From: Membranipora membranacea
Taxonomy: Eukaryota > Bryozoa > Gymnolaemata > Cheilostomatida > Membraniporidae
Direction of reading: 5' to 3'
NCBI GenBank assembly: GCA_914767715.1
Contig: OU612072.1
Coordinates: 14,384,001 to 14,448,000 of the forward strand
DNA length: 64,000 nucleotides
Every line of letters begins with the position of its first letter. Position 1 is the stretch's first letter. Position numbers and translations under genes: made by a program. Below, one piece after another: positions 1-64,000 of this stretch. Under the pieces are notes generated by a model. That model had not been told where the DNA came from and did no database searches. It saw only the letters and a program-made list of their open reading frames with translations.

Positions 1-115
1 ACCTTTGCCTTGAAAAATGAGAATTGGACATTATAGAAAAGTTAACAAAGTATAAACCTATATGATATATAAATAAATATGATATGTTATAATTTTTAAA
101 ACTAATCAATTTCAG

Positions 116-3100
116 ATTCTCGTAAACTCTATGAGAAGTTGATCCCGGGACCCTTAGACATCGATGAAAAAGTTAACGCTACCAAGTTTAACTGCACAGG
201 GCACACTGAAGAGGATCTGCTGCTCATCTATGCTTACTCTGCTCCGGGTAACTTTGAACAAAGGAACCGAATAAGAAACTCCTATGGAACAGTGAGTCTT
301 TGTTTTGTATGACCTTGTATGATTTCAGTACTGTCCTTCAGTTTCTTTAGGGGCATTATCAAAATACTCAAAATATATTTTGATTTCTAGTGTCATACCA
401 TATGCTCTCCAGGACATCTCACTGTAATTGTCTGAAAGACTTAGCAAGAAATCAGCTTATAAAGCACCTGGTCTCTTCGGATTTCCAGAAAATTGCATTA
501 TGGGATGCTCATTAGCAGAATGCCATTCAAGTGGTCTTTAGATTAGAAAGAGCGATGCTTTACTAAAGCAAGTTATCACTATGACATCGCTCAAAGATAT
601 CACTCACTTGGTCTTTCAATTAGACAAATTCGTTCCCAAATCGCTCAATCTGATTGTATCTAGCTCCATCGATGACTTGGGAGTGAGAGCCTAGCACTGA
701 GTGAGCGATCAGATTGCCATTCTGGCTTTTTTTTAATTGAAACACCTTCCTGACAAATGTAACATAAGAGTTTGAGCCTATCAAATAATAGTGTCTGCCG
801 GTAAAACTATTGTTTCTTTTCACTGTGTCTGTAGGTAAAAGAATATGAAGGTATCCGGATACAAACCCTTTTCTTCCTGGGTGGGCTATCCGAAGAAAGA
901 AACAGTATTAGGTTCTATAAGGATATAGTGAATGAGAGTCAGACCTATGGTGATTTAGTACTAGACAACGGGTGAGTGCGACTGCCCACTGACATTTGTA
1001 TTAATGCGATTGTGACAGGATCAGGTTTTTAGTATCATTAAAGAGATCGCAGAAACTTATCAAAAAAATGTAGAAAACTGTTATAAGGAAGGTTTATCAG
1101 CAGCATGTGGCCCAGTTTCTACTGATTTCTACTCGAAGTTTAGATTGGATGGTACCAAAAAGGTACTATTTTGTATATACTTCCATGAAAAATGCACCTT
1201 TTTAGCGCCTTCACATCTCAACTTTGAGTGAAAATCAGTTGTGGCTGGTCCATATGAACCTCAGTTTTCAAAATCTGAGAACTTGAGAATTGAAGTGAAA
1301 TCCTGCATTGCAGTTGCCAACTGTGTTGCATTGTTACCAGGGGCTTAGTCTAAGTGCTCAGAGGACTGCACGGAGACTACCAGAAAGTTTTCTGAGTAGA
1401 TGTAAGATCTGTCCAACTGTGTGAATGTCCAATGGGGCGAGACAGGACATAATTGAATGCCATTTCCAGCAACTTGGGAAGAGTTCGAGGACCAAAATTA
1501 CTCCGGCATTCCTATTTTTTTGGTGTCATCTTTTGGTGAGACAACGCAGCTCCATGATTAACGAGGAGGTTTGTTGTGGCTGACCAGTCTGGTCAATATA
1601 ACCAAAGACAAAATACATAGGTCAGTTTATGGTTATGAACAGGATATGACCTACGAAACAAAATTAATTAATCCCTAACAATTACAACAGCAAACAGTAT
1701 CAACAGCGCATCGATCAAATTCCGCTCATTTATGCTCAAAAATTATGTGCATTACTACAGCTAACCTTCTACCAAATATTTACCTATGTATACATAAGCC
1801 AAAAATTATTTGGGCTAAAACACACACCAAGTTATTGACTTAATGTATTTGAACAAATGTAGACGTATGTGGTTTCACAAGTCGAATATCAATATTTTCC
1901 ATAAACATGAACCCCAGTATATAGCAACAGCACTACTGCAGTCTGGTTATAAGTTATAAACAGTGCCGTAGTTTAGAAAAAATGGTAGGGGAGGCAAAAG
2001 TCTGAGGCGAGTCTGAGCTGAAGCATCGTTAGTTACCCCCTCCCCGAGAGATTTCAGGCATATAATAAGCAAATGGAAGTATCAGAGGGACTGATTCTGA
2101 CGTAGTTTATTCAATTATAGCGTTTTAAGGCCTCTGTATTTAGCTTTCTAGGGGAGGCAGTGCCTCTCTGCCTCCCCTAGAACTACGACCCTGATAAACC
2201 ATTATGTATAATAAAGGGTATGTAAATATAAGGAAATGCTAAAAGCAGCATTAATTGATTCAAGGAAAGAAGTTTTATGTAAAGTATGAGTCCCTACTGC
2301 CCTTTAGGTTAAATGCTTATTCACATTTTACTTAAATATCAGTGGAACAAATCAATGAATTCAAAAATCTGGTAAATTATAGTTGTACCACACACAAGCT
2401 AACTGGATTGATGGTCATGCGATGTCAAATTAAATATCCAGTTACGCCAAAGGGCAAAGCTAAACAATTTATATCTATTGTGTTCTAGTGGTAACAGGAG
2501 GGGGCGGAGGACATATAAACCTCATCTAAAAGACAGACACATCCTGGTTCTATGGCTTGTCAGCTCAGCCTTTGTAGGACTGTAGTATACTCAACTTAAT
2601 TTGATGCCAAGCACAAACTACAAGTTGAAGTTAGGCTATTATAGGCAATTAAAAGACATGAATTGGAAAATTATTGACGTAGCAATATAAATCTTGGAAC
2701 AATAATACTACAGCCAACTCAAACGAACCTTCCTCACAACACAATCAAATCACTGACACTTTAAACTCCATACTCTCAAAAAACAAATTTAAAACACTTT
2801 AAACACTTCATTTCTGTTCCACTGTTTAATAACTCAACTTTATACACTGGTATCTCCCATTGCCTGCAAAAAGAGACATTTGTTTATTAATAACGATCTA
2901 TATAAATGTTTTCTTTTACAGGTATATAGATGCGTATAGAAACTTAACGCTCAAAGGAGTCAGCGCCATCAAATGGATATCTACTTACTGTCCAAATACA
3001 TTTAGGGTTATGAAGGTAAGTCAAACTTGCGGTATAGTAAGTATACTTAGCCTGATATTTTCAGGGTTACACAATAAACCGGAACATGTCATAATACCTC

Positions 3101-6100
3101 AGTTCTGAACCTTTTCAACACCTGCAGTGGGTTGGAAAGTGCTGTTCGGTAAGAACGGTGTGTCTGCGGCATAAATGGCCTTTATATCCTTCATAGAATG
3201 GTAACTGTCAACATGTATACTATTCATCAGGTAGCAAATCTCTTTTTTTTCCAAATTTCTTGACAGTTCTATTGGGGTTGATCGCTTGTGGGGACTAGCT
3301 TGATTCGCGATTTTGCCAAACTTCCATCATTGATTGGTGAATGGATGTGTTCATTAGAATTAAAGTTTACGCGACATATAATTTTTCTAAAATTCAGTAT
3401 TTTTTCAGTGCTGTATCTGAGTTGTCTGCCTCCTTGCCAAGGCAACAGAACTCCAAAATCAACAATATTCTCTCATGAATATCTTACCTTTTTCAGGGAG
3501 TCAGTTTTAGAGTATCCCCGTTTGCATACATATTAAGCCTGCATTAGATAATGCAAGACAGATATCATTCAAGATTATGATTCTACTTATGTGGTAGCTC
3601 CAGAAATTATAAATAATCCGTTTCCATATCCATAGACTCTGGTATCTTTAAAAGCTTACAAAGACCATTTTCTTTCTTTTTCCTTATTAGATTGACGATG
3701 ACACTATGGTGAATCCTTATAACCTTGTGACCTTTCTCAAAGGCCAATCAGAGATCACCATGTCAGAGATTATATGTAAGGTCACTCAGGGTGTCGGACC
3801 AATACGTAACCCTAAGAGTAAATACCATGTCTCAGTAGGGGAGTACAAGGATGACTACTATCCGCCATATTGTCAAGGTAGGTTATAAAACCACACTGGT
3901 GACGTGATGTGTATGTATATCTCTGGTCAATAGAGAATGAATTAATTCACTTTGCGCGAGTACCATCAAAGGGAATTTTATTTGACGACCTTCAGTAAAT
4001 TTCAGCAATTAGGGGTAGGTATTTGTTATTTACTCATACTAAATAGACTCTTACGATCAGAGATACACAAGTTAATAGTGTAGTCTCGATGTCAGTGTGA
4101 TATCGAATGGAATGCTACAAGAAGGTTGTCCTAGTCTGAGTGCTAAGATGGTTGCAATTGTGTGCTTAGTAATAAATTATCAAGCATAAATTTTAATGTT
4201 TGATATTTTAATGCCACAAACAGGCACTTGCAGCTGTCTGAGGACTTAGACTAAGGTCGTCCGTACAAAACTTGAATAGGTCAAGCTTGAACCACACTTT
4301 GAATCCAGTATTGCTAGTATGAGTGTGGCTTAATGTGAGCTAGCAACAATTTCGACTACCTAGTTTAAGTGCTCAAACGGTGCAAGATGCTGGTAGAGGC
4401 AATTCATTATCAACCACTTTCTCCCCAGTGGTTGATAATGAAATGCCTCTACCAGCATCTTGCACCGTTTGAGCACTTAAACTATCGGCTACCTAATGTG
4501 GGAGTTTATAGCGATTAGTCCGCACAAAACTTGAAGATAGTCAATCTAGAAAAGTGAATACTGGCTTTATATTTAGTACATCTACCTTGAGGGCGGCTTA
4601 CTCTTAGCTAGCGCCAATTTCTGTTAGCTAAGGTTTGAAGTTATTATTGTCTACTGAGGATGTGTAAAAGTTATCTAGTCGTCAGTTTCAACTTTTCAAG
4701 CATGTGCAATAAGGCTACCTTCTTCATATGGGAATACTCTACCCTTTTAGGGTATTTAGGACTATGCTAGCGACCTGGACTGTAAATTTGGTAGTACCTC
4801 AAACACGGCACACATAAGTGGTAGCCTACTGACTCATGTCTAGAATAAACTTTTTTGTGTAGTTTTATATTAATGAGATTTAGGAGTAGTCTATTTATTG
4901 GTTTGAGTTTGTCTCACAGAGAACCCATCATTTTGCTCAAACCATCTTAATCTTCTTAGGCTATGGATACATCTTCCCTCCAAAAGCTCTTCCTCGTCTA
5001 GTCAATGCAGTCGGAAAGTCAAAACTCATAGCTATGGAAGACGTTTATCTAACAGGTAAGGTTTAGTTATATTGTCTCTCTGTTCTATTTTAGCCATTGA
5101 GTTGTTAAATCATCCTGATGTTTGTCTGTATAACTTAATGTCAGGGAGTTTGTCCCAAAACTCCCTGTTGAAGTTAAGCTATGTTTTTCTTGTAGGTGAT
5201 TACCCCACTCTTGCCGTGAGCAGACAACTCCTTGATAAATATGTAGCGCATGTAACAATTATAGCATCATTTTTTACTGATAGAACATATAGCTACTCAA
5301 TTTAACTTAGACAACTTCTGAGATCCAAGAGCCACCAATATTATTTTAATATGTTAAATACTGCTTTGTTTCATAGGTATCACTGGGCAGAATGCGGGCG
5401 TGAGACTGCACCCCCTAACTGCTATGTTTGCGACAACTTTCTCTAAGTTTGAGTTGTTTCTGGAGAGGATAACTACCAGACCAGAACTGATGATAGTCGG
5501 TCACGTACATGAAGCAAGGTGGGTAGTGCTAATATTTACTGGCCTTGCCAGGCTTTCATGGGTGGGTTAGGGCTATTCCTTCCTCCCCCCGCCAATGTCC
5601 CACCCCACCCACAGATTGACTCAATGATAACGATTTTAACACTGAGAAGATTCGGAGCAGAACTGCGATTCGCAGTACAGCGATTCTCAGTACAGATCAA
5701 AAACAGGATAAAACCGGTGTTTCGTAGAAATGTGGAGTTGATTTAAACCACCGGCTCTTATAAATCGTCGATCATCAGGGTGATTTACTGATCCTGATTA
5801 TCACACAGTGAAACCTATGTCTTACATAACCCATTTGATGTAACAGATTCAGTGGTTGAACAGTTTGATATAGTACTCGCTTACATACGATGGTGGCAAT
5901 TGTAACTCATGGATTATTTATGGTATATGTCAACTAATATGTTGCCTGTTCTTTTATATTCTATTATCGCGGCACAACAAACATCACTTTTAAATCTGAG
6001 TCGACACTCGACAAACACCCAAGCCGTCGATGAAGTAAGGTAATTTATTTTGGATGATTCTTTCAGATATGTGGAGGTCTTTTGGCACTTAGCAAAGCAA

Positions 6101-6217
6101 CGATTGAATGCAAAAATAAAGAAGCAAGCCCGGGAAGAGCGTGAGCGATTGGAGGGGAAATTAGTTGATGACAAGCCTCACGAGAAAAAACCCTTCGATA
6201 TGTATGAAGATGAGTAA
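116..6217 (+). CDS. Beta-1,3-galactosyltransferase-like GT31 enzyme, 3' seven exons (5' end outside window)
   Basis: Exons at 116-291, 835-971, 2922-3015, 3691-3877, 4960-5055, 5377-5518 and 6067-6217 all have AG/GT borders and matching phases. They give 326 residues to a TAA stop. Family marks, in order: a LLLIYAYSAPGNFEQR strand start with RNRIRNSYG (family RxxIRxTWG, here Trp replaced by Tyr), FFLGGL, YGDLV, YRNLTLKG, the IDDDTMVNP metal/donor-binding DDD motif, YPPYCQGYGYIF and EDVYLTG. GT31 enzymes transfer galactose or GlcNAc in beta-1,3 linkage in the Golgi lumen; donor and acceptor cannot be told here. The N-terminal cytoplasmic tail and membrane anchor must lie upstream of base 116. 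The last exon adds a highly charged Lys/Glu tail (about 45 residues, ending FDMYEDE), unusual for this family. Exon 4 starts with the DDD motif, so mis-splicing there would remove catalysis. Confidence 0.9.
2148..2180. repeat. Short perfect hairpin in GT31 intron
   Basis: CTAGGGGAGGCA at 2148-2159 is exactly complementary to TGCCTCCCCTAG at 2169-2180 across a 9-nt loop. It is a GC-rich palindrome in AT-rich intron sequence, and related GGGGAGGCA sequence occurs near 1990. It is probably the core of a degenerate foldback element. Confidence 0.7.
3905..4095 (+). repeat. Dispersed repeat copy 1 (GT31 intron)
   Basis: About 190 bp align with 15412-15595 in the same orientation. Shared blocks include a 'TGTATATC(T/A)CTG' start, 'GAGTACCATCA', a 'GTAGGTATTTGT'-type stretch, 'GATCAGAGAT' and 'GGATGTCAGTGT'-type sequence. 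The copies are diverged and have no open frame, so this is an old interspersed repeat of unknown class. Confidence 0.6.
4258..4630. repeat. Foldback element with 58-bp-arm near-perfect hairpin between diverged direct repeats
   Basis: Arms 4361-4418 and 4427-4484 are inverted complements over 58 bp with one mismatch (A/T at the 42nd position) and an 8-nt loop (TTCTCCCC). On either side lie diverged direct repeats, about 4258-4360 and 4518-4630, both starting GTCCG(T/C)ACAAAACTTGAA and ending near a GCTAGC motif. Weaker relatives of the arm start (TAGTCTAAGTGCTC-like) are seen near 1346, 4131 and 4236. The whole lies in the intron between the DDD exon and the next exon, so the pre-mRNA would contain a long double-stranded stem. 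Confidence 0.85.
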
Positions 6218-6326
6218 AGAATTTCTCTGCAGGGTTTCACAGCGAGTCTGGATAGCGATTAAAGCAGAAAGGCTCGTTATGTAGCTATGATAAGCTTACG
6301 TAATGATGTCCTTGTTAAAGCAAGGA

Positions 6327-6332
6327 AATAAA
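6327..6332 (+). terminator. Polyadenylation signal of GT31 gene
   Basis: An AATAAA hexamer lies 110 nt after the TAA stop, followed within about 50 nt by T/GT-rich sequence near 6370-6400. This is the expected spacing for 3' end formation. Confidence 0.6.
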
Positions 6333-6339
6333 ATTTTCC

Positions 6340-7912
6340 TAATATTATCGGGGATTTAATATTAACTCCAGTTTGCTGTGGAGTCATTTCTTTTTATACA
6401 ACTCTTGTTTTAGCACAAATCATCAGAACTCAAACTTGCTACATATATTTTCTCCAACAAAATCACAGAATCCATCCAATTCATAATCAGGTCGTCGTAT
6501 TAGAGACCCAATAGAAAAAGCCGCAGGCACGGCTGATTTGGCTTCTTTTTCTTTGTAAGCGCCTTTATCCCTTCACAGTTTTTTTTCACCTTTTTATTAT
6601 ATATTATTGTTCTTTTCCACCGTATTTTTCCTTTTAATCAACATTAAATCGTCTCAGCACTCATCAAATGAAAATACCGGTAGAAAATTCCTAAGTTCAT
6701 GTTTCCCAAACAGCTAGGAAGCATAAATCAATGGCTAACAACTTTGGCATTTTATCCAAAATGATGAGAAAGCGGTTCTGCAATATTCCGGACAGTATTT
6801 CTTTGTTTTACAATCATACATCGAACAATCATTTTTTTAAGCTCCATTCCCTTTTCTAGTCTGGACTTTACAGATATTATAAATATATATTATTATATAC
6901 CTATAATTATTGTGGTCTCTCAAGCCGTATGTGTAACTGAATCATGAACCTGATCTAAGGCCATAATTTTTGTCCATGGCTGCGGTTCGGAATCAGCTTG
7001 ACATGGTTTTTTACTTTTTAATGTATGATGACAGCCATGATTTGTTTTAAGTTTCATATCAAAGTAGTTACAACTTGTTTGGCGCCAATTGAGTCTCATT
7101 AGGAATAAATATATATAAATATGTACAAATATGTATCACTGAGCCCTAGATTTTGTGACGCAAGTTAGCTTTGCGACCAAACTGTGTTTGGCATTCCTAA
7201 AAGTGATAGAAAATGAGGCTTTGAGCCGTCTGAATTATCTGCAAATAGTATGTGGAATTCAACATACTGTTGACTAGGAGAGTACAACTCTTACATATCC
7301 TGTACGAATAGATTTTGGGCAATAGATTCATAATGTTATAGTGAATTATACACACATATATGTATTATGTGTTTACAGTGAATTATATTGAGACAAATAG
7401 AGGCAACGGGAGGTAGGAAAATCACAAAACATAGGAACTTGATGTCTTTAATAATAGATTAAGTAGTTTTTGTACCATGAATTGCATATTCAAAAAATTC
7501 AAGGCTTTTCAAAATTCATAAGGTGACAAATCATAATCCATAGGAAAATGAATGAATTCACTATAACAATGAAGTTTTGGGTTAAAACTTGGTCTAAGCC
7601 GAAAAAAGATACACCTGTTATGAACAGTTTGTTTTTGTGCTTCCCAGCACTCAGTGTGACTCTGAAAGCCTGAATCAGAGAATATAACGGCTCGATCAAG
7701 AGCTTTGGATAGGAGCACCCTGTGATGTATGTTGGCATGATTTAAGTTTTAGTTTTTAATGGTGCCCGTGTCAAATAATGTGAATACAGACTGACAGTTC
7801 GAAAAATATCTAGCTGAAGTTCAGTTTAGAATTGTTTCAACAGTCCTAGCATAACCCAATCACTATTTAGCTCTGTAAGTACAATCATTAAGATGAATCC
7901 TGTATGTTGTGT
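6340..7912. other. Intergenic, convergent gene ends
   Basis: There are no exons with conserved features; the open frames are short and AT-driven. The 3' ends of two convergent genes face each other here. A weak ATTAAA on the minus strand (7755-7760) could serve the minus-strand gene. Confidence 0.5.
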
Positions 7913-10900
7913 CTATTTCTGAGCAGTATCAGTAGATACAGTGGCGAGAGAAGGTGGAGGAGGAAATTTGACACTGGATCGTCTCCTCTTGAATTTCTTT
8001 TCATTAAATACTTTGAATCTGAGATCATCTTCACCAAACTCATCTTCATCCTCAGTGTCTGAAAACTGCTCCTTGTCTAAATCTGCCTTCTCTCCATCTG
8101 ATAACAACATCCAAATTGAAAAGTCTATGAAGACAGCAAAGTGGAACCACAGGATGGAATGAGGGTATCCTAAAGTAGTAATATAATGCCAGGGGCCGAC
8201 GAAACCACTCCTCTTCAATAGCCTCCGACCTCAGCTAGTCAAAATTTAAAGCGAGCTAACATTAACTCATCCCAAAATCAGGCCAAAATAAACTCTAGCT
8301 TACAGTTTCACCTCTGGGGTATATAGTAATATATGAATACATATAATTATACACTTCTCAAATCCAATACAAAACAGGTGGCAGGCGCTATAAATTTATG
8401 CAAAACTATGCAATAAAATTGTGAGCAGTTTTATTTGGAGTTGTCCTCTTACCTTCCTCATCCTCTACAAGTGTAAGCAGAGCTGCAGGTATCTGTTTGA
8501 TGCTACTCGGATTAGTCTTTAAAGCTTTCTCCATCTCACTTTTAGTTTTGAATCCTAACCAGACATATAAGCCCTCATCCTTCTTGCACTCCACTAGTAA
8601 CCTGGACCTGGTCGATTCTGGTATCACTCCTAGAAATATTTAAAACACTCATACTTATTTGATTGAGAAAATAAAAGGTTGATTAAAATCAGATGTCTTA
8701 TCACAAGCCACATCCTGAAGCATGGGCGGGGCAAGACCGCAATATCTGCGCCAGGTCGGAGCACACCTTGGGTCCAACCAAACCCCATAAGTTGAAGGAC
8801 TGCAGTGGGATTCAAACCCACGACCTTTGCATGCCAAAGGAACGGCACTCTAACCAACTGAGCCACCTACTACTCCTATTTATACCTTGTGATAAAACCT
8901 TGATGTTACTTGTTTTTTTTTCTATATCAGCACTGGTCTACAGACTGCATACTATGGCATAGGGGTATTTGATATCGGATGGCCTTCCTGACACCACTGT
9001 GAATCAAACACAAAAACTCTAAATTGGACGACCCATACCCTACCCATTGCACAAAGGTCACTGCCTTTCAATATTTCAAGCTTGATTTATATAGAACACA
9101 CTTTATTGGCTAGCGGCTAAACGGTCGTGAAAAGGGAGCGGTGAGGGCTTCAAACCAAAGTCGTTCTTGTGGTATTCAGGAACTATGCAGGTCTCATGCA
9201 GGGACTATGACCATGTAATGCTGATACTTTTTCGCATGTCATTTCAGATATATTAGTATTTGAGTCACAATGCTGTTCAGAATAAGGTCAAAAGCTTCTT
9301 GCAAAGCCATTATCTAGTTCTAGTAGCAGTTTTTAACCTTTAGTAACTGGAGTGAACTGTTAGCCTCACGATTTCAACCAACAGATTAGCTAACATGGTG
9401 AATGCAGATGGCAACTATGTATTTATCAATATCCTACGCACCTAGATCAAGGTTGATCCAGTTTGCCTTCATTCAGGTTCTCTCCCCTCCACTGATAAGC
9501 CACCGGGCAATCAGTGAGAGAGAAGCAATTCCAATACGAGCAAACTAGACCAAATTTGGTCTTACGCACCTGTATCAAATGGATTGTCGACAATGTCTAT
9601 ATAGGAGTTTTTAGACTTTTCGACCAGCATGTTTAGAGTTTTGACGTTCAGACTTCCCTCTGATTTTAGTCTCTTCAGATCAATCTTCACAGCTCTAGAG
9701 TTCCGCCGACTTCTGTTGCACTGTAAGATGTCAATAAAAATGTTATACAGGATATAATACATTATAGCGAGATGTTGGAATTCCTGATAGTCGCGTGTGG
9801 CAAGATTAAGGCTCTATTTTATAGCCTGATAATGAACTTGCTGAAACTGAAGCCACAATTTAATTTTTTTTCTGCATTTCTACTCCTAGTTAAATTGAGT
9901 TGAGGGAGATATTCTACCCCTGTATTTAACAAAGGGTTTGTGTCCCCAACCCCAGCAAATAACTATCTGCTGAGAATATATGTCAAAATGTAACTCAACA
10001 AGTTGTTTGTGAGCTTTGGTGTTGTAACCAGTCACTACAGAACGGTTGTCTTGTCGTTTTGACAGTTTTTAAATGGTGAATATCGTGCAATTTGCATCTT
10101 TCAATTTGTATGTCGTGTTTGCAAATATAATTTATGCTCATCTATTAGCAGTCATATTTGGCTGTAATTTGTGACTGATTGGTTTACCTGAGGTGCCGTT
10201 GTGATTGGTCGATCAGTCAGTGTGCTCATCTCTCTGTCTCCTAGACCTGAACTCTTTTTATCACAGAATATTTTGAATGTTTCCTGTCTCAGCTCCTTGT
10301 TTTTCTCATCTATCATTTCCTCTTCTTCCTCTGCCTCCACCTGAGAGCCTGTCGAGAAAAACAAGCACACTAATTAAATTTTAACTGAGACTCTGACCGA
10401 AACGAGGATTTGCTCTTGCATTTATCGTCAGTCGGTGAATCAATATCCTGCCTTCTAACTTGTTATGGGAGATGCCTCAAACATGGATCATTATCACATC
10501 ATGATGCTTTTGCATTAAAAATCACTATGAGTGTTTTGGTTTCTAGCATGAAATGATTTGGTTCAATTTCAGAGTGGAGGAAAATGAGTTGGGAGTTATC
10601 CCCTTTGTTTATAGGAGAAGACAAATGTTAACATGAGAAACATTATAATTGTTCTGTCTCTATACTAATTCAGCAAAATTGTCCCGAGATGATTTTCAAG
10701 TGCAGCAGGATTCAACAATGGATCTCATCTTTGTTACTCAATTTTTCTTCGAGTCTGTACTCTACCACCATTGCAGCTTTCAGAGACGTGCTTATCGCTA
10801 TTAATCATTTCAATATACTATTATCTGCAATATGTGATGCTATAAATGTAGCGTCTTACAGCATTGGGGCTCCCTGCCTATTTTACCGAAGACTGAACAT

Positions 10901-13900
10901 CGGGCGTTTGAAAGTTGAAGAAAAGATTTGGTCAGTTTGAATGAAACCTGTAGAGAAGATTTTCCCATTTCCAGGCAAAATTGAAGAGAAAAAAAGAAAA
11001 TCACCTTTGTATACTATTAAAGTTGTGTGCAAGGCTAGCTCAATTCTTCAGATTTAGGACCAGTTTTATGTCCATTGTCCATTCGATCGGTTTTTTTGAT
11101 GAATATAATCTGAAGATGACAGAAATTGAAGATAGCTTTGCTTGGCAGACAGAGTTATATAGTATTTTATTTTTGTCAACACTACGAAAATGGGTCAAAG
11201 TTTTCCTGTGACTTTGCTATGTGTAGAATTAAATAAATTATAAAAGGTGTTATTATAACCTTATCCAGTCGTACATTTACTGAACATACCTGTAGTTTTG
11301 GGTCTCTGTTTGTATTTGAGTGACATTTCACCGAGGCGAAGCTTTAGTCTTCTCAGCTCATTCTCAGAGTATCGTATTTTGTTTCTAAGACTGATGATGA
11401 TTGGAGAGTACGGTTCAGGTGCTGTAAACGGAGTATTGGATCCGCGATCAGGTACCTGGAGTCATTAACAACATTTTTGATATGTTTTTAAGGATTTCAG
11501 GCTAAAAAGTCATTAGGGCATGAGGAATATTACAGCCTGTGAACCTAATTGCAGTAAAACTGCTGCAAAGTCTGAAAATTTAGATCACAGTGGATCAAAG
11601 TGTTTTATTGCCTCCATCTGAACACTATGATCTACCATGATCCTTGCTTTAGATCCTTACTAATATGCCATATCAAAATATAGTTCATCTGAAATGGACA
11701 TGGTATTGCCCTGCCTTGACACTGTGTACTAAATGAGCACATTTGGAATCTCCCATCACATGAACACAGCAGACCTCGATGACACAGGGTTCAGAGAAAA
11801 GTATGTGTGCTCTTGTGTTTTACTGATCAGGTTCTAGCCGTGGATATAGGAAGATATCTGATTGTGGGCATACATTCCAACACATATAAAGAGTATTGAA
11901 CATAAAACCTGACCCATTTTATAGTGTAGCAGGGCTATTCTCAGTTCGATCATTCAATATATAAGCTGAGAATTGTGGGAACAAATCACAGTTACGGAGT
12001 GGCAAATGTTGATGAGCTCTTAGCTACATTTTCCCACAGACATAGCTATATTTTCATTTTATTCTTCAAACAGATATGAGCAGACAACTGCATATTGATT
12101 GCAGGTGTTGTGGCAGCTAGTTTTAGAGATACCAGCCTACTTGACTGGTAAATTATGTATTTATGTGTAACCGACATATCAGTATTGGAACAACTAGAAA
12201 GTTGAATAAAACTCATGTACGTTTTAATTAATAAATTAATATCTTTCACAATTAAAGTAGAAATGCATTGTGGGATACCTCTACCATGCTCGACTGAAAA
12301 TGAGTCATAACAACACATCAAAGGGGCTTGAGCGATTGTGAACTCATTCATTTGGTTGATTGGGGTTAATCAATTGCAGTGTTCTTCCAGTGAAGGACAG
12401 AGAAGAATATATACCGTCCTGGATAATGTGCTTTGCTTACATTTAGGCTAAGTTGCAGATCCAGGCGTGACTTCAGTTTTTCCAATGCGGCTAACGAATC
12501 TTGGTACTCTGCCAAATGTTTCTCCTACAATAAAAATAACCTTTGTCTGGTTGGTGGGTTGTCTGGTTGAAAGGTCTGCTTTCATTGTTGTCAATATTAG
12601 CATCTAAGAGATGATTGGTCTCTAAAAACAGGATATTAATTTCCTTCATTGCAGTTGGACACTGCACTGCACCAAGATCGATCGGTTGAGTAAAAATCTG
12701 CAGAAGTATCGAATAATCAAGCTTCTTGATGAGCCAAAGAAATACACTCATTTCTGTTATTCGTGATTGCCAAAGAGAAGTTTGAAAGTTTTAGTTTTCA
12801 ACAGCCTCCATGAGGTTAATCAAGGAAGTCCCCAATAGAATTATAATCTTCTGCTTTAGTAGATAGAGACTACCATGGATGTTAGAAAAGACCTTAGACT
12901 TAATTATTTATTTTTTCTATTTGTCTGACACGTTCTTATATAATGTCTATTGTCTTCTCAATGCATGTTTTGAACGGTTTTCAATAGTAAATTTCACATC
13001 ATCATCAAGTCTACACATTAGCACTCACCTTTAACCTATTTAGATCAGACATGGACCTGCTCACAGAGTCAGATGATATAGCCTTAGTTCCCCGCCTGAT
13101 TGAGCCTATAGCCTCAGGATCACTGTTAGAGTAAGATCCGTATTTAATTCTGGGTGTCTCTTTTTGGTCAGGCGATGAAGGCACTTCTGTGATAAAGGAT
13201 TTGCTAGCTGTTTTCTGGGAAAAAAAGACTTGACACTTGAACGGGAAATGACAGTGTTAAAAATGGTGATTGAATTAATGAAATAAATTGATCGTCTGGC
13301 CATTTCATTTTCATGGCAAGCAGTAAAGCATACCCTCATAATTTGTTGCTGTTGCTGCAGTTGAACCTCGACAAGGCTGAGAAGGCAACATCTAAACACA
13401 ACTCAAATATACCATACAGCTTGTCAACAAATACCAATTGTTGACCAGCTAGAAGGCTAAATGGGGTATTGCATAATCAAATTATCTGTGATAATGTAAT
13501 GCCTCAAAACAAACTTACAGCTGTCTGAGAGATAAGACTATAGTATCGGCAGCATTACCTAGATCAAGTGTAATCCTTGATTCCAGTTGCTCCCCTCCCA
13601 CTGGTCACGCTGCAGCCAAGGTGTGTCAGAAGGAGGGGAGCAACTCCGAATGCAGGCAAACATAATAAACTTGGTCTAGCATTACCTGTCGTTGAGTCTT
13701 GGAAGCGTTGAGAGATTTCTGATATGAAGCCATTTGTCTCCTCAAAGTATAGGAGTCCTTTTTGTGAGCTGCCTGACAGATCACCATCTCTAGGTCGTAG
13801 AATCTATACATAGACTTCAACGTCACATCATCTATCCTGTGTTATAAATAAAGTTATCCAAATAGACGGCTTGTTCCTAGATTATGCTTGTGAACAACAT

Positions 13901-15087
13901 CAATACAATGGTATCTATTTATTGGGTGACTGGTAGTCATTTATAATACACTGAGTTTCCATGGATCAAACTAGGGAGTTTGCTGAGTTGTGCACACCAT
14001 GTAGACGGCTCTCAGTTTGCACTGAGCTCGAAGATTCAGTTAGCGCTGAGCTGTTCCAACTATAGCAAGCTGGCAAGGTTGAGTGATTAGCATCGAAGAC
14101 ACTAAGTTAGAAGAGCCGAGTTGGATTCGTGACCGTGGCAGTATTTATTGAAGTGTCAGCTTGATCTCAAACCATTGGAACAGATGCAGTTTGCTCAGGC
14201 AAAGCAATACAACAAGTTTTAAATAAAAATATCACTGAACAATGGTCAATACAAAATGATCAATAATCAATAATCAGTTAAAGATAAACAATCAGTGTGA
14301 CACACGTTTTTTTTGGCAGACTCTGTCATCCTGGTAAGATATTTTCCATAAAATACCAAAAACTAAGGAACGAGCAATCTCTTTTATGGAGAAAAGTTGG
14401 AAAGTAGCAGAAACACTATAATGGTTTTTGGCCAGCTGGGATGGGTGTCTTTGTAAAGTGAAGAGGGTGAGTTAATGTCAGCTAGATATAAGTTAGCTAT
14501 TTCCAGCAATGCACAATGGCAAAAATTTCCTCCTGCTAATACTTTACCTCTCTGGTGTAGGTGGGTTAAACTGTATTGGCCAGTTCTGCGATATCACTCC
14601 CTGCCTGGGGGTGGGGCATAGGGGAGTGACAAGAATTTGGAAGGGGGAGGCTCAAACTATGTGATATCAATTGTGTCCCAACGAGAGAAGCCACATTCTT
14701 TGAGTAGGAGGTGGCTCAGTTGGTTAGAGCGCTGGACCTTTAGCATACAAATGTTGAAGGTCATGGGTTCGAATTCCACTGCAGTTCATCGACTACTTGG
14801 GTTTGGTTGGCCCCCAGGTGTGCTCCAACCCGCCCGCAAACAGAGAGCAACCTGACGCAGATATTGCAGCCACCACTAAGGCACTAATATTTCGCCGCCC
14901 ATGCTTCGGGATGTGGTGTATGATAAAACATCTGATTTTAATCAACCTTTTTAATCTAATCTTACCTGGTGAGAGTCTCAATTTTCTTCTGGCTGTTGTT
15001 AGCTACTCTGGTAGTGAGGCTCAGTTTAGTTTTAGTTACAGCTTTCCCTTTACCCTCCACCACCGTAGGTAAACCTCCTGGCTTCAT
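7913..15087 (-). CDS. Unrecognised 460-residue charged coiled-coil-type protein, nine exons, complete
   Basis: Exons, in transcript order: 15087-14966, 13836-13686, 13214-13029, 12524-12441, 11455-11290, 10348-10188, 9720-9570, 8629-8453, 8097-7913. All introns are GT-AG and the 1383 coding bases close in one frame. An in-frame TGA 9 nt before the ATG fixes the start. I do not recognise the family. Visible: a basic N-terminus (1-40), a helical LTRIDDVTLKSMYRFYDLEM segment, a Ser-rich middle (about 95-150), short amphipathic helices (EKHLAEYQDSLAALEKLKSR and RYSENELRRLKLRLGEM), an EAEEEEEMIDEKNKEL acidic helix (about 241-256), a compact 'GLYVWLGFKTKSEMEKAL' segment, then an acidic stretch followed by KKFKRRRSS and PPPP near the C-terminus. 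No membrane segment or signal peptide is seen, so it is probably cytoplasmic or nuclear. Introns carry two SINEs and two identically placed MITEs. Confidence 0.8.
8675..8878 (-). mobile_element. tRNA-derived SINE family 1, copy a
   Basis: On the minus strand the element begins GTAGGTGGCTCAGTTGGTTA (Pol III A box) and carries a B box like GGGTTTGAATCCC, then the family body (GGGGTTTGGTTGG, GTGTGCTCCGACC, CGCCCATGC) and the tail GATTTTAATCAACCTTTT. It lies in the intron between exons 7 and 8 of the minus-strand gene, in sense orientation. Confidence 0.9.
9444..9562. mobile_element. Hairpin MITE at 5' splice site, copy B
   Basis: A 119-bp element bounded by AGATCAAGG... and ...TTTGGTCT (inverted AGAYCAAG ends; imperfect homology of about 24 bp into each arm, including GTTTGC). 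Inner arms CACTGAT/ATCAGTG add a hairpin. It is flanked by a 9-bp direct repeat TACGCACCT (9435-9443 and 9563-9571). Read on the gene strand the repeat is AG|GTGCGTA: the last two bases of exon 7 plus the first seven of the intron. Confidence 0.85.
13561..13677. mobile_element. Hairpin MITE at 5' splice site, copy A
   Basis: A 117-bp relative of the element at 9444-9562: ends AGATCAAG...CTTGGTCT and a perfect inner inverted repeat GTTGCTCCCCTCC/GGAGGGGAGCAAC. It is flanked by a 10-bp direct repeat AGCATTACCT (13551-13560 and 13678-13687). On the gene strand this is AG|GTAATGCT, again spanning an exon/intron junction, that of exon 2. Confidence 0.88.
14703..14953 (+). mobile_element. tRNA-derived SINE family 1, copy b
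   Basis: A full-length copy with A box (GTGGCTCAGTTGGTTAGAGC), B box (GGGTTCGAATTCC), the body and the GATTTTAATCAACC tail. It is antisense in intron 1 of the minus-strand gene; its 3' end stops only about 12 nt from the exon 1 donor at 14965. Confidence 0.92.
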
Positions 15088-15411
15088 GGCATTTCAATCA
15101 GATGCTAATTAAAACTAGCAGTACCTTCGATATCGACGACGAGCTCTTCCAACAAAGCAAGCAATAAGATTAATTGAAAATGTCAAAAGTTAAATAGTTT
15201 GATATCTGTATTTGCAAAACTTAATTTATACAGCTGATGTTGACTAATGTCACTTATCCTTACAAAGTGGTTAAGTATCAGTCTAAAAGTATGATGAGAA
15301 CAGAAAACAATGGATAATATGATACATTTGTATTATGATTGCTGTAAACATTGCTACAAACCTTATTATCAAACAAAGGTTACTCTGTACAAATGATGAT
15401 GTGGTATACTA

Positions 15412-15595
15412 TTACATGTATATCACTGATTGATAGAGAGTGAGCTTATTCACTTAGCATGAGTACCATCACAAGGAATTCGGTGTGGCAACCACAGTTC
15501 AATTTTACTAATCAGGGGCGGGTAGTGTTAGGTATTTGTACTAAATTGATCAGAGATGCACATGATAAAAGTGCAGTTTGGATGTCAGTGTAGAT
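15412..15595 (+). repeat. Dispersed repeat copy 2
   Basis: Diverged match to 3905-4095 in the GT31 intron, same orientation (shared GAGTACCATCA, GGTATTTGT, GATCAGAGAT and GGATGTCAGTGT blocks). No coding potential is seen. Confidence 0.6.
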
Positions 15596-15599
15596 ACTC

Positions 15600-17234
15600 C
15601 GTACAAATGATTGCTGGCAACCATCTCAGCGCAACATGTATCAGCAAAATAACGCAAACACTCAAGGTGTTAATCAGTGTAACTTGAACAAAGAGATTGT
15701 ACTGATGGTCTTAGCTTTTAATGTACTATAAATTTTCTAATTAAAATGGCTTACCTTCTAATCTTGTTGGGCATAGGTTAGGGTTTTAGTCGCTAAGTAA
15801 GTTTTAATCCCAATGATCCTAGCACTAAACTGGGGTCCTATTTACATCATTATAAAGTAAATAACTTGGATATAAAGGGTACAGCAATAATAATATTGCT
15901 TTGGCATTTAGCCCATTCAAACACTCAGTAAAAAGTTTTCAAAGGCTTTAACATGTTTTTACAATCCAATCAAAATAATACACTGTTATTGTTCTAAATT
16001 ACAAATAAAATGTTTTGCGTAATAAAATTACACAACACATTATAATTGCCCTGTGAAAAGTTGAGTGAAACTCTCTCAGAGTCTTTGATCAGTATCCAAT
16101 TTGATATGACTGATTACATCAATCGGCATAATTGAATTTGGTGTATTGAGACTTACTGCTAGGGCTGAGCAATACTAAGTTCGTGTATATGGTCAGCGAC
16201 AATGCAGCAATTTCATAATATATGGAATGCTCTGAAATCCAATCAAGGCTGCTGAGTTTAAAAAAAGAAAAACTTAATAAAAATATGCAAACTTTACACA
16301 CCATCTTTGCCATCAAAATGTCCAACACTAGGGAAATATTTTTGATTGTTGCTGAAAACCATTGCAAGTTCTCGAGGCGCTGCCCAGCTCTAGGTCTCAT
16401 GCATAGTTAAAAACTACTCAGTCATAACATAATACCCAAAGTATGTTTCATAGCAAGTGTGTACGTCAGATTGAAACACTAGTGCGATACAAATTTCTAA
16501 ACTAATATTCTGATGAGGTGATTAACGGCACAAGCCACTTAGAGCTTCTATGCCTTTTCACCTCCTGACTGTTCTGAAGCGAAGCTCGAAAAGTAAAATA
16601 GCATGTGAACCTTTTGCCCCATGATCAAAGAGATATCAGATAATATATCCTTTGCCTATTATTCGATTTGTCAATTTATACTTCGATAAAGAGGTATCAT
16701 GGAATAAATTGCAGAAGCACTAAACTATATTTCGCAGGTCATGTAATATTTTTAATCATCGCGGTGGGTGGGGGGGGGGGGAGAGTTAAGTTCTATCAGG
16801 TTGCCGCTTTAGTTTTGTCTCAGTGATCCTGCAAACCTCCTCTGCTGCACAACAACATCACATCAACCTGTTGGAAAAATAGAATAAAGAATTGAAGTTA
16901 TTCGGAATTGTCTATCCTTTCAAATAGACTGGACAACTCCTAATTATGTAACATCGACCTAGGCTCATTAGCCAATGTGTTGGCTGTCGTTTTAGTAGCT
17001 GGGTCCATTCTGCCTGCAGAATCGCTTTGTGACCTAGTGTATATCTGCAGCACAGGGGTTGTGGCGCTGCCTTCCATCAGATAAATCAATTCCAAGAGTT
17101 CAAAGGTATGAGATAGCAAAGCAAGGGTTCAATTCAGGCCCAAATATTGACTTTGTTTTTTTTCCAATTTAGGTACTCAGTCTTTGTGATTAATTCAGGC
17201 CCTATACTGCAGAGATGAAGACATGCCTAAACAT
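15600..17234. other. Intergenic, no gene seen
   Basis: AT-rich sequence upstream of the minus-strand gene. It holds short random frames and a G-run near 16764-16780. I see no conserved exon, tRNA or terminal-repeat element. Confidence 0.5.
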
Positions 17235-18213
17235 AGCAACATCACTGGCTACTAACTACAACAAGCCACTCTTTTTTGTTCGACTGAATCATTAAATAGG
17301 GAGTTTATTTCCCTGTCATGTACCTGTCATCTGGTCAAAGAAAGCGAAATCTGATAGCGTTTGCAGCCCCCTGCAAGCGTCTCCCTAAAACTGCACCGAG
17401 TTTATGCTTGGGGGTAGAATGACGCATCTCTAGGCCTTTTGGTTTTGATTCATTGAATTGCCATTGCCTAATTTTCAATGTAGGTGATCTTACATGGGTG
17501 GACAAAGCAAAGGTTGTGGTTATGATGTCTAGATTGATTGATTTACTCACTGTCAAATTCCATCCCCTGGTCACTTACTACGTGTGAGGAGATTCTCTCA
17601 GATATGTTAGTGTACCTGTGCAAATGCTGTGTTCACTGCTGTGCTTACAAAAACTTAATTATTCAAGTGTAAAAATTCTACAGCTAACAAGGGTCCTCTT
17701 CCTTAGGGAAAATCTTCACAGGGAAACAACAATAAATGTGAACGGAGTTCCTAATTTGCATCTGATACTGTAACCAGAAAGTGATATGTGCGTCAATCGT
17801 ACTGAATCTCTGCTGAATTTAAGTGTACGTGATGGTGTGCATGGTCATGTCAGACATAAATATACGTATTTGTGATATTTTACATATTAGTATCTTCTCA
17901 TGGTAGCACTTTTGACGCAGCTAGTTTTCATGGTTTGAGACCAAGGAAGCATATGAAGCTAATGAGCCTGTGATAGGATTGACTGACAACTTCTTTATTA
18001 GCTTGGCTTGGCACATGTGATGATGCGATTGCGACAATTCTGAAAATCAGCATGATGTTATAGCCAGAAAATTCAGTAATCAAACTTGGCTATCGAATCT
18101 ACTTGGAATAGGCTAGCTGAGTTTTGGTCTTTGATGTCAAATTTTAGATGGTGGCCTTCCTCACACTGAATAAATATGATACAATAACAGTACAATCCTT
18201 AAGATCAGCAGTA

Positions 18214-18458
18214 GGAGTAGGAGGTGGCTCAGTTGGTTAGAGCGCCGTCCGTTGACATGCATATGTTGAAGGTCACGGGTTCAAATCCCACTGCAGTCCA
18301 TCGACTACTGGGGTTTGGTTGGCCCCCTTGTGTGCTCCGACCTACCTGCAAACCTGAGAGCGAGTTGGCACAAATATTGCAGCCTCGCCGTTAAGGCACT
18401 ACAATTTCGCCGCCCATGCTTCGGGATGTGCTAGTGATAAGACATCCCGATTTAAAAT
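18214..18458 (+). mobile_element. tRNA-derived SINE family 1, copy c
   Basis: Full A box and B box (GGGTTCAAATCCC) plus the family body ending GATAAGACATCCCGATTTAAA. I do not find this copy in the corresponding stretch of the second duplication unit (around 33780), where the flanking GATACAATGAGAGTAAAATC continues without it, so it inserted after the duplication or was lost from unit 2. Confidence 0.9.
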
Positions 18459-18767
18459 TTTTTTTCAAGATCTAGCCTTGTCACGCGGTTACAATACAAA
18501 AGTAGAGTTCCACTTGTCAAACGGGTTTATTTAATCACTGAATTTTTTGGCTGTGACATCAGAAAAAGCTCTATTAGGCAATAAACTGCTTATTGTCAAA
18601 TTTGTCGCATTCAAAAATCACATAGTCATAGTCACGTCATATAGTCATTTTGCCAAGCCAAGCTAATAAAGAAGTCGTCAGTCAATCCTGTCAGAGGTCA
18701 TAATGTTTTCAGTGGTCCTCTTGCCTGGCACATTTCATTTCCTGCAGAAATATGATATTGATTGATG

Positions 18768-18999
18768 CCCTGTTTATGACAAAACAGAGGGTGAGCTGCC
18801 CCTAAAGAGGGACCCGAGGTGCCCGAAGTCCTCGTACTGAGAGTGTGATACATCCTAGTGAACTAGAGTGCATCCTTGAGGTGAGGTCAACGGGGGACGT
18901 CCTAATCGTGAGTGTGCAGCAAACTGCCAAAAAATGAAACAGGCACTTATCGCCATTGGCAGTGACACGTTGATCTTAGCCAATAGGCCGAAAAGCGAT
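18768..18999 (-). mobile_element. U2 snRNA-headed short retroelement, copy 1
   Basis: On the minus strand it starts ATCGCTTTTCGGCCTATTGG and continues CTAAGATCAACGTG, i.e. the U2 snRNA 5' end with few changes. A non-U2 body of about 190 bp follows (GCCTGTTTCA, GCTGCACACTC, GTATCACACTCTCAGTACG) ending in CATAAACAGGG. It belongs to the duplicated block and is the counterpart of the copy at 34112-34298. Confidence 0.8.
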
Positions 19000-19140
19000 C
19001 AAGTCGATTCAATAAATACACACTTAGACAGGACAAAATATCAAGTGAATAAAATGGACCAGTCGGGTACTTGACAAGCTAAAAACATGCTTTTGTCAGA
19101 AAAAAACTTCGCTTTGGAAAGGTCCTGAAAAATTAGGAAT

Positions 19141-20524
19141 CATGTTGGAGGAAATCACATTGACTTGAAAATTCATGGAGAATGATCAACACAGTTCAAT
19201 TAGCAGGCTGCCAGAGATTATCTCAATGTTTTAATGTTTTTATGACCAATAACCTTTCATTGAAGATTAATCACAATGGTTTCTTATAAATCCTGTCATC
19301 AAATTATCATTATCATAACTATAACTGACAACTTGACCTCTCTATGGGAAGGTGAAGCGGGTAGCATGAGAGCATAGGCCTGCTTTGATGAGCAATAAAT
19401 ACAATATAATCCTCCTCATTCATTTTATTAGATATGAGATAATAAATTATCTGGTTGAGATTGTTCCTTTTTGATGCACCCCAAAACATTGACTATAATA
19501 ATGATCCATGATATCTCTTTATATTAACCTTAGATAATCAGGAAGATGTTTCAACATAAAACTCAGAAAAATTGCCTCTTCAACTGTCTACTGAGCCACG
19601 GGAATAATGTTAGCGGAGAGAAGGAATGTTTTGTGAAATGATGAAATTTGGCTTTGTTTTTAGCTTTGTCATGTACCCGATTTCTTATTCACTTTGTATT
19701 TTGTCCTGGATAAGTGTCCCTCTATCAACCCTCCATACAAACCAACCAGGTCCTCGTAGTTGCCAATAGAACAAATGGTAAACGAATTGCTGTATCCGGG
19801 TAGCCATAATATCTACAGGAAAGGAAACGTTACAAATCAGCAGTTTTTGATGTCACGCAAATAAAAAAAATTGTTTATAATCAATCACACTATGAAAGTG
19901 CAATGCCATGTTTATCTTGAAGTCATTATTCTATGTCAAGAATGAATATCATCCAGATGGAGTCCATATCTATAAATATATATATAATTATGTATATTAT
20001 ATATACACATCGTTATCAAGATGGCATACATCAGACTGATGAATTCTAGATGCAAACTGCCCCATTAACTTATAGTCGGAATGGTTATTGCTTTTCCCCA
20101 GCGTATCAACCAGACATTATAATTTGCAAACTGTACCTTCGAACTGTTGTATAAAGGGATGAATGGAATGGAAGATTGACTCTGAGATGCGAGTTTCAGA
20201 AAGTGGACTAAGTTGCCATCTTACATCTTGCCTTTGAAAATTTGCAAACCAAGCACATTTAGAATTATCCAAACGCTTTGGTGCAAGAAGCCACCAGCCT
20301 GAATTGACTGGTTTAGTTTACACAAAGTACCAGATTGGATTATCTTTCACTCATGTGACCTTCATTGATCAGCGAGATTACATTTTGCAACCAAACAAAC
20401 ACAATTAATCGCTATTATGATCTTCCAGACCTGTAAGACATAAGATTTGTAACATACGCAAAAACTTGTAAAAATTTATGGATTCCTTTGGTGTTCTGTG
20501 CGAGTATGTGTACAGGTAGGATAT
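19141..20524. other. Intergenic, no gene seen
   Basis: AT-rich sequence inside duplication unit 1. Nothing coding; a (TA)n-like stretch lies near 19970-20005. Confidence 0.45.
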
Positions 20525-20930
20525 ACATAGTTCAAGTTTGATCCATTTTGCCACATTGGAGTTGCCCCCCTCTTCAAGAGAATTATCAATGAAGAAAATT
20601 ATCAACCAGGGAGGAAGGGAATTCTCACTGCTTTCCAAATTTTATCCAAAACTGCAAGGCTGAAATGGTTTATCCCTTTGAATAATCAAACCAACCTGGA
20701 TCAGGGCATTGGCAAATGGCTACAACAGACAAACCTTCGGAATGGTGCAATGACATGATATCTTGATGTCATATGGATAAAAATTATTTGTTTATTGACT
20801 ATCATCCTATGTTGGCATCACAATTCGAGGTCATTACACTAAATCACTTCCATGTCCTGATTGGGTTTAAATCTATAGCATCCTCATATTGACAACATGT
20901 CAAATATGATGGCTCATAGGAAGTGAAGTG
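20525..20930 (+). repeat. Interspersed repeat related to 40500-40860 and 43275-43410; its start resembles the splice-site MITE
   Basis: Bases about 20670-20930 align with 40500-40860 and partly 43275-43410 (GGCATTGGCAAATGGCT..., ACAAACCTTCGGAAT, a CATCCT/CATATTGACA/CATGTCA end block). The stretch at 20528-20575 (TCAAGTTTGATCCATTTTGC) is about 80% like the terminus of the MITE at 9444. A second terminus could not be matched cleanly, so the relation is tentative. Confidence 0.45.
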
Positions 20931-20965
20931 TGATAGGACACTGCTATGCATTAAAAATTCGTAGT

Positions 20966-21060
20966 GGTGAGTGTGCAGCAAGCTGCCAGAAACTGAAACA
21001 GGCACTAATCAGCCATTAGCCATGACACTTTGATCTTAGCCAACAGGCCAAGAGGCTCGT
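20966..21060 (-). mobile_element. U2 snRNA-headed element, truncated copy 2
   Basis: The head and first part of the body only. The head is degenerate (CTTGGCCTGTTGGCTAAGAT within ACGAGCCT...) and is followed by AAAGTGTCATGGC and the CAGTTTCTGGCAGCTTGCTG segment. It lies directly beside the full copy at 21080-21313. Confidence 0.75.
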
Positions 21061-21079
21061 ACTTAATAAAATAGATGTC

Positions 21080-21313
21080 CCCCCTGTTTATGACAAAACA
21101 AAGGGTGGGCTGCCCCTAAAGAGGGACGCAAGTTGCCCGGAGTCCTCGTACTGAGAGTGTGATACATCCTAGTAAACTAGAATGCATCCTAGAGGTGAGG
21201 CCATGGTGGACCTCCTAATCATGAGTGTGCAGCAAGCTGCCAGAAACTGAAACAGGCACTAATCAGCCATTGGCCATGACACTTTGATCTTAGCCAATAG
21301 GCCGAGAAGCGAT
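21080..21313 (-). mobile_element. U2 snRNA-headed short retroelement, full copy 3 with perfect TSD
   Basis: A 234-bp element whose first 31 bases on the minus strand match the U2 snRNA 5' end with one change (ATCGCTTCTCGGCCTATTGG, then CTAAGATCAA). The body is not U2: no Sm site, no GTAGTA branch-site-pairing sequence, no U2 stem-loops. A 12-bp direct repeat AAAATAGATGTC flanks it exactly (21068-21079 and 21314-21325), as expected for LINE-type target-primed insertion. The matching place in unit 2 (about 44250-44262) lacks it. Confidence 0.88.
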
Positions 21314-21378
21314 AAAATAGATGTCTTTAGACAACAGCAATGCTCTATGCAAGGAGTTAAACTCCTTGCTTTATGTAA

Positions 21379-23309
21379 TAGGCCAGAAGCAGCCTCGCAA
21401 TAACTGCTCTATAAAATAATGGCATGGACAATTTTTGATGGCAGGAAACTGATCGCATATTATACTTCATTGATGTTTCTTCCGTAAAATTCACCGGGTG
21501 TACCCAGTTGTAGTGGTCATATTTAGAAATTAAAAGGTGTTATGTTTTTGCATTATATGTGTGGGGACATAACTCCTATTCTGTGTAATCTAACTAATCT
21601 AATCTTCAGGGAATTCCAGGTTGAAACTGCATTGTGGGGATTTTGTTGACTTGCCAATTTATTTACCAAGTAACTTGCAGAAGTCTGCTCGTATTAGATC
21701 AGGACAAATTAAAAATTTTCAATAAGTATAATGTCAGATCTTTATGAGTTTAGTATGATACTGTCTTGCGGCAGCATATCCGCAATATTTCTCAAAATTG
21801 CATAAATAATAAGTGAAATGTTAAGAATTTAAGGTGTTTCTAGGGTGGAACAACGTGCTGAATCCAAAATTAAGGGAGTACCCAGTTGTAGCGATCATGT
21901 CAGCGCGGCGGCATATCCTCATTTCTTCTAAAACTTGCTTTTAATGAGTGAAATGTTAAAAGGTTTCAAATAAAAGGTGTTTCAAGGGTGAAACAACTTG
22001 CTGAATCCAAAATTAAGGGTGTACCCAGTTGTAGCGATCATGTCACCGCGGCAGCATATCCTCATTTCTTCTAAAAATTGCTTTTTAAGTGAAATAAAGG
22101 TGTTTCAAGGGTATAACAACGTGCTGAATGTAATAAAATAAGGGTGTACCCCGTCGTAACAATCATGTCAGCGGAAGACCGGCAGCGCAGCATATCGCAA
22201 TTTTTGTCAAAACTGCTATTTATAGGTGAAATGTTAGGAGTTTAAAACAAGGGTATATCTAGGGTAGAACAACGTGCTGAATCCAAACTGAGAGTTTACC
22301 CGGTTGTAGCAATCATATCAGCAGTAGCGCGGCAGCATTCCTGCAATTTTCTTCACAATCGGTTAGGTAAGTGAAATGTTACGTGATTAATATGGTCAGC
22401 AGGAAACACGTCTATATGTATGATTTTAACAAGATATTCTATCACATCGTTTCAAAAGGTGGTCAGCGACAGCACTACATCTCAACAAGAACAAGACAAA
22501 AAGCAACCTAGCTCAATTCATGATAGCATGAGACAAATTTGATGTAGGAAAAAAGTGTGTACCCAGTTGAATTGGTCAGCCGCAGCACTACTGCATATAC
22601 CAAATATTCACACTATCGATATGTGATTAGTGGGAAGTCAAGAGTTTGATGCAGTTGGCACCACTCAAGACTATAGTCCTGCTCTACACAGTATATGTCT
22701 TATCATTGCATGAGGTGGTTGGTTAGAGACAGCGCTACCGCATATCCCCATATCATGTCATTAGCATGTTAGGAAAGTATGCGAAGCTGAAATATCACAG
22801 TTTTTCAGACTCTGACAGTTGGGTTTCTTTCTGGAACTCTTTGCTCATGTGTTATGCAAAAATAAATCCAGCTGAAAAATAACATAACAGGCCATTTAAA
22901 CATTAAAAATGTTGTTTGTAATTGCCCCAAGAAAATATCAACTAGTCCCATAGGAAGTTTGACATATTTTTCAATTTGTGCTGGTCTGATAGAGCAGGGT
23001 TACTTGGTTACTGGGTTACAAGGTTACTTGGTGAATTAATTACCATGTCAACCAAAAGCCCACAATGCAATTTCAACCTGGAATTCCCTGATGATTAGAT
23101 TAGTTAGATTACACAGAATAGGATTTATTTCCCCACACATATAATGCCAAAACAAAACACCCTTTAATTTCTAAATATGACCACTACAACTGGGCACATG
23201 CGGTGAATCTTACAGAACATACACCAATGAAGTATAAAACGTGATCAGTATCCTGCCATCAAATATTGTCCATGCCTGGCAACTTATGCTTTAGCTGCTT
23301 CTGGCCTAT
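21379..23309. mobile_element. Long-terminal-inverted-repeat element with internal satellite
   Basis: The left arm, about 21379-21638, is an inverted copy of the right arm, about 23059-23309 (shared blocks: GGCCAGAAGCAG, GGCATGGACAAT, TTTGATGGCAGGA, ATGACCACTACAACTGGG, GGGAATTCCAGGTTGAAA). Between them lie degenerate satellite units of about 125-150 bp. Each contains a GGGTGTACCCAGTTGTAGC-like core and GCGGCAGCATATCC (cores near 21868, 22017, 22142, 22285 and, more diverged, 22555). No transposase frame is seen. A 14-mer AGCAATGCTCTATG occurs on both sides (21336 and 23349) and once in unit 2 (44262), which lacks the element. The class is unknown (foldback- or MULE-like). Confidence 0.8.
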
Positions 23310-23362
23310 AAAGGAATAGCAATCCTAATTTGAAGTAGGTTTGCAATGAGCAATGCTCTATG

Positions 23363-24420
23363 TAAAGAAATAGCAAACCTAATTTGATGTATGTTTGCAA
23401 TGTTCATAATAATAACAGGTTGTAATGGTACTTCTTTCGCACTCCACTTGACGTCATGATTTACTCTGAAACATTAAGGGAAGGCATTTGATGGTGAACA
23501 GCACACTAACCATAGTCCAATCTAGACTACCCAAAATTAACCAAGAACTGTTGTAACATAAGCAGGGTGCAAATTTTGGTTTTAAAAAAAAATTAAAGTC
23601 TATTGCCAAACTCAAAAGAATTCCTAGTCTGAGCCCCCAGACTTTGCCCCCTGTCCGACGGCCCCCCGGAGGGGAAAAAGTCTGAGAACAATGCAGGATT
23701 TCGCTGGAGTTGTCTGCTCTTGAGTGTTATAAGTTAATCAAGGAAAGCACTAAAACTGCAATATCTATTGATTTCTATTCATGCCACCTACTATATTGCT
23801 CCAGGTATGAGAGTATTCCAGTCAGACTCTGGGAAAAGTAGCCTCATGTTTGGGAAATACTCATGAGCAGAGATATTCACTGCCAAGTAGTGAAGAAAAT
23901 GTCAGCCAGAATTTCTTTCATTTTGAATAAGGGCGGTCATTCATGACATTGACAAAAGGTCATACAATGTGTATTATTGGACCCTAGGCTATATGAAGTA
24001 AGATTAATGTAGAAGTAATGAGAGGAAAAATCCGAGCAAATCCTGCACAGTGCGTAGACTAAAGAATTCCCAGTTTGTTTTGTTTTGTTTACTCCTTGGA
24101 GAGATCCCAGTGTGGTTTTACATGTTGTTTGTGGGTACGACAGAACCGACCATATAGGCTGCGATCAGAGTGCCTTGAGATCTGTTTTTAGGATTAAACT
24201 ATGCTTTTGTGGTAGATTGATTGATTGTTAACAAATAGTTGCGTTGTTATAATAAAATTTGGATATTCATCGTGACTCATCAGTCCTCATCAATGGGGAT
24301 CATTGAACATCATATCCAATAGAATTTCATTGGTCAAATTATTTTGAGAGAGGCTGGAGTTTGATGTCACAAGACCAATCAAATACACAGAGCAGGCAGT
24401 TAAGGATATGAAAGGCAACC
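23363..24420. other. Upstream flank of SLC5 copy 1
   Basis: Parts align with 44275-44834 upstream of copy 2, so this is duplicated 5' flank rather than random spacer. A GC-rich imperfect hairpin, with complementary AGACTTT.CCCC/GGGGAAAAAGTCT arms, lies at 23626-23685. Confidence 0.5.
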
Positions 24421-24516
24421 CTGGTGCTCCTCCATCACCACATCCATTTAAGCTTGCTCTTGAAAAGGTCTCAGTCTGATTATATCACTACAATATAAAT
24501 CTGAGCTGATCTGAAA
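24421..24516 (+). promoter_or_regulatory. Conserved 5' proximal region of SLC5 copy 1
   Basis: These 96 bp before the ATG are strongly conserved with the 96 bp before the ATG of copy 2 (44835-44930), including CATCACCACATCCATT and GAAAAGGTCTCAGTCTGATT. The block is probably 5' UTR and core promoter. An AATATAAAT stretch near 24491 is a possible but unproven TATA-like site. Confidence 0.45.
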
Positions 24517-27500
24517 ATGGCTTCAACAGCGACTTTCTTTCAATGGCCGGATTATGTTGTTTTGGGTGTTGTCTTAGTTGCATCTGCAGCCATAGGTTTC
24601 TATTACGCATTTACTGGAGGCAAGCAGAAAACTACCAAAGAATACCTCTTTGCGGACAAAAACATGCATTGGCTTCCAATATCATGTAGTTTACTGGCAA
24701 GGTATGTTTATTTCATTACAGAAAATGTCTTTCACAAGTTGGGTTTTATCATTGATACAACTCCTATTGTGCTCGCTACATTTGCCAACTGCTACTCACC
24801 GTTTATATGCGGTAAATCTCAACTTCATCGAATGTGTTATGTCAATCATTATTCATTCCATTTTAAATTGTAGTTGGATATCATCTCTTAGCATATTGTC
24901 GATTCCCGGTGAAATATACAGTTTTGGGACTATATTTCTGCTTGCAATTGTCTTCCGACCAATAGGTATCATAATTGCCAGTCAAATTATTCTGCCCATC
25001 TTCTATGAACTAAAGGTTGTCAGCGTATTTAAGGTAACTATATCTGTAGGTACTCCATCTTATTAAATGTGTGACCGCTAGACTCTCACTTCAAGTTCAT
25101 ACATGGCACTGCGACGCCACCTTGGAACATTGCTAAATTTTGCGCCTGACAAACAAAGTTAATATTTCCCAGATGATCACTATTCGTTTGATGTGAGTCA
25201 GTTATCATCATTGTGCGCAATGCTCATTTAAAAACTCTTTATCTTAGTGCTTTGGGTGAGGTCGTAACTTTCTTACTCAAAGCATATGCATTCGATTGCA
25301 AATTGATGAATACTATCTCTGTTGTATAGTACATAGAACTGAGGTTTGATAAAGCAGCCAAACTCTGTGTGGTCTTATCTGCGTTTTTCAATAATGTAAG
25401 TAACAGGTAATATAAAATCTTAACTGCATATAGTTGAACAAACTGAGGTACATGAGCTCTATGCCCGTTTCCTAACAGCGAGTCTAGTCAAGAGACTTTA
25501 TTTTCCATCATACTCGGTATTATTGTCTTATTATTGTATTATCTGCTGCAGTAACTCTTAACTTAAATCTTAACATTTTTAATGTTCCAGCTGTTCACCA
25601 CTGGAGTTGTGATCTATGGCCCAGCACTGGCGGTTTCTGTAGGTAAGAAAATAAACTTAAATTGATTAATAATGTAACTATGACCGAATATCAACCATCA
25701 TATGAAAATTATGGTAGTATTTTTTAATATCAAGTATCATATGAAAATTATATTAGTATTTTTGTGTTTGTAACGCATGAATTCTCTTACTGCAATACTT
25801 ATTTGCTTAACTCTTTTGTGACAACAGAAAGCCAAGGATATGAACCTTTGATTAATGAGATGTGGTGTTGATGTTTTAAAGTTACCCTGCCTTATCGTTA
25901 CTCTTCAGTTTGACCATGTATTTTCTTTCTTTTGTAGTTACTGGCGTTAATCTTTGGTTAGCCGTAGCATTGACAACAGGTGTTGCGTTATTGTACACCG
26001 TTATGGTAAGCATCTTGTCATATATCGTTGAGATAAAGATGATAAAAAACATAATAGCTGATCACCAGGAAATTTGAATGGTGAGGATTAATGAGCTCCT
26101 TCACATACATCGTATACCCTCTTCTATAGAGCTTGAATCAATTCATGATAGAAAGTTTCTTCACAAGAACTTTGGTATAGCATGTCCTGTAACAGCCTGT
26201 CATGTATCAGGTCATGACAATGACCATTCTGGCTGTCACTAGAAATGCCATAATAATAGACATTTCTTTTTCACTTCCAGTGGCAGAAATAATAACCTTT
26301 TAATATACATTTATTGCATTGATTATGATCAACTTATGGGCTGTGTCCTAGTGTGTGGTATTACGCTTTGCCGTCTTGATGAGTGTGAGCCAATTAATTA
26401 TCACTTTGCTATTACGTAGTTTTTGAAATTTAATTGATATCATATGATATCCTATTGTCACATCCTTTTGGTAATACTATAAGAGATAGTTTTTAATCAG
26501 TTTAGTGTGTGTTGTTTGAAAGAGCAATAAAGATGCTGGTGTGCAATTAAAAGTCTCGTCAACTCGCCCTAGTAACCGCTCAGTGTGCGGAATAGAGGTT
26601 TAGTGCCGTCACATGTTCTAGGACCATGTTCAAGATACATAGACAAAACTGACCTGAATGACCAGAAACACATGATCTGCTCAACGATCAGAAGCACATA
26701 ATCCGCCGACCATCTATGTATTAAATAATAATATTACTACAAATAAATAATAATGAATATCTTTATTAGGGAGGAATGAAGGCAGTTTTATGGACTGATA
26801 CCATGCAGCTGGCTATTATGTTTATCGGAATCTGTGGCGTGTTTATCATGGGAGTAGTTAAAGAAGGAGGCCTATCAGTGATCTACAGGGATGCTAAGTT
26901 TAGTGGCAGAATGGATGTATTTGAGTAAGTTACAATGTAAAGCATTACTAATTGAGCCAACATAATGCATTAACCATTATCTGCATGCAAGCATTGCAGA
27001 TAAGATCTTTGAAATCTTATGCCGTCAAAAGAAGTCTTCTTTTTTTACAGTAGCAAAGCTGACCTTTTACCAATAAAACAAAACTGCTTTGACACAAGTG
27101 TCTAAGTATAATAACAGCCATTGTATTAGGCTGATTTTGTGTTATTGCTATCTGGTTCCATAGTTCATTGCATGGCCGTTATATTGCAGTTGACCTAACT
27201 GTTTCCATCATATATGCATATGACCGTTAGCAAATTGAGTAATCATGCGAAGATCACTTTTTCGCTCAGGGATCTAATAGTTTGGGCCTGTGATTGATAT
27301 TAATAATATGGTCTCATCAATACCTGCTTGACTGTGGGGAGCAACATTTAGTTTATTTTGTAATGAGGAATTGTCCAGTTTGCCTTGCCCTGGCCTGGCT
27401 TGGCTTGCCCTGCCTCAGTGGTCATGCTACATAACCAATACAATAATTTTTTTTCTTTATTTTCTAGACCACATAAATTATTCACGGTAGACATTAGAAT

Positions 27501-30500
27501 GAGGCACACTATCTGGAATCAGGCATTTAACGGGATACTGACAGCTATGCTTGTATACGGTACTAGCCAGGTATCTGTGCAGAGGGCACTGTCTCTGTCG
27601 TCCAGGTCTATGATAACCAGGTTTGTCAACAACACAGACCTAATCTAAAGCGGAAGTAATCTAATGTGGAAGTAATCTCAAGTAGAAGTAATCTAAAGTG
27701 GAAATAATCTAAAATGAAAGTAATCGTCTACATTGGAAGATTCCAAACCAGAACTTCTCCTGTGATGAATAAATTAAGAAGATTGGCAAGCTTGTTGGAG
27801 CGGACATCGCCTTGTTTTGTTGTTAGTAGGAATATTGTTAAATTTGTATGATGCAGTTTTGTTACTTGGTTTCTCATCATGATCAACGGATTGTGTTCTT
27901 ACAAGTGAACATCATACTTATATTTCACTGTTTTTCTCTCTCCTGTATAGAACTTACTTGATGACCGCATTCTTTTGGGCACTGTTCACCTTGGTATGTG
28001 GGATGATGGGTCTTGTAATATTCTCAGTCAACAAATTCTGTGACCCAATTGAGAATGGAGAAATCTTCAAAAGTGATCAGGTTTGTCCCCTAGGAATTTT
28101 GTATTCGTGTTGGTGCTCCTTTTTTGTTTTCCGGGATGAAACATGATTAAGGGATATCAGCCTTGATTAAATATTTCACAATTAAAAATTATAATTCGAA
28201 ATTATTTTATAATAACAAAATTTTCATAAATGCAACGATCACATGTACAAAACTGAGTCAGGCATACTGTGAAGAAATCCAATTTTTCAATAATTAAATT
28301 GATCTCCCAAACCAAACTGATTTTATGCTATGCATTTATCGCCATCCTAGTATCGGCCCTCTAAAGCTTAGGTCAGCTGCTTTTTAAAAGTTTCAAGACG
28401 TTCTTGGCTATAGCATTATCAAAGTGATTGTTGCAGAATCGGGTAGGGTATTATTTCAATTCTAGTGTATAAAAGTGTACCTTTTTAGTACCTCCCAAAA
28501 CAGAGAACTCTAGAATGATACCAAAAAACTGATTCTGTCACACTTACTTCAAGCTGATAAAAAACGAAATGCAGGTCTGCAGGTATATCTCTAACCTGGA
28601 AAAATTGTTCAATATGATCCTAAAACCATACATAGATGGAGACACGTTTTAACTGTGTTTGAAAGGTTCGCCTTATCCGTGATTGTATTTGTATAATATG
28701 CATTAAGTTATTATGTATTATGCATTATGTATTTGGTGTATATGTGTATAATGATGAAACATATTTCTTATACTATTACAGTACTACCCTCTATATGTGA
28801 TGAAGCTACTCGGACATTTACCAGGTTTACCAGGATTTGTACTCTCTGCAGTATTCAGTGGTTCTCTCAGGTATGTATCTAAGACTGGTCTCCTCTCAAC
28901 ATATTCAAATCACAAACACATGACATATCTAAAAACTAAAACCGTTCTACGAAAAACATTTTACTTCAACTTTGTGAGAAATTTCCACTCAACAAAGCAA
29001 TAGTGTTTTAAACTAAATTCCTGTTCAACACTTATTTTTATCAGATCTTTTTTTTCTATAGTACCATTAGCTCAATGATGAATGCCCTAGCTACAATAGC
29101 GATGTCTGATTTTGTGAAGCCATTCAGACCGAGTATGACCGATAGACAGGCTACCATTGTCACTAAGATCATCACAATAATTCTTGGATTAATCGCAGTT
29201 GTGTTTGTCTTGTTTGCCCAAGAATTCGGCAGCTCACTTGTAACAGTAAGAAATATTATCTTTGTTCACTTCAACATGGCATTCATGCCCTCTCTTATAA
29301 TATTAACTTGCATATTGTGATAAAGTCACTAGTTTGAACCCTAATCGGTTCATTTGCGTTAAGAGTTTATGCTGTATTCATTATATAAGATCAAATAACA
29401 ATGAAAAATGTTTTGGGTGATGTTCAACCATAGGTTTATGTTGGAAATAAAGATAGGAATGGTTGACTTGCCAGTGCCAAAAAATAACAATAACAAAAAC
29501 CAAAGAGTTGCTCTTTATTATCCACAATTGAAATGAATGATGATGCAATGCTTATTCTTTTATTACAGATGGTAAATACACTAACAGGAGTGTTTGGAGG
29601 TCCAAGCTTTGGTGTATTTGCATGCGGGATTTTCCTTCCATTTGTCAACAAGAGAGGAGTCCTTATTGGGTTCATTATAGGAGCTGGTGAGTGGCATAAT
29701 TCCAATTAGTTGTCCGGCCCTGAAAAAGGCATTCCAAATACCAACTGCTTCAAACATAAATCTAGATAAACTATACTAAGGAAACGATACTTTGTTCTGG
29801 TGGTTTGCCTTACTTCGAACATCATTGTTTATGAAGGTCCTTTATTGTACCAGAGCACTTATTTATCTATTATTTATGGCCAATCAGTTTTTCAAACAAT
29901 GTCAGCATTAAAACTAGCCAGTCCCGATTAACCAGTTCAAAACTCACCAATTGATATTTAGATGTATTTTGAACATATTTTCACTTGGTTTGTCTAACTT
30001 GATGATCACTTAGAAATGTCTTTTCCATTATCTAAAGTGTGTTCATATGGATAAAACTGAGCCTGGATCTCTAATTTTGTGATGAGACCTGTTGTTCTCT
30101 TTAACAGCTTACACCGGGTGGATAGGATTAGGAGGGCTGATAAACAAACCTTTCATATATAAATATCCTGTGACTACAGTGGGATGTAATGTTACTGATA
30201 TCTCACAGATACCAGAATCTAGCTTTCCTCACTACGATCCTTCTACATGGAACCCACAATCTCACTACAGGTTAGAATGATATGTATACAGGTCAAAAGT
30301 CTCAATTCAAAAGCAATAAATTGCATCTTCAATATGAATCAGTATTAGAGCTTCCTTCGATCTGGGAGAGGGGCAGTAGAATAGGTTCAGGCTTAATCAC
30401 CATATTTCCATGTGGATTTAAAGGTCGGCCTAATTTGAGCTGAGTTGTCATCTCTTGGCATCCATTCTCACGGATAGAGCTGTTTCGAAACTTAAAAAAA

Positions 30501-32248
30501 ACTGCTGCTCTTGTGACTTGAGCTCAGATCACTTTGATGACAACTGTAAAGCTCAGCTTGAACTTAATCTTTGAGCTCAGTGCAAAGCAGGAGGCAGTCA
30601 ATGGCTTGAATAGCCGTGAACTACAGTGTTTCCTTCCATAAAAATCTAGCTTACCATGAACAAACTTTTTCAACTATTGTCGGATTTCTAACAGAAAATC
30701 GGCAACACTTCCCAATTACTTATTCTATTTATTTTGAGCCCTGTATCCAATTATTTTAAGATATGTCATGCATTATATCAGTTTATGTAAACCATTAAGG
30801 AGTAAGAGGTGGCTCAGTTGGTTAGAGCGCTGGACTTCAACACGCAAGTGTTGAACGTCGTGGGTTCGAATCCCACTGCAGTCCATCTTCTACTGGGGAT
30901 TGGTTGGTCCATCAGGTGTGCTCCGACCTGCCTGCAAACAGAGAGCAAATTGGCGCAGATATTGCGGCCTCGCCATTAAGGCAATACTATTTCGCCGCCC
31001 ATGCCTCGGGATGGGCGAGTGATAAGACATCGGATTTTAATCAACCTTTAATCATTAAGATCAAGTTAAATAAGGTTAAATTTTATGGAATGAAACCCTG
31101 ATACATTTAAACTAGTCATCTCACTAGTGTTTCCTTATTCTTGACAGGCAGGGTATCGAGGGCATGTATGACATCTCATATGCCTGGTCTAAAACAGGAG
31201 GAACAATCATCACCATGATCGTAGCAGTTATCGTCAGTCTTGTCTTCAGTAAGCTACATAGTATTTTTGCCCAATCGGTCTGAGGTTAACTGGTGCATAT
31301 ACATTTATATTCAATGCATGCAACGCTAGTGTTGGTACACAGGTTCCTGCCCACCAAGCTAGTTCATGTAAATTTGCCCCTTCCTGCCAAGCTATTTTCC
31401 ACCGATTCCGTATAACCTGGCAGACTGAACTTCAGTAAGTTATAAATAGTTATTGCTGCATTAAGTACTAAAAATCAGGACTTTGGAGCTAATATAGGAA
31501 TCAGGCAATAATTGAGTTTGGGGTGACCTTTCTTCCAAGGAATAGAATGCGTGATAAAGCAAACTCCCATCCTGCAAGAACTGAACCTATTTAAATTCTT
31601 TTTCCTAAGACATAAGAACACATACCCCGTATAAATTTAATATTCATTGTTATGATGTATTCTCTTCATTAATTGCCATTCTTTACTCATAATTTTAGAA
31701 TCGAAGGAGAAAGTAAATTATAGACTAATATCACCATTAATTGCGAACAGTAAACATCTCCCTCAATCTTGGAGAGAGAACATAGATTACAATGAGGATG
31801 AGGCTATCATGGCTCATCATAAGGCTTACCTCGCTTCTCGTGAGGTCGTAGAATCAGAATCAGAGTCAGATTCTGAGCTAGATTCTATAGAGGTAAGATT
31901 AGTCTGTAAGACATACAATTTTATTTACAAAAGAATCTTGACGGTGATATTTTTTCTATTTAGTAAAAAAGTTTACCTTTTTCATTAGGTTGGGTTGTCC
32001 TAGTGGCACTTCCAAAAAAATTTCAGTTTCTCCATAAAAACATGCTAATTCTAAGTCATGCAATACCCACAATCTGACTTAGAATTGGCCTAAAATGGCT
32101 TTGTTGGGGATGTACCATCGTATTTAAAATTCACAGAGGTAAATTGATAAGCTATCTTGCACATATCATGACTGTAATTGTATGTCTATTTATTCAGGGC
32201 AAGGTTAATGAAGGTATGAGTATGGAACAACTGGAACAAATCTCATAG
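24517..32248 (+). CDS. SLC5-family sodium-coupled solute carrier (SMCT-like), copy 1, complete
   Basis: Fifteen exons: 24517-24701, 24874-25033, 25330-25395, 25591-25642, 25938-26005, 26770-26924, 27468-27620, 27951-28080, 28782-28870, 29062-29245, 29569-29686, 30108-30270, 31148-31248, 31699-31892, 32198-32248. All are GT-AG with consistent phase: 1869 bases, 622 residues, close to the 610 of human SLC5A8. Family marks: DYVVLGVVLVASAAIGFYYA (TM1), SWISSLSILSIPGEIYSFGT, YIELRFDKAAKL, GGMKAVLWTDTMQ, RMRHTIWNQ, VSVQRALSLSSRS, CDPIENGEI.SDQ, PGLPGFVLSAVFSGS then LSTISSMMNALATIAMSDF (TM8, Na2-site Ser/Thr region, about 350-357), MYDISYAW and the last membrane segment at about 523-541. An acidic, Ser-rich cytosolic tail follows. 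It probably moves monocarboxylate-like substrates with Na+ across the plasma membrane. Residue 262 is Ser where copy 2 and SLC5A8 have Asn before Gln. Substrate is inferred only from family. Confidence 0.92.
27644..27730 (+). repeat. 16-bp minisatellite after SLC5 exon 7
   Basis: About five degenerate units of AATCTAAAGTGGAAGT follow the exon 7 donor. The same array stands at 49210-49280 in copy 2, so it predates the gene duplication. Confidence 0.75.
30801..31051 (+). mobile_element. tRNA-derived SINE family 1, copy d
   Basis: A full-length copy (GGTGGCTCAGTTGGTTAGAG, GGGTTCGAATCCC, TGGGGATTGGTTGG, GATTTTAATCAACC) in intron 12 of SLC5 copy 1, sense orientation, about 95 nt before exon 13. 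It is absent from the same intron of copy 2. Confidence 0.92.
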
Positions 32249-32277
32249 AAGCTTTGCAGACAATGATGCAACCTTTG

Positions 32278-32662
32278 TTAAAGGGCAACCAAGGTTTCGC
32301 AGCAATGCATTAATGGATAGCAAATAATGTGCTGGGCAGCATCAGCTTTGTGCATTACGCGATGCAAAACTCAAAGTAGTTGCTGACTCTAAGCTGGGTA
32401 ACACTTCAGTTTAGGGGAGGTTCCAAGACTTTGCTGTAATAATTATAGAGCACTGGCTAAATAATAACAGGAACAGGAAACTGCTATGTGGAATTCTCTT
32501 TTAGCTGAGTTTGTGTACCTGATGGAAGAAATGTTTCACAAGAATTCTGGCTGAATAATCATCCGAATTATATTTTGTCTTTTTCCTCATGCAGAAGGTG
32601 CTTTCTGCTATGAATCAATGGCCATCAATGAGAACTTGTTCGAAACCTTGATTGCACTTTAA
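32278..32662 (+). mobile_element. TTAA-flanked MITE, copy 1, in 3' UTR of SLC5 copy 1
   Basis: A 385-bp element bounded by TTAA on both sides with inverted ends (TTAAAGGGCAACCAAGGTTT left; the right end is its complement with a few changes). It is about 85-90% alike to 45473-45847. It starts 29 nt after the SLC5 stop codon and so is likely transcribed as 3' UTR. TTAA flanks suggest piggyBac-type mobilisation; no transposase is present. Confidence 0.85.
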
Positions 32663-32869
32663 CACGGGTGTTTTTAATTTAGCTCAACATTTTATCGCTG
32701 ATCACATTTTACGCAATTGTTATAAAAGTAATCATAAATATTTTATCATGCCAAAAACTAGATTTTTGTGCAGCTTTTTGCCTTTTAGTATTCGTCTTTC
32801 AAACAACTGATTTTGTGTTTCAAACGCAATTACCAACATAAACTCAATTCAATTCAATTCAATAACACT
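32663..32869. other. Junction between duplication units
   Basis: A short AT-rich stretch with a simple (AATTC)n run at 32843-32862, directly before the duplicated block restarts at about 32870. It is the likely breakpoint zone of the tandem duplication. Confidence 0.45.
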
Positions 32870-33197
32870 AGCTTCAAACTACTACAAGCCACTCTTTTTT
32901 CGAGTGAATCATTAAATAGGGATCGTTTATTCCCTGTCATGGACTTCTAATCTGGTAAAATGAAATCTGTTGGTGTTTGTAGGCCCTGCATCCATCTAGC
33001 TAAACAGCACCAAGTTCATGATTAATCTCTAAGCCTTTAGGTTTAGTGTCATTAAATGGCCGTTGCACGGATTTCAGTATCAATGACCAGACATGGGGCA
33101 AAGCAAATCAAATGTTGATTGCACCAGGTTATGAGGCCGACATTGATTGATTAACTCACTGTCAAATTATATTGCCTGGTAATTTACTGCATGAGAG

Positions 33198-33381
33198 TCT
33201 TTCGGCAAAGATCAAAGTGTCACTGCCAATGGCCGATTAGTGCCTGTTTCAGTTTCTGGCAGCTTGCTGCAAACTTAGGATTAGGAGGTCAACCATGGCC
33301 TCACCTCTAAGATGCATTCTAGTTTACTTGCGTCTCTCCCTCCCTCCCTCCCACCCACCCTCTGTTTTGTCTTAGACAGGG
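33198..33381 (+). mobile_element. U2 snRNA-headed element, copy 4 (plus orientation)
   Basis: The head is internally deleted (TCTTTCGGC then AAAGATCAAAGTGTC) and the full body follows (GATTAGTGCCTGTTTCAGTT, GCCTCACCTCTAAGATGCAT), with a short TCCC-rich expansion before the CTCTGTTTTGTC...ACAGGG end. There is no counterpart in unit 1 at the aligned position (about 17600), so it moved after the duplication. Confidence 0.75.
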
Positions 33382-34111
33382 ATATGAGATAGCTCCTTGC
33401 ATCCCCTACAGTATTTTAGCGTACATGCTCAAATCTCGCTGATCATGTCCTGAGTTCCTGAGTTGCAAAGTATAATTGTCTACAAGATACATTTAAGAGC
33501 TAAATAGGATCGCCACTCTTTATAAAGAATCTTTACCGGGGAACAACAATTGTTGTCTATGCAAGTTCCTTATGAGCATCTGATACCTCAACCCGAATGT
33601 GATATGTGTGTCAATCGTACATCAGCAGCAGCAGTGTTTGCCCAAAAGAGCTTTTCTTGATGTAATAGCCGAAAATTTAATAATCCAACTTGGCGTGTCG
33701 AATCAATTTTGAATTAATTAGCTGATTTGAGGTCTATGATGCCTCATTTATGTGATGATGGCTTTCCTCACACTGAATAAATATGATACAATGAGAGTAA
33801 AATCTCTAGATCTAACCTTGTCACGCTCAAAAGCTTTATTGGGCAATCAATTGCTTATTGTCAATTTGTCGCATTCAAAAATCACACAGTCATAGTCAGG
33901 TCATATATTCAATGTGCCAAGCCAAGCTAATAAAGAAGTCGTCAGTCAATCATGTCAGCGGTCATATGCTTTCAGGGGTCCTCTTGCCTGCCGCCCTTCA
34001 TTTCCTACAGAGATATTGCTTCTCTGATACTGCAAAAATCTGTTGATTTATTACATTTTATTGATCTATTTGGGTTGTTCGGGGGTTGAATAAATGAGCT
34101 AACAAGTTGAT

Positions 34112-34298
34112 GCCCTGTTTATGACAAAAAAAGAGGGTGAGCTGCCCCTATTATAAGTAAACTAGAGTGCATCCTATAGGTGAGGCTATGGGAGACCTCT
34201 TAATCGTGAGTGTGCAGCAAGCTGCCAGAAACTGAAACAGGCAGTAATCGCCCATTGGCAGTGGCTCGTTTATCATAGCCAATAGGCCGAGAAGCGAT
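34112..34298 (-). mobile_element. U2 snRNA-headed element, copy 5
   Basis: The head is ATCGCTTCTCGGCCTATTGG followed by CTATGATAAACG; the body is shortened by an internal deletion. Flanks CAAGTTGAT (34103-34111) and CAAGTCGAT (34299-34307) look like an aged 9-bp target duplication. It is the paralogue of the copy at 18768-18999. Confidence 0.8.
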
Positions 34299-34439
34299 CA
34301 AGTCGATATAATTGAGACACACACTTAGCAAGGACAAAATATGGAGTGAATAAAACGGCCTAGTTGGGTTCTTGACAAGGCTAAAATTATGTTCTTTTGT
34401 TAGAAAAAACTTTGCTTTGGAAAAGCTGTATGATATTTG

Positions 34440-36400
34440 TACATCATCTCGGTTCTATTTACGAGTTCCGGGAGATAAAGACCGACTTATGTGTTTACCG
34501 TTGTATTGAAATAAAAAAAAACATTTTCTCAGATGATATAAATGTGTTTCAGAAAATAAAGATGCTCGTCAAATCAGTATGGTCAGCTTACTTCAGCTTA
34601 CTTCCAAAACAGTTGTCCTGCCTTTGAATCCCAGCGCATTTATTTATTATTCAGTCACATTCGTCTCTTCTTACACCGTTACCATGATTCATCTAATTTG
34701 CCATGAAAATCCACATCATTCAAATCGAAACCGCTAAAATCATAAAACTAGGCAAAGTGGGATCAGCCAGGATCAGCTAGGGCCTACACTCTTGAGATGG
34801 GTTATTTTAAGTACTGCTGTTTTCACATCTTAAGCAGCCGATGGTCGTGTCCTTGGTAAGGTCACCTGATTTATATGTTACAAAGTCATGAAACATTAGG
34901 AATTATGCTACAATGGTTGATCAATCATATTCAGCGAAATCAGCAGGAAGCCTGAACCACGGCTTGTTTTCAAACTGAAATGGATACCAAGTTTTGGGTG
35001 GTGAATTACCAACCATTTGACATCTCAAGCTTATAAGCAGGTCCAGAGTTTCATTACCTATTATCACAGCCAAAAGAAAGTTTTTCTTTTCAGCAGCCTG
35101 ATTTACCTCGTTGGCCTAAAGCCAAAAATTTAATATGTGGGCCATTTATCTTTACAATCATATTCAGGTACCTTACCTATTGACATGTTGCAGCGGTTCT
35201 CTGAGGTTCTCTTTCTAGCGCCTTCTAGTTCATCTTCCATTTACTACATGCCTCCCTCATAGTGTGAGTAAGCTTTCACCAGTCTGTGTTTGTGGGTGGT
35301 GTTTGAAGATATTTATAGGGAATCAATTCCAGATGCATCTAGCGTGTAGCATGTTTGACATTGAAAAGGAAAATAGCCACTGCAATGTGGTAATCATATT
35401 AGACAATAGAATGCGACATCACATCCTGTGATATCTGGTTTCAGACTAATTAGTGTCATCGTTATAGGCATGGCTTATATACAACACACAATCAGCCCAT
35501 TAATACAATATGTAGGAACCACTGGCAGGGTATTGTACATCTATGCTCTGTTTTGTAATGACTCAAGTTTAATGCCCCTCAAGTTCCACACAAGATAACC
35601 CGAACTCTAATTAGAGCATCACTTTTTTCTGTAACTCTAGATGATGAATCACATATAGGTGACCATGTGGAGAAAAATCCAACAGCAGTCCTATCAAAAG
35701 ATCGCAGTGTGGCTGTCCGACAAAAATCGGATACTCCTTGCAGCAAAGGTGTCAATGTATCTTACTTGGATGCATCTTAGTTTTGATTATTTTGCTGACA
35801 GCAGCATTTGTGCAAAACTTGACATACAATGGTTAACTTTATCCTGATGTATTTTATTGGGTAATGCGTAAAAAAATTCATCACCAAAAAACCAAAAAGA
35901 ACTATAACGCACCGTAAAAAGTCCTGTGCACAGCAGTGTCCAAAAAGATTCAAATATCATATCCAGTCCAAAGAAGGCGTGGCCCACAGCATAGCGTGAT
36001 GTGTTCCTGAGTGTTCTTCCAACGGAACTGCCCGAATGTAACTCCCAAAAAGAAATACTCATTTTCGCTCCCCGCCCCAGCCTTTGTATATTGTCAGGGC
36101 TAACAATTGACAAGTCAAAAATGTACCTTTGCAAAATCAAGGAGTTATTTAACTGGTTAAAAAAACATTTGCACCACATCTTGAAATATTAAATTGTTAT
36201 TCAGTAATGAAAGTGTTTAGGAAAGCAAAAAACAAGCAATGTTCATATTAAAGCTTTGCCATAGCGATGCACTTTTTTCTTGGGAAAAATGTTTTGAATT
36301 AATGTAAACTAATTTAAAGTGTGAAATTCCAGGGTCCCCTGGTACAGATAAAAACTAAAATATCTTCGACTGTCCTACATTTGATTGATACTGTTTTTTA
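34440..36400. other. Intergenic, no gene seen
   Basis: AT-rich spacer with short frames on both strands. The longest, 130 codons at 35787-36179 on the minus strand, shows no recognisable domain. I find no splice-linked exons. Confidence 0.45.
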
Positions 36401-36402
36401 TT

Positions 36403-37735
36403 TATTTTTATTTATAGAGGTTTTCTTAGAAGTGTACAGATAACAAAAAGAATTCTATTATAGGTAACTTGTTGACCTCTGAAAACAGCAAAAGAAACAT
36501 ATTACGCTTACTACTGCTAAAGTTAAACACAGTTAATTATAAATAATAACATGTGGCATTACATACTGGTTATGAGTTATGAGGTAAAAAAAAATTTTGA
36601 AGAATAATCAGATCGGATAATAGTTAGTAATAATTAGCCGAATAATTAACTTTTGGGAAAATAAGAAATATATGGAAAAATGCTAAAGATATAAATCTAT
36701 GAGTTTAGTGTATCATGTTTTTGTTAAATCATATGTCAGAAGAGTTTAAGCTGATTTATCTTTAAGTGTTTATTGCTGAAGTAAGTTTAAAAGGGCTGAT
36801 TTTCCAAAATTTGTTCGGAATGAGGATTTAATAATAGTGCAGTTGCTTCTCAGACAACGCTGATGCTTTCGGGACTTTTGAACTCGATTAAGGATATGCT
36901 TAGAAGCTTTGTTTTTTGCAACTTTTTTATGTGTAAAATTATGAAATAGGTATTGTCTCCTACTTAGTAGTGTGGGTAAATTTAAAAGCAATCTACCAGT
37001 TGTGACAGAAAATTTCTTGGGAGCAGATACAATAATTCTGATTGCTCTATTTTGAACTTTCTCAATTATTCCAGTGACCTTTTGTGTAATATCTAGGTAA
37101 ATTGCTGAGCAATATTCTAATATTGGTCTGACAATGCTTTTGTAAGTTTTAAGGGATTCTTCAACATTCATGTATTTCTTAAGTTTAGAAATAAGATAGA
37201 CTAGTTTGTTTGCTCTAGTTGCAGCATCAGTAGCATGGGTATGAAATTCGAGGTCTGTGTAGAGAGCAACTCCCAGAACATTGATTGATAGCTGTGATTC
37301 AATTTTTGTGTTTTGAAAACTCAAGCGGTAATAATCTTTTAGATTCCTGTTTGAGAAGATTCAAAATTGCATTTTCTGAACGTTGAGTTTTAGGAGATGA
37401 CTGCTATACCATTGAGATGCATCTTCCAATGAAGTATTGGATTTTTGTAGAACCTCTGGTATATTTGTTGCCTCACAGAATAACAAAGTGTCGTCTGCGT
37501 AAGCAAATGAGTTTTTAAAAGACATTAACAATCCATTTATAGCAAGGTTGGGGCCGAGAATGGAGCCATGTGGGAATCCACATGTGATTGGTAGTGAATT
37601 TGATTTTGACTCTCCGACTTTCATGATTTGGGATCTGCTGGTGAGGTATGATTCTAAGAGCAATACTGAGGAGGGTGATGTGATACGTAGTTAAATGCAG
37701 TAGCAAGGTGGTCCAACTTAGCCCAGTGCTAAGGT
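36403..37735 (-). pseudogene. Dead non-LTR retrotransposon (CR1/jockey-like LINE), 3' part of reverse transcriptase
   Basis: The minus strand encodes the C-terminal half of a reverse transcriptase: SYLTSRSQ, GFPHGSILGP (family PQGS, Gln replaced by His), the catalytic FAYADDT box, HLLKLNVQKMQF, then the thumb/C-terminal region NVLGVALYTDLEFHTHA, VRPILEYCSAIY and IEKVQNRAIRIIVSAP. It is broken by an in-frame TGA (37361-37363) and a frameshift near 37665; endonuclease and most of the palm are missing by 5' truncation. An (ATAAA)-type tail (plus-strand 36403-36420) marks the 3' end. Confidence 0.88.
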
Positions 37736-38322
37736 TTACATCTGTCAGATATAAAGGTGTGTGTTCATAAATAATTACCAGATATTCTGATGAAAATGAT
37801 TATTGACAATAGAAAATTGGAAAGGCTCCTTGTATTAGTGGAAAGGCGTTACACCTAACCCGCCTTGCTGGGGACAGCACTGAATTCAGGAAGTGCCTCA
37901 GTTGATTTATCAACTTGGCTTTGAGGCACAAGTGTCGTCAAGTTGTTGTTGTTGTTGAGCTAGTTGTTGGACTACCATTCTCCAAGATTTTACCTGGAAG
38001 GACGCCTTGATTTGAACCAATATGACCTCGGTCAACAGATTCTGTATGTGAAGACTACTATGCTGTGTAGACTTGATTGACTAAAGATAATTCATGTATG
38101 AGACTTCAATGAAATTATATGTAAAGAAAAGCAGCATTAGTTTGATAAATATGTGGTTTTTTTTATTTAAAAGTAATATTTTTATATTACATCTATTGCA
38201 CAGCACTTTAAAACATCATTGCTGTGCTCATGCCATGATAAACAGCACACATTCACCTTAGGCAATGCTAACAGTGAATGTTAATATTCAGAGTCAAGTG
38301 AAGCAGCATCTAAGAAATAAAG
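37736..38322. other. Spacer
   Basis: No conserved exon seen. A (GTT)n run lies near 37940-37965. Confidence 0.4.
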
Positions 38323-38576
38323 TCATTGTAACTTCTTCTTCTTCTTCTTGTGATAATGATTCCGAACAAATTGAACCTTCCATCTAGGAAAACAAACAAT
38401 AAGAGTTGATGTGCCAACAGTTTAAATGGTAATATTTCTGCAGTTCACGAAGTAAAGTTATAAAGTCTGAAGTCAACATGATGTCACTTATCACTTCAAC
38501 AAGACTATAAATAGTGGATAATACTCATACTTGAGAAACTTCTTGACTTTTTTTGCAGCAAAGGGGATTGACATAT
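38323..38576 (-). CDS. Possible last two exons of an unrecognised Lys-rich protein
   Basis: On the minus strand, 38576-38531 (after a TTTTTTAG acceptor, ending at AA|GTATGAGT) joins in phase to 38383-38323 (after TTTCCTAG). It encodes ...MSIPFAAKKVKKFLK followed by WKVQFVRNHYHKKKKKKLQ and a TGA stop. The splice sites are good and the phase closes, but the coding part is only about 34 residues. Six of its Lys codons are an AAG repeat. No upstream exon could be linked with confidence. It may be a real 3' gene end or chance. Confidence 0.25.
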
Positions 38577-38979
38577 CTAAAAAACAAAACTATGATCAGG
38601 AGTTTGGATTTTTCTGACTTCATAAATAGAAATGCTGACTTTGAATAACTGATGATAAAACTATCACGGTATACAGATATTATGACAGACAACTTCTTTG
38701 TGGTTTAAACAATGACAACACGATCATCATTTCTATATAGGAGAGACTTGTGGTCACTTGGTCAAGGGAGCTTTTCTTATTCGATTATCAGTTTTGTTTG
38801 TATTCTACTAAAAAGAAACACTGTGAATCAGGAGTAATAAATGTTCAATAGAAATTAGATAAAAGCATGGGTCAGCAAGATAGTCTGTGACAAGAGTGGC
38901 GGCCAAACCTCAAACAATTACAGAAAAACATCACACAAACATCATGAAGACCCCAGACAAAGCATGCTCACTCTACTAA

Positions 38980-39091
38980 GAGTCCATTGCCTACTGGGGT
39001 TTGGTTGGCCCCAGGTGTGCTCCAACCTGCCTGTGAACAGAGCGATGTGGCTGTGGCATGTCATAGGAAATCTGATTTTAATCAACCTATT
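38980..39091 (+). mobile_element. tRNA-derived SINE family 1, 5'-truncated copy e
   Basis: Only the body and tail remain (ACTGGGGTTTGGTTGGCCCC, GTGTGCTCCAACCTGCC, GATTTTAATCAACC). The tRNA-like head is gone. Confidence 0.8.
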
Positions 39092-39799
39092 CGACCCACT
39101 ATCCACCACATGATCAGAGACGCCCCGCCAGCCCAACTGTGAGATCTCATCTTGGCCCCGTTCCAAAAGGAACTTGTGGAACATAGCTATGCCACTGATC
39201 AACAAGGACCTAGCTATCCGCTTGTTGTTGGTTTTCATAATTCTAAGTTTGTTCGATTGGGTTTTGTATTCATGGTTTGTTTTCTTGAAAACTGTTGGAA
39301 AGATAATTGAAATTTGATCTGTTCTCACTATAAACCTCACTCAATTCGCTCCTTGTCATCGCTTGTCAAAGGGAGAACTTTAATATGATATAATGAGTTG
39401 GGACCTAGATCTACAAAAGAAATATACAAAAAATACAGAATGTTGCCTAGGGAATAGAAGATGTTTTGGTTTGAACTCGTTATGTGTGATCTTCATTGTG
39501 GTTTAATTTTAAATTTAAGTAGATGATCGTGTTTGGTAGTGTCAGACGTAATCATGTGTATCTCCGAATTTGTATATATATCCGTAGCCTAATCTTCTCA
39601 GTTGACGTTCCGGGTGATGGATGAAAGACATTTAAAAACATAATAAATGTGACAGGAGTGACTAACGGCTTTTTCATTGGCTTGGTAGGCAGGTTGACAT
39701 GCCAAAGAGATTTTGGATATTACGATTCTAACTTCAGTACTTCGTGATGAAACCCTTTGTCAATGAATTAACCCCCATAATGTGCAGAATCTTGATATT

Positions 39800-39870
39800 A
39801 TTTGGTTATTTGTTTATTTGTTTGAAGAGGTTTTCTGGAAAGTTAACAGATAACAGAGTAGTAAAAAAGT
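39800..39870 (-). mobile_element. LINE 3' tail fragment
   Basis: The sequence TTGTTTATTTGTTTG...GAGGTTTTCTGGAAAGTTAAC matches the 3' tail of the LINE at 36403-36450 (shared GAGGTTTTCT, ACAGATAACA). The second duplication unit shows the uninterrupted empty site around 42410-42420, so this is a post-duplication insertion. Confidence 0.65.
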
Positions 39871-40654
39871 AGTTATAAAGACAGATTGAATAAAAATACT
39901 GTAGACTGCAGCTGTACACTGTAGAATACACATTGCACATGACATAACATAAAATAACAGCTGATAAACACTTGGGTCAAAGTTAAGTTGAGAGGAACTT
40001 TCCTGGTGATTGCGAAGATTTTCCTAGTACGTGAATCCTGAAGTTGCCTCGCAATTAGAGAAAGCGATAAGTCATAATCTGTGCCCACTACAATATCAAA
40101 TAGGTCAGTAAAAAGATGTTGCTCGTGGGACAGTACCTTGCCGCTAAATGACAAACTCATTTCTCTATACAGACACACTCAGACACAATCAAAGCCATTT
40201 ATGATCCAAAATGTTTTGACAGCAATTTCAGCCTATGTCTCACAAATGGTTGGCTAACTGATCAAGCATCCACATAAATCTCACATGAATCCTTCGTAAA
40301 TGCCAATGATATTTGATTCACAAAATAAACAAAAATTCTTCTTTACTTCAAACAAGATAATTTAATTTTTTTTTAAATGAGGACACCTTCACCTGTATTA
40401 TTCCAAATAGACTTTTAACTTTACTTTAAATATTCACCTGGTGATCTGTGTTTCTATTGCATCCCTCATTCGCTTGTATTTGGTTTCTCCTAATCCACAC
40501 GAATAAAAAACCATCTTTGGTCAGGCCATCGGATAATGGCTTTAACAAAGAAACCTTCCGAATACCGAATGAATATATCTGTATGCAAAAGAAGACATGG
40601 TATTGTGATGTCACACAGAAATATAATATTTGTTAATCGATTATCATCCAATAT

Positions 40655-40746
40655 TGACGTCATTTTGTTGACGTCATTTTGTCAGTTGACAAAATTGACT
40701 TCGGTTGACAAAATTGACGTCATTTTGTAGACGTCAGTTGACGTCA
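40655..40746. repeat. Cluster of CRE-like TGACGTCA palindromes
   Basis: Four exact TGACGTCA octamers (40655, 40669, 40715, 40739) and an AGACGTCA within 92 bp, separated by TTTTGT and AAAAT spacers. It could act as a CREB/ATF site array, but the regular spacers fit a small satellite equally well. The second duplication unit has lost this segment. Confidence 0.6.
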
Positions 40747-42008
40747 TTTTCCTCGAAGTCATTAAACTTTATCATATCCTGATCAATATCATATCATGAT
40801 TAAATCAATAGCATCCTTATATTGACACCATGTCAGGTATTTTTCATTAAAAAATACCAATCCTTGTAATACAACATATTACAAAATATTACAAAAATCT
40901 GTTGGATATTTCAGCTTAGATATTAAAACTAACAAAACCACCTATCTATTTATTACCCCACAATGAAACCTACCTGCATAGAGAAGATAGTGGCCTAATG
41001 ACGCTAATATGTCTTTACTACGAGATGAGAATTCTTTGGAACAGTTTGACATTGACATGTTGGCACATTGGCACATTTCTCATTGTCCTCTTATAAGGCA
41101 TCGTTGTAACCTGCAATGCTACTGTATCTGGAAACGCGATTGATTATAAATGCCACAAGTCATGTAATCCCCTGGAATCTTGATACATGCAGTAAAAGGT
41201 ACAGGTACAATAACTTTTTTGCTATTCCGAGAAACACCGAGACCGCTTTGACAAATGAAATGTGGCATGTGCCATGCCAAATTGCTAGACACCATAACAG
41301 GTTTATAAATTCTTTCAGGTAGGTTATATTATCTCAAACACAACTGTTTTGACTTAAAATCTGATGGCATATTTCAAAAATAGTTTTTGTCGTTGAATGA
41401 TAAATTAACGCATTATCGTGTTAAAAACAATGCAAAAAAGGAATGAATTCCTGTGTACAATGCCATAATATGACTTTAAAATACTCTATAAACTGTTCTG
41501 CATATGTAAATTAAAGGTAAATTCTCGCACAAACCTTGCATTGGTAGCAATACATCCTACCCGCAGATATAAATGTGCAGCATTTGATGTGCTTTGTGTA
41601 GATTCTGAATGGTTCTGTGTATTGTTGTGAAACGGACACATTGAAATTGTTTATGGTGGAACATTTGAAAGCATCAAAATTTTTTTTTGCTCAAGCATTC
41701 ATTCATCTCATATCTACGCCGTACCATGAAAATTATTATCACAACAGGCATTCTTTTATGGGACTAAAATACTCTTGTCATGGCAAGTCATGTGATCTGC
41801 AGGGCACTACGAAAACAAGCTTAACACAATCTATATTTCAAGTAGTGTATGTGTATCCATCTGTTCCGATCATCAAGTATATGCATTTTTTGCCTTTCCC
41901 TTCCTTTTTTCACTTTTTACTACGATTATAAGCACCTGAGTGAGATATTTTTAATTCTTTGGTGTCAAGTGTCAGTATGTACAAAGCAATGCATATGCAT
42001 CCAGGTGC

Positions 42009-44060
42009 GGTAGATCTACAAAACTAAAATTTAAAAATACAGAAGAAAATTTTGGCAAGGATAATATGGTATATGTTTCAGTTTGAAATTGATACATATG
42101 ACCTTCATTTTGGATTATATTTAAATTTGAGTAGCTGATTGTGTATGTTGGCGTCAGACGATAATCATGTGCGTATATCCGTTACTTTGTATATTCGAAT
42201 CTTCTCAGTGGTCATCCCATGTGACGAAAAGAGGACATTTAAAAGCATATGAAATGTGACAGAGGTGACTGACGACTTTTTCATTGGCTTGCCTTGGCAG
42301 AGAAGGTGACATGCCTATGGAATTTGGACCTCAAAATTTTACTTTCAGTTCTAAGCAGTGAAACCTTTCGTCAATGAATTTACCCCCTTAATGTGCAGAA
42401 TCGACTCTTGATTATAGAGACAGATTGAATAAAAATACAGTAGACGTCAGACCATTATTTGGAAAGACTAAGCATATTTTCCTCACAATAGCACATTACT
42501 GGTGTCTAAGCCGAAAAGTTCAGCAATCGAAATGACTGCCTTGACATTTGGCTTTATATTGGAAAACAAATAAGGATTAAATGAAGTGGATTGTGGACAA
42601 TATCCACATTTTTTGGCAGTTGTTACCCTTTCCCAAGTAGATGTTAAGTCATATACGTTGCATATGGCATTTTACTTACTTTTACCTACTGCGGTGCTCT
42701 GATATTCAGGGTTACTGACACAAATAACAGCTGATAAACACTTGGGTGGAAATTAAGCTGCGAGGTACTTTTTTGGTGAATGCGAAGATTTCCCTAGTAT
42801 GTGAATCCTGAAATTGCCTCGCAATAAGAGAAAGCGACAAGTTATAATCTGTGCCCGCAGCTATGACTACAATATCAAATAAGTCAGTAAAATGATGTTG
42901 CTTGTGGAACAGTGCCTTGCCCCCAAATGATAAACTAAATTATCTATACAGTTACACTCAGACACAATCAAAGCCTTTTATGATCCAAAACCTTCCAATT
43001 TCATCCTCTGTCTCACAAACAGTTGGCTAAATGATCAAGCATCCACATAAATCTTACATGACACCTTCGTAAATGCAAATGATATTGCTTCACAAAATAA
43101 ACTAAAATTCTTCTTTACTTCAAACAAGTTAATTTTTTTTTTTTAAATAAAGACACCTTCAAGCCCTGTATTATTCCCAGTAGACTTTTAACTTTACTTT
43201 AAATATTGACCTGATGATCTGTGTTTCTATTGCATCCCTCATTCGCTTGTATTTGGTATCTCCAAATCCATTCGAATAAAAAACCATCCTTGGTCAGGCC
43301 ATTGGCTAATGGCTTTAACAAAGAAACCTTCCGAATACCGAATGAATGTATTTGTATGCAAAAGAAGACATGGTATTGTGATGTCACACAGAAATATAAT
43401 ATTTGCTAATCCCAGACTGTCTGGGTCCGTCTGGGACGGTATCTGGAAAGTTCATAAGCGTCAAACTTCCCCGATGCTGTCCCAGACGGACCCAGACTCA
43501 TTTTGCATCTGGGTGCTATGTGAACCAGACATTTGGATGATCTGGGATGATCTGGGTCGATCTGGGTCGGTCTGGGACGATCCTAAGCAATGTGAACATC
43601 ATCCCAGTACTTTCCCAGACAAAAACCTAACTGCTAGTCTGGGATGAATTTAATAATGTGAACATAAGACTGGGACCATCTGGGATAAGCATCTGGGATG
43701 GCATCCCAGTGTCATCTGGGACATTGTGAACCAGCCATAAGGCATCGTTATAACCTGCACTGCTACTGTGTCAGGAAATGCAATTGATTATAAATTATTT
43801 TATGGGATTAAAATACTCTTGTCATGGCAAGTCATGTAATCTGTAGGGCACTACCAAAACAAGCTTAACACAATATCTATATTTCACGGAGTGTATGTGT
43901 ATCCTTCTGTTACGATCATCAAGCATATGCATTTTTTGCCTTTCACTTCCCTTTATCACTTTTTAATACAATAAGCACCTGAGAGAGATATTTTGAATTC
44001 TTTGGTGTCAAGTGTCAGTATGTATACAGCAATGCATGTGCATCCAGGTGCGGCATTGTT
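42009..44060 (+). repeat. Nested direct duplication, unit 2
   Basis: The paralogue of 39405-42008. It is shorter because about 450 bp matching 40640-41096 are replaced by the CTGGGA-rich insertion at 43411-43738, and the stretch after that is shortened. Confidence 0.8.
43411..43738. mobile_element. CTGGGA/TCCCAG-rich inserted element
   Basis: About 328 bp of GC-rich sequence starting with the palindrome CCCAGACTGTCTGGG. It contains more than a dozen CTGGGA or TCCCAG words in both orientations and several TGTGAAC words. It is flanked by sequence that is continuous in the duplication paralogue near 40640 and 41097. It looks like a MITE with internal inverted substructure; clear terminal repeats or a target duplication were not established. 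Confidence 0.5.
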
Positions 44061-44834
44061 AGCGATCTGATGGAAATTTGATTGTTTCTAATGGATGTTT
44101 AACACTGTTATGATCTAAAAGCTTCAGCTGAAAACAGTATGATGCAGCCATTGGAATCTCTTTGTTAACGCTCAGTATATGACTTACGTTACATAGGAAG
44201 TTCGGTGAAAGGACAATGATATGCTATTGAAGTTGAACTGACTTACTATGTATTAGACAACAGCAATGCTCTATATAAATAAATAGCAAACCCAAGTTTG
44301 AAGTTTGTGATGGTACCTCTTTGGCAATCCTTTTGACACCATGATTGACTCTGAAATGTCTTTGGGTTAGGCATGCGATGGGGAACAACACACTGATCAT
44401 ATTCACCGTAAATTAATCAAAACTGGGTACCGCGTGCGGAGATACTACATTTTGACTTTGAATAAATGGAAGTATGTTGCCAAACGTATGATAGTGTTTA
44501 TGAATGTTAATACTGCTTTGTATTGTTTTAGCATAGCCCTGTAATAATGTTTTTTTACATGTTGGAGAAATTGTCAGTCTTAGCACGAAACCAGCAGTTT
44601 ATTCTAAGGACTGAGTGCCTTGATATCAGTGTGTAGGATTAGCCTATATGCTTTTGTAGTAGATTGTTTGATTGATGATTGAGTTGCTATGATAACAATG
44701 GGGTATTCATTGTTACCCCCTGTCATTTTTCATTGCTCAAATTTTGAGGGTTGGCTAAAATTGCTCTTATCAGGCAATCATAAACCAACAAATCAAAGTC
44801 ACAATGCGGGCTGCTACTGGTACAAGAGACAGAC
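44061..44834. other. Upstream flank of SLC5 copy 2
   Basis: Aligns with unit 1 flanks on both sides of the long-TIR element. 44262-44275 is the unoccupied version of the site filled at 21379-23309. Confidence 0.55.
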
Positions 44835-44930
44835 CTGGTGCACCCTCATCACCACATCCATTCAAGTTGGTTCTTGAAAAGGTCTCAGTCTGATTTTATC
44901 ATTACAATATACATCTGAGCTTGTCTAAAA
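44835..44930 (+). promoter_or_regulatory. Conserved 5' proximal region of SLC5 copy 2
   Basis: The 96 bp before the ATG match the same region of copy 1 with roughly one change in six bases; GAAAAGGTCTCAGTCTGATT is identical. It is likely 5' UTR and core promoter. Confidence 0.45.
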
Positions 44931-47900
44931 ATGGCTTCAACTGCGACCTTCTTTCAATGGCCGGATTATGTTGTTTTGGGTGTTGTCTTAGTTGCTTCTG
45001 CAGCCATAGGCTTCTATTATGCATTTACTGGAGGCAAGCAGAAAACTACCAAAGAATACCTATTCGCAGACAAGAACATGCATTGGCTTCCAATATCATG
45101 TAGTTTACTGGCCAGGTATGTTTACTTCATTACAGAAAATGTCTTTCACAAGTTGGGTTTTATCATTGATACAACTCCTATAGGGCTCGGTACATTTGCT
45201 AACCGCTACTCACCATGTGTATGCCGAAAATCGCAACTTCATCAAAAATGTTATGTCATCATTATTTATTCCATTTTATGTTGTAGTTGGATATCATCTC
45301 TGAATATATTGTCATTGCCCGGTGAAATATACAGTTTTGGGACTATATTTCTGCTTGGAATTTTCTTCCGACCAATTGGTATAATATTTGCCAGTCAACT
45401 TATTCTGCCCGTCTTCTATAAACTAAAGGTTGTCAGCGTATATAAGGTAACTATATCTGTTGGTACTTGATCTTAAAGGGCAACCAAGGTTTCGCAGCAA
45501 TGCATTAATGGGTAGTAAATAATGTGCTAGGCAGCATCAGCTTTGTGCATTACGCGATGCTAAACTCAAAGTAGTTGCTGACTCTAAGCTGGGTAACACT
45601 TCAGTTAAGGGGAGGTTACAAGACATTGTTGTAATGATGATGGAGCACAGTCTAAATAAAAACAGGAACAGGAAAATGCTCTATGGTATTCTAATTTAGC
45701 TGAGTTTGAGTACCTGACGGATGGAACGTTTTACAAGAATTCTGGCTGAATAATCATCCTAATTAGATTTTGTCTTTTTCCCTATGCAGAAAGTGCAATA
45801 TGCTATTGATCAAAGAGAAGTTGTTTGAAACCTTGGTTGCCCTTTAAGACTCAAATTCACGAAATGAGTGACACGGCTAAAATCTACCTTAAAGTACAGC
45901 AAAGTCACCTTGAAATGTTTTCTGATTTTGCATCTGGAAAACAAAGTCAACACCCTCCAGATGAGCATCATTTGTCATTCATTTAGCATCCTTGTGCACG
46001 ATGCTTATTCAGTGACTCTCCAATTCCGAGTTCTTATAATTATTTATTTTGCTAACTGAGGATCATTATCTCTATTTTGTATAGTACATCGAACTGAGGT
46101 TTGATAAAGCTGCAAAACTCTGTGTGGTCTTCTCTGCGTTCTTCAATCATGTAAGTAAAATATTCTATAAATAATCTTGAAAATGTAATAGAAACTTATT
46201 TAAGTAACTAAAACTCAACAGAATTTTAGTAAACTTGTCAGTCAGTCAGTCAATATAACCAAGATGTAAAGATGTAAATGTAAATCACTTTTTATTTAGC
46301 TGCTGTCCAGCAATCTTTACATGAATATAAGATAGATACATATACATATTCAATTTAGCGCAATCCTGTAAAAAGTAGGAGTGGGCAAGCTAGGCTATTG
46401 TCCATAGAGCTCACCTCCTTCAGCAGCATGGGTAGTGACCGGGATCGGAACCTGCAACTCTCAGATTGAGACGCTCGAATCTTAACCGTCTCGCCACCCT
46501 GCCTGTTATATTATTGTTTCCAATGGTGCTGTGCTTTCATGCTTTTACAACCTATCAACAACATCAATATGTATTTTTAATGTTCCAGCTGTTCACCACT
46601 GGAGTTGTGATCTATGGCCCAGCACTGGCGGTTTCTGTAGGTAAGAAAATAGACTTATTCCATATATAATGTAACTAGACCAAACGTTGCCATAAAAAAA
46701 GATTGTTGCGTCTGGACCATGCCAATCCTATGTCTTCTATACTAATTTGATTGGCTTATTTGTGACACCAGAGAGCCAAGTATGTACACTTTGGACTTTA
46801 GTGATGTGGTACTCTGGTGTTCAAAAGTTACCCTGCTCTATCCTCCTGTTTGACCGGCATATTTTCTTTCTTTTGTAGTTACTGGCGTTAATCTTTGGTT
46901 AGCTGTAGCGTTGACAACAGGTGTTGCATTATTGTACACTGTAATGGTAAGCATCTTATCATGAAGCATCGAGATTAAAAGGATTAATGACATTATAGTT
47001 TATCACCAGGAAAGTTCATTGGTCAGGGATAATGACTTGCTCTACATCATGGGTGGGCAACCTTTTCTTGAAAAAGGCCACATTTTACGCCAGATCAATT
47101 CAAAAGGCCGCAACATATTTTTCAGGGATAAAATTGGAACAAGAGTAGCAATATTGGCATTTACACTTGTGTAAAAACTAAAACAGATTTATGTCTAAAA
47201 ACTGCAGTATAAAACCATCAACTCAGCAGAAATACTGGTTTATCTAATCTTCTTGAGTTTGTGATGTCATTTTACCTCGTGATTTGATTGTGTACATGTC
47301 TGTATCCCCATGTTTCATGTGTAAGACAAAGAAGAGGGTGGGTGCAGGAGGGGTGCTGTAGCGCCCTCCCAGGGGTTAAAGTGTAAATAAAGTTCATACA
47401 GGACTGTTTTGATGGGGAAAGGAAAAAAAATTTCGCGGAGCGAAAAATTTTTTTAAAATATTTTTCGTGTCTTGCCAAAGTTTTCACCTCACAGCTCCCG
47501 CCCTCTCTCAAAGGAGGGAAATTTTCGCAAATGATTGTGAAATGAAGAATTCAATATAGAACATTTCAGCCATAATGCAGGAGCACTTGTCACAAAGGGA
47601 ATTTTTGTCCACAGAGACTGTTTTGCAAAAATATAATTACTATAATGTTAGAGAAACTTGTATTTTTAACATCCAAAGGTCACTGTTTTGTGTTTTTCCG
47701 AAAGGACACCAACTTGATAAAGTAGTAAGAATGGCTGGGAAGCTAAGCTACATGCATTATACAGAATGGCCACTATTTAGAAATATTTTGAGCTTACAGA
47801 GCGCTATGCATACTTTGTTCTCCACATAAAAAAAGGGGAATCAAAAATAATGTATAAAAAGTTTTACAGGCATAAGGCCACAATTAGGCCGCAAAATATT

Positions 47901-50900
47901 ACCCATTAAGCCGCACTGGCAAAAGGGCCGCAGGTTGCCCACAGCTGCCTACATGATGTTTTACAAATATATATTCATCACATCCGTCGTCCACAGATTA
48001 TACCCTTGCTGGCAAAGACAACTTGCTTAGTATTGCATACTCTAAGATGTATGCATTCCCTCTTCAATAGAACATGAATCAATTGATCAGGAAGTATCTT
48101 CACAAGTAATCTGGTGTAGAGTATTCATGGTTTAACACATGTTGTAGATACATAGAATGAACTGACCTCAACGAACAGAAAGACATCTACTGTCAATCTG
48201 TGTATTCAATAATAATACTGATAATGATGCAAACGAATGATAATGAATGACATAATTCAGCTCCGTTTATAGTGTTATATCTATATCAGCTGCGATATGC
48301 AACCATTTTTCAATGTTGTATTTGTTTTAATGACTATCTTTATTAGGGAGGAATGAAGGCAGTTTTGTGGACTGATACCATGCAGCTGGCTATCATGTTC
48401 ATTGGAATCTTTGGAGTGTTTATCATGGGTATAGTTAAAATAGGAGGGTTTTCAGTGATCTACCAAGATGCTAAGCTGAGTGGCAGGATGGATGTATTTG
48501 AGTAAGTATAAATACAAAGGTTTACTAATTGAGTCAACAAAATGTACATTGATCATTATCTACATGCCAGCATTGCAGATAAGATGTATAAACTCTTAGG
48601 TCGTCGAAAGAAGTCTTATTTTCTCAATAGCAAAGCTGACTCCTTGCCAATATAGAACCAAACAGCTTTGAAACCAGTGTCTTAATTTTCTAACGTCTAC
48701 TGGATTCGGCTGGATTTGTGTTGTTTGCTATCTGATTCCAAAGTTCATTGCATTGCCATTATGATGCAGTTGGCCTATCTGCCTCCATCATATACGCATT
48801 TGACCATTAGCACAATGAATAATCATGCCAAGATCATTTTTAGATCAAGGCAATTAGTTTGTAGGATAATCATGGGCTTGTGATCGAAAACTCCACTCAT
48901 CAATATCGGCTTGACCGTCGGAAGCAATATTTAGTTTATTAAGCAATGAGGAATTGTCCATTTTGCCTTGCCTTGGCTTACCTTTCCTCCGGTCATGCTA
49001 CATAACCAATATAACAATACTTTTCTTTATTTTCTAGACCACATAAACTATTTGATATAGACATTAGAATGAGGCACACCTTCTGGAATCAGATGGTTAA
49101 CGGGATACTGACAGCTATTATTATATTCGGTACTAACCAGGTATCTGTGCAGAGGGCACTGTCTCTGTCGTCAAGGTCTATGATACTCAGGTTTGTCAAC
49201 AACACAGACGTAAACTAAAGTGGAAGTAATCTAAAGTGAAAGTAATCTAAAGTGGAAGTAATCTAAAGTAAAAGTAATCGTCTACATTGAAAGATTCTAA
49301 ACCAGAACTTCTCTTGTGATGAAGTGAAATAAGAAGATTGGCAAGCTTTTTAGAGCGGACATCGCCTTGTTTTGTATTTAGGAATATTGTTAAGTTTGTT
49401 TGATGCAGTCTTGATACTTCGTTTGTCATCATCATCAACAGATTGTGTTCTTACAAGTGAACATCATATTTGTATTTCACTGTTTTTCTCTCTCCTGAAT
49501 AGAACTTACATGATGACAGCATTCTTTTGGTCACTGTTCACCTTGGTCTGTGGGATGATGGGTCTCGTAATATTCTCAGTCAACAAATTCTGTGACCCAA
49601 TTGAGAATGGAGAAATCTTCAGGAAGGATCAGGTTTGTCCCCTAGCAACACTGTATTCCCATTCTGTTCTTATTAGAGAAATAGTATTGTTGTTCCTTCT
49701 TTGTTTTCCCGGATGAGATATCAGCCTTGATTATATATTTCATAATTAAAAAATTATAATTCGAAACTCTTTTATAATAAGTAGCAAAGGTCACATGTAC
49801 AAAACTAAGTCAGGCATTTCTGTGAAGAAATCCAATTTTTCAATAATTAAATTGATCTCCCAAAGCAAACTGATTTTATGCTATGTATTTATCGCCATCC
49901 TAGTATGGACCCACTAAGGCTTAGGTCTGTTGCTTTATAAAAGTTTCAAGACATTCTTGGCCATAGCATTATCAAAGTGACTGTCACGGAATCAGGTATT
50001 GGCTAGGGAATTATTTAAATTCTAGTGTATAAAAATGTACCTTTTAGTACCTCCAAAACAGAGAACTCTAAAATGATAACAAAAAAATGATTCTGTCACA
50101 CTAACTACAAGCTGATAAAAAACGAAATGCAAATCTGCAGGCTTATCTCTAACCTGGAAAATTTTTTTAATCTGATCCTAAAACCATACACATTTTAACT
50201 GTGTTTGAAAGGTCTTATCCGTGAATGTAATTGTATAATATGCATTATGTTATTTTGCATTATGTTATTGGTGTATAATGTTGAAACGCATTTCTTATAC
50301 CATTACAGTACTACCCTCTATATGTGATGAAACTGCTAGGACACTTACCAGGCTTACCAGGATTCGTCCTCTCTGCAGTATTCAGTGGTTCCCTCAGGTA
50401 TGATTCTTAGCCACATCTCCTCTCAACATATTCAAATTCACTTCTTGTCAATGGAAAACATTGCAATTTTTGCAAATGAAATGTTTGTGCCAAGATAATC
50501 GAATGATACAGTTGGCTTGTCAGATGGTGGATAATTTGCTGCCGCAAACACATGACATATCTAAAAAGTGAAACCGTTCTACGCAAAACATTTTACCTCA
50601 TTTTTGTGAGAAATTTCAATTCAACAAAGCAATACATATTTTAAACTAAATTCCTGTTTAAAAAGTATTTCTCTCATATTCTTTTTGTTTTTTATTATAG
50701 TACCATCAGCTCAAAGATGAATGCCCTGGCTACAATAGCAATGTCTGATTTTGTGAAACCATTCAGACCAAGTATGACTGATAGACATGCAACCATAGTC
50801 ACTAAGATCATCACAATTATTCTTGGATTGATCTCAGCATTGTTTGTGTTGTTTGCCCGAGAGTTCGGCAGCTCACTAATAACAGTAAGTTGAAATATAT

Positions 50901-53900
50901 CTAACCCACCATATTTCTGTTGAATTCAACACGGAATTCTTGTCCTCTCGAATCATTTCAACTTGCATTTTGTGACAAATCACTACATATGTATGCATAT
51001 TGTATTGTTTCATTGGTGATAAAATAATTCGTTGGTTGAGCTTCTGTTGTAAAGATCAAAGATTAAAAATAAAAATCTAAAATTTCTACTTAAATAATCT
51101 GTTTAGAAAAGATACCGCATGGTGTCTGAAACAGATCTTCCTTCCTTTGTTCTGTGATTAGGTAATATAATGCGTCCCGAGGGGTATTTATCTAAAACCA
51201 TGGGTGGATTGTTTAGATGAATCATCCGAAGTCATTTTGCAGTTCATTTGCATTAAGAGTCTCCATTTTATAAGATCAATTAATAACAATGAAACCTATT
51301 TTGAGTTTTGTTCAACCACATACATATTTATGTTGGAAATGAAGGATGGCAAGTTCCAAAAAAATTTTAAACTGTAACAGAAACCAAAGAGTTGCACTTG
51401 AGTTTCCGCAATTCAAATAAATATACAATGCAATATATGAATTGTAGATGGTGATAACACTAACAGGAGTGTTTGGAGGTCCAAGCTTTGGTGTATTTGC
51501 ATGCGGAATTTTCCTTCCATTCGTCAACAAGAGAGGAATCCTTATTGGGTTCATTATAGGAGCTGGTAAGTGGCAAAATTCCAATGGCAGATTATATTGT
51601 CAGGCCCTGAATAAGGCATCCCAGATACGAACTGCTTTCCAAACATGATAATACAAACTATATAAAGGAAACAATATTTTCAAGGGTCTCTTACAAAAAT
51701 GCTTTGGCCAATTTCATCATTGTTTATGAGTGTCTTTTTCTATATCTATATCTATATATTCTTAATTTATATCAATGATGCTGACCTTGGGTCCCTACCA
51801 AGCTACTGCTGATTTAACACCCATGCCTAAGTCTGCCAGCTTATTGTGTCATGCAGCATATCACGCCCAAAGGACCACCGAGCTCGGACTGCAATCATCC
51901 TAACAGATGACACAGATGAAAGGCTGTGATGAAACTTTCTCAATATAGCCAAATACCTACATTACATCTGGTGTAATGTATTTTTTATATTACAGCTTAC
52001 ACTGGGTGGATAGGATTTGGAGGTCTGATAAACAAACCTTTTGTATATAAATATCCTGTGACTACAGTAGGATGTAATGTGACTGATATCTCACAGATAC
52101 CAGAATCTAGCTTTCCTCACTACGATCCTTCTACATGGAACCCACAATCTCACTACAGGTAATTTTCTGCATACCGGTTGCAGCTATAGTAGCGCCTCCC
52201 CATATTTGGTATCATATTGGATGTCCCAGTCTTATATAGAGCGCTGAGGCAACCTCGTAAATAACCTCCAGACCAGCACAGTTGAAACTATTAGCTTTAC
52301 TAAAATGGAAATCTTTCTGAATTTTTCTCAACTGCTAAGGTTGTCCCCTCTTTACCGCTCCATCAGATATAAATATGTATGTAAAGCTCAAAAGTCAGGA
52401 AAAATCTTTGAAAGATATCATAATTGGCATGTGCTTCGCTGCTACCACTTTAAGAGCTGCAAATTGTATTGCCAGTATGAATCAGTACTTGTACAGCTAA
52501 TGAACATGTTTAATTTCCTTTGATATGGAAGTGATAACAGCACAACGGGTTCAGACTCTTTGCTTCCAGAAAAATCAAGCTCAAACAATTGAACAAGCTG
52601 TTTTTTACTATATCCTGTATTCAATTGTTGTCAGATACAGATACATTATATAAGGTTATGTGAATCAAATGTTAAGATTAATTTGAGTAAAGTTATGAGG
52701 ACTAACCCTGATACATTTAAACTAGTCATCTCACTAGTGTTTCTTTATTCTTGACAGGCAGGGTATGGAGGGCATGTATGACATCTCATATGCCTGGTCT
52801 AAAACAGGAGGAATAATGTTCACCATGATCGTAGCAGTTATCGTCAGTCTTGTCTTCAGTAAGTTTTATGATAGTGCTGTATATATTACTGATTTAAAAT
52901 GGGTGTTTTGAGCTAATATAACAGGGAGCGGCCGGTGTGCAATGCGTAATGCATTGGCCTTTCTATCTAGAGGTCCCGTGTTCAATTTCCAGCGGATCAT
53001 GGTGGTGTCAAGAAGAGCATCCGACCTCAAATGCTCCTGTGCCCCATCATGATCCAGTGCGTATACCCGTGCTGATACCGGAAGAAAAACAAGCGACATC
53101 AAGGTTTTTCACATGGTATCACAGGGTATTGAGACTTTAAATGGATGTGAGTTTTTTTCTTTGAGCTAATGTTATAGGATTCAGGGCGATTATTTAGCAC
53201 CAGTTTGGCATAGCAAGTTTTTCCAAGGTTATCCGCAACAAACAAGCAATCTTACTTCCTGCAATAACTGTACATTTTTTAATCTTTATTGCTGAGACAT
53301 AAGAACACATACCCTTTATAAATGTGATATGTATTGTTACAAATTATTCCCTCCATTAATTATCATCATTCATTCATAATTTTAGAATCGAAGGAGAAAG
53401 TAAACTATAGACTAATTTCACCATTAGTTGCGAACAGTAAACATCTGCCTCAATCTTGGAGAGAGTATATAGATTACAATGAGGATGAGGCTATCATGGC
53501 TCATCATAAGGCTTACCTCGCTTCTCGTGAGGTCGTAGAATCAGAATCAGAGTCAGATTCTGAGCTAGATCCTATAGAGGTAAGATTAGTCTGTAAGACA
53601 TACAATTTTACTTACAACGGACAGTGTAACTATTTGATAGCTTACACTGAATGTTATGATAAAAAGATTATTGACAGTGACTATTCTTTTTATTTTGAAA
53701 AAAAAAGGTCACCTTTTTTATTAGGTTGGGTTGTCCTGGCGGAACTTCCAGCCATTTTACAATTTCTCCATCATAACATGCTAATTTAAACTCATGCGAT
53801 CTTAGAATTGGCCTAAGTGGCTTTTCTGGGGATGTGTCAATCGTTTGGAAAAATCACAGAGGTTAATTGATAAGCTATCTTGCACATTTAATTACCATAT

Positions 53901-53971
53901 TTGTGTGTCTATTTACTCAGGGCAAGGTAAATGAAGGTATGAGTACGGAAAAACTGGAACAAATCTCATAG
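44931..53971 (+). CDS. SLC5-family sodium-coupled solute carrier (SMCT-like), copy 2, complete
   Basis: Fifteen exons: 44931-45115, 45287-45446, 46085-46150, 46589-46640, 46879-46946, 48347-48501, 49038-49190, 49503-49632, 50309-50397, 50701-50884, 51448-51565, 51996-52158, 52758-52858, 53386-53579, 53921-53971. Every exon is the same length as in copy 1, giving 622 residues. The TM8 region FSGSLSTISS and the GEIYSFGT, VQRALS and CDPIENGEI motifs are kept. RMRHTFWNQ and FGTNQ (Asn262) look more like SLC5A8 than copy 1 does. Intron 1 is 171 nt, a multiple of three, and has no stop in frame, so its retention would insert 57 residues between TM1 and TM2. Introns carry a TTAA MITE, two further SINE types and a hAT-like MITE. 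Uninterrupted frames argue that both copies are functional. Confidence 0.92.
45473..45847 (+). mobile_element. TTAA-flanked MITE, copy 2, in intron 2 of SLC5 copy 2
   Basis: A 375-bp element with perfect inverted ends: CTTAAAGGGCAACCAAGG continuing TTTC on the left, and the exact complement on the right. TTAA stands at both borders (45473-45476, 45844-45847). It is the sister of 32278-32662 but at a different position in the gene, so both are independent insertions. Confidence 0.9.
46236..46505 (-). mobile_element. tRNA-derived SINE family 2
   Basis: On the minus strand it starts GGCAGGGTGGCGAGACGGTT (A box) and has GCAGGTTCCGATCCCGG (B box), like a tRNA-Leu-type head with a long variable arm. 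A body of about 190 bp and a (GACT)-like tail at about 46236-46250 follow. It lies in intron 3 of SLC5 copy 2 and is absent from copy 1. Confidence 0.75.
47048..47947. mobile_element. hAT-like non-autonomous element in SLC5 copy 2 intron 5
   Basis: A 900-bp segment beginning CATGGGTGGGCAACCT and ending in the complement of CAGCTGTGGGCAACCT. Inner blocks are AAGGCCACA/AGGCCGCA and their complements. Ends of the CA...GTGGGCAACC type are common in hAT elements. The flanks CTCTACAT and CCTACATG suggest an imperfect 8-bp target duplication. The interior has no transposase. The same intron of copy 1 is short and lacks it. Confidence 0.75.
49210..49280 (+). repeat. 16-bp minisatellite after SLC5 copy 2 exon 7
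   Basis: Four to five units of AATCTAAAGTGGAAGT, paralogous to 27644-27730. Confidence 0.75.
52925..53107 (+). mobile_element. tRNA-derived SINE family 3
   Basis: GGTGTGCAATGCGTAATGCA and AGGTCCCGTGTTCAATTTCC are decayed A and B boxes of a tRNA-like head. They are followed by a body of about 100 bp. It sits in intron 13 of SLC5 copy 2. Confidence 0.6.
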
Positions 53972-55345
53972 AAGCCTCGCAGACAAGGATGCAACTGTTG
54001 CCTCATAACTACAACTATGTCTAAAAGTCTAAGTTTTTAACCATAAATGGGATCGGTATCACCAGGACATAAATTATGTTATAATGCAGTTGATTAAAAC
54101 TTCTATTTCTTCTTTTTTATCTTATTGTTTTTGAATTGATGGCAGTTCCGTAATCTAAGTAGGTTTATAATTCAAATTTTGATATATTGGTCAATTTTCT
54201 TTCCCCTCTGTCAAACATGTTTGTCGATTTGCAGACCTAAATTGAAAGAAATCTGGCTCAGATTTAACTTTATTTTTTAGTATTTATGTTCAAACAGACA
54301 TCATGCATGGTCAAAAGTTCTAAATTCCTTTATTTTCGTTTTATATAGCTTTTGACTATAGTATCATTGAAACTCAATTACCAGACAGCATTGTAGGTTT
54401 TGAATATGATCTTCTTCTTGCGCTGAACAGAGTCTTATGACGTGCCTAAACTATACAAAAACTGCTTCAGGTCCGTCAAAAAAGCACACATCACTTTCCT
54501 CACAAAAAACTTTAAATCTAAGGACCTAAGCTTTGCTTAGATTCACTGGACAGGCAAAGGCATAAAATTCACAATTAATACTGATGCGACTTTCCCGCTA
54601 AACTATTAATAAAAAAATATTTCTATTGAAGTTTTTCTCTTTTTTTCTCGAGTTACAGTGTTCACTGATCACTGATATTTCAGTTTCCATATGTTTTATC
54701 TCTACATCATCCAATTCGGCCATTTCAATTTCTCCTTAGTAATGTAGATGCTGTAGACACAAATAGTTCTATTATATCGCTTGTATTAAATCATCTACTC
54801 CAAAGATGTTTTCCTCAAAGTCCACAATCTCAATCCTGTTGTATATTTTATGAGCGTAAATTCCTCTCCTCACTCGCGTGGCACCACAAGTCAAATCATA
54901 AAGGCGGCGTGGATGGGTGAATAGCACGCCTGCTCACAATGACTTCAATGGACATTATCGCAGGAGGCTGGGTATCAAATCGTGGCCGCGACAAATGTCT
55001 TTTAATGTTTTCTTCAACATGGAAATTGTTAGCATCCATCATTCGAAATGGGAGTGGACTACTCATTCGAAGCATAGAACCATAGTGATATTCTATTCTA
55101 AATAATTAAAAATATAAATATAAAATCTGGCTTTCTGCAATGAAAACTTCCAACCCAACCCTTCTTGTAATAAAATGAAGGTAGCCGAATCTGACAAAAC
55201 CTCCTGATATTTGTATGACTTTGGTTTAATTTGAATGCCATTACTCTGGAACTCGTGTTGTCAGCATCAGCTTATGTACTAATATTATATTGTTTAATAT
55301 TATTAATATTGTTTATATATTTCAATATATCTCTCTATCCTGTAG
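53972..55345. other. Spacer after SLC5 copy 2
   Basis: No exon of the third SLC5 remnant (exons 1-7) could be found here. AT-rich, with a tRNA-like SINE scrap at 54900-54998. Confidence 0.5.
54900..54998 (+). mobile_element. tRNA-like SINE remnant
   Basis: GGCGTGGATGGGTGAATAGC (A-box-like), then CCTGCTCACAATG and GGGTATCAAATCGTGG (B-box-like) in tRNA order. It is decayed and short. Confidence 0.4.
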
Positions 55346-56986
55346 AACATACATGATGACAGCATTCTTTGGGTCACTGTTTTCATTGATCTGTGGTTTA
55401 TGGGTCTCGTCATATTCTCAGTCAACAAATTCTGTGACCCACTTGAAAATGGAGAAATATTAAAAAAGGATCAGGTATGTGGGAAAAAGAGCATGTCCCG
55501 ATTAACCAGTTCAAAACTCACTAATTCAAATTGTACACACATTTCTCCATGATAAATGTTATCAATACAACCAATACAATCAATACAATCAATACAATCA
55601 ATACAATCAATACTATCAATACAATCAATACAATCAATACAATCAATACAATCAATACAATCAATACAATCAATACAATCAATACAATACAAGGATCACT
55701 GGTAAGTTTACGCACTATGTGGCGATTTGTGAGGGAATCGCTTTATAAACAAATTTATAGACCCTTGCTTCAACATTGTTATACTATTACAGTACTACCC
55801 TCTTTATGTGATGAAGCTACTGGGAAACTTACCGGGTTAACCAGGGTTCGTCCTCTCTGCAGTATTCAGTTGTTCTCTCAGGTATGTATCTCAGCCCCAC
55901 TTTGCGCATGTTTGTTATCTTTTCACCGTGGCGATTGAAGTAATAGAAATGTGCTTAGTTCTCAACAGAAAAGTCAACCATCCGAACTGGTGATCTTGGA
56001 ACTCAAACACGATTGGATTAATCCAAATGCTACGGTGCGGAGAAACTCTTATCACAGAGTCGATCTGCAAGCAGAGTGTCTAAGCCCTGTCTACTCATGA
56101 AAAATGTCAAAATATCAATTGCCATCGCTAACACACGTAATGGCTGTAAATGAAATGTTTACACTTTCTGCAAAGTTGGAAAGAGGACACAATTGCCTGA
56201 TTATCAAGGTCGTCAGATTTCAGAGATTTTGCTCTCATAAACCATAATAACTCTCCTGACCCTGTTCTTAGAAGAAAATTTCCCTTGATAGGAACATTTT
56301 GTAGCCAATTCTCTGTGTGAAAAACTCTGAATTTAAGTTTGCATTTCATGACTAATATTTTTTTCTACAGTACCATCAGCTCAAAAATGAATTCGCTGGC
56401 TACAATAGCGATGTCTGATTTTGTGAAACAATTCAGACCAAAAATGACAGATATATTGACATGCAACAATTGTCACCAAGATCATAACTTTGATACTTGG
56501 ATTAATCTCAGCGGTGCTAGTGTTGTTTGCCCGACAACTTGGCAGCTCACTTATGACGGTAAGTTAAAATATCTCTAACCCACCACCATAGCTTAGATAT
56601 ATTCTCACACTCTCTCATATCATATCACAAAATTTGTGAAATTCCATCAGTTTGAAACCTAACCGGATCACTTGCATTTAGGGATATGAATGTAAGATAG
56701 CGTAACCACAAAATGTAGTTAAGTTTTTGTCTAGCACAAGTTTTTGCATACAATGCAGGAATGAATTGCCATTGCAGCTCACATAACCAACAAATACAGA
56801 ATGCAATTACTGTGCTTTTATTTTTCTCAATCATAGTCAAAAACACCATAACAATTTTTAAATTACAGATGGTCATCACACTTTCGGGAATATTTGGAGG
56901 GCCAACCGTTGCTGTATTTGCATGCGGGATGTTCCTTCCGTTTGTCAACAAGAGAGGAATCATAGTTGGTTTTAATATAGGGGCTG
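55346..56986 (+). pseudogene. Truncated third SLC5 copy, exons 8-11 only
   Basis: Four exon-like blocks keep their splice sites: 55346-55474 (exon 8, 129 nt instead of 130, a 1-nt deletion near TGTGGTTTATGG), 55793-55881 (exon 9, TTA changed to TAA at 55838-55840), 56371-56558 (exon 10, 188 nt instead of 184, a 4-nt insertion near GATATATTGACATG) and 56869-56986 (exon 11, intact length). Exons 1-7 and 12-15 are absent. Two frameshifts and a stop make it non-functional. Exons align with both intact copies. Confidence 0.92.
55561..55690. repeat. 9-bp minisatellite (AATCAATAC)n
   Basis: About 14 nearly perfect tandem units of AATCAATAC, with early variants ACCAATACA and ACTATCAAT. It lies between exon-8-like and exon-9-like blocks of the SLC5 pseudogene. 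The period of 9 keeps all frames open (Ile-Asn-Thr on one strand, Cys-Ile-Asp or Val-Leu-Ile on the other), which explains the long frames here. Confidence 0.95.
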
Positions 56987-57039
56987 GTAAGTTTATTTTT
57001 TGCCATCTCATATGTGGTATACATATCTATTACAATATG

Positions 57040-57310
57040 TCTCTATCTTATCTAACAAATCCCATTTTCATCCTCCAGACAAGAGCCTTCAAGCTTATAG
57101 TAAATACAAATGTTCCGATATACCTGAATCAAACTCGGCATTTATATATAGAATTAAATCTTTTAAGATTGTCAGATACAGCCTTTTATATTTCCTCTGT
57201 TTTTTGCTATAAGTTACTTCATGGTCTAAGCCCAAGCTATAATATAATCAATGATTTTTCATGCACTGGAAATCGCTTTTGTTTTCGTGACACCCACATC
57301 TTATATCCAC
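57040..57310 (+). pseudogene. LINE reverse-transcriptase C-terminal scrap
   Basis: Plus-strand translation gives QTRAFKLIVNTN...LRLSDTAFYISSVFCYKLLHG followed by LSPSY, resembling the extreme C-terminus of CR1/L2-type LINE ORF2 (RA.RLI..., KALHGLAPSYL). It replaces the expected exon 12 side of the SLC5 pseudogene. Confidence 0.45.
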
Positions 57311-57565
57311 CAGGGGGTATCCTTAAACTGTTGGTTGGTAGGGCCAAGCGACCACACAACCCAGCTGGGGGGTTTGGGGGCGCTGTAAGCCAGAGCTTTT
57401 AAGGCGAAATTATCGCACAAGAACACTATTATATATTTGCATTACAAGGCCATCTTCTGGTTTGGGTTCATGTGTGAGTTTTATTGTAACTGTCTATACC
57501 AATTATTCTTTATATTATGCCAACAAAAATATTGATATATCCATAACTATCGAATTGACCAAGCC

Positions 57566-60500
57566 TTACTTATACACCGCAATGGAACTTTCTCTACTTG
57601 GATGACACTGAACAAAATCTCTGATGACAGTTTGAATGTCCAGTGTATCCGTTTTGTTCTTGTGAACATGTAGCAGTAATAGATGATTTAATTTACCCTG
57701 CATCATTGATGTACGCCCAGCTGTCTTGAGCCTACTGAGAGCAGAGAACGAGCGCTCACTAGACGCATTTGTGGCGGGTAACACTACAATCAGTTTCAAA
57801 ATTTTGAATATGATAGGATATAATGATTTGTTTATTATTAGGTTATTTTTATAAGACGCTATCACAGTTGTGATACCGTCTTTCACAATGTCGTCGACCT
57901 TCTTATAAACCCTCAATTCGGCCTCAAGATCAAAGCTATAAAAGCCATAAGCATCACATATTGTGGATGTGGATGTGGCAGGATTTGCACCAGAGCAAAG
58001 GAGCAACTCGATCTGCAAGAGAAATTCGATGCCCTTCTGCTCGAACCTGGCTTTGATGCCGTTTATGGCCAGGTCAAAAACCTCCATATAAAGCTGGTGA
58101 CTTTTCTCTTTTACGGATAACATCACGCCAGTCCCGTTACAGTCATCTAACCAGACAGGTGTCCTTCTCACTCGGCCTTCCTTTGGCGGATCAACATCTG
58201 ACAAATATACACAGAGCACATCTTTTATTGTGAGGTTGATGTAATAATGCAATATAGCTTGGTAGCAATTTATTGATTACGCCACATGAAGTTGAACAAT
58301 GACACCAAATTCTGGCTATCTTTACAACTCCTCTCCTAAGCATTGACATGTCTATAAATTTCTGCTACTAGCTGAATCCCATGAGGCAGCATGGATAGTT
58401 ACATCCGCTCCTTGTTATATTCGATGCAGTCAGGTCTAAAACATAGAAACTAACCTAGTTTTTCCTGGTATTGAGAAGTTTCTTTCCAAAGCATCTCAAA
58501 GTCCTCGTCACTTCGCAATCCCTCAAGAGTACGAATGTACTTAGATGCCAGTGTCTGGGCGTCAGCTACCGTCATCTTTGCAGATTGGAGAGTGGTTGAC
58601 AGTTTGTCTGTGAGGGTGAAAACCCTTATCCCGAGTAGGAGGCCTGGAATAGTAGGATAATTAATTAATAGCATTTGATCTAACATTCAGCCAATTATAC
58701 AAGACAGTATCTCACTAACACTTTCAATAATACTCTCTGGCGGTAAGAGTTTGTCTCACTATGGTAAGAGATTATTAATTTCAATATCTAATCACCATGG
58801 AAATTAAATTATTTGGTTGGAAATCAATAAACAGAGGGATAGCGTTGATTATACCATATAGAAATCTGTGCTGGCGCATCTGATAGACAGCAGCAATGAT
58901 CCGGACTAAAGAGTTGGCAGCCGTAGCATTAGCAGTAGTGGTAGATGTTTTCAGAGATGGCCACAGCTCCTGTAGGTATTGATAATTCTGGAGCAGCTTG
59001 TTCATGGTTTCTGCTCGTACAGTCCACCTGAGGTATGGCAAGAGAATGGGATTAAATCAGAATTGTCAAGTTCTGTTAAATAATAAGAAAAAGAATATTC
59101 TTTACTGCAGGTTTAGATGTGGCTTCAGAAATTAACATGAGCGCTTGTGCTTGCTTAAATACCTAGTTGGGCAAAAGGTGGTGATTCGACCGGCTCTATT
59201 ATAATTGTCTGACTGCTGATCATCTGCAGAGTCTTTGATGCTTTCCAACATCGCGTTTCGTTTTGGAGACGATCTTATGATAGAACATATCTCCCCAACT
59301 GTAGCAAGCGTCTCTTTTAGTAGCTGACTGCCTGTTACAGAGTCTTGCACAGCCAAGTTCAGTGCGTGAGTGTGACAATGAATATATGGTGCAAGAGGAT
59401 TTTCCTGCAATAAAAAAAACACAGGTGTGCTCCTAGTGTGCTCTAGTCTCAAACTATCTGGCTAGCCCATTGGTGCAAATTATGATTTTTTAGTCAATTA
59501 TTTTTCTACAATTTGATCAACAATAAACAGACAAAATCTATATCCTGTTGGTTGTAAGAGCAATCACAGCGCATCGAAGATGTTATTGCAATTGTGGAAT
59601 TAATGCAATGTATTGACTCGGCAATGTTGTGGGCATCAAGGTTCTGGCTGCATCTGCCATTACCTGATATATTAGAGTAGATACTCCACTTTTGTGTCCT
59701 GACATAACACTGGCTCCATCATAGCATTGCCCACGGCAATTGGCAAGTGGTAAGTTGAGGCGCAGTAGTATGTCCTTGATGCTGGTGACAATGCTCTTAG
59801 CGTTACAGCTAGCCATGTCCATCATACCTAGAAAGTCTTCAGAGGCTTCTAACTTGTCGTCCACTGTTCTATAAATTAAGGAGATATTATAGCTAGGCTG
59901 ATATCGTGAGAGTAGTGCATGGGACAGAAATTTGCTGTGTATCATTTAAAAATTCGCATTCTGGAAAAGTGCTTTAAATCTCGCTTATCACCATTCACAG
60001 TTGGGCCCACGCTTTTGATGGGTGATGTATCGACTGCCATATCACATAGTCAAAGCTATTCAAAAACCTCAAGAGGAAACACATCTGCTCCCTGTTAGAC
60101 CGGTCCGACGACTCATCTAGCATGATGGAAAAGAACTTTCGCGCTCTGATATCTCCTCTAAGATATTTCGCAGGACTTGGTTTGCCATCAGTGCTATGAG
60201 CTCATTCTGTACTGCTGGACTGGTATACTGAATAGTGTGGATAGAGAACATGTTGTGCTGTTTCAAGAGAGCATCAAGCAACTGTATAAAATTGCTGTCA
60301 GGTTTGCTGAGAGAACTTACTGTGTCCTGTAACAGCAAGTGTGGTCATATTATTACATATTATATTATATTATATTATATATTATATTTATTCATACAGT
60401 GCATCAAAATGCATGCTAAGGCCGTATGTCACAGCAGACTTTATTTGATTGCCTGGTGATGGAATTAATAAATACCTTCAACCAACTTGAAAAGTTATGA

Positions 60501-61395
60501 ACAAACCTTCTTGTAAGTTGAGCCATGTAGAGCTATGTTCTGCCTTGATAGTAGACGTAGAGACTTGATCACAATGTTCTAACTGCTCATTCTTCTCAAG
60601 CTGCTCCTGCCTGTGACGCCTGTGACGCAGCTATTGAGGATTTATTGAGTCTTGCTGTCACAGCATCTGCCACTGATTGATGGGACTTTTCTTATTTGCT
60701 AAGATTTCGTCCTATGTCATTCCAATTTGTGAACCCTGTGCGTGTGTAGGTTTTCTCTGCCTTGGGACCAAATGGTATTCCTAGATTTAAAAGAAACAAT
60801 CAGATGGAAGTTACAATCACAACAAAATACTGACAGCTACAACTGCTTAGTAAGTGGCCTGATCATACTGACAGCTGTATGTAAATATTACAAGCCCCCC
60901 TCCATTGTAAACAGAGAAGGATCGAGAAACTGTTGCTAAGATGAACAACCCACCTAGTTTGAGAGCAGGGATGCATACATCACAGAACACTCGATCTAGA
61001 GCTGTGTCATAGTGCACCCAGTCAAAGTGTTGCTTCACTTTTCCACCAGGACCTGCGTGGGACCTGATGAACGTGTCACTGAAACACTTCAGTTTGATTT
61101 GAGTGTCTCCAAATGCTCTCTTCGGGTAATCATAGTTACTAGGGGGGTGGTACTTCTTATAACCTGCATCTGCAAAGCAAAGAAAAATTTTAATGGACTA
61201 TTAGGAATATGGGCAGATGAGATTTTTGGTACATGTACTTGTTAGCTGAAATCACTCAGAGCACTCCTGATAAAATACCTTCAAAGAAGAACTTTGAAGA
61301 ATTAGTTCCAGGATTTGGCTCTGTGAGATCTACGTCTCCATCTACAACCGGCTTAGCTTCAGTGACTGGTTCGCTCACATCAGGAATGGGATCTA
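57566..61395 (-). pseudogene. hAT-superfamily transposase gene 1 (TTF zinc finger + DUF4371 + hAT dimerisation), broken
   Basis: Minus strand, GT-AG-bounded exons. An acidic N-terminal exon (about 61395-61281) joins 61169-60954, which encodes HPPSNYDYPKRAFG and the TTF-type finger (HFDWVHYDTALDRVFCDVC). Then GFTNWNDIGRNLSK with an in-frame TAA at 60692-60694; a NELIALMANQVLRNILEEIS stretch followed by a frameshift near 60140-60155 before FFSIMLDESSD; LANCRGQCYDGASVMSG (59.7 kb); HCHTHALNLAVQDSV (59.3 kb); and finally LPATNASSERSFSALSRLKT, the hAT C-terminal dimerisation motif, ending at a TAA (57566-57568). The order matches THAP/ZMYM1-like hAT transposases, which cut and paste DNA in the nucleus. 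A stop plus a frameshift indicate a dead copy. Confidence 0.85.
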
Positions 61396-61950
61396 GCTAA
61401 GTACATTCAAATAAGGGATATAGATGAGCGAATAATAGAGCACAATGTCTGATATCTCTGTGTCATTTATATATAATATATATCATTGATTGACTTTCTA
61501 CAACTCTCTATCATGCTGGTAATCATGCAGGTCAACACGCAGGCGAACAAACAAAAGACCTAACAGGAGTAGGAGTGGCTTTGTGGTAGAGCGTCGGACT
61601 TATGCATTACAAACTTGTTGACGGGCTTGTTTGTGCAGGAGTCTGGGGTTCCCCCGGAAAATTTTTTAGATTTTTACTGCAAAAATAGAGGTATTTGAGC
61701 TATGTCTAGGGCTAACAATTAGGTTTAAAATTGGGCAGTGTGTTTCTTCCACTAAAAAAGCAATAACTCAACCAAAGCGACCTCACTACAGGTACCAATA
61801 GCAAACATTAATGCAAGAAGTGATGTAACCAGTGGAACATTCTGTTGTCAAAGTAATGTAAATTTCAGTGTTTTATTTTACTTGATGAATCTTTATACTA
61901 TGATTTTACTTTCAATCAATAGTTCTCGATTAAAAGTGTTGTTCTATGTT
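61396..61950. other. Boundary between two hAT genes
   Basis: Contains a tRNA-like remnant (GGAGTGGCTTTGTGGTAGAG, 61567 onward) and a GGGGTTCCCCCGGAAAATTTT stretch (61647-61668), a type of sequence often seen near transposon ends. No exon is visible. Confidence 0.4.
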
Positions 61951-64000
61951 CTATTTGTCGAAGATGAGGCTAGCCAGCTCCATGTGCCTCGGATGGAGAG
62001 CAGGAAACATGTCTATAACTTTTTCTTTGTCTATTGACACCCCACAGTGAATTCTCATTAAAGCAAGAGCATCGAGCCTCTGGCTCGTTTGTGTCTTCCT
62101 GAGATATGAGTTCAGCCTTTGTAGGGTACTGAAGCTCCGTTCACACTCGCATGTGGTGACTGGTAGAGTAGCCGCTGTCCTCAGTAGGATGTTGATGTTA
62201 GGAAATAGGGAGGGGGGCACTTATCCAGTACCATGGTGATAGACCTGTCACCTACCTCCATTCCTGCCGAGTGTTTAGACCACCTTACCAATTCCATATT
62301 GAGGAGCTCTGGGTGTGGGCATGTCGTTCTCATATTGTACCTTAGCAGCCTCTAACTCAGTGACGCTTATGCTGACTGGAGGGAGCAATCCCATAAGGGA
62401 AGTAGCAATAAAAGATATACCTGCAATTTAACATAGTAATTAAACCAAGTTTCATTGTAATCACTCTTTGATGCTCTCTTAATCTCTTATGAATGCTCTA
62501 CGATATCAAACATGGAAAGTATCAAACAAAACTATAAAGCCAACATAATTCAATGTTGCTGTTATTTTCTTTCCAGATGCCAAACAAGAATTACAATTAA
62601 TATGACATTCACCTGTAAACTGGGCATCCAGCTGGGCTATCAGATGATCCCCAGGAATGGAAGGTAAAAGTTGACGCGATAGTAGTCGTCAACATTTCCA
62701 CTGGTGAGGATTATTCCACGATGAGCCATCCTGCCTGACAGCCTGGGCAGCTTTGGCTCCACACCAGCAGTCTGAGCGAGCTTTGTAGCCATCACAAACC
62801 ACTCCTTGCCGCTAGCCTCGATACGAATCTGCTTATAGTATGCCTCTGTTGATTCCACCTAAAATATTCAGGGTTAGTCTCAAGCATTATACCTTAAATA
62901 ATGGAAGTTCCATTACAGTTCCCTGTCACACAAAACTAATATTACAAGTATAACAAAAAATCATTATTTTGTTGAAAGTCACTAACAATTTTGTAAGCCT
63001 GATAGATGTCAATTCCTCGTCCTTGTAGTTGTTGGGTGATCCCCTGCAGGCTGCCCAGGAGAGAGTGAACCACACTAAATGATGCCAGGAATTCAAAGTC
63101 TGTGATCCCAGAGAGTAGAGAGCTGGCGTCTATCTTGGTACTGGTGGTCCACTCTCTCTTGTCCACACTAACCTTCTCACTATGCAAACCATAAGCCATC
63201 ACCTCCAGACACATCACAACATACCTAGATCAGATGGAGAAGAACAAACAACTTTTATTTTTAATCAAATGCTGCACTCACCACTTTGAACATCGTAGCC
63301 TGTTCAAGAGATCATAATCTAGGCGCCCGCCTTACTTGTATGATTTATAAAAGTGGGAGTAAGCCACGTGACGCTGCGACCATCTGGTTTCACACAGCTT
63401 GGTGAGCGGAGATCCTTTAGTTTTGCCTAGCTCCCCCTCTATCAGCTCACAGAGGGCTTTTGTACGAAGTTGGGTATTGAAGAAGGTGCAGGTCTAAAAT
63501 TGATAGAGACAATGTAACATATATCAGCAACAACCCAAAACGTTTATAAAATCAGCCTACACTAAACTAAATCAGATGTGGTTAACCTTCATCTTCTCCT
63601 CCTACTATCTAATTCACCCTACTTTTGCATCTATCTTAATGTGTAGACTACATTGTTTGATAATACAGTAGGCCTGTTACTTACTGCTGATATCTTTGCG
63701 ATCACCTTCTTCACTTCGATGATACTGCATGCGTGCACAATCACCAGGTTTAGGCAGTGGGATGCACAGTGCACAGTGGTTGCTTGCTGCTTCACCACCG
63801 ACTGCACTCCGCACCGCTGGCTGATCATGACAGCAGCACCATCATAGCCTTGCCCTCTGCAGTTACTGACATCCAGACCAAGATCTTCCAGCTTCTTTAG
63901 AATCTGTTCTCCCAGCATCTCGCCAGTACATCGTCCTACTGGGTGGAAGCCGAGAAACTGCTCCTGGATAGTGTTAGAGTGGTCCAAAGACCGAACACAT
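61951..64000 (-). CDS. hAT-superfamily transposase gene 2 (ZMYM1/DUF4371-like), 5' end outside window
   Basis: Minus strand exons, 5' to 3': about 63987-63686 (HPVGRCTGEMLGEQIL, NCRGQGYDGAAVMI, HCASHCLNLVIVHAC), 63490-63340 (LTKLCETRWSQRHVAY), 63217-62990 (a helical IDASSLLSGITDFEF region), 62858-62645 (RIEASGKEWFVMATKLAQ), about 62400-62262, and 62220-61951 (LPVTTCECERSFSTLQRLNS, the dimerisation motif, to a TAG at 61951-61953). It is a different family from the neighbouring copy (ETRW and CECERSF variants). The 62.3-kb exon seems to need a frame change around 62300-62320 to join PHPELLNMELVRW, so this copy may also be dead. The catalytic N-terminal part lies beyond base 64000. Confidence 0.75.

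Follow-up and report, generated by a model that had tools for sequence, protein, structure and literature searches.

The window, the whole 64,000-nucleotide stretch of DNA analysed here, lies on chromosome 8 of Membranipora membranacea and carries on its minus strand a gene whose coding part (7913-15087), defined by a gene model and a homologue, comprises nine exons encoding 460 residues. The reading frame of the model is open across all nine exons and all eight introns are of the GT-AG type. The protein contains no Pfam domain at an E-value of 0.001, and among 7992 scored candidates its sole homologue at that E-value or better is Watersipora subatra P0001, an uncharacterised protein that is 50% identical. 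Exon 2 (13686-13836, minus strand), which ends at 13686 in CGACAG|GTAATGCT, and exon 3 (13029-13214, minus strand), which follows it in phase 0, are placed by both the gene model and the alignment with P0001, and this alignment crosses their junction without any extension and with just one gap, of one residue. Exon 7 (9570-9720, minus strand), which ends at 9570 in ATACAG|GTGCGTA, and exon 8 (8453-8629, minus strand) are placed by the gene model; exon 7 lies outside the coverage of P0001, and the reading frame by itself supports the intron 7 junction. Splicing preserves the frame at both intron 2 and intron 7, and homology also supports intron 2.

Two copies of the same MITE family lie at the 5' splice sites of introns 2 and 7, in the same AG|GT register, as the original prediction had claimed. 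Copy 2 is 117 bp long (13561-13677, no strand assigned; HMM match at 13560-13678, 87 bits) with termini AGATCAAG / CTTGGTCT, and its canonical TAGATCAAG...CTTGGTCTA ends span 13560-13678 when the flanking T and A are counted. The predicted flanking repeats are present as exact 10-bp copies of AGCATTACCT at 13551-13560 and 13678-13687. The upstream repeat (13678-13687, minus strand) reads AG|GTAATGCT and, in agreement between the gene model and the earlier claim, covers the last two bases of exon 2 and the first eight of intron 2, of which it is presumed to be the working donor; the downstream repeat, AGGTAATGCT (13551-13560, minus strand), is a decoy second donor inside the intron. Copy 1 is 119 bp long (9444-9562, no strand assigned) and is flanked by exact 9-bp repeats, TACGCACCT, at 9435-9443 and 9563-9571. 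Its upstream repeat, AG|GTGCGTA (9563-9571, minus strand), is the presumed donor of intron 7, and its downstream repeat, AGGTGCGTA (9435-9443, minus strand), is again a decoy. Reading past the second repeat meets an in-frame stop within 7 codons for copy 2 and 3 codons for copy 1, and therefore neither copy is a new intron within an exon. The single, empty-site form of the target would be AGGTAATGC or AGGTGCGTA.

A scan whose sole requirements were a 9-bp repeat and a 12-bp terminal inverted repeat (TIR) found both copies and two other loci, and ten shuffles of the same scan gave one match in total. The window also contains a one-ended relic of the family (20529-20574, plus strand). Other repeats in the window include a near-perfect palindrome at 4361-4484 with 58-nt arms that are 98% complementary and an 8-nt loop, a dispersed repeat with a common tail that by eye resembles a tRNA-like SINE (8753-8878, 14701-14813, 18213-18343 and 30798-30910), repeated gene-like blocks at 24374-57006 that are mostly 20-22 kb apart, 83-94% alike and by eye transporter-like, and a 9-bp tandem repeat (ATCAATACA-like) with 14 register copies at 55525-55706.

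An abundant MITE family with a 9-bp target site duplication

Searching the 339.3-Mb genome (18 contigs), we collected 107 independent copies outside the window: 36 with copy 2 as the query, 37 with the element of locus L041 and 34 with copy 1, duplicates (L031-L033, the same as L030, and L135, the same as L122) having been removed before counting. The copy 2 query gave 40 scored places, of which 39 were fetched, the remaining one being the copy in the window; three of the 40 scored for the L041 element were already in the set; and the copy 1 query gave 40 places besides copy 1, of which 35 were fetched, one lay within a fetched stretch and four near-identical places on C6 were omitted.

The canonical ends of the family are TAGAYCAAGTTT. 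Collecting copies, as the original prediction had suggested, yields both a consensus of 124 bp, a long imperfect palindrome with TIRs and the ends TAGATCAAGTTT...AAACTTGGTCTA, and a target site duplication (TSD) of 9 bp; the element ends are uncertain in many older copies. The flanking repeats are exact at 9 bp in 18 of 73 copies, at 8 bp in 2 and at 10 bp in none, and a 9-bp TSD with at most one mismatch is found in 32 of the 73. Of the proposed duplication of 9-10 bp, distinct from the 8 bp of hAT elements, the 9 bp stands for the family and the 10 bp does not. For copy 2, a 9-bp TSD and the loss of one base at the element end would account for the 10-bp repeat. Elsewhere in the window, at 57566-59945, there are pieces of a hAT-type transposase (a Dimer_Tnp_hAT match and a DUF4371 match below the cut-off), a superfamily that differs from what the 9-bp TSD of the MITE suggests.

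First-look candidates numbered 640 for copy 2, 2603 for the L041 element and 108 for copy 1. The 270 kb of flanks hold 16 extra copies or relics, equivalent to about 20,000 genome-wide, and five strict ends, equivalent to about 6,300 ends; these densities may be too high, the flanks having been picked around known copies, and some of the extra matches may be remnants of seed copies with misjudged ends. The copy number is thus uncertain, and the family is an abundant, non-autonomous TIR transposon of which both window copies are old members. We found no description of it in the accessible parts of the introner, recursive-splicing and bryozoan-genome literature. Patterns compared with viral and bacterial collections, which may lack records close to the genome of the window, gave 0, 7 and 5 matches.

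Target preference and insertions in the donor register

The target was derived from an unbiased set, for which an element-only query supplied 37 young copies and those with no more than one mismatch, 21 in all, were kept; logos that mixed in the first sample, whose query carried flanks, were set aside. In symmetrised form the target has T two bases outside, G at positions 1 and 2 and C at positions 8 and 9. GG is found at a target end in 12 of the 21 copies (7.2% background at window positions), GGT in 6 (2.2%) and AGGT in 3 (0.75%), the last a roughly 19-fold excess on small numbers. The preference for AG|GT that had been proposed is real, but it is part of a wider preference for GG, and 18 of the 21 targets are not AGGT. 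The target of copy 1 itself scores below the genome average (0.56). With GGTAAAC-like repeats between and on either side of two adjacent copies, locus L029 (1985-2211) looks as though one target had been struck twice.

A stronger claim was that the family prefers splice sites or splicing-linked chromatin, meaning that, over and above any sequence preference, the transposase would favour the 5' ends of introns through open chromatin, R-loops or splicing factors. We consider such targeting unlikely. Among the 71 copies from the element-only samples, 26 of which have a clear 9-bp TSD, none carries a strong donor at the offset seen in the window copies (0/37 young copies and 0/34 older relatives of copy 1) at a threshold of at least 5 bits, which is strict enough to miss the donor of copy 2 itself (3.8 bits). 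L122, also among the 71, bears a donor-like motif in a different register. Strong in-register donors do occur in the first sample, in 2 of 36 copies (L042 and L056), an enrichment that was dropped as biased because the query carried an ACCT flank and so selected for ACCT.

The exact pattern GGTRAGTNN|TAGAYCAAGTTT, which is limited to consensus donors at intact ends and so leaves out the window donors GTAATG and GTGCGT, occurs at five places in a whole-genome scan (L042, L056, L137, L138 and L139), and its reversed form matched nowhere. At least two of these places and probably four are exon ends, which may favour targeting: exon ends are recognisable at L042 and L137, likely at L056 and L138 and unclear at L139. 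L042 is a nuclear-receptor zinc-finger exon (Pfam zf-C4, E 0.034, below the cut-off) with the next exon readable downstream, L137 adjoins the end of a conserved WD-repeat exon, which we take to be WDR20-like, and L138 adjoins the end of a plausible exon. With an assumed 8-fold GG effect, a factor based on 21 sites, the expected number of such places is 2.9 for 2603 ends, 6.9 for 6278 and 21.9 for 20,000, and without it 0.4, 0.9 and 2.7; these end numbers are estimates, the denominator for the five sites being the genome-wide count of TAGAYCAAGTTTRRTCC. The five observed are not above the 8-fold expectation, and GG preference alone therefore suffices. Together with the 0/71 result, this tells against the proposed preference for splice sites.

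Two further observations favour targeting. Among the 107 copies, donor-like motifs within 100 bp are directed toward the element in 16 cases and away from it in 4 (10 and 2 in the 71 element-only copies); part of this asymmetry may stem from the GT of the target logo. Moreover, several copies lie 12-60 bp inside introns, about 12 bp from the donor at L036 / L063, about 27 bp at L048 / L064 and 53 bp in the gene of L042, but these examples were recognised by eye. From their translations we take the exon before the L036 copy to be C-type-lectin-like and that before the L048 copy to be NAA15-like; neither translation has a Pfam match. The nuclear-receptor gene of L042 is another gene with two copies near donors, the second (L042 1261-1362, the same as L061 5261-5362) lying in the next intron, 53 bp after its donor.

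Differences in survival could also place old copies at donors, if insertion were random and donor-adjacent copies lasted longer since deletions reaching the donor are purged. Copies 1 and 2 diverge from the consensus by about 31% and 17%, respectively, against a median of 8%, yet their repeats are still perfect, and this agrees with survivorship, as does the lack of strong in-register donors among young copies. However, the older relatives of copy 1 lack them too, and because copy 1 has no full-length relative closer than 78% identity among the 40 scored, its divergence partly reflects the age of its subfamily. Constraint on both donor copies, considered on account of perfect repeats in old elements, is weakened by the same 78% figure. 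We regard survivorship as very improbable.

The double hit itself had been called very unlikely by chance. Taking 16,112 genes (the Flustra figure) with eight donors each and 2600 to 20,090 copies, the target logo predicts 3.6 to 28 donor-register insertions genome-wide and between 0.0004 (2600 copies) and 0.02 (20,090 copies) genes with two of them; uniform insertion gives 0.00003 to 0.002 such genes. Two donor insertions in one gene remain unusual, and rarer than the logo predicts, which speaks for targeting. The double hit is not taken as proof of targeting, because it was picked for its oddness and the donor weight is based on 21 sites. In our reading, a family with thousands of copies struck one gene twice by coincidence.

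Splicing consequences and relation to known systems

The window copies are probably the result of ordinary GG-preferring insertion, with a transposase supplied in trans, old copies standing beside intact donors and the double hit being coincidental. The site that such a transposase would cut, and whose 9 bp it would duplicate, is loosely palindromic, with one end reading GG and a T two bases beyond it. Exon ends, which read G|GT, would satisfy half of this target, and the cut would then fall 7-8 bases inside the intron. Indeed, the first 7 or 8 intron bases are unchanged as seen from the exon, the cut lying behind the donor, and with the donor so preserved insertion would be close to neutral. 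The second repeat would be a by-product, a decoy donor separated from the first by a stable RNA hairpin. With 60-nt flanks the window copies have predicted folds of -78.5 and -75.0 kcal/mol, and the mean unpaired probabilities of the upstream and downstream donors are 0.31 and 0.46 for copy 2 and 0.35 and 0.20 for copy 1, so that neither donor is clearly favoured. We infer that the upstream donor is used rather than the decoy.

A donor insertion might instead create two abutting introns with a zero-length exon between them (GT-element-AG|GT-old intron-AG), and either donor would give the same mRNA. Were the decoy used first, the leftover element would be a removable GT...AG intron, and transposition would build recursive, stwintron-like introns in an animal. 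The AG at the element end has a pyrimidine fraction of 0.53, a value reached by 48% of all AGs, and the acceptors of the gene average 0.66; this average tract may argue against an introner or recursive function, and we think the abutting introns very doubtful. The bryozoan genome is an assembled one with public poly-A RNA reads from the same specimen (ERR6464929), and the family is abundant in it, so that the duplicated donors are directly testable.

Ordinary GG-preferring insertion invites comparison with three systems. With the MITEs of Mutator-like elements (MULEs; MuDR) the family shares a short, non-autonomous, palindromic TIR element, thousands of copies and a 9-bp TSD, a length that MULEs habitually make. 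By TSD length and TIR structure we regard it as a candidate MULE-type member. Recursive splice sites and stwintrons, in the parts of the accounts consulted (PMC8605326, PMC12403724), share CTAG|GT, an AG with a regenerated donor and an arrangement like a zero-length exon. They differ from the window copies, which have a poor polypyrimidine tract.

The third system is that of introners with splice sites recruited from the TSD, which Huff et al. reportedly described in 2016. In the sections consulted of Gozashti et al. 2022 (PMC9860276), introners share with the MITE its TIRs, a TSD, AG|GT and a GT that the TSD could supply, and the main text, so far as it was available, has no occurrence of 'bryozoa' or 'Bugula'. 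If the MITE were itself an introner, the target repeat would supply its GT, and the element end together with the repeat its AG (CTAG|GT), and exon insertions would be spliced out precisely. Element end and repeat do read CTAGGT in the window copies and L042, as expected from the TSD-derived splice sites of known introners; however, both window copies lie at existing introns and meet stops on reading through, the acceptor at the element end is no better than a random AG, and the second repeat of L056 no longer reads GGT. Elsewhere, the screening covered the copies of the first sample, for open frames only; an exonic introner was rejected at L042, a nuclear-receptor donor with its next exon further on, and at L056, where a stop follows soon after. 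An introner is thus a most improbable reading. In contrast to introners, the window copies stand beside pre-existing donors, have created no intron and offer a weak acceptor. A plain GG preference and a 9-bp duplication can nevertheless put a transposon exactly at an exon-intron border with splicing intact, and such a placement is a possible half-way state towards introners.
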